Made by a program: the position numbers and the translations under genes
From: Acidimicrobiia bacterium
Lineage (GTDB): Bacteria; Acidobacteriota; Terriglobia; Bryobacterales; Bryobacteraceae
Assembly: GCA_016871315.1 (NCBI GenBank)
Contig: VFZE01000020.1
Location: 1 to 64,000, forward strand
Direction of reading: 5' to 3'
Length of the DNA: 64,000 nucleotides
Shown: positions 1-64,000 of the stretch, in pieces
How the letters are laid out: every line of letters starts with the position of its first letter
How positions within the stretch are numbered: position 1 is the stretch's first letter
The notes under the pieces: model-generated
The model's input: only the letters and a program-made list of their open reading frames with translations
Told to the model about the DNA's origin: nothing
Database searches by the model: none

Positions 1-555
1 CGCCAGGTCGCACGGCATTTTCTGGATGTCTTTGATGGCGCCGATTGCGTCGTCGTTCCCTCCGGCTCCTGCACTTCGATGATCACCCATCACTTCGCCG
101 AAATCTTCGCCGAAGACGCCGCGATGGCGCAACGCGCGCATGCCATGGAAGGCCGAGTCTGGGAGTTTTCCCGCTTTCTCACCGATGTGGCGCGCGCCGG
201 CGATGTCGGCGCCCGCTTTGAGCATACTGTCACCTATCATGACTCCTGCCACGCGCTGCGCGAGCTCAAGGTCAAGTCAGGGCCCCGCTCGCTTCTGAAC
301 CATGTCCGCGGCCTCACCCTCAAGGAGATGGATGCCTGCGAGGAGTGCTGCGGTTTCGGCGGCACCTTCTCGGTCAAGTTCGATGAAGTCAGCGGCGGCA
401 TGGCGCGCGCCAAGCTCGACTCCATCTACCGTACCGGCGCCGAATATGTCGTCTCCCTTGATTCCTCCTGTTTGATGCAGATCCAGGGAGCGCTATCCAG
501 AGCCGACTCCCCCGTGCGCACCATTCATCTGGCCGAAGTGCTCGCCTCCCGCTGA
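1..555 (+). CDS. lutA: LutA-like (Fe-S)-binding subunit of L-lactate oxidation, 5' truncated by window edge
   Basis: The reading frame is open from base 1, so the true start lies left of the window; 184 C-terminal residues are visible. The early stretch VVVPSGSCTSM and the later CH..R and CCGFGGTF motifs are the second cysteine-rich CCG domain of the LutA/GlpC/heterodisulfide-reductase-type family. In LutABC systems this subunit works with two Fe-S proteins to oxidise L-lactate to pyruvate in the cytoplasm. lutB follows after 3 bases and lutC overlaps lutB, so this is the familiar lutA-lutB-lutC order. Family assignment is secure; the substrate (lactate rather than glycolate or another 2-hydroxyacid) is inferred from the operon. 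Confidence 0.9.
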   Translation, partial: RQVARHFLDVFDGADCVVVPSGSCTSMITHHFAEIFAEDAAMAQRAHAMEGRVWEFSRFLTDVARAGDVGARFEHTVTYHDSCHALRELKVKSGPRSLLNHVRGLTLKEMDACEECCGFGGTFSVKFDEVSGGMARAKLDSIYRTGAEYVVSLDSSCLMQIQGALSRADSPVRTIHLAEVLASR

Positions 556-558
556 ACC

Positions 559-1989
559 ATGAATCCGCTTCCCGCCGAAAAGATCAACAAAACGCTCTCC
601 AATTCCGGCCTCCAGCTGGCGATCTATGAATCCACCGGCCGGCTCATGGAGAAGCGGCGTAAGGCGCTTGCTTCCCCACTTGCCGCCGATTTCGAAACCT
701 GGCGCGAGCAGGCCAACCGTATCAAACGGCACACGATCGAGAATCTGGATCATTATCTGGAGCAGCTCGAGCAGAATCTCACTCGCAACGGCGGCAAGCT
801 GGTTTGGGCGCGGGACGCCACCGAAGCAGCCGACTTCATCCTTAACCTCGCCAAGGAAAACAACGCTTTTCGCATTGTGAAGTCCAAGTCGATGACCACC
901 GAGGAGATCGACTTGAACGAGCGTCTGGAGAATCACCAGCTGGAAGTGGTCGAAACCGATCTCGGCGAGTACATCATCCAGCTTGCCCGCGAGCGCCCCT
1001 ACCACATCGTCGCTCCCGCCCTTCACAAAACCCGCTACGAAGTGGCCGATCTGTTCACCGAAAAGCTCGGCGTCGAGCGCGAAGTGGTCATCGAAAAGCA
1101 GACCATGATCGCCCGCGCCAGGCTGCGTGAGAAGTTCCTCTCCGCCGACATCGGCATCACCGGAGCCAATTTCCTCATCGCCGATTCCGGCGCCGTCGTC
1201 ATTGTCGAAAACGAAGGCAACGCGCGCCTGTCCAGTTCCGCGCCGCGCATTCAAATCGCCGTCGCCGGTATGGAGAAGCTGATCCCCCGTGCCCAGGACT
1301 TGGCCACATTCCTCAAAGTACTCGGCCGAAGCGCCACTGGCCAGCCGCTCACCGTCTACACCTCGTTCCTATCCGGGCCGCGACGGGCCGGTGAAATCGA
1401 CGGGCCGGAGCAGTTCTACTTGGTTCTAGTCGACAACGGCCGCACTCGCGTCCTTGCCGACCGCGACAAGCGCCAGTCGCTTTACTGCATCCGCTGCGGT
1501 GCTTGCCTCAACCACTGCCCCGTTTATCGTAAAATCGGCGGTCATAATTACCCGTGGGTCTACTCGGGCCCCATCGGCGCCATCATCTCGCCGCAGTTTC
1601 ACGGCGTCACCGAAGATCCATGGCTGCCCTACGCCTCCAGCCTATGCGGCGCCTGCGGCGAGGTCTGTCCTGTCAAGATCGAGATCCCCAAGATCCTGCT
1701 CGCCCTGCGCGAGGACGTCACGAAGGCAAAAAAGCGTGAAGGCGGCGGCGGCCTGGAACGGCTCGCATTCCGTGCTTGGGCCTTCCTCATGCGCCACCCG
1801 AAGCTTTTCGAGATCGCCGGCATGGCCGCGCCGGCCCTCATCTCTGACGGCGGTGGCCGCTGGATCCGATCGCTACCCCGTCCACTCCACGTCGGTCCGA
1901 TCGCACGCTGGCTCAGCCAGCGCGACCTGCCGCCACCGGCCGAGCGGAGCTTCCGCCAGTTGTGGCGCGCGCGCAGGAGGCGAAGCTGA
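559..1989 (+). CDS. lutB: LutB lactate utilization iron-sulfur protein
   Basis: 476 residues, the usual LutB size. The N-terminal two thirds form the LUD domain shared with LutC. Around residues 311-370 there are two ferredoxin-like clusters, CIRCGACLNHCPVY and CGACGEVCPV, each giving four cysteines for a [4Fe-4S] centre. This is the electron-relaying subunit of the LutABC lactate dehydrogenase complex. It starts 3 bases after lutA, and its stop codon shares bases with the lutC start (TGATG), which implies translational coupling. I see no good Shine-Dalgarno sequence before its ATG, consistent with coupling to lutA. Confidence 0.93.
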   Translation: MNPLPAEKINKTLSNSGLQLAIYESTGRLMEKRRKALASPLAADFETWREQANRIKRHTIENLDHYLEQLEQNLTRNGGKLVWARDATEAADFILNLAKENNAFRIVKSKSMTTEEIDLNERLENHQLEVVETDLGEYIIQLARERPYHIVAPALHKTRYEVADLFTEKLGVEREVVIEKQTMIARARLREKFLSADIGITGANFLIADSGAVVIVENEGNARLSSSAPRIQIAVAGMEKLIPRAQDLATFLKVLGRSATGQPLTVYTSFLSGPRRAGEIDGPEQFYLVLVDNGRTRVLADRDKRQSLYCIRCGACLNHCPVYRKIGGHNYPWVYSGPIGAIISPQFHGVTEDPWLPYASSLCGACGEVCPVKIEIPKILLALREDVTKAKKREGGGGLERLAFRAWAFLMRHPKLFEIAGMAAPALISDGGGRWIRSLPRPLHVGPIARWLSQRDLPPPAERSFRQLWRARRRRS

Positions 1990-2621
1990 TGTCCCGCGAC
2001 CACGTCCTGCATAAAGTCCGCACGGCGCTCGGCCGTAGCGCCGGCCAAGCGCTCGAACCCGTGCCGGAGGCGGGCATCGAGATCCCGGAAGTCTTCATCG
2101 AAGCGCGCATCGATCAGTTCTGTGAAGCCTTCGAGGCGCTCAACGGCAAGACCTATCGCGCCGCTTCCCTCGCCGAGGCGCGCGCAACGGTGGAATCTAT
2201 CCTTGCCGGACGCACCGCCATCGCCTCCAACGCTCCGCTGCTGACCGAAATCGGCATCACCACGCTCCCTAAGGTGCAAAGCGGACTCGCCGACCGGCTG
2301 GACCTGCGCGAAGCATGCTCCACCGCCGGCGCCGGCATCACAAGCGCCGATTACGTGCTCGCCGACACGGGTACTTTGGTCATGTTCAGCTCCACCGAAG
2401 AGGCCCGCATGATCTCGCTTCTCCCGCCCGCCCACATAGCCGTCGTACGCCGCGAGCGCTTTCTCACCGGCCTCGACGAGTTGCTCACCCGCGAACCCAT
2501 CCCCTCAAACCGCTCGAGTTCGATGGTCCTCATCACCGGCCCCAGCCGCACCGCCGACATCGAACAGATCCTCGTCCGCGGCGTCCATGGCCCCGGTGAA
2601 ATTCACGCGGTGGTTCTTTAG
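1989..2621 (+). CDS. lutC: LutC lactate utilization protein (LUD domain)
   Basis: The start chosen is the ATG that overlaps the lutB stop (TGATG); it gives 210 residues beginning MSRDHVLHKVRTALG, as typical LutC proteins do. A longer version from an ATG 27 bases upstream is open but lies inside lutB. The LUD domain carries the usual GITSADYVLADTGT and SLLPPAHIAV stretches. LutC is the third subunit of the L-lactate-to-pyruvate system. It ends the operon and converges on the minus-strand transporter gene, 38 bases away. Confidence 0.92.
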   Translation: MSRDHVLHKVRTALGRSAGQALEPVPEAGIEIPEVFIEARIDQFCEAFEALNGKTYRAASLAEARATVESILAGRTAIASNAPLLTEIGITTLPKVQSGLADRLDLREACSTAGAGITSADYVLADTGTLVMFSSTEEARMISLLPPAHIAVVRRERFLTGLDELLTREPIPSNRSSSMVLITGPSRTADIEQILVRGVHGPGEIHAVVL

Positions 2622-2659
2622 TTCAGTGCGGTTGCCGGCGCCCTGCCGAACGCGGATTA

Positions 2660-3901
2660 CTACGCCGTCTGCGCGGTGGCTACAGGCTCCTTCTCCGTCT
2701 TGCCCGGCAGCGGCGCGGCGCGCAACGCCAGCGCCATCAAACCCGCAACCAGCGCCAGTGCGGCGCTTCCATACAACGCCGCGGACCAGCCGCCGAACCG
2801 TTCGGCCAGCATCGCAGCCAGCCCGCCGCCGATAATCGACGCCACACCCTTGGCGCTGTACATGAAGCTGTAGTTCGAGGTCGCGTTCCGTGAGCCGAAG
2901 TAATCGCCGGTGATCGAGGGAAACAGCGCGAAGATCGGACCCCAGGTAAAGTAAGTCAACACCAGGCCTGCCGCGAACAACACACCCGATAGCCGGCCCA
3001 CCTCCAGCAGAAACAGAAGCGAGCCCGCCTGCGCGATAAACGCGATCGCCATCGTCTTCTCGCGCCCAATGCGGTCCGACACCCAGCCCCAGAAGATGCG
3101 TCCGCCTCCGTTAGAGAGCCGGTCCAGCGCCAGCGCCGCTGTCAGTACCGTCAGGCTGAATCCCCACTCCTTCGCCAGCGGTCCGGCGTGCGCCGTAACC
3201 AGCAGCCCGCCGGTCGCCATCATCACGAACATCGCGTACAGCCAATAGAAATGAGGCGTCCGCAGCATCTCCGGCGTCGTCATCTGTTGCGAATTACGGC
3301 GCACAGCCGCCGATAGCGAAGAAGCGCCGCTTCTGCCCGCCATCCAGTCCGCCGGCGGGTTCTTCAGCCACTGCGCCGCCAGTAGGATGATCAAGCCCTG
3401 TACGATGCCTGTGTAATAAAAAGCAGTCCGGTAGGACTCATTCTCGATCAACCACGCGATCAGTGGAATGAACAACGCCGACCCTGACCCGAACCCCGCC
3501 GTAATCAGCCCGGAAGCCAGACCGCGCTTATCGGGAAACCATTTCAGCGCCGTTGCGATCGCGCCACTATAGACAAACGCCGCTCCCACGCCGGCGATCG
3601 CGTAATAAACGTACAGCTGCGTCAGCGTCTCGATCGTCCCCAGCGCCGTCCATCCGATTCCACACAGCACCCCCGCAATGCTCAGGAACACGCGGGGTCC
3701 CATGCGGTCGATCATCCAGCCTTCAATCGGCATGATCCATGTCTCGAAAATGATGAACAGCGTGAAGCCCCATTGAATGTCGGAAAGTTTCCAGCCGGTC
3801 GCTTCCTGCAGCGGCCTGACAAACAGCGTCCAGGCGTACTGCAAGTTCGAGATCATGATCATCGCCATCACCGCGGCGGCCAACTGGATCCATCGATTCA
3901 T
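2660..3901 (-). CDS. MFS transporter, OxlT-like (oxalate/formate antiporter family)
   Basis: 413 residues with the hydrophobicity pattern of a 12-helix major facilitator. The first helix region carries QYAWTLFVRPL, a stretch characteristic of the OxlT family, followed by the MFS loop motif DRMGPR after helix 2 and DRIGREK in the central loop. OxlT of Oxalobacter exchanges oxalate for formate across the inner membrane; relatives carry other mono- or dicarboxylates. Its ATG overlaps the stop of the upstream reductase gene by four bases (ATGA), making it the third gene of an operon with an oxalate-CoA-ligase-like enzyme. That context supports oxalate as substrate, but it is inference; no formate-producing enzyme is visible here, so uniport or a different counter-ion is possible. 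Confidence 0.82.
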   Translation of the reverse strand: MNRWIQLAAAVMAMIMISNLQYAWTLFVRPLQEATGWKLSDIQWGFTLFIIFETWIMPIEGWMIDRMGPRVFLSIAGVLCGIGWTALGTIETLTQLYVYYAIAGVGAAFVYSGAIATALKWFPDKRGLASGLITAGFGSGSALFIPLIAWLIENESYRTAFYYTGIVQGLIILLAAQWLKNPPADWMAGRSGASSLSAAVRRNSQQMTTPEMLRTPHFYWLYAMFVMMATGGLLVTAHAGPLAKEWGFSLTVLTAALALDRLSNGGGRIFWGWVSDRIGREKTMAIAFIAQAGSLLFLLEVGRLSGVLFAAGLVLTYFTWGPIFALFPSITGDYFGSRNATSNYSFMYSAKGVASIIGGGLAAMLAERFGGWSAALYGSAALALVAGLMALALRAAPLPGKTEKEPVATAQTA

Positions 3902-4878
3902 CCCCGGGACTCCTTTCGAACGGCGGCCATCAGTTTCGTCGAAGCATAGACGGCTCGTGTGTGCGGCATCGGGATAGCCATCTTCTCGCCGATCTCAAGC
4001 AGCGCGCCGGCAACCGCCTCCAACTCGAGCGGCCTGCCCGCTTCCAGATCCTGAAGCATCGACGTCTTGTGTTCGCCCACCTTCTCTGCGCCCGCGATGC
4101 GCTGCTCAATCGATACCGGCAGCTCAATGCCCAGCTTCGCCGCTACGCGCTCGGCCTCCTGCATCATCGCCGCCACCACCGCCCGCACTTCCCGGTCCCC
4201 GCACATACGTACCAGCGTCGCCCCTGTCAGCGCCGAAAGCGGATTGAACGAGGCGTTGCCCAGAATCTTCACCCAGATCTCATGCCGGATACGTGTTGTA
4301 ATCGGACATCGCAAACCAGCGGCAATGAGAGCCTGCGAGATTGCACGGCTGCGCTCGGAACGCGACCCGTCCGGCTCGCCGAGCGAAATGCGGTTCCCTT
4401 CCACGTGCTGAATCACCCCAGGCCGCGTCACTTCGGTCGAAAAATAGACAATCGAACCCACAACACTCGTTGCGGGAATCGAAGCGGCAATCCCCCCGCC
4501 CGGGTCCACCGATTCCAGATGCGTCCCGTCCATCGCTCCGCCGAAGCCCTGGAAGAACCACCATGGCACCCCGTTCTGCGTGCTCACCACCGTGGTCTCC
4601 TCGCTCAGCAACGGCTTCAACTGCGGTGCTAGCGCGGGCAATGCATGAGCCTTCACGCCCAGTAGCAACACGTCGCAGCCGCCAATCTCTTCGAGGCTCC
4701 CCACCGCCCGCGGATGAGCCATGAATTCGCCCTCGTCGTTCAGCACCTCAACGCCGCGTTCCTGCATCGCCTTCAGGTGCGGCCCGCGCGCGAACAGCGT
4801 CACCTCGGCGCCTGCGCGCGCCATTCGGGCGCCGATATAGGCGCCGATCGCGCCCGCCCCAATGACGGCAAATCTCAT
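3898..4878 (-). CDS. Ketopantoate reductase-family protein, candidate oxalyl-CoA reductase (PanE2-like)
   Basis: 326 residues. The N-terminal Rossmann motif GAGAIG (residues 7-12) indicates NAD(P)H binding. The catalytic set of the ketopantoate reductase (ApbA/PanE) family is intact: K204, N208 and N212 in WVKILGNASFNPLSA, and S273 with E285 in the SMLQD helix. True PanE makes pantoate for coenzyme A. Here the gene is sandwiched by ATGA overlaps between an oxalate-CoA-ligase-like enzyme and an OxlT-like carrier. In Methylobacterium extorquens a PanE paralog (PanE2) is the oxalyl-CoA reductase that yields glyoxylate. The context therefore favours oxalyl-CoA reduction, but biosynthetic PanE cannot be excluded from sequence alone. 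Confidence 0.8.
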   Translation of the reverse strand: MRFAVIGAGAIGAYIGARMARAGAEVTLFARGPHLKAMQERGVEVLNDEGEFMAHPRAVGSLEEIGGCDVLLLGVKAHALPALAPQLKPLLSEETTVVSTQNGVPWWFFQGFGGAMDGTHLESVDPGGGIAASIPATSVVGSIVYFSTEVTRPGVIQHVEGNRISLGEPDGSRSERSRAISQALIAAGLRCPITTRIRHEIWVKILGNASFNPLSALTGATLVRMCGDREVRAVVAAMMQEAERVAAKLGIELPVSIEQRIAGAEKVGEHKTSMLQDLEAGRPLELEAVAGALLEIGEKMAIPMPHTRAVYASTKLMAAVRKESRG

Positions 4879-6371
4879 CTGGTTTCCGCTGCCAGCGTAG
4901 CCGCGACGTTGCGCCTCTGAATCTTCCCTGTCGCCGTGCGGGGAATCGCCTTCAACACATGGAGCGTCTTCGGCATCTTATAGTCGGCCAGCCGCTCCTT
5001 GCAATAGGCGATGATTTCCGCCTCCGTGGCCGTGGAACCCAGCACCACCGCCGCGGAAACCTCTTCGCCCCACGTCTTGTGCGGCACGCCAAATGCCACC
5101 GCCTCGGCCACCGCCGGATGCGCCAGCAGCACTTCATCGATCTCCACCGGCGAAATCTTCTCCCCGCCGCGATTGATCATCTCCTTCAATCGCCCCGTCA
5201 GTTTCAGGTAGCCTTCCGCGTCGATACTCCCCTGGTCGCCCGTGCGGAACCATCCGTTGGTGAACGACGTCGCATTTGCCTCCGGGTTGTTCTCATATCC
5301 GTCCACGACGTTCGGGCCCTGAATCACCACCTCACCCAGTTGGCCCGGCTCCAGAAGATTGCCCGCCTCATCCATGATCCCGATGCGCAAACCCGTCGCG
5401 CGCCCCACCGTGCCGAACTTGTGTTCCAGCGGCGGCAAGGGATTGGAAGCCATCTGATGCGAGGCTTCCGTCATTCCGTAAGCCTCCAGCACGGGAACGC
5501 CGATGCTCTCCTCCATCTTTTTCGCGGTCTCCACCGGCAGCGGCGCACTGCAGGAACGTATAAAGCGCAGCCGCTCGGCTCCCTGCGGACGCCCCGCACT
5601 CACGCGCGAAAGCGCAAGCTGGTGAATCGTCGGCACCGCCGAATACCAAGTCACCTTGTTTTCGTTCAGCGTGCGCCAGAAACTCAACGCGTTGAACTTG
5701 CCGGGAACGACCAGCGTGCCGCCCGACAGCAGCGTACCCAGCGTCGATGCCACCAGCCCGTGCACATGAAACAGCGGCATCACGCACAAGCTTACATCGG
5801 CAGGCGTCAGCTGATAAGTATCCACCACGTTCTTTGCCGACACCGCCAGCTTCCCGTGCGCCAGAGGCACGCGCTTCGGCCGCCCCGTGCTTCCGCTGGT
5901 ATGCAGCACCAGCGCAACGTCTGCGGCTGACGGCGGCGCGCAACTCCGGCGTGGAGCATCCAGTCGAGCCGCCGCATCGACGGCCAGAACGGGAACATTC
6001 ATCGAGGCGGCCGCAGCCCGCGCCGCCTCCATTCCCTCAGGCGGAACCAGCAGCACGCGCGCCGCCGTGTCCTCCATATAGAACCGGAACTCCTCTTCCC
6101 GGTAGCCGGGGTTCAGCGGCGCCGACGTTCCGGCAACGGAAGCCGCCAGGAACGCCACCACCGCCGGCAAGCCGTTCGGCAGCGCCATCGCGACGCGCTC
6201 CCCGCGCGCGACTCCTGCGCCGGCAAGAGCCTCCGCCATTGCGAAGACTCGTCCGCGCAGATCCGCGTAGCTGATCCTCTCGCCGGTTTCCGGCACAACA
6301 ATCGCGGTGGCATCGTCCGCGCCGCGCTCTAGTAGCTCCCACAACGTCGTGGGCTGGTTGGCTTTCTGCAT
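4875..6371 (-). CDS. AMP-dependent acyl-CoA synthetase, oxalate-CoA ligase-like
   Basis: 498 residues, an ANL-superfamily adenylating enzyme. Visible signatures are the P-loop TSGSTGRPKRVP, LFHVHGL, FIRSCSAPL, EAYGMTEASHQMASNPLPP, GWFRTGDQG, NRGGEKISPVEID, and the C-terminal PRTATGKIQRR holding the catalytic lysine. FIRSCSA.L and MTEASHQM.SNPLP are strongly reminiscent of plant AAE3 and yeast Pcs60, which are oxalyl-CoA synthetases. Expected reaction: oxalate + ATP + CoA to oxalyl-CoA + AMP + PPi. First of three ATGA-coupled genes; an anti-sigma gene ends 25 bases upstream on the same strand. Enzyme class is certain; the oxalate specificity is inferred from motif likeness and neighbours. Confidence 0.85.
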   Translation of the reverse strand: MQKANQPTTLWELLERGADDATAIVVPETGERISYADLRGRVFAMAEALAGAGVARGERVAMALPNGLPAVVAFLAASVAGTSAPLNPGYREEEFRFYMEDTAARVLLVPPEGMEAARAAAASMNVPVLAVDAAARLDAPRRSCAPPSAADVALVLHTSGSTGRPKRVPLAHGKLAVSAKNVVDTYQLTPADVSLCVMPLFHVHGLVASTLGTLLSGGTLVVPGKFNALSFWRTLNENKVTWYSAVPTIHQLALSRVSAGRPQGAERLRFIRSCSAPLPVETAKKMEESIGVPVLEAYGMTEASHQMASNPLPPLEHKFGTVGRATGLRIGIMDEAGNLLEPGQLGEVVIQGPNVVDGYENNPEANATSFTNGWFRTGDQGSIDAEGYLKLTGRLKEMINRGGEKISPVEIDEVLLAHPAVAEAVAFGVPHKTWGEEVSAAVVLGSTATEAEIIAYCKERLADYKMPKTLHVLKAIPRTATGKIQRRNVAATLAAETR

Positions 6372-6396
6372 AGTTCGTTACAGGATGGTAGCAGAA

Positions 6397-7179
6397 TCAC
6401 GCCTGCAGCTTCTCGCACGCCCACCCTGTCAGAAACCCCAGCCCGATCCCCGCTCCCAGCACGCTCGCGTGGCCCACGCTCAGGTGCGCCGCCTCATGCA
6501 TCGAACAGTTGAATTGCAGCACGATAAGCGATATCAGCGCCCCGGCCCCGCCTATCGTCGCCCCCAGCGTCCCCAGCGCCGGCGGCTCCCCGCGCCGCAC
6601 CGCCAGCCACAGAAGAAACGCGGAAGGAATCGCGAACACGACGCCCGCGCGCGCGCATTTCCACCCGAACACCAGCGATCCCTCCCCGGCCTGCCACGGA
6701 AACAGAAGCATGAACTCCAGCAGAAACGCTCCCACGAGAACCCCCAGCATCGCCGCCGGCGACCACCGGTAACGGCTTCCCGGAGAGATCTGCCAGCTCA
6801 CCGTGGCCGCCAGAGCCGCCGCCGCCAGCCCTGTCAGCAGCAGGAAACCGGCCAGTTGCAGTGCACTCATCCCTTTCATCGCGCTCATGCCCAGCGCTCC
6901 CAGCAGCGCCGCCGTCACCAGCAGGGAAACGGCCAGGAAACGCAGGAACGCCATTGTGGAGGAGGCCACCGGCGTTACCGGCTTCAGGTCCGCTGCCAGA
7001 TGGGATGCCACACGGCTCACCAGCGGCGCCGGCGGGACAACCTCGGCCTCTGGTACGGCCATCGCTTTATGCAGCTTCCGGCAGCGCGGGCACACAACCA
7101 AATGCAGGCGCAGCGCCTCCGGCATTGCACCGCTAGAGCCCCGGTCCAAGAACTCATCGAGTTGCCGGCAGTTACCCAT
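6397..7179 (-). CDS. Membrane anti-sigma factor: zinc-finger N-terminus fused to NrsF/DUF1109-like six-helix domain
   Basis: 260 residues. Residues 26-33 read HLVVCPRC, the H-x3-C-x2-C motif of ZAS-type anti-sigma factors, preceded by C4. From about residue 78 to the end lie roughly six transmembrane helices. Two conserved-looking cysteines, C175 (FGWKC) and C225 (FNCSMHEAAH), match the placement of the paired cysteines in NrsF/DUF1109 membrane anti-sigma factors. It starts 5 bases after the ECF sigma gene, so it is almost certainly its cognate anti-sigma factor, holding the sigma at the inner membrane. Signal and targets are unknown. The combination of a ZAS motif and the NrsF-like membrane domain is my reading, not a database result. 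Confidence 0.72.
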   Translation of the reverse strand: MGNCRQLDEFLDRGSSGAMPEALRLHLVVCPRCRKLHKAMAVPEAEVVPPAPLVSRVASHLAADLKPVTPVASSTMAFLRFLAVSLLVTAALLGALGMSAMKGMSALQLAGFLLLTGLAAAALAATVSWQISPGSRYRWSPAAMLGVLVGAFLLEFMLLFPWQAGEGSLVFGWKCARAGVVFAIPSAFLLWLAVRRGEPPALGTLGATIGGAGALISLIVLQFNCSMHEAAHLSVGHASVLGAGIGLGFLTGWACEKLQA

Positions 7180-7184
7180 TCCGC

Positions 7185-7838
7185 CTACTCGCTATCGTCC
7201 TTTCTGTCGTTCAGGATCCGCCGCAGCTTCGCGTAGGCGCGATGAGCCTTCTGCTTCACCGATCCAACCGTGCAACTGGTGGCGCGCGCCACTTCCTCAA
7301 GCGTCATGCCGGAAACCTTCAACATAATAATTACTTCGCGCTGGCTGTCGGGCAACTCCGCCAGCATATTTTCGAAATTTTCCCTCGGCGCCAGCCGTGG
7401 CTGCTCGGTCGTGTGCAGCCCTTCGGGAATCGAATCCATCAGCGCCTCCCGCGACTTCCGCCGGATCCGCTTGCGCAGCGCATCCAGCCGCGTGTGCCGC
7501 GCGATCGCGAACACCCATGGCATCAGCGGCTCCCCACGCCGGAAGCTGTGCCGCGCCCGGTGAATGCGCACCCAGCAATCCTGCAGCAGATCCTCGGCCC
7601 GGCCAACATCGTGCGTGTAGCTCAGAAAAAACCGGAATAGAATCGGCGATACCCGCCCCACCAGTTCCTCGGCTGCCTCGGCTTCGGCGTCCTGGTAACG
7701 CTCCATCAGTAGACTCAGTTCGCCTTGCTCCTCGGAGCCGCCGCTTCCGGGAGAATCCGCGCGGGAAGGCTTGGACGCCATGCTCCATTTCAATCTACCA
7801 CCGGTGCTTTCTCTCCATACAGAGTTCGGCGCTGGCAT
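7185..7838 (-). CDS. ECF (sigma-70 family, group IV) RNA polymerase sigma factor
   Basis: 217 residues from the first ATG; a shorter start about 19 codons in (MASKPSR) is equally possible, as no clear Shine-Dalgarno sequence decides. The sigma2 region is visible as LLQDCWVRIHRARHSFRRG followed by PWVFAIARHTRLDALRK. The sigma4 helix-turn-helix is visible as LPDSQREVIIMLKVSGMTLEEVARATSCTVGSVKQ. No sigma3 or N-terminal regulatory region exists, as expected for ECF sigmas. It sits 5 bases before its anti-sigma gene. The divergent neighbour is a LysR gene, and the co-directional downstream genes are the oxalate-like operon, which could be a target. Confidence 0.9.
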   Translation of the reverse strand: MPAPNSVWRESTGGRLKWSMASKPSRADSPGSGGSEEQGELSLLMERYQDAEAEAAEELVGRVSPILFRFFLSYTHDVGRAEDLLQDCWVRIHRARHSFRRGEPLMPWVFAIARHTRLDALRKRIRRKSREALMDSIPEGLHTTEQPRLAPRENFENMLAELPDSQREVIIMLKVSGMTLEEVARATSCTVGSVKQKAHRAYAKLRRILNDRKDDSE

Positions 7839-7931
7839 GTCGCAGGTTACGCTAAAGGCCAGCGAGAAACATTAGAAAACCAGGACATTCGCTGATTGCA
7901 AGATAAGCTGGACTGATGATATGCTTCCCTT
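7839..7931. promoter_or_regulatory. Divergent promoter region between ECF sigma and LysR genes
   Basis: This 93-base spacer separates the sigma gene (leftward) from the lysR gene (rightward). LysR regulators usually bind such divergent spacers. A loose dyad, TTCGC-TGATT-GCAAG, lies near 7889-7903 and resembles the T-N11-A type of LysR site, but it is imperfect. I could not assign clear -35/-10 pairs in either direction. Confidence 0.3.
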
Positions 7932-8867
7932 GTGAATCTGGACCATCTCCAGCTTTTCCGTGACATTGCTCAGGCGCGCAGTATCAGCAAGGCCGCGCAG
8001 GCTAACGGGATCAGCCAATCAGCTGCCAGCCAGCATCTGCAGGAGCTGGAGAAGAGCCTGCAAGTCACGTTGGTGGACCGCAGCACCCGCCCGCTCACTC
8101 TTACCGAGGCCGGTAAACTCTACGCCGAGTACTGCCGCGATGTCCTGCGCCGCCGCAAGGAATTCGACGTCGCGCTGGAAAAGATTAAAGGCCGTCTGGA
8201 AGGAACCGTGCGCGTTGCCTCCATCTATTCGGTGGGCCTGTCGGAGATGTCCCGCCTGGAGGAGGACTTCGCCATTCGTTGCCCCGGCGCCGAACTGTGG
8301 GTCGACTACCTGCGCCCTGAAAAAGTCTATCAGTACGTTCAGAGCGACCGCGCCGACCTCGGCCTGGTCAGCTACCCGGAACCCAACAAGGAAATCAAAG
8401 CGATTGCCTGGCGCGAAGAGACCATGGTGGTTGCCGTGGCGCCAACTCATCGCCTGGCCGGCTTCGAAGTGCTTTCCCCCGCGCAACTGGAAGGGGAAAG
8501 CTTCATCGGTTTTGATGAAGACCTGCCCATCAGCCGCGAGGTCGACCGCTTCCTCCGCGAAGCCGGAGTCGAAGTGGAGCTCGTCATGCATTTCGACAAT
8601 ATTCAAATGATGAAAGAGGCCGTCGCGCTAGGCTCCGGCATCAGCATTCTGCCGGAGCGCATCCTGCGCTCCGATATCTCGCAGGGCCGCTTGAAGGCGA
8701 TCCCGATGGAGGACCCTGGCCTCTCCCGTCCCCTCGGCATCCTGCATCTAAGAAGGAAAAAGTTCAACCGCGCCACACAGGCGTTTCTCGATCTCTTAAT
8801 GGAGGAACCGGCCCAGCCGCCGCAATCATGGCCCGCATCGTCATCCCCGACGACTTCCCTCAGGTAA
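7932..8867 (+). CDS. LysR-family transcriptional regulator
   Basis: 311 residues starting at GTG; an in-frame stop lies 15 bases upstream, so this is the longest credible start. Residues 1-60 form the winged helix-turn-helix (LQLFRDIAQARSISKAA, then QSAASQHLQELEKSL). The rest is a periplasmic-binding-like effector domain of normal length. The final 40 bases overlap the start of the hydroxyacid dehydrogenase gene, so the two are probably co-transcribed. LysR proteins commonly control the adjacent divergent operon; here that is the ECF/anti-sigma/oxalate-like set. The effector is unknown; oxalate, glyoxylate or another small acid would fit the context. Confidence 0.88.
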   Translation: MNLDHLQLFRDIAQARSISKAAQANGISQSAASQHLQELEKSLQVTLVDRSTRPLTLTEAGKLYAEYCRDVLRRRKEFDVALEKIKGRLEGTVRVASIYSVGLSEMSRLEEDFAIRCPGAELWVDYLRPEKVYQYVQSDRADLGLVSYPEPNKEIKAIAWREETMVVAVAPTHRLAGFEVLSPAQLEGESFIGFDEDLPISREVDRFLREAGVEVELVMHFDNIQMMKEAVALGSGISILPERILRSDISQGRLKAIPMEDPGLSRPLGILHLRRKKFNRATQAFLDLLMEEPAQPPQSWPASSSPTTSLR

Positions 8868-9781
8868 TGGCACCCAGCCCTTCTTACCGGCGCTTTGCCG
8901 TGGAAAGGCAGGTGAACTATTTCGACTCGCTTCCCGGCAGTGAAGACCGGCTCATCGAGCGTATCCAGAACGCAGAGGTCGTGATCAACATCCGCTCCTC
9001 CTCCAAGTTCACCGCGCCTGTGCTCGAAAGCTGCCCCTCACTGCGGCTGCTCTCTCTTTGGGGTACCGGCACGGACAACGTCGATCTCGCCTCTGCCTCG
9101 CGTCTCGGGATCACCGTCACCAACACCCCGGCCGTGGCGGCCGTCTCCATCGCCGAACATTGCCTGGCGCTAATGCTCGCCGTCGCCCGGCGCATTCCGC
9201 AAATCGACAGCGAAACGCGTGGCGGCGCCTGGCCGCGCGGCCAAACCACGCAAATGTCCGGCAAGACGCTCGGCGTTATCGGCCTCGGAGCCATCGGTTC
9301 CCGCTTCGCGCGGCTCGGTGAAGCGGTCGGCATGAAGGTCAACTGCTGGACCATGCACCCCGATACCAAGCCAGGCTTCACGCTGGTTCCGCTGGAATAT
9401 CTGCTCGCCGAGAGCGATGTCGTCAGCCTCCACTTGCGCCTCAGCGCCGATACACACCGCTTTCTCAGCCGCGCCCGGCTGGCGCAAATGAAGTCCTCCG
9501 CCATCCTCATCAACACCGCCCGCGGCGCCATCGTCGACGAGGCCGCTCTCGTCGAAGCTCTTCAGGAGAAGCGGCTGGCCGGCGCCGGCCTCGACGTCTT
9601 CGAGGTCGAGCCTCTGCCCGCAGGCCACGCCCTCACCAAACTCGACAACGTCGTCCTCAGCCCGCACTCGGCCGGAGTTACGCCGGAGGCGCTCGAAGCC
9701 GGACTCGCCTTGGCTCTGGACAATGTCGAATCTTTCCTCGCCGGCAAGCCCCAGCACGTCGTGGCCGCCCCGGCTGCCTAG
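8828..9781 (+). CDS. D-isomer-specific 2-hydroxyacid dehydrogenase (glyoxylate/hydroxypyruvate reductase-like)
   Basis: 317 residues. The NAD(P) fold motif is GLGAIGSRFARLG in the middle of the protein. The catalytic triad of the family is visible: Arg in NTARGAIVDEA, Glu in DVFEVEPLP and His in LSPHSAG. These enzymes interconvert 2-oxoacids and D-2-hydroxyacids, for example glyoxylate with glycolate, hydroxypyruvate with D-glycerate, or 3-phosphoglycerate oxidation. There is no ACT domain, so serine biosynthesis is less likely. The start overlaps the LysR gene by 40 bases. Next to a putative oxalate-to-glyoxylate operon, a glyoxylate reductase role is attractive but unproven. Confidence 0.87.
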   Translation: MARIVIPDDFPQVMAPSPSYRRFAVERQVNYFDSLPGSEDRLIERIQNAEVVINIRSSSKFTAPVLESCPSLRLLSLWGTGTDNVDLASASRLGITVTNTPAVAAVSIAEHCLALMLAVARRIPQIDSETRGGAWPRGQTTQMSGKTLGVIGLGAIGSRFARLGEAVGMKVNCWTMHPDTKPGFTLVPLEYLLAESDVVSLHLRLSADTHRFLSRARLAQMKSSAILINTARGAIVDEAALVEALQEKRLAGAGLDVFEVEPLPAGHALTKLDNVVLSPHSAGVTPEALEAGLALALDNVESFLAGKPQHVVAAPAA

Positions 9782-9817
9782 TTTCGCTCGACAGGGATTC
9801 TGTGCCACGATCAGGGT

Positions 9818-11008
9818 ATGGCACATGGAGCGAGCTTACCGGTTGATGCTTCTGCGCAGTTCCTGGACCGCGCTCAAGCGCGTGAATCGGCCGTCCCCTG
9901 GTACGTATGGTGCTCGGTTGCTGCGGTCACCTCGGCCATGATCGGCGCGCACTGGGATATTTCCTGGCACCGCTCCATCGGGCGTGACACTTTCTGGACC
10001 CCCGCCCACATCGCCATCTACCTCTGCGGCGTGCTGGCCGGCATCTCCTGCGGTTATCTCATCCTGGCCACCACCTTCGGCCGCATGCCCCATATGGAGC
10101 GCGCCTCCGTGCGCATGTGGGGATTCCGTGGACCGCTCGGCGCGTTCATCGCCGCCTGGGGAGGCGTCGCCATGCTTACTTCGGCGCCTTTCGACGATTG
10201 GTGGCACAACGCTTACGGGCTCGACGTCAAGATCATCAGTCCGCCGCACTCCGTGCTCGCGGCCGGAATGTTCGCCGTCGGCGTCGGCGCGCTCATGCTC
10301 GTGCTCGGCTTCATGAACCGCGCCGAGGGCAAGGCCCGCCGGCAGATTGAATGGGTCTACCTTTACCTGGGAGGGCTCACCATCGTCACCGCGCAGACCT
10401 TCGTCATGGAATACTCCGGCCGCGTCATGATGCACTCGGCCATCCACTACCGCGTCTTTGCTATCTCGACTCCTATTTTCCTTGTCGCACTTACTCGCGC
10501 CGCCGAACGCAAATGGGCTGCCACATGGATTGCTCTCATCTACATGCTCTTTTGGGAAGCAACCAACTGGATTCTGCCGCTGTTCTCCGCCGAACCCAAG
10601 CTTGGCCCCGTCTATTACCCGGTCACGAACTTCGTGCCGTCCAACTTCGCCGTTGTCCTCATTATTCCCGCCCTTGCCATGGACCTCTTCATGCAGCGCT
10701 CCAAATCCTGGCCTGACTGGCGCCGCGGCATGACGGCCGGCGCCGTCTTGCTCGTAACCAATGTCGCCGTACAATGGCCCTTCGCGAACTTCCTCATGTC
10801 GCCTGCCTCGCGCAACTGGTTCTTCCACACCCACAATTTCGACTACCTGGCCCGCCCCACCAGCTACAGTATGAGAAATCTTTTTTACTCCTGGGAGAAG
10901 ACGGCCGGCGAATTCTGGCTCGGCATGGCGCTGGCGCTGGCCATCGCCATGGTCACCGCGCACGCCGGCCTCAAGTTCGGGAACTGGATGGCGCGCGTCC
11001 GGAGGTAG
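9818..11008 (+). CDS. Polytopic membrane protein with conserved-looking His/Trp clusters, function unknown
   Basis: 396 residues with about ten hydrophobic segments. Striking clusters sit at presumed membrane edges: GAHWDISWHRSIGRDTFWTPAHIAIY near residues 43-68, PFDDWWHNAYGLD and ISPPHSVLAAG in the middle, and FFHTHNFDYLARP near the C-terminus. Such His/Trp/Asp clusters are typical of metal or haem ligand sites, but I do not recognise a named family. It is followed after 7 bases by a gene for an exported, histidine-rich protein, so the two likely act together in the envelope, perhaps in copper handling. That role is inference only. Confidence 0.7.
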   Translation: MAHGASLPVDASAQFLDRAQARESAVPWYVWCSVAAVTSAMIGAHWDISWHRSIGRDTFWTPAHIAIYLCGVLAGISCGYLILATTFGRMPHMERASVRMWGFRGPLGAFIAAWGGVAMLTSAPFDDWWHNAYGLDVKIISPPHSVLAAGMFAVGVGALMLVLGFMNRAEGKARRQIEWVYLYLGGLTIVTAQTFVMEYSGRVMMHSAIHYRVFAISTPIFLVALTRAAERKWAATWIALIYMLFWEATNWILPLFSAEPKLGPVYYPVTNFVPSNFAVVLIIPALAMDLFMQRSKSWPDWRRGMTAGAVLLVTNVAVQWPFANFLMSPASRNWFFHTHNFDYLARPTSYSMRNLFYSWEKTAGEFWLGMALALAIAMVTAHAGLKFGNWMARVRR

Positions 11009-11015
11009 CTCAATC

Positions 11016-12440
11016 ATGCACCGCTGGCTGGCTCTTGCCGTCTTCTCCTGTCTCGCCCTCGCCCATGTCGGCAGCCCCGACGTCTTTCACGAAGGCAAGG
11101 CCGGTCCTTACACCGCCTTCGTCACCATACGTCCTCCCCTCGTCATCCCCGGCGTTGCGGAAATCGAAATCCGCGTTAGCGAGCCAGGCATTGAAAAGGT
11201 CCGAATCACCCCCATGCCTCTCACCGGCGATGGCGCGAAGTTCGCCCCCACTCCCGACATCGCCGAACGCAGCAAGGACGATACGCAGTTCTTCACAGGC
11301 TCGCTCTGGATGATGACCTCAGGCTCCTGGCAAGTGCGCGTCCACCTCGATGGGAGCCGCGGTTCCGGCAAACTCAGCGTTCCGGTTCCCGCCATCGCCC
11401 GCAAGACCCAAGCAATGGACCTCGCGATGGCCGCCATGCTGACGGCTCTCATGCTGCTTCTCTCGGCAGGCATCGTCAGCATCGTTGGCGCCGCCTCTCG
11501 CGAATCTCAGCTCGAACCTGGCCTTCAGCCCGATCCGGGCCGCCTCAAACGCGCCCGGCGGATGATGATCATCGCCGCCGTCACTGTGGTCGCCATCCTC
11601 TACCTCGGCAACCTCTGGTGGACGGCGGAAGCCAGCGCCTATGATCGCTACATCTACAAGCCGCTGGAAATGGATGCCACGCTCGAACAAAGTGAACGCC
11701 TCGTACTGAAACTCCGCGACCCCGGCTGGCTCCCTCGCCTTCTCGACGATTTCCTCCCCGATCACAACCACTTGATGCACATGTACGTGATCCGTCTGCC
11801 GGAAATGGAGCGTGTCTGGCATCTGCACCCCGAGATGACCGCCAGTGGTGTCTTTGAACACAAGCTCCCACCGATGCCTGCCGGCCGCTACCGCCTCTAT
11901 TCCGACGTCGTGCACAAGAGCGGCTTCCCGGAAACCATCGTCGCCGAAATCGAGCTGCCCGAGATCGCCGGTAAGCCCATCGAAGGCGACGACTCCACCG
12001 GCGTCGGCCCGAAGCTATCCGCCTCCAATCGCGACCTTGCTGTCGCCGGACTCGAAGACGGCTACCGCATGATCTGGGAGCGCGATCCGAAAGGCTACCC
12101 AGCCCGCAAGCCCGCCGTTTTCCGTTTCCGCATCGAGGACGAAAAAGGCGAGCCCGCCGAAGGCATGGAGCTTTACATGGGCATGCCCGGTCACGCCGCC
12201 TTCCTCAAACATGACGGCACCGTCTTTGCGCACGTCCATCCAAGCGGCAGTGTGCCGATGGCCTCTCTCAGCCTCACCTCCGCCGAGGCCGACCCACACG
12301 CCGGACACGCCAGGGGAGTTCTCTCCCCCGAAGCCGGTTTCCCCTACGGCTTTCCCAGCCCAGGCCACTACCGCATCATTGTGCAGATGAAGTTGGCCGG
12401 CAAAGTGCGCGCCGGTATGTTCGACCTCAACGTGAACTGA
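11016..12440 (+). CDS. Membrane-anchored periplasmic protein with YtkA/FixH-like domains, candidate copper-binding
   Basis: 474 residues. A GGAGG overlapping the upstream stop region gives a well-placed ribosome site. Layout: signal peptide (1-16), a beta-rich FixH/YtkA-like domain (about 25-130), two transmembrane helices (about 133-160 and 180-205), then a second beta-rich periplasmic domain. The latter carries DHNHLMHMYVIR, RVWHLHPE, MGMPGHAAFLKHDG and FAHVHPSG, i.e. many His and Met ligands of the kind found in periplasmic copper proteins. It probably partners the preceding His-rich membrane protein. The ligand and process are not shown by sequence alone. Confidence 0.68.
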   Translation: MHRWLALAVFSCLALAHVGSPDVFHEGKAGPYTAFVTIRPPLVIPGVAEIEIRVSEPGIEKVRITPMPLTGDGAKFAPTPDIAERSKDDTQFFTGSLWMMTSGSWQVRVHLDGSRGSGKLSVPVPAIARKTQAMDLAMAAMLTALMLLLSAGIVSIVGAASRESQLEPGLQPDPGRLKRARRMMIIAAVTVVAILYLGNLWWTAEASAYDRYIYKPLEMDATLEQSERLVLKLRDPGWLPRLLDDFLPDHNHLMHMYVIRLPEMERVWHLHPEMTASGVFEHKLPPMPAGRYRLYSDVVHKSGFPETIVAEIELPEIAGKPIEGDDSTGVGPKLSASNRDLAVAGLEDGYRMIWERDPKGYPARKPAVFRFRIEDEKGEPAEGMELYMGMPGHAAFLKHDGTVFAHVHPSGSVPMASLSLTSAEADPHAGHARGVLSPEAGFPYGFPSPGHYRIIVQMKLAGKVRAGMFDLNVN

Positions 12441-12442
12441 TT

Positions 12443-15400
12443 TTAGAAAGTAAACCGGCTCCCGAATTGGAACGCCCGCGGACCACCTGAACCGAATACC
12501 TGTCCGGCTCTCGTGGTCGGCTGCCCGAACCCGGCCAGGTTCGTCAGATCGTAGCTGAAGCCGCCGAGATTGGCGATGTTTAGCACGTTGAACACCTCGC
12601 CGAAGATGTTCAGCCGGTACCGTCCGTCATTGCCCCAGCGGAAGGTGCGTCCCAGCCGCAGGTCCTGCGAGTAGAAGTTATCGCCGAACTCATAGTTGGC
12701 GGGCAACGTCAGCCGCGGCACGGTCTGGTTGCGCGTTGTCCGTGTGCCGGCAAACTTCGAATTGAAGTCGGCTACCAGCCGCTCCAAATCGCTCTTGCCA
12801 AGACCTCGGTTGAACCCGTTGAACTTCGCCCCGGGCAGCGGCTCGCCGCTGGTACCGTCACCATCCAGATCGATGGTGGGTATCGAAGGCATTACCGGCC
12901 CACGCGTGCCGATGGCGGAAATGAACGACAGGTTGATCTTGCCGGGCAGGTCCACTATGCCGCTGATGTTCAGGTTGTTCCGCCCGCCTTGTGGTCCCCA
13001 GGTCGCAAACCAGTTGTCCAGGTTCCAGATCCCGTTCATACCCGTCTCATACTGCAGCGCGTAGGAAACCTGGAAGCTGAAGCGGTCCGCAAAGCGCCGG
13101 TCCAACTTCACCAGCATCGCCTTGTAGTGGTTTCGTCCAGCGGGAGTACGAATCGCGATCCCTCCCGTCGAACACAACGCCTTCGGATCCTGTCTCTGCT
13201 GCGCCGTGCACGCCGGCATGATCCGCCGCGTCACGCCGCGCGAATCCACTGCCTGGAACCGGTTGTAGTCGATCAATCCGATCTCATCCTTCAGGAACTG
13301 CCGGAACACGAAGTCCACGTTCAACACCATGTTCCTCTGGATCTCCCGCTGCACGCCGATGTTGAAATGCTCGGAATACGGGGCCGGATACTTCTGCGGG
13401 ATAATGTCGGATCCGTTCTTGGCTACCTCGATCGCACGCACCGAAAGATCGTTCGGACGCGCCGGACGCACCGCAGCCTCTGTCGCCGCGCGCGCCTGCG
13501 GCAGAATCTGCACCAGGTGGCCCAGCGTAAACAGGGTCGGCTGCTGCCGGAAATCCAGCGGTGTCCCCGGTGGCACTCCCGGCACGTTGGTCAACGGGTT
13601 CGGCACCGCCGTCCCATCCACCAGGATGCGGCCATTGCCCAACGGCCCGATCAGGGCCCGCTCGCGAAGCCGCTGCCAGAGAAGACGCGTGTTGTAATAG
13701 ATTCCCGCGCCGCCTCGAACCACCGTCTTGTTGTCTTTGCCCACGTTCCAGGCGAATCCCACCGACGGGGAGAAGTTGTTCAAGTCGCGCTCGGATGGCG
13801 CCAGCCCGTTGGCCCCCAGAATCGGCGCCAGGTAGGCCGGTTTGTCCAAATCGTGATTCACCAGCGTCGATTCATAGTTCCAGGCCACTCCATAGTTGAA
13901 TGTGAAGTTCGGTCGAATCCGCCAGGAATCCTGGCCGAAGAACCTGACGCGCCGGTTGGTCCGCGCCTTGTCCATCTGGAACGGAGGCGGCTGGCTCGGA
14001 TCTCCTACACCCATCGAGAACGCCAGCAGGGGCAGCCGCATCAAGTCGGCGGTCGTGTTGAACGAGCTCGGCAGGTTGAATGCCGCCAGCAGCGGCGCCG
14101 GAAGCACCTGCCTCAGAATATCCGGTCCCCACAACACTCCCGCCGCGGGATCGGCGAAGCCCCAGAATCCCGTGCCCGGAGCATGCTCAAACTCGCCGCC
14201 GAACCGGATCCGGTGCGTACTCTTCTGCCACGTCGCGATATTCGTGAAGGTGAACTTGCGCAGATCGCGCCCCTGCGTTGCGTTCGACGTGTTGCCAAAA
14301 ACTACGTTCGTTCCCAACACGGACATTTGCGGCAATCCCAGTCCGATGCAGCCAGGGCAGTCGTTCTCATCCGGGAATAGGTTCCGGTTGCGCCAGTATT
14401 GGTACGCGAAACGGAAGTCGTTCACCAGGTTCGACCGGAATGCGCTTGTCACGCCCATGATGCTCTGATCGGCCCAATTGGTGTTCTTCACCCAGTTGGA
14501 GGGCAGCTCAGAGCTGCCCAGCGGCCCCAGTCCGTTGTTCCCGTCGTGCGAATAACGCAGGAACACAGAGTGGTTGGAGTTGATCCGGTAGTCAAACCGC
14601 GTCGATATCTGCTTGCCTGAATAGGGCTGCGAGGCGTTCTGCGCCAAGTTCTGGAAGAATACCGAGTTCGGCTGAATCGTCACCACGCTGTCCTGATTGT
14701 TGTGCTCGATGTTGAAAAAGAAAAACAGCTTGTCCTTCTTGATCGGCCCGCCCAGCCAGGCTCCCATCTGCCGCCGCGCAAAGAACGGATCGGGATTGAA
14801 CGCGTTCCGGCGCAGCGCGGGATAGGCGGAAATGTTGTTGTCGCGGAAGAAATAATATAGGCTGCCGTGATAGTCGTTGCCTCCGGAGCGCGTGACGATG
14901 TTGACGGAGCCGGTTCCGGTAATGCCCGTCGCCAAGTCGAAATTCACCGAAGAGATCTGGAACTCCTCCACCACCTCCTGCGAAAAGTTCATGCCGGTGT
15001 TTCCTTCAATCGAGTTGCGCACGTTTCCGCCGTCCACCGTGATTGCCGTCTGGCTCGCCGAGCCGCCCAGAATTCCCACAGAAAACTGCGCGTTATACTG
15101 GGCCAGCCGCTGCGAGGCAACAGAAACGCCAGGCTCCAGAAACGCCAGCTGCAAAAAGCTCCTCCCGTTCAGCGGCAGGTTCTCGATCTGCTTCCGCGAG
15201 ATCACCCCTTCCAGATTGTGGCCCTCATAACGCAGTTGTGAACTGGCAGCCTCCACCGTGATCACCTCGGCCGCTTGTCCAACCTGCAACAGCACGTCGA
15301 GACTGGTCGTCACGCCCGCCTGCACAATCGCGTCTTGCATGTAGGCGCGGAATCCGGCTGCCTCCACCCGCACCGTATAGGTCCCGGCAGGCAGCACCGG

Positions 15401-15616
15401 AGCAACGAAGATTCCTTCCGTGTTGCTGGTCAGCTGTCTCAGCGGAGCAGCACCCATCGTCTTGTCCGTGACTGTCACTGACGCGTTTGGTACTGTCGCG
15501 CCCGACTCGTCCCGCACGTTCCCCGAGATCGTTCCCGATGGGGCCTGCGCCAACATTGCCCCCGCCGTGGCCAGCAAGAGCCCCGACTGTACAGCCAACC
15601 TAAACAGTTTGAACAC
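12443..15616 (-). CDS. Oar-like TonB-dependent receptor with N-terminal carboxypeptidase-regulatory-like domain
   Basis: The start chosen is the GTG at 15616, with GGAGG at 15625-15629 eight bases upstream; this yields 1057 residues. A longer version from an ATG at 15646 would put ten extra residues before the signal peptide and ignores this site. Residues 1-23 are a signal peptide (FKLFRLAVQSGLLLATAGA). Then comes a carboxypeptidase D-like fold (SGTISGNVRDESGATVPNASV), a plug domain (ENLPLNGRSFLQL, where the plug begins) and a beta barrel ending in aromatic RFTF, as needed for outer-membrane insertion. Acidobacteria encode many such receptors, thought to import oligosaccharides or peptides. 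Ligand unknown; the neighbouring beta-propeller and sulfatase suggest sulfated glycans. Confidence 0.9.
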   Translation of the reverse strand: MFKLFRLAVQSGLLLATAGAMLAQAPSGTISGNVRDESGATVPNASVTVTDKTMGAAPLRQLTSNTEGIFVAPVLPAGTYTVRVEAAGFRAYMQDAIVQAGVTTSLDVLLQVGQAAEVITVEAASSQLRYEGHNLEGVISRKQIENLPLNGRSFLQLAFLEPGVSVASQRLAQYNAQFSVGILGGSASQTAITVDGGNVRNSIEGNTGMNFSQEVVEEFQISSVNFDLATGITGTGSVNIVTRSGGNDYHGSLYYFFRDNNISAYPALRRNAFNPDPFFARRQMGAWLGGPIKKDKLFFFFNIEHNNQDSVVTIQPNSVFFQNLAQNASQPYSGKQISTRFDYRINSNHSVFLRYSHDGNNGLGPLGSSELPSNWVKNTNWADQSIMGVTSAFRSNLVNDFRFAYQYWRNRNLFPDENDCPGCIGLGLPQMSVLGTNVVFGNTSNATQGRDLRKFTFTNIATWQKSTHRIRFGGEFEHAPGTGFWGFADPAAGVLWGPDILRQVLPAPLLAAFNLPSSFNTTADLMRLPLLAFSMGVGDPSQPPPFQMDKARTNRRVRFFGQDSWRIRPNFTFNYGVAWNYESTLVNHDLDKPAYLAPILGANGLAPSERDLNNFSPSVGFAWNVGKDNKTVVRGGAGIYYNTRLLWQRLRERALIGPLGNGRILVDGTAVPNPLTNVPGVPPGTPLDFRQQPTLFTLGHLVQILPQARAATEAAVRPARPNDLSVRAIEVAKNGSDIIPQKYPAPYSEHFNIGVQREIQRNMVLNVDFVFRQFLKDEIGLIDYNRFQAVDSRGVTRRIMPACTAQQRQDPKALCSTGGIAIRTPAGRNHYKAMLVKLDRRFADRFSFQVSYALQYETGMNGIWNLDNWFATWGPQGGRNNLNISGIVDLPGKINLSFISAIGTRGPVMPSIPTIDLDGDGTSGEPLPGAKFNGFNRGLGKSDLERLVADFNSKFAGTRTTRNQTVPRLTLPANYEFGDNFYSQDLRLGRTFRWGNDGRYRLNIFGEVFNVLNIANLGGFSYDLTNLAGFGQPTTRAGQVFGSGGPRAFQFGSRFTF

Positions 15617-15655
15617 TTTTCCAACCTCCCAGTACCCAGAAATCAAAACCTAGTG

Positions 15656-15685
15656 ATACTATGCCTTGTTATCTTGGATTGTCAA
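15656..15685 (-). promoter_or_regulatory. Sigma-70 promoter of the TonB-dependent receptor gene
   Basis: Read on the minus strand, a perfect TTGACA (-35, 15680-15685) is followed after 18 bases by TAGTAT (-10, 15656-15661). A start near 15649 would leave a leader of about 33 bases containing the GGAGG site of the receptor gene. This is the best consensus promoter I can see in the window. Confidence 0.65.
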
Positions 15686-15702
15686 GAGTACTTGTGTTAA
15701 CT

Positions 15703-15722
15703 GGGGCATATCTTGATACCCC
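15703..15722. repeat. Bulged inverted repeat upstream of the beta-propeller gene
   Basis: GGGG-ca-TATC-tt-GATA-CCCC: the two arms pair except for a two-base bulge. It abuts the AAAGGAGG ribosome site at 15723-15730, so it could act as an operator or affect translation of the gene that starts at 15737. Function is inference. Confidence 0.35.
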
Positions 15723-15736
15723 AAAGGAGGTTGATT

Positions 15737-16528
15737 ATGCTCGCCAGACGTCATTTCCTCACCTTCGCTGCCGCCCTCCCCGGCCTCGCCGCAAAGGTAA
15801 CCGAACGCCGCGTCAAAGTGGAAACCGCATTCCGCTCCCCGGGTCCGAAACCCAACGGCCTCCAGGCCACCTCCGATGGCCTCTGGATTCTTGACCAAGG
15901 CGATAACCACGCCTATCTGGTCAGCTACGATACCGGCAAGGTTCTCCGCGACCTCGCCACCGATTCCAAAGCCGGCTCCGGCATCACCTTCGATGGCGAA
16001 GCGCTCTGGCTCGCCTCCACCTATTCCCGCGAGATCATCCATTGCGACGCCCGCACCGGCAAGACCATCGCCAGATTTCCCAGCCCAGGCTCCGGCGTAG
16101 TCGCCTGGACCACTTCCCGTACCAGCCCCTTGGCGCCTCCTCCCAAGCCAAACGCCGGCGCCCCCAAAGGCCCGCCGCCTAACCGCCAGCCCACCGGAGC
16201 CCATGGCTTGGAGTGGCGCAGCGGGAAACTCTGGATTTCCAATCCTCCCTCCCAGCGCATTTACCGCGTCGATCCGAAATCCTTTGCCATGGAAAAGGAG
16301 CTTCCCACCGCCGGCAACCGCCCCCACGGCATCGGTTGGGAAGGCGATGCCCTTTGGTGCACCGAATCCAACGATAACGCCTTCTACAAATTCAACATCG
16401 AAACCGGCGCCTACTCGGAAAAGATCCAACTCGCTGATACCGATCCTCTGCCCCACGGCATGACAATCTGGAAAGGGTGGATGTGGTATTGCGATGATGT
16501 CGGCGTCGTCTGCAAATTCCGCCTCTAA
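15737..16528 (+). CDS. Exported beta-propeller (SMP-30/NHL-like) protein
   Basis: 263 residues from the ATG at 15737, chosen because AAAGGAGG lies six bases before it; an upstream in-frame ATG has no such site. The N-terminus, LARRHFLTFAAALPGLAA, is a twin-arginine (Tat) type signal peptide, so the protein is probably periplasmic. The body consists of repeated blades such as GLQATSDGLWILDQGDNHAYLV, GITFDGEALWLAS and HGIGWEGDALWCTE, typical of SMP-30/gluconolactonase or Virginiamycin-lyase-like propellers. A proline-rich linker (APPPKPNAGAPKGPPP) lies in the middle. A sulfatase gene follows one base after its stop. Substrate unknown. Confidence 0.75.
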   Translation: MLARRHFLTFAAALPGLAAKVTERRVKVETAFRSPGPKPNGLQATSDGLWILDQGDNHAYLVSYDTGKVLRDLATDSKAGSGITFDGEALWLASTYSREIIHCDARTGKTIARFPSPGSGVVAWTTSRTSPLAPPPKPNAGAPKGPPPNRQPTGAHGLEWRSGKLWISNPPSQRIYRVDPKSFAMEKELPTAGNRPHGIGWEGDALWCTESNDNAFYKFNIETGAYSEKIQLADTDPLPHGMTIWKGWMWYCDDVGVVCKFRL

Positions 16529-16529
16529 A

Positions 16530-17810
16530 ATGAAACTGCTGCCCCTCCTTCTGCTCGCCGCAGCGCTCCATGCTGCGCCTCCCCATGTCGTCCTCATCAT
16601 CTCCGACGACCACGCCTGGTCCGACTACGGTTTCATCGGCCACCCCGATGTCCGCACCCCGTACATCGACAAGCTCGCCTCGGAAAGCCTGCTCTTCACC
16701 CGCGGCTACGTCCCCACCAGCCTCTGCCGCGCCTCGCTCGCCTCCATCATGACGGGCCTCTATCCGCACCAGCACCGCATCACCGTCAACGATCCCGACG
16801 GCAGCCCCCGCGACGCCGCCAACCGCGCCCGCATGGTGGAGATCTTCTCCCGTTCGAAAACTCTCGCCGGTTTGCTCGGCAACGCCGACTACGCCAGCCT
16901 GCAAACCGGCAAGTGGTGGGAAGGCAACTGCACCTGCTGCGGCTTCACCTCCTGTATGACCCACGGCGACGTCTCCCGCGGCGGCCGCCATGGCGATGAA
17001 GGCCTCAAGATAGGCCGCGAAACCATGCAGCCCGTCTACGAATTCATCGACAAGGCCGAAGGGAAGCCCTTCTTCCTCTGGTACGCGCCGATGATGCCCC
17101 ACACCCCGCACAACCCGCCCGCTCGCCTGCTCTCCCGCTACTCCTCTCAGCCCGATGCCGTCGCCCGCTACTACGCCATGATCGAGTGGTTCGACGAAAC
17201 CGTCGGCCAGCTGCTCGCCTATCTCGACAAGAAGCAACTTTCCAAGGACACCATCGTTGTCTACCTTGCCGATAACGGCTGGGTCCAGCCACCCGATCCG
17301 CAACCTCTGTTTGCCACCCGCGCCAAAATGAGCCCCTTCGATGCTGGACTCCGCACGCCGATCATGGTTCGCTGGCCCGGCAAAGTGAAACCGCTCCGGG
17401 ATGACCGCACCCTCGCCTCCAGCATCGATCTCGCCCCAACGATCCTCGCCGCCGCAGGACGGAAGCCAGAGAAGAACATGCCCGGCATCGACCTCCGCGA
17501 CTCCTCCCGCCTTCGCGCTCGCAAATCCATCTTCGGAGCTTCCTTCGTCCACACCGCCATCGACGTCCCCACGCCCGAGCGCAACCTGAAGTACCGCTGG
17601 GTCATCCGTGATCAATACAAACTGATCGTTCCTCACCAGCCCAACCTTAGTTTGCCGCTCTGGGAAAATCGTCCCGAAACCGCCTGGTTCAAGGAAGCCC
17701 AGCTGTTCGACGTCGTCGAAGACCCCCGCGAATCCCTCAACCTCATCGAGGCGAATCCGGCCATCGTCAAACGGCTTCGCGCTGAACTCGACCGCTGGTG
17801 GAACCCCTGA
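16530..17810 (+). CDS. Sulfatase (arylsulfatase family) with atypical C-R-A-S-L active-site motif
   Basis: 426 residues from the ATG one base after the upstream stop; this start gives a clean signal peptide (KLLPLLLLAAALHAA). The metal-binding start LIISDDHAWSDYG and the GLYPHQH motif identify a type I sulfatase. The formylglycine signature, normally C-x-P/A-S-R, reads C66-R-A-S-L here: the cysteine and A-S are kept but the arginine is replaced by leucine. The subgroup with SLCRPSL-type motifs is common in Planctomycetes and related bacteria as I recall it. Translationally linked to the beta-propeller gene and next to the outer-membrane receptor, so it probably removes sulfate from an imported or periplasmic glycan. 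Confidence 0.86.
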   Translation: MKLLPLLLLAAALHAAPPHVVLIISDDHAWSDYGFIGHPDVRTPYIDKLASESLLFTRGYVPTSLCRASLASIMTGLYPHQHRITVNDPDGSPRDAANRARMVEIFSRSKTLAGLLGNADYASLQTGKWWEGNCTCCGFTSCMTHGDVSRGGRHGDEGLKIGRETMQPVYEFIDKAEGKPFFLWYAPMMPHTPHNPPARLLSRYSSQPDAVARYYAMIEWFDETVGQLLAYLDKKQLSKDTIVVYLADNGWVQPPDPQPLFATRAKMSPFDAGLRTPIMVRWPGKVKPLRDDRTLASSIDLAPTILAAAGRKPEKNMPGIDLRDSSRLRARKSIFGASFVHTAIDVPTPERNLKYRWVIRDQYKLIVPHQPNLSLPLWENRPETAWFKEAQLFDVVEDPRESLNLIEANPAIVKRLRAELDRWWNP

Positions 17811-17818
17811 TTCGTGGC

Positions 17819-17836
17819 GCGGGCACTCGTGCCTGC
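17819..17836. terminator. Hairpin between convergent sulfatase and asnB genes
   Basis: GCGGGCAC-TC-GTGCCTGC forms an eight-pair stem with one G-T wobble, immediately after the sulfatase stop and before the end of the oppositely directed asnB. A second small stem (CCGCA...TGCGG) follows at about 17836-17855. Position suits a bidirectional terminator, but no clear T-run follows. Confidence 0.4.
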
Positions 17837-17865
17837 CGCATCGGCGCTCGTGCGGACGCCCCCAC

Positions 17866-19794
17866 TCACCGCACCGATGCGGCGCGCATTTCCGTGATCA
17901 CCTCCGGGCTGTACCCCCGCACATAGCGCTGATGCCAGCAGGCCAGCATCAGCAGCTTCCACAGCTTGCGCCCGTGATTGTACCAGCCGCTCTGGTGCTG
18001 ATTGTACAGCCTCCGCACCTCCGCCAGATTCAGATATTGCGCCATCTCTGGCTGAAGAACAGTCCCCTCGAACACCGGCCGGAGGTTGCTCCGGAACCAG
18101 CCCGACAGCGGTACCGCAAAGCCCTTCTTGCGGCGCGTGAGGATCTGCTCGGGCAGATGCGGCCGGAGCATCTCCTTAAAGATCCACTTGCCCACGCCCC
18201 GGTTTAGCCGGAAAGAAGGTGGCAGCCGGAAAGAGAATTCCGCCAGCCGGTAGTCCAGCCACGGCGCCCGCGCCTCCAGCGAATAGGCCATGCTGGCGCG
18301 ATCCACCTTCACCAGAATGTCTCCCGGCAGGTACGTCTTCAGATCCACCAGCTGGAACTGGTCCAGCAACGGAAGGCGCTCGAGTCCGCGGAAATGATCC
18401 CGGAACTGCTCGCGCGGAGAGTAGCCCCCGAGCCGCTCGCGCAACTCCGGAGCCAGAATCGCTTCCAACGAATCATCGCGAAACGAGCTGACCAACGAGA
18501 AGTACGCATCGCAGGGATCCCGCCACAGCGCGTCCAGCATCGTCTTGGCGCGGAACGGGCGAGGAAACCGGTCCAGTTCCGGATAGAGCCGCGCGCCAAG
18601 CCGGAAAACCGACCGCCGCAGAGCGCCCGGCAATGCCGTTCCCGCCTGATGCAGAAGCAGACCGCGGGCATAACGGTCGTAGCCGGCAAAAACCTCATCG
18701 GCGCCGTCACCGCTCAGCGCGACGGTCACATATTGCCGCGCCATCCGGCATAGGTACAGCATCGCGATCGTCGACGAGTCCCCGAACGGTTCATCGAAGT
18801 GATCCACCAGTGGGTCCAGCATCTCCTCAACAGCCGGCGTGACCACATGCTCGTAATGCTCGGTCCGGTACCGGGCCGATACCAGCCGCGCGAATTCCAG
18901 TTCGTCGAACACCTTGTTCGTGAAGCCTTCGGAGAAGGTCTTCACTTGCTCAGGGCTGTTCACCGCCATCATCGCCACCACGCCGCTTGAGTCCACTCCC
19001 CCGCTCAGGAACCCGCCCAGCCGCACATCGGCGATCAGCCGGCAACGCACCGCCTCCGATGCCAGCTCCCGTAACTCTCCCACCGACTGGTCAAAGTCCA
19101 GCGACGGGTCGTGGCCGGGATGGATCTGCCAGTATCTGCGCGTTCTCAGGCCTCCCCGTCTCACCAGCAGACTGTGGCCCGGAAGCAGCTTCTTCACGCC
19201 GCCGATGATGGAATCCGGCTCCCCCACGTATCCCGTGCACAGAAAGTCAGCGATGCTTGGCTCGTGTACCTGGCACCGGAACCCCGGCATCGCCATCAGC
19301 GCCTTCAACTCTGATGCAAACGCGAATGAGAACCCGCGCACCGATTCGCTGTAATAGAGCGGCTTCTTGCCGAAACGGTCCCGAGCCAGGAACAGTTCCT
19401 GGCGCCGCGCATCCCAAATCGCGAAGGCGAACATCCCGTTCAGCCATTCCGGCATCCGCTCGCCTATCTCCTCATACAGGTGCAGCAGCACTTCCGTATC
19501 GCTCTGCGTAGTGAACTTGTGCCCCTTGCCCACAAGCTGCTCCCGCAGTTCCAGGTAGTTGTAGATCTCCCCATTGAACACTACCTGCAGGGAGCCGTCC
19601 TCATTGCCAATCGGTTGTGCGCCGCCCGCCAGGTCAATAATGCTCAGGCGCCGGTGACCTAGGGCTGCATGAGCGTCCAGGAAAGTGCCATAGCCATCCG
19701 GGCCGCGGTGGGTAATCCTCGAGCACATGGCGTCGAGGATCTCCCGGTTAGGTGGGGGTCCGTCGAGATTGAGAAATCCGGCTATTCCGCACAT
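17866..19794 (-). CDS. asnB: Asparagine synthase (glutamine-hydrolysing), AsnB family
   Basis: 642 residues. It begins MCGIAGF, giving the N-terminal nucleophile Cys2 of the class II glutaminase domain after Met removal. The synthetase domain carries the PP-loop SGGVDSSG near residue 265 and LSGDGADEVFAGY. Reaction: aspartate + glutamine + ATP to asparagine + glutamate + AMP + PPi. At about 640 residues it resembles the longer AsnB/AsnO type that often amidates sugars or peptides in envelope pathways, but no such cluster is adjacent, so asparagine supply is the default call. Confidence 0.92.
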   Translation of the reverse strand: MCGIAGFLNLDGPPPNREILDAMCSRITHRGPDGYGTFLDAHAALGHRRLSIIDLAGGAQPIGNEDGSLQVVFNGEIYNYLELREQLVGKGHKFTTQSDTEVLLHLYEEIGERMPEWLNGMFAFAIWDARRQELFLARDRFGKKPLYYSESVRGFSFAFASELKALMAMPGFRCQVHEPSIADFLCTGYVGEPDSIIGGVKKLLPGHSLLVRRGGLRTRRYWQIHPGHDPSLDFDQSVGELRELASEAVRCRLIADVRLGGFLSGGVDSSGVVAMMAVNSPEQVKTFSEGFTNKVFDELEFARLVSARYRTEHYEHVVTPAVEEMLDPLVDHFDEPFGDSSTIAMLYLCRMARQYVTVALSGDGADEVFAGYDRYARGLLLHQAGTALPGALRRSVFRLGARLYPELDRFPRPFRAKTMLDALWRDPCDAYFSLVSSFRDDSLEAILAPELRERLGGYSPREQFRDHFRGLERLPLLDQFQLVDLKTYLPGDILVKVDRASMAYSLEARAPWLDYRLAEFSFRLPPSFRLNRGVGKWIFKEMLRPHLPEQILTRRKKGFAVPLSGWFRSNLRPVFEGTVLQPEMAQYLNLAEVRRLYNQHQSGWYNHGRKLWKLLMLACWHQRYVRGYSPEVITEMRAASVR

Positions 19795-19841
19795 TCAATA
19801 GGTGTTGGTGGACAAACATCTCTCTACAATACGAACACGGC

Positions 19842-19857
19842 TTACCCACACGGGTAA
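19842..19857. promoter_or_regulatory. Perfect inverted repeat upstream of asnB
   Basis: TTACCC-ACAC-GGGTAA, six-base arms with a four-base centre, lies 48 bases before the asnB start. A TATTGT that could be a -10 sits between it and asnB on the minus strand. It could be an operator. The arm extended outward reads GATTACCC on the minus strand, which also occurs in another inverted repeat at 45646-45671. The rest of the 128-base spacer (19795-19922) shows nothing else. Confidence 0.35.
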
Positions 19858-19922
19858 TCTTCTGGGAGATAGTAGGCCCAGGGGTGGGAGAATCTCTCAA
19901 GCCCGTAAACAATTTATCTTCA

Positions 19923-21944
19923 TCATCGGTCAGTGGCCGCCCGCGCACCCCCATCCAAATACTCCTTGAACCACTCAATCCACCTCCGATCTACATCCCG
20001 TGCATGCACCGGATCCGCGGGACTGTGCCCCGGCAAGGGGTACGCGAAGAACTTCGTCGGCACGCCATTATCCGCCAGTGCATGATACAGCTGATACGAC
20101 TGCGTGATCGTCACCCGGTAATCCCCCGTGTTACACAGGATCAGCGTCGGCGCCTTGATCCGCGGCGCGTACGTAATCGGCGACTGCTCCCGCGCCGCTT
20201 GCAGCCGCTTCGGATCGGTCCACGGCGATCCGCCGATCGAATTCCCGCGCCGCACGTTCGAATCTCCCAAATTGTACTGATCCATCCAATCGGTCACCGC
20301 CGCGCCCGCCACCGCCGCGCGCCACACATCCGGATAATTACCCAGCAGCCACGTCGTCATGTAGCCGCCATAGGACCATCCGGAAACTCCCATCCTCGTC
20401 TCATCCACCCAGCCGCGCTTCTTCAGTTCCGCCAAGCCGCTCATCACGTCGCGCCCCGGTCCGGCGCCCGCATCGTTCCAAATCGCCGCCTGAAACGCGT
20501 TGCCTAGATTGTCACTGCCACGGTAGTTCGGCTCGAACACTACCCATCCCTGCGCCGCCAGCAATTGCGCCCGTGCCGAGAAAGCCTGCTTCGATGCCGA
20601 CCGCGGCCCGCCGTGAATGTACAGCACCAGCGGATGCTTCCGCTTCGCATCGAACCCCGGCGGATACGTCAAGACCGCGTCCATCGCAAAACCGTCCGCG
20701 CCCTTCCACTGCATGCTCTCCGTCTTGCCCAAATCAAGCGCCGCGATTTCACGTTGGAAATCGGTCAGCCGTTCCGGCCGCGAATCCGGCGACGCGAGAT
20801 AGTAAACCTCGGCCGGCCGGTCCGGTTCAGTGCCAGTCAACGCGATCTGCCCCTTGGCGCCCACCGAAGCATCCAGCCAGAAGCCCGTCGTCGCCACCAC
20901 CGCTCCCATCTCGATCCTCTTCGCGCCGCCACCCACCGTCTGGATCCACAACCCCGTCGTCGTCCCGTCGTTGGCGCTCACCAGCAGAGCCTTGCCGTTC
21001 GGCATCCAGATCGCGCGCTGCACATTACGGTCAAGCGCCCGTGTCAGACTTCTCCCCTCGCCCCCTCCAATCGGCGACATGTGAATCTCATTCACATGGC
21101 GCGACTCACCATCGCGCGGGCTCCAATAAATCACCGACTGCCCGTCGGGCGAAATCTGCGGCTGCGATTCGTTCTTCGCTTTTCCCGTCAGCGCCCTCAT
21201 CGCACCGCTTTCCACATCCAATAGATGAACCGTACTCTTGTCGCCATCGCCGGAATACGGCGTCGCCACTTTCACAATCGCCAGCGACTTCCCGTCAGGA
21301 GACCACGATGGCGGCGACGATGGCGAACTCGGCGGCAGGCTTGACGGCAGCGTCCAACTCCCTGCAGTGATCCGCTTTGCCTCGCCTCCCTCGGAGCCAA
21401 TTACCCACAGGTGATTCGGCAGTGGCGCCGACGTCCGCAGATAATCATTGTTCTGCACCTCGAACACCTTGTTATGCCGCTCCGGCCCCGTGACCTTCGG
21501 CGCCTCATCCGGGCTCACATAGGCGACCCGCTTCCCGTCCGGACTCCAGGCGAATTGCTGCACCCCGGTTGCCGCCTTCGTCAAAGGCCACGAATCACCG
21601 CCCTCCAGCGGCATCAGGAAGATCTGCGGCTTGCCGTCCACCGCCGAAAGAAACGCCAACCGCTTACCGTCTGGCGACCAGCGCGGACTAGACACGGGAC
21701 GCCGCTCCCGCGTCAATACCCGCTGCGCCTTCGTCGCGATATTCACAATCACCAGCTGTGGATCGTAACGGTTCTCCTCGTAGTTCGCCCTCGACACCAC
21801 TGCCGCAATCGAGCTCCCGTCTGGAGAGATCTGCGGATCCGTTACCCGCACAATCTTCCCCGTATGCTCTAGCCCGAACCGCTCCGCCGGCCAGGCCGCC
21901 GCCGCCAGCAACAGAAAAACTACGATCCGTGGAAACCGCGTCAT
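19923..21944 (-). CDS. S9-family serine peptidase (acylaminoacyl/dipeptidyl peptidase type), exported
   Basis: 673 residues with a signal peptide (RIVVFLLLAAAAWPA). The N-terminal half is a WD40/TolB-like beta-propeller seen as repeated WSPDGK blades (SPRWSPDGKRLAFLS, FAWSPDGKRVAY, PSWSPDGKSLAI). The C-terminal alpha/beta-hydrolase domain has the nucleophile in GWSYGGY, an aspartate in CNTGDYRV and the histidine in LPGHSPADP, the expected S/D/H triad. The enzyme probably trims peptides in the periplasm, the propeller restricting access. A stand-alone gene on the minus strand; no operon partner visible. Confidence 0.92.
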   Translation of the reverse strand: MTRFPRIVVFLLLAAAAWPAERFGLEHTGKIVRVTDPQISPDGSSIAAVVSRANYEENRYDPQLVIVNIATKAQRVLTRERRPVSSPRWSPDGKRLAFLSAVDGKPQIFLMPLEGGDSWPLTKAATGVQQFAWSPDGKRVAYVSPDEAPKVTGPERHNKVFEVQNNDYLRTSAPLPNHLWVIGSEGGEAKRITAGSWTLPSSLPPSSPSSPPSWSPDGKSLAIVKVATPYSGDGDKSTVHLLDVESGAMRALTGKAKNESQPQISPDGQSVIYWSPRDGESRHVNEIHMSPIGGGEGRSLTRALDRNVQRAIWMPNGKALLVSANDGTTTGLWIQTVGGGAKRIEMGAVVATTGFWLDASVGAKGQIALTGTEPDRPAEVYYLASPDSRPERLTDFQREIAALDLGKTESMQWKGADGFAMDAVLTYPPGFDAKRKHPLVLYIHGGPRSASKQAFSARAQLLAAQGWVVFEPNYRGSDNLGNAFQAAIWNDAGAGPGRDVMSGLAELKKRGWVDETRMGVSGWSYGGYMTTWLLGNYPDVWRAAVAGAAVTDWMDQYNLGDSNVRRGNSIGGSPWTDPKRLQAAREQSPITYAPRIKAPTLILCNTGDYRVTITQSYQLYHALADNGVPTKFFAYPLPGHSPADPVHARDVDRRWIEWFKEYLDGGARAATDR

Positions 21945-21980
21945 AAAATCACCTCCCCGGTGATTTTAGTACACCCGCCC

Positions 21981-22328
21981 TCAGGACCGGCTCACCGCGT
22001 ACACTCGCGTGAACACCGCCCCGAACAAGAAGATCTGCGCCGAATAGTACACCCACAACAGGAACATTATCAGCGACCCTGCGGCACCGTACACCGAACC
22101 CACCGTCAGAAAACCCGGGTACAGCCCTAGGAGAGTCTTCCCCGCCGTGAACAGCGCCGCCGTGAGCGCCGCTCCCATCCAAACATCGCCCCATCGCACC
22201 TGCGCATCCGGCAGTATCTTGTAGACCAGGGCCAGCAACAGCGTCGTCATCGCCACCGAGTCGGCAATATGGAACAGTTGCTGCAGCGCCCACGGCAACG
22301 GAAGTGACTCCGGCGCCATGTCCGCCAC
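21981..22328 (-). pseudogene. YihY/BrkB-family membrane protein, C-terminal fragment only
   Basis: About 110 residues match the C-terminal third of YihY/virulence factor BrkB proteins as I know them: LLLALVYKILPDAQVRWGDVWMGAALTA, then LLGLYPGFLTVGSVYGAAGSLIMFLLWVYYSAQIFLFGAVFTRVYA. Full-length members have about 280-300 residues, so the first four or five helices are missing. Homology stops near 22310-22325, exactly where an unrelated plus-strand remnant begins. The in-frame ATG at 22328 is probably accidental. I judge it a non-functional remnant, though a short membrane protein could still be made. Confidence 0.7.
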
Positions 22329-22649
22329 TTTAACCTACGGCTACCGCATCGAGCGAGCCCATACCTTCGACCGCGAGCCCGAGCTCGCCTTCTTTCCCTT
22401 CGACGAAGTCGTCCGCGTCGCGCCTCTCACCGCCACACTCAGCCGCGACACACGCGACGAAATCCTCGATGCCAAACGCGGCTCCTTCACTTCCCACGCG
22501 ATCGAATACGCCACCGAAAATACCACTCTTTGCGGGAACGCTTCGTCACCCCCTACTTTCTCCTCCGCCTCGACTACGGCTTCAAACTCGACCGCCGCCC
22601 CAACGAACCCCGCGGCGCCTTCTTCTTCTCCATCGGCCAGGCTTTCTGA
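22318..22649 (+). pseudogene. Omp85/BamA-like outer-membrane protein, frameshifted C-terminal remnant
   Basis: Two pieces in different frames. Frame one (22318 to about 22520) gives LTYGYRIERAHTF, then APLTATLSRDTRDEILDAKRGSF, the strand pattern of BamA/TamA-type surface antigens. A second frame (about 22530-22649) gives RFVTPYFLLRLDYGFKL and ends GAFFFSIGQAF-stop, a typical Omp85 terminus. In intact relatives more than 100 residues separate these stretches, so an internal deletion with frameshift has occurred, and no N-terminal POTRA part is present. The remnant begins at the same point where the YihY fragment breaks off. Confidence 0.72.
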
Positions 22650-22707
22650 GTGAGTTTGGGGCTCGCTCGCGCGCGCGAATTCGACTCCGCTAGCAAGCCG
22701 GCACGGT

Positions 22708-22713
22708 ATACTG
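22708..22713 (+). promoter_or_regulatory. Candidate -10 element close to the sulfatase start
   Basis: TATACT lies ten bases before the ATG at 22724. No Shine-Dalgarno sequence precedes that ATG and no good -35 is seen at 16-18 bases. Transcription from here would give a leader of only a few bases. Confidence 0.3.
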
Positions 22714-22723
22714 TCTTGTCGGC

Positions 22724-24349
22724 ATGCCGCTCTCCCGCCGCCAACTACTGGCCTCTCCTGCATTTGCCTTGCAGACTTCGCGATCCCCGCGTCCGCCGAA
22801 CGTCATTATCCTCATCACTGACGATCAGGGCTACGGCGATCTCTCTCTTCACGGCAACCCGCATCTGAAAACGCCCTTCCAGGACCGCATCGGACACGAG
22901 GGCGTTCAGTTCACTCAGTTTCAGGTATCCCCAGTCTGCTCCCCCACGCGCGCCAGTCTCATGACCGGCCGCTACAACTACCGGACCGGAGTTGTCGACA
23001 CGTTTCTCGGCCGCTCCATGATGCATCCCGATGAAGTTACTCTTCCGGAGCTGCTTTCCAAGGCCGGATACCGCACCGGCATTTTTGGCAAGTGGCACCT
23101 CGGCGACAATCATCCGCTCCGTTCCATCGACCAGGGTTTTGAGGAGTCCGTTGTGTGCAATGGCGGCGGGGTGGGCCAGCCCTCCGATCCGCCGAATAAC
23201 AGCTACTTCAATCCCGTCCTGCAGCAAAACGGAAAACCACTCCGTTTTGACGGCTACTGCACCGACATCTTCTTCCGCGAAGCGATGCAGTTCATCGAGC
23301 GCAATCAGCGCCAACCGTTCTTCGCCTACATTGCCACCAATGCTCCTCACACGCCCCTCACCGTCGATGAGCGGTACTGGAAGCCGTTTCTCGACGCCGG
23401 CCTCGATGAGACCACGGCGAAGGTCTACGGCATGATCGTGAACCTGGATGAAAACGTCGGCCGGCTGTTCAGGAAACTCGCCTCGTTGAACCTGGATCAG
23501 GACACGATCCTTCTCTACCTCACCGATAACGGTCCGCAGCAGCCGCGCTACAACGCCGGCATGCGCGGCCGCAAGGGGACTGTCTACCAGGGCGGTATCC
23601 GCGTGCCCGCTTTCCTGCGCTGGCCCGCACGCCTCAAGCCGGCTTCCTTAGATACCATTGCCGCCCACATCGATATCCTCCCCACAATGCTCGATGCCTG
23701 TGGCGTTGCGGCTCCCAAGGACCTGCGGCTCGACGGCCGTTCGCTGATGCCCTTGATTCGCGGAGAAAGATCCTCCGGGCCTGGCCGCACGCTGTTCACC
23801 CAATGGCACCGTGGCGACGAGCCGGAACTGTTCCGCGCTTGCGCCGCGCGTACGCAGCAGTACAAGCTGGTCGATGGGAAGGAACTCTACGACCTTGCCG
23901 CGGACCCCGCCGAATCCACCGATATCGCCGCGCAACACCCGCAGATCGCCGCCGATCTCCGGCGCCAGACCGAGGCGTGGTTCAAGGACGTCTCCTCCAC
24001 GCGAGGCTACGCGCCACCTCGCATTTATGTCGGCACGCCTCAGGAGAATCCCGTGATCCTTACTCGCCAGGATTGGCGCGGCGATAAGGCCACCTGGGAG
24101 AAGGCCGGGCGCGGCCATTGGGAGATCGATGTGCGAAAGCCGGCCCGATACGAAATCACTTTGCGCATGCCTGCCGCTCAACCCGGTCAAGCCCGTCTGC
24201 AAGTGGGCACTCAACACGTAACTGCCGAAGTCACCGGCGGCGCTACTCACGTCCGGTACTCTATCCAGCTTCCGGCTGGTCCGGCGCGTTTGGAAGCCAC
24301 GCTGCCCGACTCATCCGGTCCGCACTACGTCGAGGTGAGAACGCTTTGA
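22724..24349 (+). CDS. Sulfatase (arylsulfatase A-like), canonical formylglycine motif
   Basis: 541 residues. The N-terminus PLSRRQLLASPAFA looks like a short Tat signal. The metal-binding start is ILITDDQGYGD, and the active-site motif C72-S-P-T-R-A is canonical and would be converted to formylglycine. GKWHLGD and TNAPHTPL supply further family residues. The last 130 residues form a beta-rich C-terminal domain (GHWEIDVRKPARYEITLRM) that may bind glycan. The stop overlaps the TTG start of the next gene, tying it to a membrane-bound dehydrogenase/cytochrome c protein. Natural substrate unknown, likely a sulfated polysaccharide or sulfate ester. Confidence 0.9.
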   Translation: MPLSRRQLLASPAFALQTSRSPRPPNVIILITDDQGYGDLSLHGNPHLKTPFQDRIGHEGVQFTQFQVSPVCSPTRASLMTGRYNYRTGVVDTFLGRSMMHPDEVTLPELLSKAGYRTGIFGKWHLGDNHPLRSIDQGFEESVVCNGGGVGQPSDPPNNSYFNPVLQQNGKPLRFDGYCTDIFFREAMQFIERNQRQPFFAYIATNAPHTPLTVDERYWKPFLDAGLDETTAKVYGMIVNLDENVGRLFRKLASLNLDQDTILLYLTDNGPQQPRYNAGMRGRKGTVYQGGIRVPAFLRWPARLKPASLDTIAAHIDILPTMLDACGVAAPKDLRLDGRSLMPLIRGERSSGPGRTLFTQWHRGDEPELFRACAARTQQYKLVDGKELYDLAADPAESTDIAAQHPQIAADLRRQTEAWFKDVSSTRGYAPPRIYVGTPQENPVILTRQDWRGDKATWEKAGRGHWEIDVRKPARYEITLRMPAAQPGQARLQVGTQHVTAEVTGGATHVRYSIQLPAGPARLEATLPDSSGPHYVEVRTL

Positions 24350-27192
24350 GCCGCCTCGCGGTCATCTGCGCACTGCTCGTGCTGGGTGGCGCCGCCATTC
24401 TTGTTGTTCCGTCTCCGCCCCGCGAGCTTCCCGCGCGAACCCTTGCCTCAATCCGCGTGCCGGAAGGGTTCCGCGTTGAGCTTGCCGCCAAACCCGGACT
24501 GCTTCGATACCCGATGCTCGGGACCATCGATGACCGTGGCCGTTTATTCATGTGCGAATCTTCCGGCCGCACGATGAAGACGCCTGAGATGACGGCGAAT
24601 CCCGACTACCAGGTCACTCTCGCCGTGGATACGGACCGCGACGGCGTCTTCGACAAGGCCACCGTTTTTGCCGACAGACTCACCCTGCCCGCCGGAGCCG
24701 TGTGGCTGGATGGTTCCCTTTATGTCGCCGCTCCGCCCTCCCTCTACCGCTTCACCGACACCAATGAAGATGGTGTCGCGGACTTGAAGGAGATCGTCGT
24801 TACTGGCTGGAACCTCTCGGCCAACGCCGCCAGCCTCCACGGCCCTATTCTTGGCCCTGACGGATGGCTCTATCTCACCGACGGCCGGCACGGTTTCAAC
24901 ATCACCACCAAGGAAGGAAAGCTCCTAAGCGGCAAGGCCTCCAGAATCTGGCGTGTCCGGCCTGATGGCTCCGGGTTGGAAACTTTTGCCGGAGGCGGTT
25001 TCGACAATCCGGTGGAAGTTGTTTTCACTGACCCCGGGGAAGTCATCGGCACCATGACCTACTTCACCGATCCACGCGATGGGCAGCGCGATGCTCTGCT
25101 GCATTTTGTCGAAGGCGGCGTCTATCCCAAGCCTCATCCAGCTATGGACGAGTTGGTCCGCACGGGTGACTTGATGCCGGTCATGACAAAGTTCGCCCGC
25201 GTGGCGCCGGCAGGGCTGCTGCGCTACAAGAACGGCAATTTCGGCGCGCAGTATCAGGGCAATCTGTTCACCGCCCACTTCAACTCTCACCGGGTGCTGC
25301 GCCATATTCTCACTCGCCACGGCGCCACGTTCCGCACTGCCGACGAGGATTTTCTGGTCTCCTCCGACCCGGATTTCCATCCTACCGATGTTATTCAGGA
25401 TTTCGATGGCAGCATGCTGGTCGTCGATACCGGAGCCTGGTTTATTCACGGTTGCCCTCTGTCGCGCTACTCCAAACCCAATATCCGCGGCGGGCTCTAC
25501 CGCGTTCGCCCGAACAATGCCGCGGCCATCGGAACCTCCGACCCCCCTGCCAGACGCGTCTTCTCTCTTTCCGGCAAGCCGCTCCGGGAAGCACTGTCGC
25601 ATCCGGACTTCGAAACCCGTATCGCCGCTGCCCGCCAGCTGGGAATGGCCCGCGATAGGGATGCCGTCACGCAACTGATGGCCATGGTGCGCAAGGATCT
25701 CCCCGCGGTCCGCCGCCAGGCTGCTACGGCTCTTGGCCAGATCGCGGAGCCTCGGGCCGTGTCTGCTTTGTTGGATGCCGCCGCCCGGCCCGACGACAGG
25801 TTCGTTGAGCATGCCATCATCTATTCCCTCATTCAAATCGCCGACTCGCAGCCGTTGCTGGCCGCTCTGGCTCACCCCTCCGCGGCTGTGCGCAAAGCGG
25901 CGCTGATCGCCTTGCACCAGATCCCCGGCTCGCCTTTGCGCCCGGCGCACATTCTGCCGTTGATCACCCATACCGATGCTGACCTCCGCCGGGCTGCTTT
26001 GTGGGTTGCCTCGCGAAGCCCGGCATGGAATGATTCCTTGGCTTCCGCTCTGGAGGCTCGTTTGCGCGATCCCTCGCTGGATGATGAGGAAGGCCGGATG
26101 CTGTCGGCCGCTCTTTCGGCCGCCTGCGGCTCCTCCGTGGTCAATGCGAATGTCGCACGCGCCCTCGGCGACCCGGGCTTACCCCGGCGCCGCCAGATTC
26201 TTGTTCTCGACACCGTCGAAAACTGCGCGCCCAAACAGGTTTCCCCTTCCTGGAAACCTGGCCTGATCCGGCTCCTCTCCCACACCGATTCCGAACTTCG
26301 CCTTCGGACCATTTCCTTGGTCCGCAATCGCGGCATCACGGGATTGGAGAACGATCTTCGCCGCATCGCGGAATCGGGCTCCAGCCACGACAACATCCGG
26401 ATCGCGGCGTTGAGTGCTCTCGGCGCCACCGATGCCACTCTCTCTCCGGCCTCGCTACAGTTTCTCGCCTCGCGCCTTTCCCCGCAAACGGACGCGCAGA
26501 TCAAGCTGGACGCGGCGCAGGTGCTCTTGCGCGCTGCTCTCACCGATTCCCAACTGCTGCTGTTGGCGCGGAACCACCTGAGTTCGGTCGACCCTATCGT
26601 GCTCCCAACCCTTCTCCAGACCGCACAACGCACCTCCTCGCCGGAGGTGCAACGCACTTGGCAACCTCACATCGACCGGCATCGAGCCGCAAGGAGCGCT
26701 TCCACAGCCAAGATTTCCCGCCTCGCTCCACTTCTCAGAGCCAAAGGGGACCCCGTGCTCGGCAAAGAGCTCTTTTTTGGAGCCAGAGCCGGCTGCTCCT
26801 CCTGTCATACCATCGGCGAGAACGGTGGCCACGTGGGACCGGACCTCACCGCCATTGGAGCTATCCGGTCTCCTCACGATCTGCTGGAAGCCATCGTGCT
26901 TCCCAGCGCCAGTTTCGTGCCCGGCCACGAGGTTTACCGCGTGGAGACCGATTCCGACGTCTATTCCGGTGTGCTTCGCTCTCGCCAGGATGACGCGGTG
27001 ATCCTCATCACAGGCCCCGGCGATGAAGTGCGCATTCCCAGGGCCTCTGTCCGTAAGATGGGTTTTGCTCCCGTCTCGCTCATGCCTGATGGATACGACG
27101 AGGTGCTTTCCCCACGGGAGCTTTCCGATTTGCTAGCCTTTTTGCAGGCTCAGACGGTGCGGCCTGCCGCCGCGGGAGAGGCTGGCCACTGA
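24346..27192 (+). CDS. Membrane-bound dehydrogenase domain + HEAT repeats + cytochrome c
   Basis: The start taken is the TTG at 24346, overlapping the sulfatase TGA stop, with GAGGTGAG about ten bases upstream; it gives 948 residues. A longer open frame from 24118 lies inside the sulfatase gene and is unlikely. Layout: an N-terminal signal or anchor helix (LAVICALLVLGGAAILVV), a PVC-type beta-propeller dehydrogenase domain (about 45-450, beginning IRVPEGFRVELAAKPG), HEAT repeats (about 460-800), and a C-terminal cytochrome c module with haem motif CSSCH in ELFFGARAGCSSCHTIG and a PDLTAIG stretch. Such proteins are abundant in Planctomycetes and Acidobacteria and are thought to oxidise sugars or related substrates in the periplasm. 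No experimental role is known to me. Confidence 0.85.
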   Translation: MSRLAVICALLVLGGAAILVVPSPPRELPARTLASIRVPEGFRVELAAKPGLLRYPMLGTIDDRGRLFMCESSGRTMKTPEMTANPDYQVTLAVDTDRDGVFDKATVFADRLTLPAGAVWLDGSLYVAAPPSLYRFTDTNEDGVADLKEIVVTGWNLSANAASLHGPILGPDGWLYLTDGRHGFNITTKEGKLLSGKASRIWRVRPDGSGLETFAGGGFDNPVEVVFTDPGEVIGTMTYFTDPRDGQRDALLHFVEGGVYPKPHPAMDELVRTGDLMPVMTKFARVAPAGLLRYKNGNFGAQYQGNLFTAHFNSHRVLRHILTRHGATFRTADEDFLVSSDPDFHPTDVIQDFDGSMLVVDTGAWFIHGCPLSRYSKPNIRGGLYRVRPNNAAAIGTSDPPARRVFSLSGKPLREALSHPDFETRIAAARQLGMARDRDAVTQLMAMVRKDLPAVRRQAATALGQIAEPRAVSALLDAAARPDDRFVEHAIIYSLIQIADSQPLLAALAHPSAAVRKAALIALHQIPGSPLRPAHILPLITHTDADLRRAALWVASRSPAWNDSLASALEARLRDPSLDDEEGRMLSAALSAACGSSVVNANVARALGDPGLPRRRQILVLDTVENCAPKQVSPSWKPGLIRLLSHTDSELRLRTISLVRNRGITGLENDLRRIAESGSSHDNIRIAALSALGATDATLSPASLQFLASRLSPQTDAQIKLDAAQVLLRAALTDSQLLLLARNHLSSVDPIVLPTLLQTAQRTSSPEVQRTWQPHIDRHRAARSASTAKISRLAPLLRAKGDPVLGKELFFGARAGCSSCHTIGENGGHVGPDLTAIGAIRSPHDLLEAIVLPSASFVPGHEVYRVETDSDVYSGVLRSRQDDAVILITGPGDEVRIPRASVRKMGFAPVSLMPDGYDEVLSPRELSDLLAFLQAQTVRPAAAGEAGH

Positions 27193-27210
27193 GAACTTAG
27201 CGGAGGAAGG

Positions 27211-28884
27211 ATGCATCCACAGTCAAGCCCGGCCCACCCGGAAATCGCGATCCACCTTCAGGACGGAACTACACGAACTCTGGTTCTGGACGGTCGTCGC
27301 GTGACCCTCGGCCGCTCTTCAGATAACGAATTGTCCTATCCGGATGATCCCGTTCTCTCCCGTCACCACCTTGCCCTGGAATTGCATGACGGCCTCTGGT
27401 TTGCCGTCGACCTGGGAAGCAAGAACGGAACCGTCATCAACGGGCAGCGTCTCAACGGCCGCCAGCACCTCCGGCCCGGTGATCGCCTGGTTGCCGGCCG
27501 CGTCACCATCATCCTCCAGGATCCGCTCAATACCGCCGACCAAACGCTCGTGTTTGTCGATGAAGACCTCGACTCCGATGGCTCATCCAGCTTCTCCGCC
27601 AGGCTGGACGATGTCGTTTCCTCCACCGAGAGCGGTCTTGATGTCGCCCTCGCCAGTTCCGCGATCACCGCCGCCGGACAGGTGCAGGCGCTGCTCGATG
27701 CCGGCCGCGAACTGGCCGAGCATCGCCCGCTGCCAGAACTCTTCCGCGTCATCCTCCGGCTGGCCACCGAAGCCGTCGGTGCGCAGCGCGGCGTCTTGAT
27801 GACGCTCGAAGAGGGTGAACTCATCATTCGCGCCAATCTTGGCGAAGGCTTCCGTATCTCCAACGCCGTACGTGACAAAGTGCTGAATGAGCGAACCTCC
27901 CTGCTTGTTCAGGACGCGCGCTCCGATGCGCTGCTCAAATCCAGCATGACCATCGTCCAGCAGAAGGTCCGCAGCCTCATCGCCGCTCCGCTTCAGACCA
28001 GCGATCAGGTGATCGGGCTGCTCTACGTCGATTCCCCAAACATCGTTCGCCCCTTCACCTCCGACGATTTGAACATGCTCACCGTCATGGCCAACATCGC
28101 CGCCATCCGCATTGAACATGCTCGTCTGATCGAGGTCGAGCAGGCCGAGAGGATGATGGCCAAGGAACTCGAGCAGGCCGCCGAGATTCAGCGCAATCTC
28201 CTTCCCAAGGGTCAGCCCGCCGTTTCCGGTCTGGATGTGGCCGGCCACAGCATTCCCTGCCGCATGGTGGGAGGCGATTATTTCGATTACGTCACCCTGC
28301 CGGGCGGCAAGTTCGGCGTCATTGTCGCCGACGTGGCCGGAAAAGGTTTGCCCGCGGCCATGCTCATGTCGAGCATGCAGGCACGCGTGCAGATTCTCTC
28401 CGAAGACACCGAAGATCTTGCCGAATTCGTCACGCGGTTGAATCGCGGCATCGCCGCCAACTGCCCTGGCAACCGGTTCATCACCTTCTTTATGGTGGTC
28501 TTCGACCCGGCGACCGGCAACTTCTCCTACTGCAACGCAGGTCACAACCCGCCTTTCCTGATCCGGGCTTCCGGCCAGGTGGAGCGTTTGCTCGACGGCG
28601 GTCCCGTGCTCGGCATTCTCCGCACGATGAACTACACCGCTGCTACCGGCCGCCTGGAAAACGGCGACGTGCTGGCCATGTTCAGCGACGGCGTCACCGA
28701 GGCCCGCAATGATGCCGATGAAGAGTACGATGAAGGTCCTTTCCTCGAGGAACTGATTGCCCATCGTCAGCAGCCGGCAAAAACCATGGTGATTGACGTT
28801 CACGACGCGCTGGAGCGCTTCCTCGGCTCGGCCCCTGCCAACGACGACATCACGCTCGTCGTTGTTCGCCGCCATGCGGCTTGA
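27211..28884 (+). CDS. FHA-GAF-PP2C serine phosphatase (RsbU/SpoIIE type)
   Basis: 557 residues. The FHA domain occupies about 25-100 (VTLGRSSDNELSYPDDPVLSRHH, then GSKNGT), binding phosphothreonine. A GAF domain spans about 160-310 (LATEAVGAQRGVLM, then SLIAAPL). A helical linker (EQAERMMAKELEQAAEIQRNLLP) leads to a PP2C/SpoIIE phosphatase domain at about 335-555 with metal-binding aspartates in GGDYFDYV, VADVAGKG, FSDGVTEARN and NDDITLV. This architecture dephosphorylates anti-sigma-factor antagonists or kinase substrates in the cytoplasm. It lies 18 bases after the dehydrogenase gene, so may share its transcript. Partner proteins are not adjacent. Confidence 0.92.
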   Translation: MHPQSSPAHPEIAIHLQDGTTRTLVLDGRRVTLGRSSDNELSYPDDPVLSRHHLALELHDGLWFAVDLGSKNGTVINGQRLNGRQHLRPGDRLVAGRVTIILQDPLNTADQTLVFVDEDLDSDGSSSFSARLDDVVSSTESGLDVALASSAITAAGQVQALLDAGRELAEHRPLPELFRVILRLATEAVGAQRGVLMTLEEGELIIRANLGEGFRISNAVRDKVLNERTSLLVQDARSDALLKSSMTIVQQKVRSLIAAPLQTSDQVIGLLYVDSPNIVRPFTSDDLNMLTVMANIAAIRIEHARLIEVEQAERMMAKELEQAAEIQRNLLPKGQPAVSGLDVAGHSIPCRMVGGDYFDYVTLPGGKFGVIVADVAGKGLPAAMLMSSMQARVQILSEDTEDLAEFVTRLNRGIAANCPGNRFITFFMVVFDPATGNFSYCNAGHNPPFLIRASGQVERLLDGGPVLGILRTMNYTAATGRLENGDVLAMFSDGVTEARNDADEEYDEGPFLEELIAHRQQPAKTMVIDVHDALERFLGSAPANDDITLVVVRRHAA

Positions 28885-28892
28885 GCGTTCCG

Positions 28893-29999
28893 CTATCCGC
28901 GCTTGGTGAGCCACTTCGATTTGCCGGGGCGTAAGCTGGCCATGGTTCCGGCGAGGGTGGATAAGACGTCCACCAGGAACATTGGCGGGCACGCGGCCAG
29001 GAAGCTGAGTGCTCCTGATTCGCCCGAACGCCGAAGAGCAATCAGGACGGCCAGGCAGGGACCCAGGAAGTAGATGAGCAGCCAATATGGCGACAGCATC
29101 CCGAATATCGCCGCCACGGCAACTGCCAGCAGAACCAGCCGGTCGGCATAGCCGGCGGCAACCATCCACGACGTAAATCCCACGGCATTGCCGGCGGACC
29201 GGTAAAGTCCCCGCGTCCAGCGCTGCCGTTGCCTCCAGAACCAACCTAGGGTTTCCGGTACTTGCGTCCTCACCACTGCGTCCTGGCGCGAACTGGTCCG
29301 CCAGCCGCGCCGGATCACGGCAAACGATGTCGCGACGTCTTCGCTGATTTCCTGCTGGAATCCCCCAATTTGGGCAAGGGCCTCACTGCGGTACATGCAG
29401 TTGGCCCCGATGAGGGGCGGGTTCCAGCCCAGCCGGTTCCGCGACGCTTGAACCACCAGATGGAACACGTAGAGTTCGAGCGCAGCGTACCGGGACACCA
29501 TGCTGGCGCCGGCGTTGTCCGGCAGGACTACGCCCGTCGTCCCGCCAATTGCTGGATCAGCAAATGGCATCGCCAGTCTGCGCAGCGCGGCGGGCTCGGG
29601 ATAGACGTCGGCGTCGTAGATGGCGGTGAGTTCGGCGGAAGGCGCGGCGCGCCGGGCGATTTCCAGGGCCGCCGCTTTCCCCAAGTTCTGCTTGAGTTCG
29701 ATCGATTGCGCATTCTTGCGCGCCGCACACCAAGCCTGGAGCATGGCCGCGGTCTGGTCCTGCGAGCCATCGCTAACCAATATGAAGGAGAGCTTTTCCG
29801 GCGGATAGTCCAGCAATTCCAGGCACCTGAATAACCTGCCAAGGCTACCCTCCTCATTACGGGCCGCGACAAGCACCTGCACGGTGGGAACCGCGGATTC
29901 TTCGCCCATGTGTTTTGGCGCAAACAGGCTGGCCAAGGTCAGCGCCATCCGCTGCAGGGCCGACAGGCATAGCAGCAGGATCAGGAAGTTCGCCAACAC
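28893..29999 (-). CDS. Membrane glycosyltransferase, GT2 family
   Basis: 368 residues from the GTG at 29999, preceded by GGGAG; a longer open frame up to 30353 only shadows another gene and encodes no recognisable protein. A first transmembrane helix (LANFLILLLCLSAL) precedes the GT-A fold: VQVLVAARNEEGSLGRL at the nucleotide-binding strand, VSDGSQDQT, IYDADVYP for the metal site, EISEDVATSFAV, and QRQRWTRGL, the QxxRW motif of processive GT2 enzymes. Two or three helices close the protein. Likely builds an exported polysaccharide or glycolipid at the inner membrane. Its start overlaps the 3' end of a decayed GT2 gene by 19 bases. Confidence 0.85.
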   Translation of the reverse strand: MLANFLILLLCLSALQRMALTLASLFAPKHMGEESAVPTVQVLVAARNEEGSLGRLFRCLELLDYPPEKLSFILVSDGSQDQTAAMLQAWCAARKNAQSIELKQNLGKAAALEIARRAAPSAELTAIYDADVYPEPAALRRLAMPFADPAIGGTTGVVLPDNAGASMVSRYAALELYVFHLVVQASRNRLGWNPPLIGANCMYRSEALAQIGGFQQEISEDVATSFAVIRRGWRTSSRQDAVVRTQVPETLGWFWRQRQRWTRGLYRSAGNAVGFTSWMVAAGYADRLVLLAVAVAAIFGMLSPYWLLIYFLGPCLAVLIALRRSGESGALSFLAACPPMFLVDVLSTLAGTMASLRPGKSKWLTKRG

Positions 30000-30578
30000 G
30001 ATCTCCCATGGGCCATCGCCTCTCCCAGAGTACGAGCCGCGGAGCCAGCCACCACCACGGGCAGGTGCCACAGGAGCATCAAGCAGTGTCCCGTCATCAG
30101 GGCGTGCCGAATGGCCCGAGCCAATGACACGGCAAGGATCAGCGGCGGCGCCGCCGTATAGGCAATGGCTCTGACCCGGCTCCACCCCTGCAGACGTGGT
30201 CTCACGCTTCCGTAGTCCTTGCCTCGCCGGTATCGCTCCGTAAGAAATTGTCTCCGGTTCGTCAGTTGATTGTGCAGCAGCACCGCCCGGGGTTCGAACC
30301 AGGGTTGTGCTCCGCAAGCCGCCGCGCGATACGACATCAAAGTGTCCCCGCACAGTTCAATGGGAAACGGCCCTATCCGCGCGAACAGATCTCTTCGAAT
30401 CACAAAGCTTGCTGAGGGAAGCTCCCTCCGCTCACTTGCCTCTCCCATCCTGACTGATGTCGAGAACAATCACCTCTATTTTGTTGAGGGCCGTTTGCCG
30501 GAGCAAATGCGCCAAGCTGCGTTCCGCGCGTTCCCACCGGTCCCCTGCGATCAACCCCACCGTTAGAATTGCACTCAT
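29981..30578 (-). pseudogene. GT2 glycosyltransferase, internally deleted and frameshifted
   Basis: From an ATG at 30578 the frame encodes 48 residues starting MSAILTVGLIAGDRWERA and running through IEVIVLD, the first Rossmann-like strand of a GT2 enzyme, then meets a stop at 30432. In another frame, from about 30450 to 29981, the C-terminal portion appears: RRELPSASFVIRRDLFARIGPFP, ELCGDTLMSYRAA, FEPRAVLLHN, ERYRRGKDYG and membrane helices. Roughly 90-100 residues expected between these pieces, including the DxD region, are absent. The gene is therefore a remnant with deletion and frameshift. It lies directly upstream of an intact GT2 gene. Confidence 0.7.
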
Positions 30579-30628
30579 GAGCTGGAAACTATTGTAGCTA
30601 TCTCTCCGCCGTAGGAGAATGTTTGTTT

Positions 30629-32074
30629 ATGCCCTTTAAGGATCTACGCGAGTTTATCTCCGCTCTCGACAAGGCCGGCGAACTTAAACGCATTCCTTTT
30701 GAAGTGGATCCGCATCTTGAGATCACGGGTTTCGCCGACCGCAGCGTGAAGAACAACGGGCCCGCTCTTTTCTTCGAACGCCCGAAAGGCTCTTCTGTCC
30801 CTCTGCTCATCAATGCCTTCGCCTCCGAAAAGCGCATGCGGCTTGCCCTCGAAGTGGATTCGGTTGACAGCGTCGCCAAACGAATCTCCGAATACCTGGA
30901 GATGCGCATGCCCGAAGGCATCATCGGCAAGATCAAGATGCTTCCCATGCTTGCCGAAATGGGCTCCTTCTTCCCGAAGACAATCGATTCCGGTCCCTGC
31001 AAGGAAGTAGTCCGTCGGGACTTCTCCCTCCTCGAATTCCCCATCCTCCACTGCTGGCCTGAAGACGCCGGCCGCTTCATCACCTTGCCGATGGTCTTTT
31101 CCCGCAACCCCGACACCGGCAAGCGCAATTGCGGCTGCTACCGGCTTCAGGTCTTTGACGAACGCACCACCGGAATGCACTGGCAGACCCACAAACAAGG
31201 CGCAGAGCATTACCGCCGCATGAAGGCGCTGGGAAAAAACACGCGCATGGAGGTGGCCGTGGCGATCGGCGCCGATCCGGCCACCATGTACTCCGCCATA
31301 CTCCCTCTGCCGCCCGACCTGGATGAAATGATGATCGCCGGCTTTCTCCGCTCCAAACCGGTCGAGATGGTCAAGTGCGAAACCGTCGATCTCGAGGTGC
31401 CCGCCCATTCGGAAATCGTGCTGGAGGGCTACGTCGAGCTCGGCGAGCTGCGCACCGAAGGCCCCTTCGGCGACCACACGGGCTTCTATTCGCTTGCCGA
31501 CGACTATCCGGTCTTTCATGTCACCTGCGTCACCCATCGCCGCGACCCCATTTACGCCACTACCATCGTCGGTCCCCCGCCGATGGAGGATTTCTACATG
31601 GGCCGCGCCATTGAGCGCATCTTTCTTCCCCTGATGCGCCTGCAGCTGCCCGAAGTGCGCGACATCTACATGCCGCCGGAAGGCATTTTCCATAACCTCA
31701 TCCTCGTTTCCATACGCAAGTCCTATCCTGGCCACGCACGGAAAGTCATGCACGCAATCTGGGGCCTCGGGCAGGCCATGTTCTCCAAGTGCATCGTCGT
31801 TGTCGATGAGGACGTCAACGTCCAGGACGTCAGCGAGGTCGCCTGGAAGGCCCTCAACAACATCGATCCGGAACGCGACATCCAATTCGTGATGGGGCCC
31901 GTCGATTCCCTCGACCACGCCTCGCGCCTCCCAAACTACGGCTCCAAAATGGGTGTCGACGCCACCCGCAAGTGGCCCGAAGAAGGATTCACGCGCCCGT
32001 GGCCCGGCGTCATTGCATTGCCGGACAACGTGCTGGCTCGCGTCGGCGAACTCTGGAAAAAAGCAGGTCTCTAA
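30629..32074 (+). CDS. UbiD-family decarboxylase
   Basis: 481 residues from the ATG at 30629 (MPFKDLREFISALDKAGEL), with AGGAG about ten bases before; a TTG six bases upstream is less likely. UbiD hallmarks include FERPKGSSVPLLINAFASEKRM, GADPATMYSAILPLP, EGPFGDHTGFYS and VGPPPMEDFYMGRA. UbiD enzymes use prenylated FMN, made by UbiX, to (de)carboxylate unsaturated or aromatic acids, e.g. 4-hydroxy-3-polyprenylbenzoate in ubiquinone or the corresponding step in menaquinone routes. No ubiX lies in the window. A GltS-like carrier follows after 6 bases, which suggests a catabolic acid substrate, but a quinone role remains possible. Confidence 0.88.
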   Translation: MPFKDLREFISALDKAGELKRIPFEVDPHLEITGFADRSVKNNGPALFFERPKGSSVPLLINAFASEKRMRLALEVDSVDSVAKRISEYLEMRMPEGIIGKIKMLPMLAEMGSFFPKTIDSGPCKEVVRRDFSLLEFPILHCWPEDAGRFITLPMVFSRNPDTGKRNCGCYRLQVFDERTTGMHWQTHKQGAEHYRRMKALGKNTRMEVAVAIGADPATMYSAILPLPPDLDEMMIAGFLRSKPVEMVKCETVDLEVPAHSEIVLEGYVELGELRTEGPFGDHTGFYSLADDYPVFHVTCVTHRRDPIYATTIVGPPPMEDFYMGRAIERIFLPLMRLQLPEVRDIYMPPEGIFHNLILVSIRKSYPGHARKVMHAIWGLGQAMFSKCIVVVDEDVNVQDVSEVAWKALNNIDPERDIQFVMGPVDSLDHASRLPNYGSKMGVDATRKWPEEGFTRPWPGVIALPDNVLARVGELWKKAGL

Positions 32075-32080
32075 ACTCTC

Positions 32081-33265
32081 ATGAACGTCACCCTCTGGAA
32101 ACTCACGCCCATTCAGGTTCTCGCCATGGCCTGCTTCGGCCTTGTCATCGGCAACTGGCTGAAGCGCCGTCTTCCGGTGCTGGACCGTCTCAACATACCC
32201 GCCTCCATCCTCGGCGGTTTTGTCTATGCTCTGGCGGCCTTGGTGATGCGCGACCGCTACCTGAACCTCGAGCTCGACATGGTCCTGCGCGATGTTCTGA
32301 TGGTCGCCTTCTTCACCACCGTCGGCATGCAGGCCAGCATCCGGCTTGTAAAGGAGGGCGGACGCAATCTTGTCATCTTTGTGGGCGCTTCCCTCGCCGG
32401 CCTGATGATTCAAATCATCGCTGGGGTCTCCATCGCCAAAGCCTACGGCCTGAACCTCATGATCGGCCTCATTCCAGGAGCCGTATCTCTGACCGGCGGA
32501 CCAGCCACCGCCATCGCGTTTGGCGGAACCTTTGAAAAGCTCGGGGTCACCGGAGCCACCACCATCGGCATCGCCTCGGCCGTGTTCGGCATCACCTCCA
32601 GCGGACTCATCGGCGGCTATGTCGGCGGCTATCTTATCCGCAAGCACAATCTCAAGCCCGCTCCAAAACCGGAACTGCCCGTGCCCATGCAGATCACCCC
32701 TACCGGCGGAGCGGGCATCATGAGCTCCATCATCCTGCTCGCTGTCGCCATGGGCCTCGGCACACTCGTCAGCGGTTGGATTCAGGATCAGGGCATCATC
32801 CTGCCTTCCTACATCGGCGCCATGATCATCGCCGGCGTCTTCCGCAACTTCGATGACTACTTCCGCTGGTTCAATATCAACCAGGAGACCATGGACGGCA
32901 TTGGCAATGTCACCCTCGACATCTTCATCGTCATGGCTCTGCTGACGCTCCGGCTGTGGGAGCTGCTGAATCTCGCCGTCCCCATTCTCACCATTCTGTT
33001 CACTCAGATTGTGCTGCTTGTTCTGCTTTGCTGGTTTTTCATCTATCAGCTCATGGGCCGCGACTACGAGGCAGCCATCATGTCCACAGGCTACCTCGGC
33101 TTCATGCTCGGCACCGTCGCCAACGCCATGGCCTGCATGGGCGAGCTCGTCCAGAAGTTCGGCGCCGCCCCCCGCGCCTTTTTCATCGTCTCCATCGTCG
33201 GCGCCTTCCTCATCGATTTCATCAACGCGCTGCTCATCACACAGTCCATCAATTTGCTCCGATAG
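32081..33265 (+). CDS. Sodium/glutamate symporter GltS-like carrier
   Basis: 394 residues, the usual GltS length, with about ten to twelve hydrophobic helices. The two pore-loop-like repeats are visible: GLIPGAVSLTGGPATAIAFGGTFEKLG in the first half and GYLGFMLGTVANAMACMGELVQKFG in the second, with inverted topology expected. GltS imports glutamate with sodium across the inner membrane; relatives may carry other carboxylates. It lies six bases downstream of a UbiD decarboxylase and is likely co-transcribed, so the true substrate may be an acid fed to that enzyme. Confidence 0.85.
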   Translation: MNVTLWKLTPIQVLAMACFGLVIGNWLKRRLPVLDRLNIPASILGGFVYALAALVMRDRYLNLELDMVLRDVLMVAFFTTVGMQASIRLVKEGGRNLVIFVGASLAGLMIQIIAGVSIAKAYGLNLMIGLIPGAVSLTGGPATAIAFGGTFEKLGVTGATTIGIASAVFGITSSGLIGGYVGGYLIRKHNLKPAPKPELPVPMQITPTGGAGIMSSIILLAVAMGLGTLVSGWIQDQGIILPSYIGAMIIAGVFRNFDDYFRWFNINQETMDGIGNVTLDIFIVMALLTLRLWELLNLAVPILTILFTQIVLLVLLCWFFIYQLMGRDYEAAIMSTGYLGFMLGTVANAMACMGELVQKFGAAPRAFFIVSIVGAFLIDFINALLITQSINLLR

Positions 33266-33297
33266 CCGTGCTAGAATCGAGAAAGTCCAACCTTGCG

Positions 33298-33374
33298 GTG
33301 CCTATAGCTCAGCCTGGTAGAGCGTCGGATTGTGGTTCCGAATGCCGTGGGTTCGAATCCCACTAGGCACCCCA
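33298..33374 (+). tRNA. tRNA-His (GTG anticodon)
   Basis: The acceptor stem GTGCCTA pairs with TAGGCAC at 33364-33370. The anticodon stem is TCGGA/TCCGA with loop TTGTGGT (anticodon GTG at 33332-33334), and the T-arm carries GTTCGAATC. Discriminator C at 33371 and an encoded CCA at 33372-33374 complete the 3' end. A G at 33297 can serve as the G-1 residue typical of tRNA-His, pairing with the discriminator C. Confidence 0.96.
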
Positions 33375-33388
33375 TTTGGGAGGTAAAT

Positions 33389-33667
33389 CTGCCCTTCAAA
33401 CATGCCCGCCGGTACTTCGTTCGCGGCCGCGTTCAAGGGGTTGGATTCCGCTACTTTGTCAAGCATTCCGCCCAATCGCTCGGCTTGGACGGTTATGTCA
33501 AGAACCTCGCTGACGGGAGCGTGGAAGTTTACGCGATCGGCACGGGAGAGCAGCTCCATGCGTTGGCCGCCCAATTGTGGAAAGGGCCGCGCTGGTCGGA
33601 AGTGCACAATGTGGAAGAGCGCGAAGAGCCGCTACATCAATGCCGCGGCTTTGAGATAGAGCACTGA
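33389..33667 (+). CDS. acyP: Acylphosphatase, probably starting at CTG
   Basis: The family core is unmistakable: YFVRGRVQGVGFRYFV (catalytic Arg) and GYVKNLADGSVEV (catalytic Asn). In this frame no ATG, GTG or TTG exists between the tRNA and the core; the only upstream ATG lies inside the tRNA gene. A CTG at 33389 sits five bases after GGAGG (33379-33383) and gives 92 residues, the normal acylphosphatase size. I therefore propose CTG as the start; an ATT nearby is an alternative. The enzyme hydrolyses acyl phosphates such as acetyl or carbamoyl phosphate in the cytoplasm. It lies 14 bases after tRNA-His. Confidence 0.83.
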   Translation: MPFKHARRYFVRGRVQGVGFRYFVKHSAQSLGLDGYVKNLADGSVEVYAIGTGEQLHALAAQLWKGPRWSEVHNVEEREEPLHQCRGFEIEH

Positions 33668-33784
33668 AGTCCTGCCTCTACCGCGCCGGTTTCGCCGGAG
33701 CCGGCGGCGGCTCGCTCGACGGCGGCACGATCTGGTTCATTCTCATGTACGTTCTATGTCGTCGAGTATAGCCAACCCCGATGC

Positions 33785-33790
33785 TACAAT
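33785..33790 (+). promoter_or_regulatory. Candidate -10 element of apt
   Basis: TACAAT lies 12 bases before the apt ATG, whose upstream sequence has no convincing Shine-Dalgarno site. No good -35 was found. The rest of the spacer 33668-33784 holds only a GC-rich stretch; its minus strand could encode a 22-residue proline-rich tail ([15 protein letters not shown]), which I do not call a gene. Confidence 0.35.
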
Positions 33791-33802
33791 ACTCGGAATC
33801 CG

Positions 33803-34318
33803 ATGAACGAACTCAAGCAACTCATCCGTGAGGTGCCCGACTTCCCCAAGCCGGGCATCAATTTTTACGACATCACGACTCTTTTGAAAGACTCCGCCGG
33901 CCTGGTAAAGGTAATCGAAGCAATGCGAAGCCAATACTCCGCCTTGCCTTTCGACCTCGTGCTAGGCATCGAGGCAAGAGGGTTCATCTTTGCCCCCACC
34001 GTTGCCTATGCCCTCCGCAAAGGCTTCATCCCGGTTCGCAAGCCGAAGAAGCTCCCCGCTGCCACCGTCAAGATGGAATACGAGCTGGAATACGGCACCG
34101 ACACGCTGGAAATCCATGCCGACGCCATTCAGCCCGGCCAGCGGGTTCTGATTGTGGACGACGTGCTGGCCACCGGAGGAACCGCCGCCGCCGTGACCAA
34201 GCTGGTGGAGAAACTAGGCGGTCAGGTCGCCGGCCTTGGTTTCATCATTGAACTGGATTTCCTGAATGGGCGTGGCAAGCTCGACGGCTACCAAATCCAC
34301 TCTCTCATTCACTACTAG
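33803..34318 (+). CDS. apt: Adenine phosphoribosyltransferase
   Basis: 171 residues, the standard length. The opening [22 protein letters not shown] and the PRPP-binding [16 protein letters not shown] are diagnostic. It salvages adenine with PRPP to AMP in the cytoplasm. ispE follows eight bases after the stop, and prs, which makes the PRPP it uses, is two genes downstream in the same direction. The ATG lacks a strong ribosome site and has a -10-like element very close, so its mRNA may be nearly leaderless. Confidence 0.96.
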
Positions 34319-34326
34319 CTGTCTCC

Positions 34327-35298
34327 ATGAAAAAGACTGCACCACGCCGTGCCGTCCTGAAGGCATTCGCCAAGATCAATCTCAGCCTCCAAGTAGGCCG
34401 CCGGCGCGCGGACGGCTATCACGATCTGCGCACCGTATTTCAAACTGTCAGTCTCGCGGATCAGTTGGAGATCGAATTCACGCCTGGCCGGCCAACCCGC
34501 ATTCATCTCTCCGGCGTGCCCTCCATCACCGATAACATCGTGGAGCGAGCGGCACGCGATGTCATGCGGTCGGCCGGAATTCGCGGTTCCCTCCGCATGC
34601 ATTTGGAAAAACGAATCCCGATGGGCGGCGGCTTGGGTGGCGGCTCCAGCGACGCCGCTGCCGTGCTGCTGGCACTCCCCGTCCTCGCCGGGGCCGGGAT
34701 TCCCATGGACCAGCTCCGCCAGTTGGCGGCAGCACTGGGCAGCGATGTTCCCTTTTTTCTAGAAGGCGGAACCTGTCTTGGCGAGGGCCGCGGAGAACTG
34801 CTCACTCGCGTCAAGGACGCCTCCGCGCGCCACGCTCTACTAGTGATTCCCGAAGTTGCCGTCTCTACCGCAGCCGCTTACCGGGACCTGGAATTGACAG
34901 GCGGCAATCCTTCCAATAGAATGAAGAGGTTCCAGTCATTGGCGCGGGCACTTGCTGACTCTGCCCGGCCCGAGCAGTGGAAGGCCTTCTGCGAGAACGA
35001 TTTTGAGTCCGTTGTTTTCCGGCGGTACCCTCTGTTGCATTCTCTCCACCGCAAGCTGCGAAGTTTGGGCGCTGGGCCTGCGCGAATGAGTGGAAGCGGT
35101 TCGACGCTGTTCGGCGTGTTTGCCGCCGGCTCGCTAAGAGACCAGGCGCGGCAGGTCCTTGACAGTGCCGGAGGAGTTGCCCGGGTGGAACCGTTTCACT
35201 TTGTCAGCAGGAAGCGGTACCGGGCCGCCTTGTGGAACGCCCTGGGATCGCACATGGATGGAAAGAAGTGGCCGCCCCTAAGCCGGTACGCAGAATGA
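34327..35298 (+). CDS. ispE: 4-diphosphocytidyl-2-C-methyl-D-erythritol kinase
   Basis: 323 residues of the GHMP kinase superfamily. Visible are [22 protein letters not shown] at the N-terminus, the ATP-binding [17 protein letters not shown] near residue 99, and a C-terminal [12 protein letters not shown] loop. It phosphorylates CDP-methylerythritol in the MEP isoprenoid pathway. The stop codon overlaps the prs start (ATGA). The order ispE-prs-rplY-pth is widely conserved in bacteria, supporting the call. The C-terminal 30 residues after the conserved domain ([20 protein letters not shown]) are slightly longer than usual. Confidence 0.95.
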
Positions 35299-36239
35299 CC
35301 TTCGACCGATTGAAAGTCTTCACGGGCAACGCGAACCCTGCCCTCACAGTGGAAATCTGTGAAAACCTCGGCTGCACTCTCGGCGAAGCCAGCGTGCGCA
35401 CTTTCTCCGATGGCGAAATCTATCTTCAGATACAGGAAAACGTCCGTGGCGCCGACGTTTTTGTCGTCCAGCCCACCTGCACGCCAGTCGACAAGAACCT
35501 TTTTGAGCTCCTGCTCATGATCGACGCTCTCAAGCGCGCTTCCGCCGACCGCATCACCGCCGTTCTGCCCTACTACGGCTACGCGCGCCAGGACCGCAAG
35601 GACAAGCCGCGCGTGCCCATCTCGGCCAAGCTGGTCGCGAAGATGATGGAGGCCGCCGGAGCCAACCGCATCCTCGCGCTTGACCTCCACGCCGCGCAGA
35701 TCCAGGGCTTCTTCGATGTTCCTGTCGATCACCTCTTCGCCACTCCCGTCCTGATCGAACCGTTCCGCAATCTCCCCCAGGAGAATCTGTGCGTCGTCTC
35801 CCCCGATGCCGGCGGCGTCGAGCGTGCCCGCGCCTTTGCCAAGCGCTTGAACGCTCCGCTGGCCATCATCGACAAGCGCCGCGAAGATGTGAACGTGGCC
35901 GAAATCATGCACATCATCGGCGAAGTGGAAGGCATGCATTGCCTCATCGTCGACGACCTGATCGATACCGGCGGCACGCTCGTCAAGGGCGCCGAAGCGC
36001 TGCTTGCCAACGGCGCCAGCCAGGTCTCCGCCTGCGCCACCCACGCCGTTCTCAGCGGGCCCGCCGTGCAGCGCATTCAGGAATCCAAGATTTCTTCCGT
36101 TATTCTGACCAATTCCATCCCGCTCAAGAGGGAAGCGGAAGGCTGCGGGCGCATCCGGCAATTGTCCGTCGCCCCGCTGCTGGCTCAGGCCATCCAAAGC
36201 ATTCATGAGGAGACCTCTGTCAGCACGTTATTTGTGTAG
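35295..36239 (+). CDS. prs: Ribose-phosphate pyrophosphokinase (PRPP synthetase)
   Basis: 314 residues from the ATG overlapping the ispE stop (ATGA); a longer open frame from 35232 lies within isp[42 protein letters not shown] and the PRPP loop [10 protein letters not shown] are all present. It makes PRPP from ribose 5-phosphate and ATP for purine, pyrimidine, His and Trp synthesis. A 77-base spacer to rplY follows, with a possible weak stem (accgggc/gccccggt) around a long loop that I do not call a terminator. Confidence 0.96.
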
Positions 36240-36316
36240 TTGATTCGGACCGGGCATCGAGGCCGTCACATTATCTTAGGCTGTCGCCCCGGTTCTTAAA
36301 GAGAAAGAAGTAGGAG

Positions 36317-37012
36317 ATGAGAAAAGACATCACAGTGGTGGCCGAACAACGGTCAACCCGAGGTAAAAATGCCGCCCGGCGCACCCGCGTGGCTGGACAG
36401 ATTCCCGCGGTGGTTTACGGATCTGGCGGCGAAAGCGTCGCCGTTGCCGTCAGTCCCAAGGAGATCAACCGCATTCTGCACAGCAAGACCGGCCACAATA
36501 CGATCTTCGACGTCCAGGTTCAGGGCGGGGAAAAGACTCCGGTCATGATCGTTGACTGGCTGAATGAGCCGGTGAAGGGCAACCTTCTCCACATCGACAT
36601 GCTGCGCATTGACCTCACTAAGCGCCTCCATGTGAAGGTTCCCGTGCACACCACCGGTGATCCGGTTGGCGTAAAAATCCAAGGCGGACTTCTCGAAGCT
36701 GTTACCCGCGAAATCGAGATCGAGTGCCTCCCCGATGACATCCCGGAGAGCTTCACCGTCGACGTGTCAAATCTTTCCATCGGCGACAACCTGCGCGCCT
36801 CCGGTGTGGCCATCCCCGAGAACATGAAGTTGTTCAGCCCGCCCGATACGGTCATCTGCCACGTCGTCGCCATCCGGACTTCGGAAACCGAGACAGCCGC
36901 CGCCGAAGGCGAAGCAGTGGAACCTGCCGCCGCTGGCGCCAAGGCCGAACCGGAAGTCATCAAGAAAGGCAAAAAGGAAGAGGAGGGCGAGGACAAAGGC
37001 AAGAAGAAGTAA
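36317..37012 (+). CDS. rplY: Ribosomal protein L25/general stress protein CTC
   Basis: 231 residues, the long CTC/TL5 form: an N-terminal 5S rRNA-binding domain (VVAEQRSTRGKNAARRTR, AVVYGSGG), a C-terminal beta domain (LLEAVTREIEIECLPDDIPE) and a charged tail rich in Glu and Lys from about residue 195. AGGAG directly abuts the ATG, so the purine run AAAGAAG slightly upstream probably serves as ribosome site. Part of the large subunit near 5S rRNA. Fourth in the ispE-prs-rplY-pth order. Confidence 0.95.
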   Translation: MRKDITVVAEQRSTRGKNAARRTRVAGQIPAVVYGSGGESVAVAVSPKEINRILHSKTGHNTIFDVQVQGGEKTPVMIVDWLNEPVKGNLLHIDMLRIDLTKRLHVKVPVHTTGDPVGVKIQGGLLEAVTREIEIECLPDDIPESFTVDVSNLSIGDNLRASGVAIPENMKLFSPPDTVICHVVAIRTSETETAAAEGEAVEPAAAGAKAEPEVIKKGKKEEEGEDKGKKK

Positions 37013-37045
37013 TGCTTGCCCCAGGCTCCGGAACGCTCGCGGACG

Positions 37046-37645
37046 ATGCAGAATCACTGCCTCATCGTTGGCTTGGGCAATCCTGGCGCCGAATACGAGC
37101 TTACCCCTCACAACCTCGGTTTTCTGACTGTCGACAGGCTTGCGGACCGGCATGGTATCCGTGTCAGCCGCAAGGAATCGGCGGCTCTGGTTGGCTTGGG
37201 GAGAATGGGGGCCGCCGAGGTGATCCTGGCCAAGCCGCAGACCTTCATGAATGTCAGCGGACCTTCGGTCAGGGCCTTGCTCGGCAAGTATGATTTGGGG
37301 CCGGAACGGCTGGTGCTGGTTTACGATGAACTGGCGCTGCCGTGGATGCAGATCCGCATACGGCCCAAAGGGAGTTCCGCCGGTCACAACGGTGTCGAGT
37401 CGGTGATTCGAAGCGTGGGGACTGGTGAGTTTGCCCGGGTTCGCCTGGGCATTCACCCCGGCCGCGAGGTCGGGGATGGAGCAAAGTTTGTGCTTTCGCC
37501 CTTCAGGCGGGCACAATGGAAGGAGTTGGATGAGCTGCTCGAGCACGCCGCACAGGCAGTGGAGTCCATAATCGCTGAAGGCGTCGAAAAGTCCATGGCG
37601 AATTTCAATCGCCGCGCCCGAGGCTCAAATACAGAGGAAGAATGA
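37046..37645 (+). CDS. pth: Peptidyl-tRNA hydrolase
   Basis: 199 residues from the ATG giving [14 protein letters not shown]; an earlier ATG adds ten residues of no family likeness. [17 protein letters not shown] holds the catalytic His, and [11 protein letters not shown] and [14 protein letters not shown] complete the active site. It releases tRNA from peptidyl-tRNA that falls off ribosomes. The stop codon overlaps the rpsF start (ATGA). Confidence 0.95.
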
Positions 37646-38067
37646 GAATCTACGAAGAATTGTTCATTTGCCGGCCCGATGCCACCGAAGAAGAAATCGA
37701 AGCATACAACGGCCAGCTGGAGTCGGTCATCAAACAGGCCGGCGGTACCGTCGACAAGATCGAGAAATGGGGCGTGCGCAAGCTCGCCTACCGCGTCCAG
37801 AAGCGCTCGGAAGGCTTCTACGTCCTCGTTCAGTTCACCGCGGGCGCAGAAACCGTCAAGGAAGTCGAGCGCCGCATGCGCGTCTCCGATCTGATCCTGA
37901 AGTTCCTCACCGTCCGCATTGACGAAAAGCTGAAGTGGCTGGAGAAGCGCAAGAAGGCTCGCGAAAAGCGCGCCGCACGCAAACCAGCCCCCGTGCAGGC
38001 GCCGGCGGCACCGCCGGTAGAGGAAGCGGCGGCTGTGCCCGGCGCTCCCGTTGAGGCAAGCGAATAA
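37642..38067 (+). CDS. rpsF: Ribosomal protein S6
   Basis: 141 residues. [21 protein letters not shown] and [22 protein letters not shown] are the ferredoxin-like S6 core. The C-terminal 35 residues are an Ala/Pro-rich extension ([20 protein letters not shown]). S6 binds S18 on the small-subunit platform, and rpsR follows 21 bases later. Its ATG overlaps the pth stop. Confidence 0.96.
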
Positions 38068-38088
38068 AGAGGATCAGGAGAAATCATC

Positions 38089-38394
38089 ATGGCAGAATCA
38101 AGAGGCGGTAGACCAGTCAGCGGTTCCCAGCGCCCCACCGGCGGCGACAAGGCAATCGTTTCCAACAAACGCCAGTTTTTCCGGCGCAGGAAAGTATGCA
38201 AGTTTTGCGTCGACAAGATCGACTACATCGACTACAAGGACGTGCGGCTGCTGTCGCAATTCGTTTCCGAGCGGGGCAAAATTGTCCCGCGCCGCATTTC
38301 CGGTGTCTGCACTCCGTGTCAGCGCCGGCTGAGCGAGGCAATCAAGCAGGCGCGCAACATCGCCCTGCTTCCCTTTGCCAGCAGCATCAAATAG
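38089..38394 (+). CDS. rpsR: Ribosomal protein S18, C+ (cysteine-containing) form
   Basis: 101 residues. The core [19 protein letters not shown], then [19 protein letters not shown] carries two C-x2-C pairs, as in the zinc-binding S18 type. A basic, glycine-rich N-terminal tail of about 20 residues precedes it. A GGAG sits seven bases before the ATG. Partner of S6 in the 30S subunit. The cysteine pairs imply that this ribosomal protein is a zinc reservoir; I see no zinc-free paralog in the window. Confidence 0.96.
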
Positions 38395-38432
38395 CGCCGC
38401 GCATCCTCAAAGGCATTTAGAAGGAGTCAATC

Positions 38433-38879
38433 ATGGAAGTCATCTTGAGAGAAGATATCGATAAGCTCGGCCATCGCGGCCAGCTCGTCAAGGTTGCTGC
38501 CGGCTACGCGCGCAATTTCCTCCTCCCCCGCAAGCTTGCTGTTCAGGCCACCGAGGCCAACAAGAAGATCGTCGAGCAGGAGCGACAGGCCCACCTTCGC
38601 AAGGAAGCCAAACTTGCCGGAGAAGCCTCCGAGTTGGCCAAGCTGATGGCCGGTGTCACCGTCACTATCGCATCCAAAGCCGGCGAACAGGATCAGTTGT
38701 TCGGTTCGGTCACATCCAAGGACATTGCCGAAGCGCTCGAGAAACAGAACTTCTCGATCGATCGTAAGAAGATCCTGTTGGATGAACCCATCCGTCAGCT
38801 CGGCGAACACAAGGTCAGCCTCAAACTGCACCGCGAGGTTACCGCCGAAGTCACCGTCAACGTCGTCAAAGAGGAATAA
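38433..38879 (+). CDS. rplI: Ribosomal protein L9
   Basis: 148 residues, the normal size. MEVILREDIDKLGHRGQLVKVAAGYARNFL is the N-terminal domain, followed by the long connecting helix (ANKKIVEQERQAHLRKEAKL) and a C-terminal domain ending VNVVKEE. AGAAGGAG lies upstream of the ATG. It closes the conserved rpsF-rpsR-rplI group. The next gene, an SDR, starts 13 bases later. Confidence 0.96.
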   Translation: MEVILREDIDKLGHRGQLVKVAAGYARNFLLPRKLAVQATEANKKIVEQERQAHLRKEAKLAGEASELAKLMAGVTVTIASKAGEQDQLFGSVTSKDIAEALEKQNFSIDRKKILLDEPIRQLGEHKVSLKLHREVTAEVTVNVVKEE

Positions 38880-38892
38880 TCACCTCCACGGT

Positions 38893-39639
38893 ATGGCTTT
38901 TTTCGATCTCACAGGCCAGACCGCCATCGTTACCGGTGCGGCCACCGGAATCGGGGAAGCAATCGCCCGACGCCTCGCCGCCGCAGGCGCCCGTGTCGCC
39001 GTCGCCGATCTGGATGGGGCAGGCGCCTCCGCCGTCGCTCAGTCGATCGGCGCGGGCGCTTTCCCTCTTCCTATCGACATCACCAACTCCGCCTCCGCCG
39101 GGCGCGCCATGGCTAGTGTGCTTGAACTCACATCGCGCATCGACGTCCTGGTCAACAACGCCGGCATCGGCGGCAAGGCCGCTCCGCTCTGGGAACAAAC
39201 CCCGGAGGATTGGGAACGCATCATCGCCGTCAACATGACCGGCGTCTTTCACTGTTGCCGCGCCGTCATCCAGCAGATGCGCAAACAGCGCTACGGACGC
39301 ATTGTCAATATCGCCTCCATCGCCGGCAAGGAGGGCAATCCCAACATGACCGGCTATTCCGCCACCAAGGCCGCCGTCATCGGCTTCACCAAATCCCTCG
39401 CCAAAGAGGTTGCTATCGAGGGTATCTGCGTCAACGCCGTCTCCCCCGCCGTAATCCGTACGAAGATTCTCGATCAGCTCACCCCCGAACAGGTCGATTA
39501 CATGACCCAGCGCATTCCCATGCGCCGCACCGGCACGCCGGAAGAAATCGCCGCCGTCGTCCATTTTCTCAGTTCGCCCGACTGTTCCTTCGTCACAGGT
39601 CAGTGCTACGATGCCAGCGGTGGGCGGGCCACCTACTGA
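38893..39639 (+). CDS. Short-chain dehydrogenase/reductase (SDR)
   Basis: 248 residues from the ATG at 38893 ([15 protein letters not shown]); a longer open frame overlaps rplI and is not credible. The cofactor loop [10 protein letters not shown] (T-G-x3-G-x-G), D in AVADLDG (NAD preference), NNAG, the catalytic Ser in IASIAG and YSATK give a complete classical SDR. Closest by pattern to 3-oxoacyl-ACP reductase (FabG)-like or sugar-alcohol oxidoreductases; substrate not deducible. It ends one base before the HEAT/SEC-C gene, so they are likely co-translated. Confidence 0.88.
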
Positions 39640-39640
39640 C

Positions 39641-41020
39641 ATGATCCCAACGCCGGAGCAGTATTTCCAGCTCTCTACATTTGAACTTCTCACCGCGGCT
39701 TCCCGCGGTGTCATCACCTTTGACCATCGTCTTCTCCATGCCTTGCTCGACGACCCACAGCGCGCGCTGCCGGACATTCTCCGCTTTGTGGAAAGTGACC
39801 GCGGTGAACAAACTATCGACATTTCCGTCGACTTGATGAGTCTCTTCTGCGCCCACCCCGTCCCGGAGTCTGTTCCCTTCTTTGTTGCCGAGATCCGGCG
39901 CTTTCCCCATGATGTTCCCGATGAAGTCACGGAAGCAATGCCGCGCATCGGACGTCCCGCGTTGGAGCCCCTTCTTCAGCTCTACGATGAGTTGGCGCCC
40001 GATGATCGCGGTGAGCTCCTCTTTCTACTCATGACTCTGGGCGTTGCCGATTCGCGTTTGGAGGCGCTCCTGGCTGCCACCGAAAAGAAGGACCCAGAGG
40101 AAGCGGCCTTCCTTCGGGAGGTTTACGAGGACCTCCCATCAGGAGACGAGCCTCCGCCCTACGACATCTACCGCTGGTATCCGGAAACCGCCGAACCGGA
40201 ACTGGAAGTCCTTCCCGATGCCGTCCGCCTGGAGTTCCTCGCCAGTTCTCATGCCCCGCACCGCCTCATGGGCGCCGAATCCTTTGTCGACGAGGATCTC
40301 GATTCCGAAGTCGCCGATAGGCTCCTCGAGCTTGCTCAGTCAGACCCGGAAGAATCCGTGCGCAGCCGCTGTTGGGAAGCCCTTGGCGCCATGGTCGAGG
40401 AACCCTCCTTTGCACGGATCATGCGCGACAGGATCACGGACCCCTCCACGGGAATCGAAGAGCGGATCGGGATTGCCACCGCGCTGCTCGATCAACAACC
40501 CGAGGAAGAGATCCATGAAGTCCTTCTTGCAGCCTACGGCCATACTGCGTTGCGCGCCCGCGCCCTTCGCGCGATGGTCAAAGCGATGGATCCCGTCCGC
40601 TACTCGCCCTACGCCGTTGCTCATCTTGATGATCCCGACCTCGCCATCCGCCGCCAGGCTGTCTACGGTATTGGTTTCTTCAACATTTACTCGGAAGCCC
40701 ACCGTCTCGAGAAGCTGTTTGACCACGAGGAACTCCGCACCGACGCGCTCATGGCTTACGCTCTTTCCGCTCCTGCCGAAACCAATCGGGTGGAAATGCG
40801 CCGCCTCTATGACCGCATGGAACGGCTCGCCGGAGAGTTCTCAGAGTCCGATGCCGAAGCCGTGACCGCGGGCATCGATCTTCGTCTGCAGAGCCATGGT
40901 CGCCAGCCGCTCTTCGCGGAACCGGCGGAGCCGTTAATGCCTGTCTTGGAGAAAACCGGGCGCAACGACCCTTGTCCTTGTGGTTCCGGAAAAAAATACA
41001 AGAAGTGCTGCGGCGGCTGA
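39641..41020 (+). CDS. HEAT-repeat protein with C-terminal SEC-C zinc motif
   Basis: 459 residues from the ATG one base after the SDR stop. The body is helical and acidic, with HEAT/armadillo-like repeats ([37 protein letters not shown]). The last 20 residues, [19 protein letters not shown], form a SEC-C zinc finger as at the end of SecA. SEC-C domains outside SecA often bind SecB or ribosomes. The protein is probably cytosolic and an adaptor; the specific role is unknown. Confidence 0.8.
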
Positions 41021-41021
41021 T

Positions 41022-41906
41022 CTACTGCTTACCCAACTGCTTCTTCTTGTACTCTTCGTATTCCTTTTGCAGCGCCGGATCCTTCGGCCTCGGATACAGA
41101 TCGCTCGACTTGTACCTTCCGCTCAGGAACTTCCCTTTCGTCCACTCGTCATGGATCCGCGTCTCCACCGCGCGGTCCACAATCTGTTTCACCATGTTCG
41201 GCGGAATGAAGTAGACACCCTCGCGGTCGCCCAGCACCACATCCCCGGGCAAAACCGTTGTCTGGCCGATCCGCACAGGCACGTTGTAGCCGGTGAGTTG
41301 AACATTGCCGATGGCGGATGGATGAGCGTGCCGGTAGTAAAGCCCCATGTCGATCGGATGGATCCCCTCCAGGTCGCGGATCGCCCCGTCCACCACAATC
41401 CCTCCGTTCACCGTTGCCGATTTCACCGCCGTCGCCAGATTGTCTCCCACAATCGATCCCCCGTTCTCCTTGCCGAACAAATCCACCACGAAAACATCGC
41501 CCGGCTGCAATTGGTCAATGATCCACTGATGAGCCGCGCCGGTGAAACCGCGGTTCTTCATATCACTGATCAGGATTTCGTTCAGGTCGGGACGATATGG
41601 CAGGAACTGCGCGGTCACCGCCCGGCCCACTAGCTTCTTCTCCGGGTGCAGTATCTGCCACCCACCCTCGTACTGGTTCCGGTACTCCGATTTCGGATTG
41701 TTCAATACTCCCCACACATCCTCCATCGTCAGCAAACGCACGCCCTCCAGAAGCTCATCGGGCGCCTTCGGCCGGCCATCCTCAAAACGCGGAAACTCGC
41801 TTTTCGACGTTACCTGAATCAGCTGTTCTTTGCTTAGTTTGAACACCTGTGCTCCACTAGGCAAAACAGCGGAGAAGATCATCGCGAAAAGAGTCAAGAA
41901 CCTCAT
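41022..41906 (-). CDS. Exported RraA-family protein (HMG/CHA aldolase-like)
   Basis: 294 residues from the ATG at 41906, chosen because it begins a signal peptide (RFLTLFAMIFSAVLPSGA); the open frame extends upstream into the neighbour without family likeness. The RraA/aldolase core is visible: QPGDVFVVDLFGKENG, ATVNGGIVVDGAIRDLEGI and LPGDVVLGDREGVYFIP, with the RD pair that binds metal and substrate in class II pyruvate aldolases of this family. An export signal is unusual for this family. It lies 13 bases downstream of an exported enolase-superfamily gene; both may process a sugar acid in the periplasm. Confidence 0.8.
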   Translation of the reverse strand: MRFLTLFAMIFSAVLPSGAQVFKLSKEQLIQVTSKSEFPRFEDGRPKAPDELLEGVRLLTMEDVWGVLNNPKSEYRNQYEGGWQILHPEKKLVGRAVTAQFLPYRPDLNEILISDMKNRGFTGAAHQWIIDQLQPGDVFVVDLFGKENGGSIVGDNLATAVKSATVNGGIVVDGAIRDLEGIHPIDMGLYYRHAHPSAIGNVQLTGYNVPVRIGQTTVLPGDVVLGDREGVYFIPPNMVKQIVDRAVETRIHDEWTKGKFLSGRYKSSDLYPRPKDPALQKEYEEYKKKQLGKQ

Positions 41907-41919
41907 GCCGAGCAATCTA

Positions 41920-43110
41920 TCACACCAGTTCCGGTGCATGCTTGCGGAGCAGGGAATCGGAGAACTCCACACCGAACCCCGGTCCTTCCGGGGCTCTGTA
42001 ATGTCCGTTTTCAAACGGCGCCGTCAGCAGCGCCATCAGCTCATTGCCCGGCTCTCCGGTGCCGAAGCTCTCCGCCATCGGACAATTCGCGCTTGCCTGA
42101 ATCAGGTGCATGCCGTACACGCTCCCGCCTCGGTGAGGCACTACCGGAACCGAACGCGAAGCCGCCAGCATCACCACCCGCTTACCCGTCGTCATCCCGC
42201 CTGACCAGGTAACATCAGGCTGCAACAGATGTGCCGCCTTGCGCCGCAGCAGCTGATCGAACCCATAATGCGTATACTCGTGCTCACCGCTGGCTATGCG
42301 CGTTCCCTTCACCTCCGCGCACAGCTTCTCATAGCCCGGTATATCGTCCGGCAGCAATGGCTCTTCGATAAAATGCAGCTTCATCTCCACTAGCCGCTCC
42401 GCGATCTCCAGCGTATAGTCCACGTTCCACCGGCACAGTACATCGATCATCAGCAATGCGTCCTGACCAACGATGTTCCGCGCCTGCTTGATCTGCTCCA
42501 CGATCTTTTTCTTGCCATCTTCCCCATCCGCCGGCCCAAAATTCACCGGCAATTTGAACGCGCGGAAGCCAAGCTTCATCCCGATTTCCGGATTTGGAGA
42601 AGTCAGATAGGCGGGTACCCGGTCCCTCACCGAGCCTCCCAACAGCTGGAACACCGGAGCATTGGCATGCCTTCCCGCGACGTCCCAAAGCGCAAGGTCG
42701 ATCCCGCTCAGCGCCATGATCGCCAGCCCCTTGCGGCCGTAAAAAGATGTCGAGGAAAAAATCTGATCCCACAACATCTCCACGTTCAGCGGATTCACGC
42801 CCACCAGAAGATCCTTCAGGTGATGCTCGATGATGTAGCAAGCCGCCTCTCCACCGCCCCCCATTCCATATCCGGTGAGGCCCTGGTCTGTTCGTATCTG
42901 CACCAGAATCGAACCCGACAATTGCGAAAACGGTCCGAACCACCGCCACCGCGCCGGGTCATGATCCGACGCAAACCGGCTCGTGCCGAACCGGCTCGTT
43001 TGCAGTAACCGGAAGGGAACCGCTTTAACCGAGGTGATCTTCATCTTTCTGTCCGCGGCCGGCAAGGCAGCCGCCAGTTGCGCCAATAGGGCGCGCCGCG
43101 AGATTCGCAT
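41920..43110 (-). CDS. Exported enolase-superfamily sugar-acid dehydratase (MR/MLE type, rhamnonate-dehydratase-like)
   Basis: 396 residues from the ATG at 43110, which opens a Tat-like signal (RISRRALLAQLAAALPAA); an ATG six codons upstream is also possible. The barrel carries the metal ligands in MIDVLCRWN (Asp), HFIEEPL (Glu) and ASGEHEYTHYG (Glu), and VPHRGG supplies a His. QPDVTWSGGM and the GEHE stretch recall L-rhamnonate dehydratase. Expected chemistry is dehydration of an acid sugar to a 2-keto-3-deoxy acid. Export of such an enzyme is odd. An RraA-type aldolase gene follows, which could cleave the product. Confidence 0.82.
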   Translation of the reverse strand: MRISRRALLAQLAAALPAADRKMKITSVKAVPFRLLQTSRFGTSRFASDHDPARWRWFGPFSQLSGSILVQIRTDQGLTGYGMGGGGEAACYIIEHHLKDLLVGVNPLNVEMLWDQIFSSTSFYGRKGLAIMALSGIDLALWDVAGRHANAPVFQLLGGSVRDRVPAYLTSPNPEIGMKLGFRAFKLPVNFGPADGEDGKKKIVEQIKQARNIVGQDALLMIDVLCRWNVDYTLEIAERLVEMKLHFIEEPLLPDDIPGYEKLCAEVKGTRIASGEHEYTHYGFDQLLRRKAAHLLQPDVTWSGGMTTGKRVVMLAASRSVPVVPHRGGSVYGMHLIQASANCPMAESFGTGEPGNELMALLTAPFENGHYRAPEGPGFGVEFSDSLLRKHAPELV

Positions 43111-43134
43111 CCAGCGATTATCTCTCACTACGGC

Positions 43135-43968
43135 TTAACTGGAGATGTAAACCTGGAACCGGCCGGCGCCTTGATACCCCATCCGCCGGTACAAGGGAAT
43201 TCCCGCCGGGGTCGACTGCAGAATCGACCTGCTGATTCCCGCCGCATTGCTCGCATGCTGAAGGCCGTGCCGCGTGATTGCCTCTCCGATCCCCCGGCCC
43301 CGGTACCGTGCCAGAGTGCCTACCGAGTAGACACCCACCGCCTCCGCCGTGGTGCACGTCGCCATCGTCGCCACCGGCTGTGAGCCAATATAGGCCACCC
43401 ATGCCTTGTACTGGCCTGCCCAAAACTCAGCCGAGCCGTAGATCCGGCGCGCGATGTCGGAGGGCACCGAGAAGACTCTGAGAATCACCGAACAAAAATC
43501 CGCCCGCGCTGGCGCATCGCTCACGGGCCGGAATTCCAGCTTCTCCTTCAGACCGCGTTCGGTCGGGCGAATCTCCGGAGCCACCATCCCCTGATGCTCC
43601 GCGATCAGCCGCAGCCCTACGCGCGCAGCGGAGGCGCGCGCAAGAGGCAGCGATGCGCGCGGCAACATCTCCTCCGATAGCCACAGGCTCCAGCCAAGTC
43701 TGCGAGCCTTGTAATGCGCCGCCGCTTCCCACAAAAGCTCTCGCCATTCCTCGCTGCTGCCCTGGAACGGTTTCGCTAGCAGCACTGCATTGAAGACAGG
43801 GTAATCCACGCCCGAACTCACCAGCCGCAGGTCGTCCATCGAGACCACGTCCCCCGCCGGCGTTGCGGCTGCGTAGGACGACATTGCCTCCAGCAGATTC
43901 CCCGCCACCGTCTCCACCGCGGAGCGGTGGGTAAGCAGCAATTCAGACGCTTGCCCATGAGAAGGCAT
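43135..43968 (-). CDS. GNAT-family N-acetyltransferase
   Basis: 277 residues. The C-terminal half is a GNAT fold with the acetyl-CoA loop GTLARYRGRGIGEAI (R-G-x-G-I/A) and the final strands PLYRRMGYQGAGRFQVY. The N-terminal half (to about residue 125) has no motif I recognise but resembles two-domain GNATs. Substrate unknown. It lies 14 bases after the stop region of the upstream radical SAM gene on the same strand, so both could be one transcript. Confidence 0.8.
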   Translation of the reverse strand: MPSHGQASELLLTHRSAVETVAGNLLEAMSSYAAATPAGDVVSMDDLRLVSSGVDYPVFNAVLLAKPFQGSSEEWRELLWEAAAHYKARRLGWSLWLSEEMLPRASLPLARASAARVGLRLIAEHQGMVAPEIRPTERGLKEKLEFRPVSDAPARADFCSVILRVFSVPSDIARRIYGSAEFWAGQYKAWVAYIGSQPVATMATCTTAEAVGVYSVGTLARYRGRGIGEAITRHGLQHASNAAGISRSILQSTPAGIPLYRRMGYQGAGRFQVYISS

Positions 43969-43982
43969 CGCGCTCGATTAGA

Positions 43983-45602
43983 TCAGAGCCGCCGGTCCGC
44001 GTCAATGCACGCGTGAATATTCACCAGCGCGCTGGGGAATTCGTTCTGGTGGATTGGCGAACTGTCCACCGCTACTCGCACGGGTACGCTGGAGCGCCGG
44101 AACCGTAGGTAGATCCCCACTCCCAGCCGCACCAGAAGCTTCGTAACCAAGCCGTACCGCGTGCGGTTCTCCGCGTCCGCCGACATGCCGTTGCCGCCAT
44201 ACACGCGCCGGAAAGCTATGCACGCCACCAAATACACAACCTTGCCCGCCCACGGCCAACGGCTTGCCGGCGGCTGCCGCAGCCGCCGAAGCGTCTCGCG
44301 AATCGAATAGTACACGCTCCAGCACTTCAGGTTCTCCCGAAGCCATTCGTCTCTCTCCAGGTGCGGATGTTTCACGATGTCCACCGCATGCCGGGGGTTC
44401 AGCCAGAAACGGTCCGCCAGCAGCTCCACTCGGTGCTTTGGCTTGTATCCAGGCTCCTGCCGCCGCTCTGCATCTTGAACCATTTCACGGTGGTCAACTG
44501 TCCCCGGGTACGGCGCGTAGAACGTGAACTGTGCCAGTAAGGCGCCCGACGAACAGGCGAACTCACGCATCGTGCGCAGTGTATCCAGCGTGTCCGTCTC
44601 CAACCCGCAAATGATCGACGACAGGACCAGGATGCCCCGGTCCTGAATGCGCCTTATCGTTTCCACCATCCGCTCGCCCGATGGATTCCAGCTCTTTCTC
44701 GCCGATGCAAGACCCTCATCGGAGAACGATTCCACGCCGATCAGCGCCGCCCGAAGCCGCATCTTTTCATGCACGGCATCAAGATACTCTTCATCGGAGG
44801 CCACCTCGGAAGTGATCTGCGTTATCCCAAAAAGATCCGGCGGCGTGTGCATCGAGTAGTGTGCAAAGAACCGCAGCCTCTCCTCGCGAACTTGCTCCAG
44901 TTGCTTGCGGATCTGCCGACTCGGCTCGCGCCGGATACGGCCGATCGTCGCCGGTCCGAAATTGTCGTCCGCAAAGGCGATGTAGCGGAAGCCCATCTGG
45001 TATAGCTGATTCGCTTCTTGAATGATCTGATCCGCGTGCCGCATTCGCGGCGTGCGCCCGTCGGTCACCCACACCGAGCAGAAGCTGCAGTTCTCCGGAC
45101 AACCAGCCACGGTCTGCACCGTTGGAAACAGGTAACGCGCCGGATCAAGAAGCTCCCACCGCGCCGGCGCCATCATCTCCCCGGGAACCCGTCCCCCATC
45201 GTAACGGGGCCGCAGCCGGCCGCTCACGGCATCCTCCACCACCGCCCGGAAGATGACATCCGCGTTGCCGGTCACCACCGCATTAGCGCCCATCTCCAAA
45301 GGCTCCTCCGGAAAAATCGTCGCGTGCACACCGCCGGCGATCACGATAGCTCCTCGTTCCCTGGCCTGCCTCATCACGCGATAAGCAGACCGGCACCCCC
45401 CGCTCGTGACGCCCACCGCCACAATGTCGCCCTTCTCAACAAGATGCGGTTGGAATCCCTCCAGCGCCTCGTCCACGATCACCGGACGCCCGGTCAGCTC
45501 TTCCGGACAAACCTGCGCAAGCACATACAGCCACCGTGGAGTGAAAAAACTGAAACCGGGCGTAGCAATCGACGGATTGACCAGAAACAGCTGTTGCATC
45601 AT
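43983..45602 (-). CDS. B12-binding radical SAM protein
   Basis: 539 residues from the ATG at 45602; upstream in-frame codons only shadow the divergent kinase gene. The N-terminal cobalamin-binding Rossmann-like domain (LFLVNPSIATPGFSFFTPRWL, then VAVGVTSGGC and VIAGGVHATIFPEEPL) precedes the radical SAM domain, whose C-x3-C-x2-C cluster site is CPENCSFCSVW near residue 195. The C-terminal domain is like DUF4070-containing relatives. Such enzymes methylate or rearrange unactivated carbons in hopanoids, bacteriochlorophylls and antibiotics; the substrate is not evident. It is divergent from the large kinase gene. Confidence 0.85.
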   Translation of the reverse strand: MMQQLFLVNPSIATPGFSFFTPRWLYVLAQVCPEELTGRPVIVDEALEGFQPHLVEKGDIVAVGVTSGGCRSAYRVMRQARERGAIVIAGGVHATIFPEEPLEMGANAVVTGNADVIFRAVVEDAVSGRLRPRYDGGRVPGEMMAPARWELLDPARYLFPTVQTVAGCPENCSFCSVWVTDGRTPRMRHADQIIQEANQLYQMGFRYIAFADDNFGPATIGRIRREPSRQIRKQLEQVREERLRFFAHYSMHTPPDLFGITQITSEVASDEEYLDAVHEKMRLRAALIGVESFSDEGLASARKSWNPSGERMVETIRRIQDRGILVLSSIICGLETDTLDTLRTMREFACSSGALLAQFTFYAPYPGTVDHREMVQDAERRQEPGYKPKHRVELLADRFWLNPRHAVDIVKHPHLERDEWLRENLKCWSVYYSIRETLRRLRQPPASRWPWAGKVVYLVACIAFRRVYGGNGMSADAENRTRYGLVTKLLVRLGVGIYLRFRRSSVPVRVAVDSSPIHQNEFPSALVNIHACIDADRRL

Positions 45603-45645
45603 AATCACTAACGAACGGGATGCGTCGTTTCCTTCTGTCTCCGAC

Positions 45646-45671
45646 AGATTACCCTGTTTTGGAGGTAATCT
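45646..45671. promoter_or_regulatory. Eight-base inverted repeat between radical SAM and kinase genes
   Basis: AGATTACC-CTGTTTTGGA-GGTAATCT: perfect eight-base arms with a ten-base centre, in the divergent 127-base spacer. Its left arm plus one base reads GATTACCC, also found at the inverted repeat upstream of asnB. A second small stem (GCGG-cgatact-CCGC) follows near 45690. It could be an operator controlling one or both genes; no regulator is linked. Confidence 0.45.
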
Positions 45672-45729
45672 CAAATTTCCGGCAGGGAAGCGGCGATACT
45701 CCGCGTTCTTAGCTAGTGGAGGTTGCCCC

Positions 45730-48700
45730 ATGCCCATCGGTGAGAACGGCAAGAACAAGGGGCGAAGAGATTCGGACCTGGATGAGACGATCAGCATGGC
45801 GAGTCTCAGGCCCGTTCCCGAAACCGGTTTCTCCGCTGGCCGGTACCAGGTAATCCGCGAGCTGGGTGAAGGCGGCCAAAAGTCCGTCTTCCTGGCACGC
45901 GACACGCGCCTGGAACGCGATGTAGTGATCTCTGTTTTGCGCAAGGCCCTTGGCGAAGAACCCGCGCGGCGCCTGCTCCGAGAAGCCAGGGCCATGGCCC
46001 GCCTCGGCGAGCATCCGAACCTGGTCACCGTCTACGACCTCGGAGAGGAACAAGGCCATCCCTACATCGTCACCCAGCATGTCGACGGCGGCTCCCTGAA
46101 GGAGCTAATGAAAAGCACCGGGGAGGGACTTCCCCTGGACAGAGTGGTCGAACTCAGCCATCAAGTCAGCGCTGCGCTCGACCATGCCCATCGCCACGGT
46201 GTTATTCACCGTGACGTGAAGCCTTCCAATATCTGGCTCACTCGCGATGGCGTGGCGAAGCTCGGTGATTTCGGCTTGGCCCTCACTTTGGAATCCTCCC
46301 GCCTCACTATGGAGGGTACCGTCGTCGGCACCGCGATCTACCTTTCACCCGAACAGGCACAAGGCCTGCCTGCCGATTCTCGAACCGATCTCTACTCCCT
46401 CGGCGTCGTACTGTACGAGATGGTAACCGGCCGCCCTCCTTTTCAAGGAGATCACCTCGCGGGAATCCTTTGGCAGCACATTCACGTCGATCCGGTAGCG
46501 CCTTCTTGGCACAATCCCGGCATTCCCGAGAAACTGGAAACGCTGATTCTCGATCTGCTCGCCAAGCAGCCTGCTACCCGCCATCAGAGTGCTTCCGATG
46601 TGCTCGCGGCCCTGCGCGAGGTCAAGTCCCCGGCGGCGGCGCCTGGCGTTTCGAAAGCGCGCACACGCCGTGGTCCTTCGCTTTCTCGCCTCGCCAGCGG
46701 GGTGTTCGTCGGCCGCGATCGTCATACTCTCCAGCTCACCACCGCTTTCGAGAATGCCTGCCGGGGGCAGGGCCGTATGGTCCTGTTGGCTGGGGAAGCC
46801 GGCAGCGGCAAGACTCGTATGGCCGAACAACTTGCCACCACCGCCCGCATGCGTCGCGCTTGCGTCGTGGTTGGCCAGTGCTATGAAGGCCAAGGCTCAC
46901 CCGCCTTCTGGCCTTGGGTGCAGGTCATCCGTACTTATGCCGAGATCAAACCCGATGAGGCGCTGAGCCGCGCACTGGGCTCCGGCGCAGCCGCCGTCAA
47001 GGAGCTCGTGACCGAGATCGGCGCCAGGGTTCCCCATATGGAGACGTTGCCCTCTTTGGAGCCCGAGCAAGCCAGGTTCCGCCTGTTTGAGAGCACCACA
47101 AACTTCTTGAAGAACGCTTCCAGAGAACAGCCGCTTGTGGTTGTTCTCGATGACTTGCATTGGGCCGACCCGCCCTCCTTGCGGCTGCTCGAGTTTCTCG
47201 CCCGCGATATCGCCGGCGAGCGCATCTTGGTCATCGGTACCTACCGGGATGCCGACCTGCTTGGCGACCACCCCCTTCGCAGAGCCCTTGCGGAGCTGAA
47301 CCGGCAGGGCAGTTGCGAACTGCTCGCCATGGAACCTTTAACCGATGTTGACGTCGGCAGGTACATCGAACTGTCCACCGGCCTGACGCCGGCCGGATCT
47401 TTGCGGAAAGCCGTATTTGAACGAACCGAAGGCAATCCATTTTTTGTCCAGCAGGTCGTCAAACTCCTCGTTTCGGAGGGCCGGCTGGAGAATATGAAAG
47501 AGGACTCCTCCCTGCCGATGCGCATTCCCCAGGGCGTTCGTGAAGCCATTCTCCGGCAGCTGGAGCGTCTGCCCGCCGATTGCAATCGCATGCTGAGCAT
47601 CGCGGCGCTTGCGGGACGTGAGTTCCGGTTTGAAGCCGTCGAACCGCTTTGCGGCCTGCGCGGCGAAAGGCTCTTCGACATGCTCGACGCCGCCATGGCT
47701 GCCGGCGTACTCACCCATGGCAAGGGCGGCATGGGCACCTATCGCTTCCACCACGCCCTGTTCCGCGAGACTTTGTACGAAGAGATCGGCAGCCATCGCC
47801 GCGCCTATCTTCACGCTCAAATGGGGACTGTGTTGGAGAATATGTATGGCCAGGAAGCGGAAGCGCATCTTGCCGAGCTCGCCCATCATTATCTGCAGGC
47901 CGCCCCGCTCGGAGATCCCGCCAAGGCGATGGATCTGTCGATGCGCGCCGCTGAGCGTGCTTCCCGCCTGCTCGCCTATGAAGACGCCGCTTCCCACTAT
48001 GAACGCGCTTTGGAGACCATGCGGCTCCCCGGCGCCGCCTCAATAAAACATGAAGAAGGACCGTTGTTGCTGTCCATGGCCGAGGCAAACAAGCGCGCCG
48101 GAAGGCCCGACCGCTGCCGCCAGGCATCCCTGCAGGCCGCCGCCCTCGCCAGAACCACGGCTTCCTCGGAACTCCTCGCCAAGGCCGCCCTCTGCATCGG
48201 TTCCACCCTTATGGGTGCTCTCGGCCGCACGGACCAGGAGCAGGTGGAACTGCTCGAGGAGGCATTGCGCGCTTTCCCGCCGCAAGATAGCGTTCTGCGT
48301 TGCCGCCTCCTGGCTCAGCTTTCCTCCGCCTTGTACTATTTCACTGACCGCAGGCTTTCCCTCAGTCTGGAGGCGCTCGAAATGGCGCGCAGGCTTGGCG
48401 ATCCCGCCGCGCTTCTGCACGCCCTCTATTACCGCCACGTCGCGATGATGCTCGCCGAAAACATCGAGGAACGCAATCAGGTTGCCCGTGAGCTCTTCTC
48501 CCTCGCCTCACAGCTTGGAAACAAAGAACTCCTGCTGCGGGCCCATTACCGGTTCATCATCGATTTCATGGAGTCGGGCGACATGGAATCGCTCGACAGG
48601 GAAATCGAAAACTACCGCCTCCTGGCAGAAGAGCTTCGCCAGCCCGTCTACCTGTGGATGGCTCGCTTCTTCCGCGGATCGCGCCTGCTTCTCTCTGGCC

Positions 48701-49443
48701 GGTTCGCCGAATGCGAGCTGCTCGGCCGCGAGGCCCTGGAATTGGGCCGCCGCGTCGGCGATCCCACCGCTCCTTTATTCGTCGGTGTGCAGGCGATTAT
48801 CCTGCGCATCGAGACAGGAAATGCCGCTCAGCACCTCGAACCGCTGTTGCGGCAAATCGAGATGTATCCCATGATTCCCGGTAACCGCGCCACCCTCGCC
48901 TACTTGTATTGCCACCTCAACCGGGAGGAAGAAGCAAGAGCCGAGCTCGACAGGATAGCTGCCAAGGATTTTACCGACTTGTTCCGCGATGGAAGTTTTA
49001 TTGTCGTGTTATCCAGTCTCGGCTATGTGTGCCGCCACCTGGCCGATGCCCGCCGCGCGCGGCTCGTCTATCCCATGCTGCTTCCCTATGCCGGCCGGAA
49101 CATCATGAGTGGCAACTCCGGTGTGGGCATCGGCTCGGTGGAACGTCCCCTCGCCCTCCTGGCAGCCACCATGAAGCAATGGGACCTCGCCACTGTGCAT
49201 TTCGAGCAGGCCATCGATTCCAACTCCCGCATGGGCGCCAAACCGTTCCTCGCCGCCACTCAATTGGAGTACGCCACAATGCTGCTCGACCGGGGCCACC
49301 AGGATGACCGCCCCAAGGCCCGCCAGTTGCTCTTGAGCGCTCTTGCCGTCACCGTGGAATTGGGCATGAAGTCAGTTGAGGCCCAAGCGCGCCGCGAAGT
49401 CGAACGCCTTGACGGCACCTTGGCCCGCTCCGCCTCCGTCTGA
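45730..49443 (+). CDS. Serine/threonine kinase with relocated catalytic lysine, fused to AAA ATPase and TPR-like region
   Basis: 1237 residues from the ATG at 45730, with GGAGG seven bases before; a longer open frame overlaps the divergent gene. Residues 39-300 form the kinase: glycine loop GEGGQKSVF, HRDVKPSN (D162) and DFG (D180), with alphaC Glu E85. The usual beta3 Lys position (VALK) reads V-V-I-S68. A lysine, K51, lies 17 residues earlier in the glycine loop, the same offset as K233 and C250 in human WNK1. Residues 327-650 form an AAA16-type ATPase with Walker A GEAGSGKT (355-362) and Walker B LVVVLDDLHWAD. The rest is helical repeats. A cytoplasmic signalling switch; partners unknown. 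Confidence 0.88.
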   Translation: MPIGENGKNKGRRDSDLDETISMASLRPVPETGFSAGRYQVIRELGEGGQKSVFLARDTRLERDVVISVLRKALGEEPARRLLREARAMARLGEHPNLVTVYDLGEEQGHPYIVTQHVDGGSLKELMKSTGEGLPLDRVVELSHQVSAALDHAHRHGVIHRDVKPSNIWLTRDGVAKLGDFGLALTLESSRLTMEGTVVGTAIYLSPEQAQGLPADSRTDLYSLGVVLYEMVTGRPPFQGDHLAGILWQHIHVDPVAPSWHNPGIPEKLETLILDLLAKQPATRHQSASDVLAALREVKSPAAAPGVSKARTRRGPSLSRLASGVFVGRDRHTLQLTTAFENACRGQGRMVLLAGEAGSGKTRMAEQLATTARMRRACVVVGQCYEGQGSPAFWPWVQVIRTYAEIKPDEALSRALGSGAAAVKELVTEIGARVPHMETLPSLEPEQARFRLFESTTNFLKNASREQPLVVVLDDLHWADPPSLRLLEFLARDIAGERILVIGTYRDADLLGDHPLRRALAELNRQGSCELLAMEPLTDVDVGRYIELSTGLTPAGSLRKAVFERTEGNPFFVQQVVKLLVSEGRLENMKEDSSLPMRIPQGVREAILRQLERLPADCNRMLSIAALAGREFRFEAVEPLCGLRGERLFDMLDAAMAAGVLTHGKGGMGTYRFHHALFRETLYEEIGSHRRAYLHAQMGTVLENMYGQEAEAHLAELAHHYLQAAPLGDPAKAMDLSMRAAERASRLLAYEDAASHYERALETMRLPGAASIKHEEGPLLLSMAEANKRAGRPDRCRQASLQAAALARTTASSELLAKAALCIGSTLMGALGRTDQEQVELLEEALRAFPPQDSVLRCRLLAQLSSALYYFTDRRLSLSLEALEMARRLGDPAALLHALYYRHVAMMLAENIEERNQVARELFSLASQLGNKELLLRAHYRFIIDFMESGDMESLDREIENYRLLAEELRQPVYLWMARFFRGSRLLLSGRFAECELLGREALELGRRVGDPTAPLFVGVQAIILRIETGNAAQHLEPLLRQIEMYPMIPGNRATLAYLYCHLNREEEARAELDRIAAKDFTDLFRDGSFIVVLSSLGYVCRHLADARRARLVYPMLLPYAGRNIMSGNSGVGIGSVERPLALLAATMKQWDLATVHFEQAIDSNSRMGAKPFLAATQLEYATMLLDRGHQDDRPKARQLLLSALAVTVELGMKSVEAQARREVERLDGTLARSASV

Positions 49444-49446
49444 TCC

Positions 49447-51870
49447 CTACAACAAACTCAGCGGATCCACGTCAATGGCTAGCGCCGTCGCCGGCCACTT
49501 CTTCTCCACCGTTCGCTTCCTCAACTCGTGTAGCGTTTCATTCAGCCGCTGCCGCGATATCGCCTTGATTAATAGCTGGTAGCGGAACTCCTGCTTGATC
49601 CGCGGCACCGGCGCCGCAGCCGGGCCCAGCGTCTTCAGCCCCTCCGGTGGCGGCGTCAGCCAACTTGTTATCTCCGAGCTCATCCGCAAAGCCTCTTCTT
49701 GGGACTTGCTCCGGATCAGCAGATTCGCCAGCGCGCTGAAGGGCGGATACCTCATCGTCCGCCGGAACTGTAGCTCTTTCTCCAGAAACGCGCCGTAGTC
49801 CTGCGCCGCCGCCGCACGAATCGCATAGTGATCAGGATTCACCGTTTGAATTAACACCACGCCCGGTATCTCCCCTCGCCCGGCACGCCCGGCCGCTTGC
49901 GTAAGAAGCTGGAATGTCCGTTCGGCCGCCCGGAAGTCGGGAAGCCCCAGCCCGATGTCGGCGTTCACCACGCCCACCAGCGTCACGTTCGGGATGTCGT
50001 GCCCCTTGGCGATCATTTGCGTGCCCACCAGAATGTCGTAGCTGCCCTCGCGGAATCCATGCAGAATGTTCTCCAGTTGCCGCCGCCCTGTCACCGTGTC
50101 CCGGTCCAGCCGTATGATCCGCGCGCCCGGAAAGTCGCGGTGCAACTCATCCTCCAGCCGTTCGCTCCCCGAGCCGATGAATTGCACATGCTCGGAATCG
50201 CACTGCGGACACTTCTCCGGCACCCGTTCCGCATAGCCGCAGTAATGGCACAACATGCGGCGGTCCCGCCGGTGATAGGTCAGCGTCACCGCGCAGTCCC
50301 GGCATTGCAGCCTTTCCCCGCACGCACGACAGCACACAAAAGACGAAAAGCCCCGCCGGTTCAGCAGCAGCATCGTCTGCTCGCCCGATTCGATCCGCTC
50401 CTTCACCGCATCCACCAGCGCCCTCGAGAAATTGCTCTGTTTCCTCGTCTCCAGAAACTCCTGCCGCATGTCGATCAGATCCACTTCCGGCATCGGCCGC
50501 GACTCGATCCGTTCCGGTAGTTCCAGCAACGTGTACCTGCCTCGTTCCACGTTGTAGCTGGATTCCAGGCTCGGTGTTGCCGACCCCAGCACGGCCACCG
50601 CCCGCGCCGCGCGTGCACGCACGATCGCAACATCGCGCCCGTTATACCGCGGTGTCTCCTCCTGCTTGTAACTGCCGTCGTGCTCCTCATCCACGATCAC
50701 AAGCCCCAGATTCTGAACCGGCGCAAACACCCCGCTCCTCGTCCCCACCACCACTTGCGCGTCCCCGCGCCGGATCCGTCTCCACTGCTCCACTCTTTCC
50801 ATTCCCGAAAAAGCCGAATGCAGGATCGCCACACGGTCCCCGAAGCGGTGGAAAAACTGCCCGGCAACCGCCGGCGTCAACCCGATTTCCGGAACCAGCA
50901 ACAGGCAGTTCCGCCCAAGTTGCAACGTTGCCTCGATCAGCCGAAGGTAGACCTCCGTCTTGCCTGACCCCGTCACCCCCCGCAGCAGGAACGTCTCGAA
51001 CTCGCCCTTTTCCAAATTGCCACGGACCCTGTCGAAGGCCTTCTGCTGAGCCGCGTTCAGCCGGTGCGGTGGGCGCGGCGGCGCCGAGAGGATCGAAGGT
51101 GGTTCCGGTCGAAGCTGGATCAGCCCGCGACGTCCCAGGGACCGCGCCGCCGTCGATGCCTTCGGCAGCACCTCCTCCAGCGTCGCCAGGTTGTGCGATC
51201 CCGGATGCAATTCCAAATAGGAAAGCAGTTCCCGCTCGGATTTCGTTAGCTTTTCCCCGTCCGGACGTCTGGCGAATTCCGCTCGCAGCCGCGCCGCCGG
51301 CGCCCGCATCGGATCGCGCTCCGCGTGATCTTCCTCGATCGCCACCAACCCCTTTTTCTGCAGCCCGCGAAGAGCAGCGTCTGCTCCGGTCACTTTCTTC
51401 TTCAAGTAGCCTGCCGACAGCGGCCGCGCCTCCAGAAGCCGCAGCAACTCCACCGCCGGCTCCTCCGAAGAAGTGCTAAGCAGCAGCTGCCTTGCCGCGT
51501 CGCGCCCCCGATCTGTCAGCGTGTACACCTTGGTTCGCCGCGTCTCCCCCGCCAATGGCAGCATCGTCTTCAACACCTCGCCCAGCGGTGCGCAGTAGTA
51601 GGAAGAGATCCATTGCCCCAGCGAAAGCAGTCCCCCATCCAACACCGGATCTTCATCAATCAGCCGTAGCGCCTCCTTTGTGGCTACCTCCGGAGCCTCA
51701 TTGTGACAACGCATTGCCACCCCGATCAGCTTCCGGTGCCCGAATGGAACCACAACGCGGCACCCCGGCTGCACACGATGCCGCAGCGTCAACGGCAGCT
51801 GATAGGTGAAGCTCTGATCAAGCGGGATCGGAAGGCTCACGTCGCAGAACTGGGGATGTTGCTCCGGCAT
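49447..51870 (-). CDS. priA: Primosomal replication protein N' (PriA helicase)
   Basis: 807 residues. The N-terminal DNA-binding domain (VSLPIPLDQSFTYQLP) precedes the helicase core with Walker A GVTGSGKTEVYLR and DEEH in VDEEHDGSYKQEE. The zinc-binding insert is CCRACGERLQCRDC, then CHYCG and CPQC, giving eight cysteines. Motifs V and VI appear as GTQMIAKGHDIPNVTL and QAAGRAGRG. PriA restarts collapsed replication forks by loading DnaB. It stands alone between the kinase gene and a remnant gene. Confidence 0.96.
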   Translation of the reverse strand: MPEQHPQFCDVSLPIPLDQSFTYQLPLTLRHRVQPGCRVVVPFGHRKLIGVAMRCHNEAPEVATKEALRLIDEDPVLDGGLLSLGQWISSYYCAPLGEVLKTMLPLAGETRRTKVYTLTDRGRDAARQLLLSTSSEEPAVELLRLLEARPLSAGYLKKKVTGADAALRGLQKKGLVAIEEDHAERDPMRAPAARLRAEFARRPDGEKLTKSERELLSYLELHPGSHNLATLEEVLPKASTAARSLGRRGLIQLRPEPPSILSAPPRPPHRLNAAQQKAFDRVRGNLEKGEFETFLLRGVTGSGKTEVYLRLIEATLQLGRNCLLLVPEIGLTPAVAGQFFHRFGDRVAILHSAFSGMERVEQWRRIRRGDAQVVVGTRSGVFAPVQNLGLVIVDEEHDGSYKQEETPRYNGRDVAIVRARAARAVAVLGSATPSLESSYNVERGRYTLLELPERIESRPMPEVDLIDMRQEFLETRKQSNFSRALVDAVKERIESGEQTMLLLNRRGFSSFVCCRACGERLQCRDCAVTLTYHRRDRRMLCHYCGYAERVPEKCPQCDSEHVQFIGSGSERLEDELHRDFPGARIIRLDRDTVTGRRQLENILHGFREGSYDILVGTQMIAKGHDIPNVTLVGVVNADIGLGLPDFRAAERTFQLLTQAAGRAGRGEIPGVVLIQTVNPDHYAIRAAAAQDYGAFLEKELQFRRTMRYPPFSALANLLIRSKSQEEALRMSSEITSWLTPPPEGLKTLGPAAAPVPRIKQEFRYQLLIKAISRQRLNETLHELRKRTVEKKWPATALAIDVDPLSLL

Positions 51871-51937
51871 GCGGGCAGACTCTCATCTTAGCCGTCTTCA
51901 CCGTTCGATTGTCATAATGATTTTCAGTCCATCTTTT

Positions 51938-52381
51938 ATGGCCGACCCGCGGAAAAAGTTGCCCGACGCCGCACTCTGGGCCAGGCGTTTCCATAGCCGC
52001 CGTATCATCCATCGTCTGGAACTCGCCGCTCAACCCGATGCCGAACTCGTTTTGGACGGCTTTGACCCGATCCAGCTCTCCCCTGGGTTCCTGGCAATTC
52101 CCACTCCTGGCCACACCCGCGGCCACTGCGTTCTCCTCTACCAGGACGCTTACCTGTTTAGCGGCGATCACCTCTGGTGGAGCCGCGATCGGGATTCGCT
52201 CCACGCTTCCCGAAACGTTTGCTGGCACGATTGGTCCCAGCAGACCGCCTCCATCGCCCTTCTCCGCGACTACAACTTCGAGTGGCTCCTTCCAGGCCAC
52301 GGCCAAAGAATTCACCTCGACCGGACAAGTATGAGGAAACATTTGGACGACCTCAATCACCGAATGCGCGCCACGTCATAA
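51938..52381 (+). pseudogene. Metallo-beta-lactamase-fold hydrolase, N-terminally truncated
   Basis: About 148 residues encode only the second half of an MBL-fold protein: ALWARRFHSRRIIHRLEL, DPIQLSPGFLAIPTPGHTRGHC, LFSGDHLWW and LLPGHGQRIHL keep three of the five metal-ligand motifs. The first half, with the H-x-H-x-D-H motif that binds both zinc ions, is missing; the sequence upstream runs straight into the priA start. The ATG at 51938 has no ribosome site and is nominal. Probably a remnant, though a rewired protein cannot be excluded. Confidence 0.65.
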
Positions 52382-52420
52382 TTCCTGCAACTCCGCCACC
52401 CAATCCGGTTTAATAAATCC

Positions 52421-52825
52421 ATGACGCGTACCAGAACCATTGCAACAGCAGTGTTTTTCCTCCTCGCGGCCACCGCCGCGGCAGGGCAGTTTGACGGACA
52501 ATGGGCCGGCGATATGAAGATGCCCGCCGGCAAAAAAGCAGAGCAGGAAGCAAGGGTCATTCCCGTTTCCATGACCTTCACCGCCGATGGAGCCGTGCTC
52601 AAAGGCACCGTGAAGGACACCGCCGGCAAAAAGGCTCAACCCCTGGAAATCCAAAACGGCAAGATAGAGGGCGACAAGATCTACTTCCAGACCACGCAGA
52701 AGACCAAGAGGGGTGATCAGACCATCCGCTGGGAAGGCACCTTGCAAGGCGGCGAACTCAAGATGTCCCGCCAGGGCCGCGGCAGACGCAGTGGCACGGA
52801 GTTCACTCTGAAGCGAGTGAGTTAA
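52421..52825 (+). CDS. Small exported protein of unknown function
   Basis: 134 residues. Residues 1-22 are a signal peptide (TRTRTIATAVFFLLAATAAAG). The mature part is beta-rich and basic (FDGQWAGDMKMPAGKK, VSMTFTADGAVLKGTVKD, IRWEGTLQGGELKMSRQGRGRRSG), resembling small periplasmic lipocalin-like proteins common in Acidobacteria, but I do not recognise a named family. It is flanked by a remnant and by the convergent CoA-binding gene two bases after its end. Confidence 0.65.
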   Translation: MTRTRTIATAVFFLLAATAAAGQFDGQWAGDMKMPAGKKAEQEARVIPVSMTFTADGAVLKGTVKDTAGKKAQPLEIQNGKIEGDKIYFQTTQKTKRGDQTIRWEGTLQGGELKMSRQGRGRRSGTEFTLKRVS

Positions 52826-52826
52826 T

Positions 52827-53216
52827 TCAACCCATCGCCCGGTGATCCTTCAGGATGCACCTGTCCATCACCACAAACAAGCCCGCGGCTCGCGCTCGGG
52901 CCGCGGATTCTTCATCCACCACCCCCTCCTGCATCCAGATCGCCTTCGCCCCGATCCGTATCGCCGCCTCCACCACCGGCTCCACATATTCCGATCGCCG
53001 GAAGATGTTCACGATATCCACCGGTTCCGGCACCGTCTCCAGATCCCCGTACGCCTTCTCCCCCAACGACTCGGTAATGTTCGGATTCACCGGGATGATC
53101 CGGTATCCCTGCGACTGCATGTACTGCGAGACGCCAAAACTCGTGCGCCACCGCCTGTCGCTCAGACCCACCACGGCAATCGTTTTCGCCGACCCCAACA
53201 TCTCCGCTATCGTCAT
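52827..53216 (-). CDS. CoA-binding domain protein (YccU-like)
   Basis: 129 residues, a single Rossmann CoA-binding fold: KTIAVVGLSDRRWRTSFGVSQYM, RIIPVNPNITESLGEKAYGDL, VDIVNIFRR and AIWMQEGVVDEESAARARAAGLFVVMDRCILKDH. Same domain as the first part of succinyl-CoA synthetase alpha subunits. Cellular role unknown. Its ATG overlaps the rluB-like stop by four bases, making it the last gene of the scpA-scpB operon. Confidence 0.88.
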   Translation of the reverse strand: MTIAEMLGSAKTIAVVGLSDRRWRTSFGVSQYMQSQGYRIIPVNPNITESLGEKAYGDLETVPEPVDIVNIFRRSEYVEPVVEAAIRIGAKAIWMQEGVVDEESAARARAAGLFVVMDRCILKDHRAMG

Positions 53217-53944
53217 TTCGCGTCCAGCTTCAATTCTCTCCGGAATCGCCGCACCTCTTCTTCGGTCAGCGGCCGGAAATCGGCCGGTTTCAAGTTGCCC
53301 AGCTTCAACGAGCCGATTCTCGTGCGCCGCAACTTCTCCACCATCAACCCGAAATGCCGGAACATCAGCCGCACCTGGTTCTGCCGGCCTTCAATGATCT
53401 CCACCTCGTACCACGGATTATCGCCCCTGTTCAGCAGCTTCAGCCGCGCGCGCGCCGTCCGCCGTCCATACAAAGGAACCCCCGCGATGAACTGCGCCAC
53501 CTGCTCCGCCGTCAGGTAGCCGTTCACCTTCGCTTCATACACCTTTGGAACCATGCTCTTTGCCGACGTGATCGCGTTGGCGAAATCTCCGTCGTTGGTC
53601 AGCAGCAGCAGTCCTTCGCTCTGATAATCCAGCCGGCCCACCGGATAAATCCGGTCCTTGATCCCCTTCACAAGGTCCATCACAGTCTCTCTGTGCTCTG
53701 GATCGTGCATCGTCGTCACGCAGTTCTTCGGCTTGTGCAGCGCGATGTAGATCAGCCCGCGCGGCGCACGCAGATGCTTGCCCGTAACGCGGATCTCATC
53801 GCGCTCGGGATCCGCCTTCGTTCCCAGCTCGATCACCGTTTTCCCGTTGACCGAGACCTTCCCTTCCACGATCAGCTGCTCCGCCTTCCGGCGGCTTGCC
53901 ACCCCGTATCGCGCCAGGATTTTTTGCAGACGCTCCTCAGGCAT
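53213..53944 (-). CDS. Pseudouridine synthase, RsuA/RluB family
   Basis: 243 residues. An N-terminal S4 RNA-binding domain (LQKILARYGVASRRKAEQLI) is followed by the catalytic core with YPVGRLDYQSEGLLLLTNDG, where the Asp of RLDYQSEG is the nucleophile. RluB modifies 23S rRNA, RsuA 16S rRNA; the downstream motif QNQVRLMFRHFG fits either. The gene overlaps scpB by eight bases upstream and the CoA-binding gene by four downstream, a common arrangement after scpAB. Confidence 0.9.
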   Translation of the reverse strand: MPEERLQKILARYGVASRRKAEQLIVEGKVSVNGKTVIELGTKADPERDEIRVTGKHLRAPRGLIYIALHKPKNCVTTMHDPEHRETVMDLVKGIKDRIYPVGRLDYQSEGLLLLTNDGDFANAITSAKSMVPKVYEAKVNGYLTAEQVAQFIAGVPLYGRRTARARLKLLNRGDNPWYEVEIIEGRQNQVRLMFRHFGLMVEKLRRTRIGSLKLGNLKPADFRPLTEEEVRRFRRELKLDAK

Positions 53945-54665
53945 CGGGTTCGGCCGTCGCGGCCTCCGGTGCGGGCCCCTGCTCCTCTGCCGCCGGCTCA
54001 GGATCTTCCACCTCTCCCTCGCCTAGCGCCAGCCTGCTCAGTTCCTCGAACTCCTTCAGCGTCGGCAATTCCGAAAGATCCTTCAGTCCAAATTGAATCA
54101 GAAAATCCTTCGTCGTCTTGTACAGTACCGGACGCCCCACTACGTGTTTGCGCCCCGCCGCCGTCACCAGCTTCCGGTCCAGCAGCGTTTTCACCACCCC
54201 GGCCCCCTGTACGCCGCGGATCTCCATGATCTCCGGGGACGTGATCGGCTGCTTATACGCGATCACCGCCAGCGTCTCCAGTGCCGCCAGCGACAGCTTC
54301 AGCGGTGGCTTCAGCTTCTTCACAAACCCCCGCAGCTCGTCGTGAAACTCCGGCTTCGTCGCCATCTTGTACCCGCCGGCCACTTCCCGGATCGTCAGCC
54401 CATGATGCGCTTCGCCGTACTCGGCCGCCAGCTGCTCCAGCATCTGCTCCACAGCCTCTTTCGGCTGCCCAAGCGCCTCCGCGATCTGCTTGGAACTGAG
54501 CGGCTCGTCGGTCACGTAAACCACCGCCTCCAGCAGCGCTCTCATCCGCGACTGCTCGCTCTCGCCAGCCTGCGCCTTTTCCTCCAGTCCAAGCTGTTCG
54601 GCTAGCTGCTCGACGGTTGCCTCCAATGCCGGCTCCGTCGCCGTTTGTTCAGTCTCGTGATCCAT
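53937..54665 (-). CDS. scpB: Segregation and condensation protein B
   Basis: 242 residues. Two winged helices are visible: LLEAVVYVTDEPLSSKQIAEALG and LETLAVIAYKQPITSPEIMEIRGV, the second being the classic ScpB signature, then LLDRKLVTAAGRKHVVGRPVLYKTT. An acidic tail rich in Glu and Ala follows. ScpB binds ScpA on SMC in chromosome condensation. It begins three bases after scpA. Confidence 0.95.
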   Translation of the reverse strand: MDHETEQTATEPALEATVEQLAEQLGLEEKAQAGESEQSRMRALLEAVVYVTDEPLSSKQIAEALGQPKEAVEQMLEQLAAEYGEAHHGLTIREVAGGYKMATKPEFHDELRGFVKKLKPPLKLSLAALETLAVIAYKQPITSPEIMEIRGVQGAGVVKTLLDRKLVTAAGRKHVVGRPVLYKTTKDFLIQFGLKDLSELPTLKEFEELSRLALGEGEVEDPEPAAEEQGPAPEAATAEPDA

Positions 54666-54668
54666 TCT

Positions 54669-55457
54669 CTACAGGTATTCCTCTTGGATTGCCGCCAGCG
54701 CTTCCTCGCTCGCGAAGATGTCGTCAAACTGCTTCGCCTTCTTCAGTCCGATGTCGCCGAACTGCTCCGATTGCACCAGCGTCAGCGCCTGCATCCGCAC
54801 CATCTCCAGTATCGCGAGAAACATGCATATCATCCTCCGGCGGCTTCGCTGCCCTTCAAACAACTGCGCCGCCGAAAGCGCCTCGCCCCGTTTGTGCTCC
54901 TTCATCAGATTCCGCAGATAGGAAATCATCTGCGGCACCGTAACATCTTCCTTGTCTACTTCATATACCGGCCGGTCCTTCATCCGGTCCATTACCGTCT
55001 GCAAGGTTCTAACCAGGTCGTATAAAGTGACCGCCAGATCCCCTTCCTCGGCATCGGTCACGAACTGCTGTATCTGCGGATTGCTCCAGATCGCTTCCTC
55101 GATCATCCGCTTCTGTTGGAGCATCTCCGCTGCGTTCTTGAACCGCTCATGCTCCAGCAACCGGTCCACCAGTTCCTTGCGCGGATCCTCTTCCGGTGAG
55201 ATCTTTTCCAACTCCGGATCCCGCGGCAGCAGCAGCCTCGATTTCAGCTGAATCAACGTCGCCGCCATATAGACAAACTCCGCCCCCAGCTCGAAATTCA
55301 GCGACGCTGCACGCTGCATGTAGTCCAGGTATTGCGCCGTGATCCGCGCGATCGGAATATCGTAGATATCGATCTGCTGCTTGCGGATCAGGTCAAGAAG
55401 CAGGTCCAGCGGACCTTCGTAGATTTCCAGGTGGACGTTCAGGGGTGAAGACGACAT
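54669..55457 (-). CDS. scpA: Segregation and condensation protein A
   Basis: 262 residues. The kleisin N-terminus is visible in FEYEGP-like form as HLEIYEGPLDLLLDLIRKQQIDIYDIPIARITAQYL, followed by EFVYMAATLIQLKSRLLLP. The middle is charged and helical, and a C-terminal winged helix ends in the EEYL tail. ScpA bridges SMC heads. First gene of the operon scpA-scpB-rluB-CoA-binding protein. Confidence 0.95.
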   Translation of the reverse strand: MSSSPLNVHLEIYEGPLDLLLDLIRKQQIDIYDIPIARITAQYLDYMQRAASLNFELGAEFVYMAATLIQLKSRLLLPRDPELEKISPEEDPRKELVDRLLEHERFKNAAEMLQQKRMIEEAIWSNPQIQQFVTDAEEGDLAVTLYDLVRTLQTVMDRMKDRPVYEVDKEDVTVPQMISYLRNLMKEHKRGEALSAAQLFEGQRSRRRMICMFLAILEMVRMQALTLVQSEQFGDIGLKKAKQFDDIFASEEALAAIQEEYL

Positions 55458-55503
55458 TCAGAATGGCAAGACTTCAACATAGCACAGCCGGCATTCCGCC
55501 CGG

Positions 55504-55902
55504 CTATTCGCTTTCTAATATGGTCTGCAACAACTCCAGCACGCTCCTGGACGGCTCCGCCGGATCAAAATACACCTTTACCGCCGCACCTTCCCGGTAC
55601 GATTCCACGATCGGTTCCGCATACGACTCGATCCCGGAAAACTGGCCCACATGAACCATCGAGGATCGGTGGCTCCTTCCCTCGGCTTGGTACTCGTAAG
55701 TGACCAGCGGGGCGCGGCCCTGAAGGCGCGACTCGATCACTCGGCCCTCCACCGTCGGCCAGTCCTTCGCGCGGTAGGCCGTCAACAACTGGGATCCTCC
55801 GTGATAGCCGGAAAACAGCGCCCCCGTCAGGAACACCAGTCCAATGGTCCGCATCAGCAGGCGCCCTAAGAACAAGTCGATGCGGGATAAAAGCTTCAGC
55901 AT
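55504..55902 (-). CDS. DUF3592-like membrane protein
   Basis: 132 residues from the ATG at 55902; longer open frames reach into the upstream gene. One N-terminal transmembrane helix (LLMRTIGLVFLTGALFSGY) is followed by a beta-rich domain with WPTVEGRVIESRL, TYEYQAEGRSHRS and VKVYFDPAEPSRSVLE, the pattern of DUF3592 proteins. Function unknown. It starts four bases after the preceding helical-repeat gene and ends a minus-strand run. Confidence 0.72.
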   Translation of the reverse strand: MLKLLSRIDLFLGRLLMRTIGLVFLTGALFSGYHGGSQLLTAYRAKDWPTVEGRVIESRLQGRAPLVTYEYQAEGRSHRSSMVHVGQFSGIESYAEPIVESYREGAAVKVYFDPAEPSRSVLELLQTILESE

Positions 55903-55906
55903 TACT

Positions 55907-57049
55907 TTAGACCTGGCTTTGTTGCGCCAACGCCGCCGCGTACCCCAACACATCGCCGCGCTCTCGCGATATCTCCTGCAACCGCTGGAACTCTCCGGCG
56001 CGCTGGCAGATCTCATTCACCGTCGGACACCCCAGTTGGTGGTTCGGCGCGTCCGGCAATAGCTCCAGGCTGGCATCGAGCGCCTCTCGGTGCTGGCCCA
56101 GCCGCACAAGCAGGCTCACCAGCACCTGCGCCGGGCCCGTCCCGTATTCGGCCGGATCGTATCTCCGCGCCCGCTCTCTGAAGTAGGCGATGGCCGCCTC
56201 AACATCCTTGCCCAGCAACGCGCGAAGGTACATCGCATGACTCACATAGAACTCCTCAAACGGAGGCTCGGAGCGATGATGAAACGTCGGCGCCAGCCGC
56301 TGACCGTACTGTGCCATCTCCAGCGCCTTGCCAAGCGTCTCGGCCTCCTCCAGCTCCAGCGCAATCTGAAGCACGGAAACCAGGTGTGACGTGTCCACAT
56401 GGTAGCTGTACTCCCCGAACAGCCAGTCACGGCCGGCAATCATCTCCGGGATCCCCGCTTGGCCCTCCGCCTTGCCTTCGCCCTGCTCAATCGCACGGCG
56501 AAGATTTTGACTTAGCTCCTCGTGCAGCGCATTTACAAGCAGCCGCGCGCACACGAGCCGACCCTCCCGGGCAGGGAACTGCGAGTAGCACGTGATCGCC
56601 CGGCAAATTCCGTGGTGCGCCAGGATCAGCCGGAAACCCTTCACAGGATTCACTCCCTCCAGCAGGGCGATCTCCACCACCGCCTCCAGATCCTCGCCCG
56701 CCTCGTAGCCTTCCATCGCTTCCGCTACCCGCGCCGGCTCGCCGATGGCGCGGAAATAGGGCCACGCTCGCGGAATGTTGTTCTCCTCCAGAATCAGCCC
56801 ACCCACCCGGCGTGCCGCCGCGATAAACGCCTCATCATAAGCCCGGCGCTGCTCTTCCGGAAGTGAGGTTACCGGCGCTGTCTCGATCAGCGGCAACCCC
56901 AGCCTGCGCCGCGTTTCCATCAACATCGCTTCCAACAGCATCGGGTAATTGCGCGACTCCAGGCATACCTGCTCCAGCATCTCCAAAGCACCTTTAGCGC
57001 CTCCCTCCGCTTGAGCCTGCTCCAACGCGCGCATCGTTTCGGGCGTCAT
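55907..57049 (-). CDS. Helical-repeat (TPR-like) protein of unknown function
   Basis: 380 residues, almost entirely alpha-helical and acidic, with no signal peptide or membrane segment. Helix pairs such as GALEMLEQVCLESRNYPMLLEAM, VSVLQIALELEEAETLGKALEMA and REALDASLELLPDAP suggest tetratricopeptide-like repeats. I recognise no catalytic motif; three cysteines and a His pair (LAHHGICRAITC) stand out near residue 150. It lies between a LpxL-like acyltransferase and a DUF3592 protein in one run. Confidence 0.6.
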   Translation of the reverse strand: MTPETMRALEQAQAEGGAKGALEMLEQVCLESRNYPMLLEAMLMETRRRLGLPLIETAPVTSLPEEQRRAYDEAFIAAARRVGGLILEENNIPRAWPYFRAIGEPARVAEAMEGYEAGEDLEAVVEIALLEGVNPVKGFRLILAHHGICRAITCYSQFPAREGRLVCARLLVNALHEELSQNLRRAIEQGEGKAEGQAGIPEMIAGRDWLFGEYSYHVDTSHLVSVLQIALELEEAETLGKALEMAQYGQRLAPTFHHRSEPPFEEFYVSHAMYLRALLGKDVEAAIAYFRERARRYDPAEYGTGPAQVLVSLLVRLGQHREALDASLELLPDAPNHQLGCPTVNEICQRAGEFQRLQEISRERGDVLGYAAALAQQSQV

Positions 57050-57070
57050 GCTAAGGGCAGCATAGCGCGT

Positions 57071-57955
57071 TCAGTAAATCTGCGGCTCCCCGGATGGCCG
57101 CGTCTTCCACCGCCGGTGCATCCACAGCCATTGCTCCGGGTAGCCGCGGATCACTGACTCCAGCTGCGCATGTATCCGCCGCGTGTCTTCCTCCACATTG
57201 CCCGAGGATAAAAGCGGCTCATGGAACTTCAGAATGTAGCGGCCCTCCTCATCGGACCATAACGCGAACCCTGGAATAATGGCCGCTCCAGAATGCCCGG
57301 CGATCTTGGCGAACCCCGTTCCCACGCACGCCGCCACGCCGAAGAACGGCACAAAAATCCCCTCATCCAGCGACATGTTCTGATCAATCAGAATCCCTAC
57401 CGCCTCATTCCGGCTCAGCGCCCGCAATATTCCCCGCGCGTAATCCTTCTTCTCGATCACCTGGTTGCCCGACATCGTCCGCAGTTTGCGCACCATCCCA
57501 TCGATCGACGGATTGTCCAGCGGCCGCACCACGACATGCATCGGTTCTGTCATCAGCGCGTGCGCGAATGCGCTCAACTCCCAGTTCCCCAGATGCGCCG
57601 TTGCGAACAGAACCCCCTTGCCGCGCCGCTTCGCCTCTTCAAAATGTTCCAGCCCCTCGTAACGGATCCACTCGGAAATGTTCTCCTTGTTCATCTCCGG
57701 AAACCGCGATAGGCTCACCAGGATTCTCGCAATCGAACGGAAACTGCCGTCGGCGATGCGCCGGTGCTCGTCCTCTCCCAGCTCCGGCAGCGCCAAGCGT
57801 AGGTTCCTCATCGCCACCCGCCGCAGCCGCGGCAACACCAAATCCAATACACGCACGTAGACACCCGCCAGCCGCTCCGCCACCTTGCGCGAACACAGTG
57901 CCAGCGTCAACATCACCCCACGGGCTGCCAGATAGTGAAGAGTGTGGCGCGCCAA
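57071..57955 (-). CDS. Lysophospholipid/lipid A acyltransferase (LpxL/HtrB-like)
   Basis: 294 residues. Catalytic H-x4-E motif in ATAHLGNWELSAF at about residue 125. An N-terminal hydrophobic stretch anchors it to the inner membrane. VGILIDQNMSLDEGIFVPFFG and QWLWMHRRWKTRP are further family stretches; the W-x4-RW ending is typical of LpxL/M. It adds a secondary acyl chain to lipid A or a similar lipid. It follows mnmA by five bases, so is in the same run. Confidence 0.88.
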   Translation of the reverse strand: MARHTLHYLAARGVMLTLALCSRKVAERLAGVYVRVLDLVLPRLRRVAMRNLRLALPELGEDEHRRIADGSFRSIARILVSLSRFPEMNKENISEWIRYEGLEHFEEAKRRGKGVLFATAHLGNWELSAFAHALMTEPMHVVVRPLDNPSIDGMVRKLRTMSGNQVIEKKDYARGILRALSRNEAVGILIDQNMSLDEGIFVPFFGVAACVGTGFAKIAGHSGAAIIPGFALWSDEEGRYILKFHEPLLSSGNVEEDTRRIHAQLESVIRGYPEQWLWMHRRWKTRPSGEPQIY

Positions 57956-57960
57956 GCGGT

Positions 57961-59058
57961 CTATTCTATCCAGCCGCCGCCCAGCACTTGGTCCCCGTCA
58001 TAGAACACCGCGCCTTGGCCCGGCGTCACCGCACGCTGCGGCTCATCAAAGCGAACCTCGGCCCTTCCGCCCGCCAGCGCCTGCACGCTCGCCGCCGCAG
58101 GAACATGCTTGTTCCGGATCCGCACCTGCGCTCGCACCACGCCGGCAGGTTCCGCGATCGAGATCCAATTCACCTCCCTCGCCGTGAACCGGCCCCGCAG
58201 CAACTCATCATTCGACCCCACAATCACGCGCCGGCTTTCCGGCTCCGTCGCGATCACGTAAAGCGGCTCGCCGGTGGCGATTCCCAGCCCCTTGCGCTGT
58301 CCCACCGTGTAATGGTGGATGCCGGCATGCTGGCCCAGTTTGCGGCCGCTTGTCGTCACGATTTCCCCCTGCGCCTGCCTCGTGTCGATGCCTTGCTCTG
58401 CAAAATAGGCTTCGATAAATGCTGCGTAATCCCCGTTCGGCACAAAACAGATCTCCTGGCTGTCGCCCTTGTCCGCCACGGGAATCTTCAGCTCCCGCGC
58501 CAGCTCACGAACCTCCTTTTTCTGATATCCGCCCAGCGGGAACATCGTCCGTGCCAGCTGTGCCTGCGTCAGTCCGAACAGAAAATACGTCTGATCCTTC
58601 GATGCGTCCGCTGCCCTCAAAAGTTGATACCTGCCCGAATCTTGCCGCACCCGCGCATAGTGCCCCGTCGCCACTCTCGTTGCCCCGACGCCTTCCGCCA
58701 TCTCCAGGAACTGGTCAAACTTCACCAGGTTGTTGCACAGCGTGCACGGGATCGGCGTCCGTCCAGCCAGATAATCCTCCACAAACGGCTTCACCACCTG
58801 CTCCTCGAACCGCCGCTCAAAATCCACCACGTAATAGGGAATCCCCAGCTGCGACGCCACCGCCCGCGCATCGTAAACATCGTCCAGCGAGCAGCAACGC
58901 CCCGTCGGCTCATCCGGCATCAGCTCCGGCAGCCGCCTCTGATTCCACAACTGCATCGTCAGTCCAATCACACGCCGCCCTTCCCGATGCAGCAATCCCG
59001 CAACCACGGAGCTGTCCACTCCGCCCGACATCGCTACCGCAATCAGATCATCCTGCAT
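57961..59058 (-). CDS. mnmA: tRNA-specific 2-thiouridylase MnmA
   Basis: 365 residues from the ATG at 59058 (MQDDLIAVAMSGGVDSS); a longer open frame lies in the cysteine desulfurase gene. The PP-loop SGGVDSSV, the catalytic CTLCN and the second Cys in EICFVPNGDYAAF are all present, with LTMQLWN and CSLDDVYDARAVA in between. It inserts sulfur at U34 of Lys, Glu and Gln tRNAs, using ATP. It overlaps the upstream cysteine desulfurase gene by 11 bases, which would supply the sulfur. Confidence 0.95.
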   Translation of the reverse strand: MQDDLIAVAMSGGVDSSVVAGLLHREGRRVIGLTMQLWNQRRLPELMPDEPTGRCCSLDDVYDARAVASQLGIPYYVVDFERRFEEQVVKPFVEDYLAGRTPIPCTLCNNLVKFDQFLEMAEGVGATRVATGHYARVRQDSGRYQLLRAADASKDQTYFLFGLTQAQLARTMFPLGGYQKKEVRELARELKIPVADKGDSQEICFVPNGDYAAFIEAYFAEQGIDTRQAQGEIVTTSGRKLGQHAGIHHYTVGQRKGLGIATGEPLYVIATEPESRRVIVGSNDELLRGRFTAREVNWISIAEPAGVVRAQVRIRNKHVPAAASVQALAGGRAEVRFDEPQRAVTPGQGAVFYDGDQVLGGGWIE

Positions 59059-60205
59059 GCGCGTAACTCGGCGATAGCCGCCGCAGATGCGCCGCCGCGG
59101 CCGCCACCGCCTCCACCAGCGCGTCCACCTGCTGCTCATCATTGGAGCGGCCCAGCGAAAACCGCAGGCTTGACTTGGCCTGCTCCGCCGTCAACCCCAT
59201 CGCAAGAAGCACGTGCGAGGGCTTCACTGCTCCGGAAGAGCAGGCCGCGCCTGTCGAAACCGCGAATCCACGCAGGTCCAGCGCGATCACCATCGCCTCC
59301 CCTTCAATTCCATCAAAGCGCAGATTCGTCGTATTCGGCGTTCGCTCCCCAACGCCATTCACTGTAACCCCGGCCACCCGGTCCACAATCGCCGCCTCCA
59401 GCCGGTCGCGCAGCGCAGCGATCCTCCCAGCCTCCTCCGCTTTCCGCGCCACCTCCGCCGCCGCCCCCATGGCTGCGATTCCAGGAACATTCTCCGTCCC
59501 GGGCCGCTGCGCCTGCTCCTGGCGTCCCCCGTGAAACAGCGCATCCAGCGTCAGCTTCCCGCGCACGAAAAACGCCCCGCTGCCCTTGGCGCCATAAAAC
59601 TTATGCGCGCTCACCGAATACAGATCCAGTCCAAGCGAGTCCACCTGCACCGGAATCTTCCCCGCTGCCTGCACCCCGTCGCTATGCATCACCACTCCCG
59701 CTTCCCTCGCGATTGCCCCAATCTCCGCCACCGGCTGCACCACTCCCGTTTCGTTGTTCGCATGCATGCACGAAATCAGAACGGTGTGCGGCCTCAACTG
59801 CCGCCGGAACATCTCCGGGTCCAACACCCCGCGCGAATCCACGCCCAGATAAGTTACTTCCACCCCTTCCCGTTCCAGTTGCGCACACGCGCTCAGCACC
59901 GCCGGATGTTCGACGGCAGTGGTAATCACATGCTTCCGCTCCCCCGGCCGCGAGCGCACTGCACCCAGAACCGCCAGGTTGGCCGCCTCCGTCCCCCCGC
60001 TGGTGAACACTACTTGCTTGGCCGCGCAGCCTAGCAACGCCGCCACCTGCCCGCGTGCCTTCTCCAGCTGATGACGAGCCATTTGGCCGTCCCGGTGAAT
60101 GCTGCTTGGGTTGGCCCAGCAACTCTTCACCGCCTCCTGCATCGCCGTGCATGCCTCCGGGCAAACCGGCGTGGTCGCGTTATGATCGAAGTAGTAACGA
60201 TTCAC
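59048..60205 (-). CDS. Cysteine desulfurase (NifS/IscS family)
   Basis: 385 residues. YYFDHNATTPVCPEA at the N-terminus, HSDGVQAAGKIPVQ, the PLP lysine in SAHKFYGAKGSG and the sulfur-carrying Cys in STGAACSSGAVKPSHVL are all visible, the last loop being of the NifS/IscS (group I) type. Its cytosolic job here is likely tRNA thiolation, since mnmA overlaps its 3' end; no iscU or suf genes are seen nearby. Divergent from the SAM hydrolase gene, 36 bases apart. Confidence 0.94.
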   Translation of the reverse strand: MNRYYFDHNATTPVCPEACTAMQEAVKSCWANPSSIHRDGQMARHQLEKARGQVAALLGCAAKQVVFTSGGTEAANLAVLGAVRSRPGERKHVITTAVEHPAVLSACAQLEREGVEVTYLGVDSRGVLDPEMFRRQLRPHTVLISCMHANNETGVVQPVAEIGAIAREAGVVMHSDGVQAAGKIPVQVDSLGLDLYSVSAHKFYGAKGSGAFFVRGKLTLDALFHGGRQEQAQRPGTENVPGIAAMGAAAEVARKAEEAGRIAALRDRLEAAIVDRVAGVTVNGVGERTPNTTNLRFDGIEGEAMVIALDLRGFAVSTGAACSSGAVKPSHVLLAMGLTAEQAKSSLRFSLGRSNDEQQVDALVEAVAAAAAHLRRLSPSYAHAG

Positions 60206-60241
60206 TTGCCTAAGAAGAGCCCTAGAAACATTTTACAGCCT

Positions 60242-61027
60242 ATGCCGGGCGTTCTCACTCTCACCACCGATTTCGGCACTGACGACCACTTCGTCGGCGT
60301 CATGAAAGGCGTGATTCTCAAAATCGCGCCCTCCGCCAAGCTCATCGACATCACCCACTCCGTCACTCCCTTCTCCGTCACCGAGGGCGCCTTTGAAATC
60401 GGCGAAGCCTACCGCTGGTTCCCCAAGAAAACCGTCCACCTCGTCGTTGTGGATCCCGGAGTCGGTAGCGCGCGCCGCCCCATTGTCGTCGAAGCCGGCG
60501 GCCAGTATTTTGTCGGGCCCGATAACGGTGTCTTCTCCATGATCTATAGCCGCAACCTTCATTCGGTCCGCCACATCAGCAACAAAAAATACTTCCTCCG
60601 CAACGTCAGCCAGACTTTCCATGGGCGTGATATTTTCGCGCCCGTCGCCGCCCACCTCGCGCGCGGCGTCAAGCCATCTCTCGTCGGCAAGCGCGTCGAC
60701 AACTACGTCCGTGGCGATTCCGGCAAGCCTGTGCGAACCGGAACTCGATGCTGGGCCGGTATGATCCTCAAGGTCGACCGCTTTGGCAACATGATCACCA
60801 ATTTCCATGTCGAGGAATTCCCCGACGTTCTTAACCGTCCTTTCGTCCTGCTGGCAGGCATCCGCACCACCGACAAGCTCATCCATAATTTCACCGAAGC
60901 TTCTCCAACCGAACCCGCAGTCGTCGTCGGCAGCTCCGGCTTCCTCGAAGTCGTCGTGAATCAAGGTTCTGCCGCCAAACTGCTCGGCTGCGCCAACGGG
61001 TCACCAGCGGAGTTGAGCATCTACTGA
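60242..61027 (+). CDS. SAM hydroxide adenosyltransferase (DUF62, fluorinase/chlorinase-fold)
   Basis: 261 residues from the ATG at 60242 (MPGVLTLTTDFGTDDHFVG); the upstream in-frame region lies opposite the cysteine desulfurase. The Asp in TTDFGTDDHFVG and the D-P-G-V-G-S-A-R-R, GPDNGVFS and FHGRDIFAPVAAHLA motifs fit the DUF62 family that splits S-adenosylmethionine into adenosine and methionine. Halogenating members lack the R and H of that activity and are rare, so hydrolase is the likely role. Its stop overlaps the mutM start (TGATG). Confidence 0.88.
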   Translation: MPGVLTLTTDFGTDDHFVGVMKGVILKIAPSAKLIDITHSVTPFSVTEGAFEIGEAYRWFPKKTVHLVVVDPGVGSARRPIVVEAGGQYFVGPDNGVFSMIYSRNLHSVRHISNKKYFLRNVSQTFHGRDIFAPVAAHLARGVKPSLVGKRVDNYVRGDSGKPVRTGTRCWAGMILKVDRFGNMITNFHVEEFPDVLNRPFVLLAGIRTTDKLIHNFTEASPTEPAVVVGSSGFLEVVVNQGSAAKLLGCANGSPAELSIY

Positions 61028-61809
61028 TGCCCGAATTGCCTGAAGTGGAGGCAGTTTGCAGAAAACTGCGGCCTGCCGAAGGCCTCCTCATCCGCGGCGT
61101 TACCATCCGCCGGTGCGCCTCCCCCAATGTCCGCCGCGCCAAAGGACGCAAGCTGGAGCAGGTCGAACGCCGCGGCAAGCATCTTCTCCTCCGCCTCAGT
61201 GGTGGCAAGACCCTTCATGTCCACTTGCGGATGTCCGGCAATCTGTTCCTTCTCCCATCCGCACCCGCTCCATCCGATGCCCGCGCCTTGTTCCGGCTCG
61301 ATGGCGCTGCCTCTATCGTGCTCGAAGATCCCAGGGCGCTGGCGCGCATGGAATTGGTCGACACCTCCACTCTCGATCTTCAGTTAAGCCGCCTTGGGCC
61401 GGAACCCCTCGAACCCGCCTTCACCAAACAATGGCTGGTCACGCAGGCTAAGCGTTCCCGCCTCCCCGCCAAGCTCTTTCTCATGGACCAGTCGAAAATC
61501 GCCGGCCTCGGCAACATCTACGCCGCCGAAGTGCTCTTCCGCAGCCGCATCAACCCCCGTAAGCCGATAAAAACCCTAACCACTATTCGCCTCAGCCGCC
61601 TGCACGCCGCCATTGTAGGCGTACTGGACGATGCGGTACAATCTGCCTGTATCGCCTATTCCGGCCCGGGTGGTTTTCTAGATTCCGAGACTTTTCCTCT
61701 TGCCGTTTACGGCCGGGAGGGGCAGCCTTGCCTCTACTGCCGCCGCTCCATTCGACGCCTGTCGCAGGGCGGCCGTTCCACCTACTTTTGTCCGGGTTGC
61801 CAGAGATAA
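61027..61809 (+). CDS. mutM: Formamidopyrimidine-DNA glycosylase
   Basis: 260 residues. After Met removal the catalytic Pro2 and Glu3 (MPELPEVEAVCRKL) are in place. The H2TH region AKLFLMDQSKIAGLGNIYAAEVLFRSRI and the C-terminal zinc finger CLYC then CPGC complete the Fpg/Nei fold. It removes 8-oxoguanine and formamidopyrimidines. Translation is coupled to the previous gene by a TGATG overlap; the TsaC-like gene begins two bases after its stop. Confidence 0.94.
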   Translation: MPELPEVEAVCRKLRPAEGLLIRGVTIRRCASPNVRRAKGRKLEQVERRGKHLLLRLSGGKTLHVHLRMSGNLFLLPSAPAPSDARALFRLDGAASIVLEDPRALARMELVDTSTLDLQLSRLGPEPLEPAFTKQWLVTQAKRSRLPAKLFLMDQSKIAGLGNIYAAEVLFRSRINPRKPIKTLTTIRLSRLHAAIVGVLDDAVQSACIAYSGPGGFLDSETFPLAVYGREGQPCLYCRRSIRRLSQGGRSTYFCPGCQR

Positions 61810-61811
61810 AC

Positions 61812-62462
61812 GTGGCCACTGATCTCATTGAAGTTGATTTCGACAAGCCTGCTCCCGATGCCTTGGCCCGCGCCGGCGCTGTCATCCGCTCCGGGGGGGT
61901 CGTCGCCATCCCCACCGATGCCCTTTACGTTCTCGTTGCTGACCCTTTTAACCTCCACGCCGTCGGCAAGGTTTTTCAGGCCAAGGGCCGCGAAATCCAC
62001 CGCTCCCTGCCTTTGCTGGTCAGTGATCTGTTCATGGCTGAAGATCTCGCCGCCGAGCTCACCGCCCGTTTCTACCTGCTTGCCCGGCGCTTCTGGCCCG
62101 GTCCTTTGACCCTCATTGTCCCCGCTTCCGCCAAGGTCCCCTTAAAAGTCACCGGGAACACCGGCCGCCTCGCCATGCGTCAGCCCAGATCCGGGGTCGC
62201 CAGCGGGATGCTGGATTGGCTCGGACAGCCCTTGATCGCCACCAGCGCGAACATCAGTGGCATGCCCACCTGCGCCAGCGGTATCGAAGTTTTCGGTACC
62301 ATGGACGGCCGCATCGACCTCGTGCTTGACGGGGGCGGCTGCCCGGGGCTTGGTGCAACCACCGTCGATATCACCGAACTCATCTGGCGTGTCATCAAGT
62401 ACGGTGTCATCGAGGAAAAGCAGATCGCCGAATGCCTCTCTGGTCCTAAGAATTCGGATTAG
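61812..62462 (+). CDS. L-threonylcarbamoyladenylate synthase (TsaC/YrdC/YciO family)
   Basis: 216 residues from a GTG two bases after the mutM stop. The family substrate motif PTDTVYGL is replaced by PTDALYVL, and K-G-R (KGREIHRSLPL) and SANISG are retained, as are FWPGPLTLIVPA and ATTVDIT. It should make threonylcarbamoyl-AMP for t6A37 in tRNA. The altered first motif and the absence of the C-terminal Sua5 domain make YciO-like function possible. Coupled to mutM. Confidence 0.84.
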   Translation: MATDLIEVDFDKPAPDALARAGAVIRSGGVVAIPTDALYVLVADPFNLHAVGKVFQAKGREIHRSLPLLVSDLFMAEDLAAELTARFYLLARRFWPGPLTLIVPASAKVPLKVTGNTGRLAMRQPRSGVASGMLDWLGQPLIATSANISGMPTCASGIEVFGTMDGRIDLVLDGGGCPGLGATTVDITELIWRVIKYGVIEEKQIAECLSGPKNSD

Positions 62463-62491
62463 TTTTCAAAAAAATATTTGATTTTTATCCT
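62463..62491 (+). promoter_or_regulatory. Candidate promoter of the YmdB-like gene
   Basis: TTTTCA (62463-62468) and TATCCT (62486-62491) are spaced by 17 bases in an A/T-rich spacer that contrasts with the GC-rich surroundings. The -10 ends only five bases before the ATG at 62497 and no Shine-Dalgarno sequence is seen, so the transcript would be leaderless. Confidence 0.4.
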
Positions 62492-62496
62492 GCTCT

Positions 62497-63297
62497 ATGA
62501 ATATTCTTTTCATTGGCGACATTTTTGCTTCCCCTGGTCGGGATATCGTGGCTTATCAATTCTCCAAAATCGTTGCCCGAGAACGCATCGACCTGGCCAT
62601 CGCCAACGTCGAGAACTCCGCCGGCGGCTTCGGCGTCACTCCCCCGCTCGCCGATGAGATGTTCGGTCTCGGCATCGACGTCCTCACCAGTGGAAATCAC
62701 ATTTGGGATCGCAAGGAGATCTTCCCCTATCTCGACAAGCAACCCCGCCTCTTACGCCCTGCCAACTATCCCCAAGGTTGCCCCGGCCGAGGGCTCGCCG
62801 TCGTCCAGTCCCGCTCCGGCCAACCCTGCGCCGTCTTCAATCTTCAGGGCCGAACCTACATGCCTTCCACCGATTGTCCGTTTCAAACCGCGGACCGGCT
62901 CCTGGATGGCCTGGACCCCTCCATTCGGATCAAGTTCGTCGATTTTCACGCGGAAGTCACCAGTGAAAAAATGGCTATGGGATGGCACCTCGATGGCCGC
63001 GTCTCCGCCGTCATCGGCACCCACACCCACGTCCCCACCGCTGACTCCCGCATTCTCCCGGAAGGCACTGCCTACCAGACAGACTCCGGCATGACTGGGC
63101 CCTACGATTCCGTGATCGGTGTTCAAAAGGAGCCCATTCTGGACAAGTTCAAAACGGCTTTGCCTGTTCGCATGGAAGCCGCACGCGGCCTCGTCGAACT
63201 TCATGGCGTCGTCGTCACGGTGGACGAGAATACGGGAAAGGCCTTGTCGATTCAACGCATCAGGGCCAATTATGAGGGCTACTCTCTGGCAGATTAA
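62497..63297 (+). CDS. YmdB-family metallophosphoesterase
   Basis: 266 residues. FIGDIFASPGRDIV, ANVENSAGGFGVTPP, TSGNHIWDRKE and VIGTHTHVPTADSRILP carry the metal-binding D, E, N and H residues of the YmdB/DUF2 phosphodiesterase family. Members hydrolyse 2',3'- and 3',5'-cyclic nucleotides. Cytosolic. In B. subtilis YmdB is linked to rny, but no rny is adjacent here. Starts without a ribosome site. Confidence 0.92.
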   Translation: MNILFIGDIFASPGRDIVAYQFSKIVARERIDLAIANVENSAGGFGVTPPLADEMFGLGIDVLTSGNHIWDRKEIFPYLDKQPRLLRPANYPQGCPGRGLAVVQSRSGQPCAVFNLQGRTYMPSTDCPFQTADRLLDGLDPSIRIKFVDFHAEVTSEKMAMGWHLDGRVSAVIGTHTHVPTADSRILPEGTAYQTDSGMTGPYDSVIGVQKEPILDKFKTALPVRMEAARGLVELHGVVVTVDENTGKALSIQRIRANYEGYSLAD

Positions 63298-63447
63298 CTG
63301 GCTCAACTTTTCCGCCGATGTTGCCGATGGTAGTCCATTGGTATAGATGGATAGTGTCAGGCTGTCTAGTTCTTAGTTAACATCTTTAAAATGAGTCGGT
63401 TGCGGGCAGTTTCTCCAGCCCTCTGCCACCTTTTAACGTCTTTATCC

Positions 63448-64000
63448 ATGAAACTGTCCATGAAGTTGGAGCTGAAATCCCGAATTTGGATGTGGGCCAG
63501 TGTCTCCTTGGCTACCGCTTCGCTGGGTCTGGGGCTGTCTCTGATCAACTCCATCACGCGTAGCCAGCGCGAATCCGAGCTTTGGGCCGGCCGGATCAAG
63601 CGGATTCAGTCCGCTAGCTCGACTTGGGCAGAACTTCATGATAATACGGAACATAGGGATGCTTCTGACTTACAGAAAGGCTTTCTTGACTACACCCGGT
63701 TGGCCGCATCCGTTCAGGCCGACTGGCCAGAAGACAGCAACCTCAAAAACTTTCTGCAGCGCAGCAAGGACCTTTTGCAGTGGAAGCTCGGCGAAGGCCG
63801 GAAAGCAGAATCCTCTCAATCGGTCGAGGAACGCGCCCTGCTGATGCAGGAGTGGCGATCCAGGCTGGCTCAAAGCAACGCCTCCTTTGCACTTGCCCTG
63901 TCCGGGCCGCTGGAAAAATGGCGTGACTCCGGGCTGCTTGCCGTCTTGGGCTGCCTTTCTGCCCTCATGCTCATCTTCCTTCAAAGAACTTACCGCCGCG
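63448..64000 (+). CDS. Sensor-like membrane protein, 3' truncated by window edge
   Basis: The frame from ATG 63448 is open to the window end (184 residues seen). Layout: a first transmembrane helix (RIWMWASVSLATASLGLGLSL), a periplasmic helical domain of about 125 residues (SQRESELWAGRIKRIQSAS, EERALLMQEWRSRL), and a second transmembrane helix (LLAVLGCLSALMLIFL) just before the edge. This is the N-terminal plan of sensor histidine kinases and chemoreceptors; the output domain lies outside. The 150-base spacer before it has no convincing promoter. Confidence 0.7.
   Translation, partial: MKLSMKLELKSRIWMWASVSLATASLGLGLSLINSITRSQRESELWAGRIKRIQSASSTWAELHDNTEHRDASDLQKGFLDYTRLAASVQADWPEDSNLKNFLQRSKDLLQWKLGEGRKAESSQSVEERALLMQEWRSRLAQSNASFALALSGPLEKWRDSGLLAVLGCLSALMLIFLQRTYRR

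Follow-up and report, generated by a model that had tools for sequence, protein, structure and literature searches.

A candidate oxalate-assimilation operon encoding an oxalyl-CoA synthetase-type ligase, a PanE-fold reductase and an OxlT-family carrier in the Acidobacteriota

The window, the whole 64,000-nucleotide stretch of DNA analysed here, contains three consecutive minus-strand genes encoding an acyl-CoA ligase, a PanE-fold reductase and an MFS carrier (Table 1). This arrangement, with an ATGA overlap at each junction, was given in a preliminary description of the DNA and is borne out by the open reading frames and by both junction sequences. The family matches are far beyond chance. The ligase scores 442 bits against 6qjz, a plant oxalyl-CoA synthetase (OCS), and 249 bits against the best non-OCS enzyme type. 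The reductase reaches 431 bits against NF005089 (cut-off 223) and the carrier 417.1 bits against TIGR04259 (cut-off 335). Convergent with the carrier gene, 38 bp from its 3′ end, are a LutB/LldF-type gene and a neighbour with weak family matches only, which is taken here as LutC.

Table 1. Coordinates of the putative oxalate genes, their junctions and the adjacent lactate genes
Feature	Position	Strand	Details
Oxalyl-CoA synthetase-type acyl-CoA ligase (AAE3/Pcs60 clade)	4875-6371	-	498 aa, open ORF, ATG start
PanE-fold reductase, oxalyl-CoA reductase type (predicted)	3898-4878	-	326 aa, open ORF, ATG start
OxlT-family MFS carrier	2660-3901	-	413 aa, open ORF, ATG start
4-bp ATGA overlap, ligase stop / reductase start	4875-4878	-	minus-strand DNA reads ATGA
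4-bp ATGA overlap, reductase stop / carrier start	3898-3901	-	minus-strand DNA reads ATGA
LutB/LldF-type lactate-oxidation gene and neighbour	within 559-2621	+	LutB/LldF 485 bits, cut-off 445

The solved structures next nearest to the ligase are 5ie0 (436 bits) and 8aff (417 bits), which, like 6qjz, are oxalyl-CoA synthetases. In the ligase tree the protein belongs to a clade of 41 sequences (support 100/99) shared with characterised plant and yeast OCS, among them 6qjz, 5ie0 and 8aff (in part). The malonyl-CoA synthases, FadD, CaiC and MenE lie outside this clade on long branches. The motifs PLFHVHGL, RFIRSCSA.L and MTEASH.M.SNPLP, taken from solved enzymes and common to the plant and yeast proteins, are all present in the window ligase, as are FIRSCSAPL and MTEASHQMASNPLP; the second of the three is variable among proteobacterial homologues. 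The AAE3/Pcs60 likeness first proposed from such motifs is upheld by motifs, bit scores and clade alike, and the ligase does not group with malonyl-CoA synthases or FadD, the placement that the preliminary description had named as evidence against it. The predicted reaction is oxalate + ATP + CoA to oxalyl-CoA + AMP + PPi. The OCS clade also takes in ligases without a linked reductase, and one of these is encoded in the same genome next to the gene for a PseC-like sugar aminotransferase; more than one substrate may therefore be represented in the clade.

The reductase is labelled 2-dehydropantoate 2-reductase by the curated models. Its residues K204, N208, S273 and E285 align with K176, N180, S244 and E256 of E. 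coli PanE, confirming the intact active site first noted. In the reductase tree, relatives stood in for Methylobacterium extorquens PanE2 and Cupriavidus necator ApbA2. The window protein falls in a group of 52 sequences (96/81) outside which lie the second PanE-like protein of the genome and E. coli PanE, the latter on a very long branch. Its own clade of 12 sequences (99/100) is separate from one of 25 (98/96) with the Cupriavidus and Methylobacterium sequences, which places it beside, not inside, the clade of ApbA2- and Methylobacterium-type reductases. Identity is 42% to the ApbA2-type protein of C. metallidurans and 50% to an M. bullatum protein. Three paralogs (36-40% identity) branch nearer to the ApbA2/Methylobacterium-type clade than the window reductase does (support 88/72). 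These share the NG-P-W-W block, and the short stretches displayed around them contain no oxalate genes. Four ligase-linked reductases of the same phylum (L059, L060, L062 and L175) branch basally without a resolved position. The reaction predicted for the window enzyme, cofactor included, is oxalyl-CoA + NAD(P)H to glyoxylate + CoA.

The best solved relative of the carrier is OxlT 8hpj (282 bits), with the lactate carrier 6g9x at 169 bits. In the alignment, R268 and K351 of the window protein correspond to R272 and K355 (chain numbering) of 8hpj; Arg272 and Lys355 of OxlT are presumed here to be the substrate-binding residues. The motif QYAWTLFVRPL is also present. The SfMCT model for L-lactate carriers is passed as well (349.5 bits, cut-off 320), at a score 68 bits below that of TIGR04259. 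The original assignment as an OxlT-type carrier thus holds for model, structure, residues and motif, but not to the exclusion of a lactate-carrier family, and the protein probably serves in oxalate uptake.

Other genomes keep the same gene order. Ligase and reductase are adjacent in all 13 other genomes of the phylum with a close ligase (identity of at least 57%). The reductase is directly followed by OxlT in five of these loci and not in the other eight, and an MhpD-like hydratase, for which no oxalate role is known to us, follows the reductase or carrier in six. Within the family the operon is patchy: the reductase was found in 4 of 37 genomes, each time with both ligase and carrier, although in G300 it reads in two pieces, and the operon is absent from the sole genome of the same genus (86% complete). 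In locus L056, the genes that come after the pair are one for a GntR-type regulator and an Fe-S gene, then two oxalate-oxidoreductase-like genes and OxlT (483 bits, cut-off 335). The two oxidoreductase-like genes have oxalate oxidoreductase alpha (323 bits, against 211 for PFOR) and beta (278 bits, against 197) as their best solved relatives, and G084 has homologues of both some 6-7 kb away from its ligase-reductase pair. A malate-synthase-like or aminotransferase gene adjoins the pair in some other genomes. Nor is the pair confined to this phylum, being widespread in Proteobacteria. Of 48 genomes examined from the genus that includes Methylobacterium oxalidis, 37 carry the two genes side by side. 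For the 80 best relatives that the M. bullatum reductase has in named genomes, 32 of the fetched stretches contain an OCS gene, which in 21 is the immediate same-strand neighbour of the reductase gene, and 17 contain an OxlT gene. True formyl-CoA transferase (Frc) genes lie by related reductases in C. metallidurans (623 bits) and Nonomuraea (676 bits; cut-off 504).

The window's own genome is 98.3% complete. The search for further panE, frc and oxc genes suggested in the preliminary description found a second PanE-like gene (G000:C20:86336-87202), whose product has L in place of N at the position of E. coli N180 and is therefore unproven as the housekeeping enzyme. No Frc over cut-off was found among the four CoA-transferase III genes of the genome, three scoring below the frc and CoA:oxalate cut-offs and the fourth having no match at 1e-40. 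Oxalyl-CoA decarboxylase (Oxc) is likewise without a match over cut-off in this genome. The best, L003 (268 of 739 bits), belongs to the Oxc/2-hydroxyacyl-CoA lyase superfamily, with 28-32% identity to the Oxc sequences and no resolved position in the tree. With this enzyme in the genome, the proposed lack of a decarboxylase is likely but not certain. Neither oxalate decarboxylase nor isocitrate lyase was found over cut-off in the genome, and oxalate oxidoreductase was not recognised there. Malate synthase A is present.

Taken whole, the three genes are best explained as one translationally coupled operon for the use of oxalate as a carbon co-substrate, an interpretation held to be likely. Oxalate would be imported by the OxlT-type carrier, activated by the ligase to oxalyl-CoA at the expense of ATP and reduced by the PanE-fold enzyme with NAD(P)H to glyoxylate, with release of CoA. 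Glyoxylate would enter central metabolism most plausibly via malate synthase A, without a detected isocitrate lyase. Published support for the reductase step comes from C. necator ApbA2 and M. extorquens PanE2, in the portions available of PMC7486775 and PMC9485241, respectively. The sequence of import, activation and reduction proposed at the outset gains support from the ligase clade, the placement of the reductase apart from PanE and the conserved gene linkage. What the sequences show directly is gene structure, family membership, conservation of residues and of gene order, and which of the searched families are present or absent, whereas substrates, reaction direction, cofactor, the step through malate synthase and the missing energy branch are inferred. 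Since no Oxc, Frc, oxalate decarboxylase or oxalate oxidoreductase was recognised, oxalate probably yields the organism little energy or none, and the operon should then act to salvage carbon or to detoxify oxalate while another substrate supports growth. A broader and more tentative suggestion, favoured by well under half of the weight, is an unnamed oxalate system in the phylum. It would combine ATP-driven ligase-reductase salvage without classical Oxc/Frc, and entry of glyoxylate through malate synthase without isocitrate lyase, both as in the window genome, with an oxalate oxidoreductase in some relatives. In such relatives, an acetogen-type oxidoreductase would be joined to the ligase-reductase module, and oxalate would be disproportionated: oxidation of one part to CO2 would supply low-potential electrons, and the other part would be reduced to glyoxylate.

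The lactate genes beside the carrier raise the question of whether it is a lactate (monocarboxylate) carrier serving them. Their convergence at so short a distance and the passed SfMCT model are in keeping with this, but the higher scores for TIGR04259 and OxlT, together with the ATGA overlap with the reductase gene, argue against it. The pair also precedes a carrier in five of 13 other genomes, and the carrier-bearing loci that were scanned showed no LutB or LutC homologue (own-family L174 and L181 lay outside the scan). This reading is considered unlikely. Slightly less probable still is that the two enzymes act on a small acid other than oxalate, as an acyl-CoA-to-aldehyde or related module. 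The reductase-free ligases of the OCS clade, the hydratase in six of 13 operons and the position of the reductase outside the clade with characterised types would all fit such a module. It is countered by independent oxalate neighbours, namely the OxlT-type carriers (window and five of 13 loci), the oxidoreductase-like genes of L056 and the true Frc beside related reductases, and by the solved-enzyme motifs retained in the window ligase.

Reverse flow is distinctly improbable. The reductase would oxidise glyoxylate to oxalyl-CoA, and oxalate, freed by the reversed ligase or an esterase, would be secreted through the carrier, mineral weathering being one conceivable use. OxlT-family carriers are exchangers, which suits export, but AMP-forming ligases are normally driven forward by pyrophosphate hydrolysis. 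Oxalate-consuming oxidoreductase-like genes follow the pair in L056, and no isocitrate lyase was detected in the window genome as a glyoxylate supply. The reductase reaction is nonetheless reversible in M. extorquens (PMC9485241) and C. necator (PMC7486775), as far as the available text of these papers goes. Least credible of all is a housekeeping ketopantoate reductase that lies next to the ligase by accident. The PanE fold and the curated labels favour it, but they are set against the conserved ligase linkage, the second PanE-like gene, which means that the window reductase is not the sole copy, and the separation from E. coli PanE (itself on a very long branch).

If the oxalate operon is confirmed, this lineage takes part in the oxalate cycle by a route that saves carbon, and bacteria can activate oxalate by means other than CoA transfer. 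The preliminary description knew of no acidobacterial operon of this make-up. No description of an OCS-reductase operon in bacteria came up in the literature search, a key 2012 paper being beyond its reach; the wide occurrence of the pair in Proteobacteria makes the novelty smaller than first thought. For oxalate-eating bacteria, a survey of 2023 relied, in its available part, on the markers oxc, frc, oxdC and oxlT (PMC10192776), of which organisms that use only a ligase, reductase and carrier would show at most one.

Among the closest known systems is the PanE2/ApbA2 route of M. extorquens and C. necator, in which a PanE-fold reductase likewise converts oxalyl-CoA to glyoxylate with oxalate as carbon source, and OxlT-type carriers lie near some relatives. 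Oxalate activation in C. necator is by CoA transfer. The C. necator reductase lies near frc-oxc (PMC7486775, in the part available), whereas in the window the reductase gene is joined to that of an ATP-dependent ligase, with no frc or oxc over cut-off in the genome. The window reductase also falls in a separate clade from the PanE2/ApbA2-type enzymes, although in many members of the M. oxalidis genus the ligase likewise lies next to the reductase. Classical Oxc/Frc oxalotrophy with OxlT shares the carrier family and the oxalyl-CoA intermediate, but the window genome has no Oxc or Frc over cut-off. Relatives of the alpha and beta subunits of Moorella oxalate oxidoreductase follow the pair in L056, but this enzyme was not recognised in the window genome. 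Plant AAE3 and yeast Pcs60 (FAT2), which share clade and motifs with the window ligase, are eukaryotic enzymes that start oxalate breakdown and, to our knowledge, do not stand in an operon with a reductase. The same two functions, oxalyl-CoA synthetase and oxalyl-CoA reductase, have been assembled in a synthetic yeast pathway, in which oxaloacetase, FAT2 and panE2 lead to glyoxylate for glycolic acid production (PMC12686821, available portion). That pathway is man-made, whereas the window holds a natural operon with its own carrier, and bacterial ligase-reductase pairs of this kind, if confirmed, would be candidates for its oxalate-to-glyoxylate steps.

The operon in the window is a real and well supported oxalate-to-glyoxylate operon, with predicted substrates and direction. 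It encodes a ligase of the oxalyl-CoA synthetase (OCS) type, a reductase with the PanE fold and an OxlT-type carrier. The preliminary description gave three minus-strand genes with two ATGA overlaps; the ORFs are present and both junctions read ATGA, and the motifs and reductase active-site residues it quoted occur in the window proteins. The carrier would import oxalate and the ligase would convert it, with ATP, to oxalyl-CoA. The reductase would then form glyoxylate with NAD(P)H, and malate synthase would convert this to malate. As the route consumes ATP and reductant, and no energy-yielding branch was recognised in the genome, its role should be co-assimilation or detoxification. The genes for a sigma factor and an NrsF-like regulator end 25 bp before the ligase start and could be co-transcribed with the operon. 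They are not supported as parts of the system, and nor are the LysR and 2-hydroxyacid dehydrogenase genes; neither set has a homologue in the loci scanned.

Features of the operon and of related loci (G000, own genome; C, contig; L, gene-neighbourhood stretch; positions without a prefix are those of the window)
Feature	Location	Strand	Remark
Ligase ORF	4875-6371	minus	
Reductase ORF	3898-4878	minus	
Carrier ORF	2660-3901	minus	
LutB/LldF-type gene and probable LutC	559-2621	plus	convergent with carrier
Sigma factor and NrsF-like regulator	6397-7838	minus	
LysR and 2-hydroxyacid dehydrogenase genes	7932-9781		
Second OCS-clade ligase, own genome	C12:22840-24279 (L070:6583-8298)		after DegT/PseC-like sugar aminotransferase; no reductase
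ThDP enzyme, best Oxc match	G000:C32:60806-62467 (L003:1450-3111)		neighbour is a TPR protein
Malate synthase A	L192:7346-11271 (G000:C1), with the overlapping gene		
OxlT and oxalate-oxidoreductase-like genes that follow or lie close to the ligase-reductase pair	L056:927-9604; L057 and L191		two same-phylum genomes
2-Hydroxyacyl-CoA-lyase-like ThDP enzymes beside Frc-type genes and reductase	L016:12540-14252; L017:5927-7660; L104; L114; L131		

The top solved-structure matches of the ligase are three oxalyl-CoA synthetases (442, 436 and 417 bits), with the next enzyme type at 249 bits. The ligase shares 48-52% identity with the solved oxalyl-CoA synthetases across the aligned regions; for two malonyl-CoA synthases the value is 38%. 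In a 53-protein tree, from which the partial ligase of L175 was excluded, a clade of 41 rows (support 100/99) unites the window ligase with same-phylum homologues, ligases of proteobacteria and the enzymes from plants and yeast, which bears out the likeness to AAE3/Pcs60 claimed earlier. Malonyl-CoA synthases, FadD, CaiC, MenE and six same-phylum ligases at 35-39% identity fall outside it, with long outgroup branches. Structure matches and tree thus reject a malonyl-CoA synthase or fatty-acid ligase. The best NCBIfam name is FadD7, at 475 bits and below its cut-off of 650. A regular expression for the RFIRSCSA.L motif finds no match in many ligase rows, including most proteobacterial ones, and the M. 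bullatum ligase has a different reading at this stretch. Clade membership alone is no proof of an oxalate role, as some of its ligases, including one from the window's own genome, have no linked reductase; the clade may include ligases with other substrates.

The reductase scores 431 bits with NF005089, and the catalytic residues of PanE are conserved in it. In a 54-protein tree it is placed in a same-phylum clade of 12 rows (99/100), and the ApbA2-type proteins of Cupriavidus and the Methylobacterium-type proteins form a separate clade of 25 rows (98/96). It is therefore related to, and not nested in, the clade of the characterised types. Four ligase-linked reductases of the phylum (L059, L060, L062, L175) are basal branches without a resolved position; that of genome G300 (L181) is in two pieces and was excluded. 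The phylogeny against PanE and the search for a second panE, both proposed in the preliminary description, agree: E. coli PanE and a second PanE-like protein of the own genome fall outside on long branches. Together with the residue alignment, these results reject a biosynthetic PanE. Three unlinked paralogs, at 36-40% identity, group with the 25-row clade at 88/72. The NG-P-W-W block was rejected as a hallmark of oxalyl-CoA reductases, since all three of these paralogs carry it; in the related row L109 the regular expression did not find it. A different family of the order holds a related reductase clade, 43-49% identical (L176, L177, L179, L182, L183, L187, L188), with no ligase or OxlT in the stretches examined near these genes.

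For the carrier gene, the main rival is a lactate role, because a lactate-oxidation gene of the LutB/LldF type adjoins it convergently; the neighbour of that gene is presumably LutC. The carrier passes the lactate carrier model (349.5 bits, cut-off 320), less strongly than the OxlT model (417 bits, cut-off 335). It also keeps the arginine and lysine at OxlT chain positions 272 and 355, respectively, which we take to be substrate-binding.

Conservation of the gene pair within the phylum supports the oxalate reading. The ligase search covered 297 genomes including the own, 29 of which gave a hit with an E value of at most 1e-90. In all 13 other same-phylum genomes that have a close ligase (57-68% identity) a reductase adjoins it, with an OxlT-type gene directly after in five (L051, L052, L054, L055, L063). 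Among eight ligases at 46-51% identity with surroundings examined, the own second copy included, only one has an adjacent reductase (L065), and two of the other seven sit on contigs of at most 5 kb. Within the own family, four of 37 genomes searched have the reductase, each with ligase, reductase and carrier together. Downstream of the pair in L056 (genome G265), and on its strand, come a GntR-type regulator, an Fe-S gene, two oxalate-oxidoreductase-like genes and OxlT (483 bits). The alpha gene scores 323 bits to solved oxalate oxidoreductase against 211 to pyruvate:ferredoxin oxidoreductase, and the beta gene 278 against 197. Homologues of both, identified by comparison with the L056 genes, lie ~6-7 kb from the pair in genome G084, with OxlT at ~10 kb. 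To our knowledge, oxalate oxidoreductase is otherwise known from acetogens. The ligase ORF of L052 begins 9 bp after the end of a malate-synthase-like gene, which has a TIM-barrel domain (126 bits) and reaches just 194 of 594 bits with the malate synthase A model. An aminotransferase follows the reductase in L062, its best named families scoring 204 of 600 and 196 of 650 bits. Six of the 13 operons (L052, L054, L055, L058, L061, L063) carry an MhpD/2-keto-4-pentenoate-hydratase-like gene downstream of the reductase or carrier, that of L052 scoring 60 bits to 2wqt.

The coupling extends beyond the phylum. The scan of named genomes kept the 80 best among 592 relatives of the reductase from M. 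bullatum, a set biased to the query's kin and with many short stretches. In these, OCS occurs in 32 stretches (in 21 of them immediately beside the reductase and on its strand), OxlT in 17 and a Frc-type CoA-transferase in 22. An FAH-family gene is found in 48 of these 80; we know of no oxalate role for this family or for the MhpD-like genes. A likely oxalyl-CoA decarboxylase (Oxc) occurs in 11 of the 80, at <30% identity to the ThDP enzyme of Nonomuraea (L017) used as query; the one tested by model, L091, is a true Oxc (969 bits, cut-off 739), and four more share a clade with it. Matches of at least 55% to that query, in four of the 80 loci, are of another, 2-hydroxyacyl-CoA-lyase-like type. 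A single reductase of this kind is encoded in each of 49 out of 79 genomes from the M. oxalidis genus, and the ligase adjoins it in 37 of the 48 with context examined (G416, with a truncated gene piece, was omitted). The pair of Rhodobacteraceae SC52 has a 4-bp overlap. In C. metallidurans and Nonomuraea the reductase lies near a true formyl-CoA transferase (Frc) gene (Nonomuraea, 676 of 504 bits) and a 2-hydroxyacyl-CoA-lyase-like gene. The ThDP enzymes were rejected as Oxc in Nonomuraea (258 of 739 bits) and in C. metallidurans (226 of 739 bits), where the best solved relatives are 2-hydroxyacyl-CoA lyases. The three tested of those beside Frc-type genes (L016, L017, L104) are well below the Oxc cut-off; this type might be an alternative oxalyl-CoA decarboxylase.

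The preliminary description held that the usual Oxc and Frc are lacking. In the own genome no Oxc exceeds the cut-off (best 268 of 739 bits), nor does any of four CoA-transferase III genes as Frc or CoA:oxalate transferase. That part probably holds, with the absence of Oxc made less certain by the ThDP enzyme of L003. This belongs to the Oxc/2-hydroxyacyl-CoA lyase superfamily (solved relatives at most 263 bits), is 28-32% identical to Oxc and to the frc-linked type alike, takes no resolved place in the tree and, by sequence, may have a decarboxylating role. Oxalate decarboxylase is likewise below cut-off in the own genome (21 of 254 bits), as is glyoxylate carboligase among the ThDP enzymes found via the Oxc model. 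Oxalate oxidoreductase was rejected there: three of four POR_N proteins are 23-27% identical to the L056 alpha protein and the fourth has no match. At 98.3% completeness, single gene absences are likely, not certain. The own genome encodes malate synthase A (836 of 594 bits) and has no isocitrate lyase match, so another source of glyoxylate is needed, and the operon would be one. The malate synthase gene has a one-base overlap with a gene whose product resembles a fusion of glycine C-acetyltransferase with a threonine-dehydrogenase-like protein. An unnamed oxalate system of the phylum, combining ligase-reductase salvage without classical Oxc/Frc, oxalate oxidoreductase in some relatives (disproportionation) and glyoxylate use by malate synthase without isocitrate lyase, is a rather unlikely reading, made slightly less probable by the Oxc/ThDP comparisons.

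Among the known systems, the oxalyl-CoA reductase has genetic support in C. necator (ApbA2; PMC7486775) and enzymatic support in M. extorquens (PMC9485241), as far as the available parts of both papers go. No description of a bacterial oxalyl-CoA synthetase, or of its operon with the reductase, was found in the open-access literature, outside which Schneider et al. 2012 falls; neither is described in the accessible portions of PMC7486775, PMC12927642, PMC9476978, PMC11045627, PMC9485241, PMC8411744, PMC12686821, PMC3720670 and PMC10192776. The genes used in a 2023 survey, in its available sections, are oxdC, oxc, frc and oxlT; an oxalate CoA-transferase for which it gives no known gene is also listed there (PMC10192776). 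The oxalyl-CoA synthetase FAT2 and panE2 have already been joined in a synthetic yeast pathway, according to the accessible text (PMC12686821). The main novelty is the conserved coupling of ligase and reductase: no Oxc/Frc was recognised alongside it in the window's genome, and some relatives join it to an oxalate oxidoreductase.
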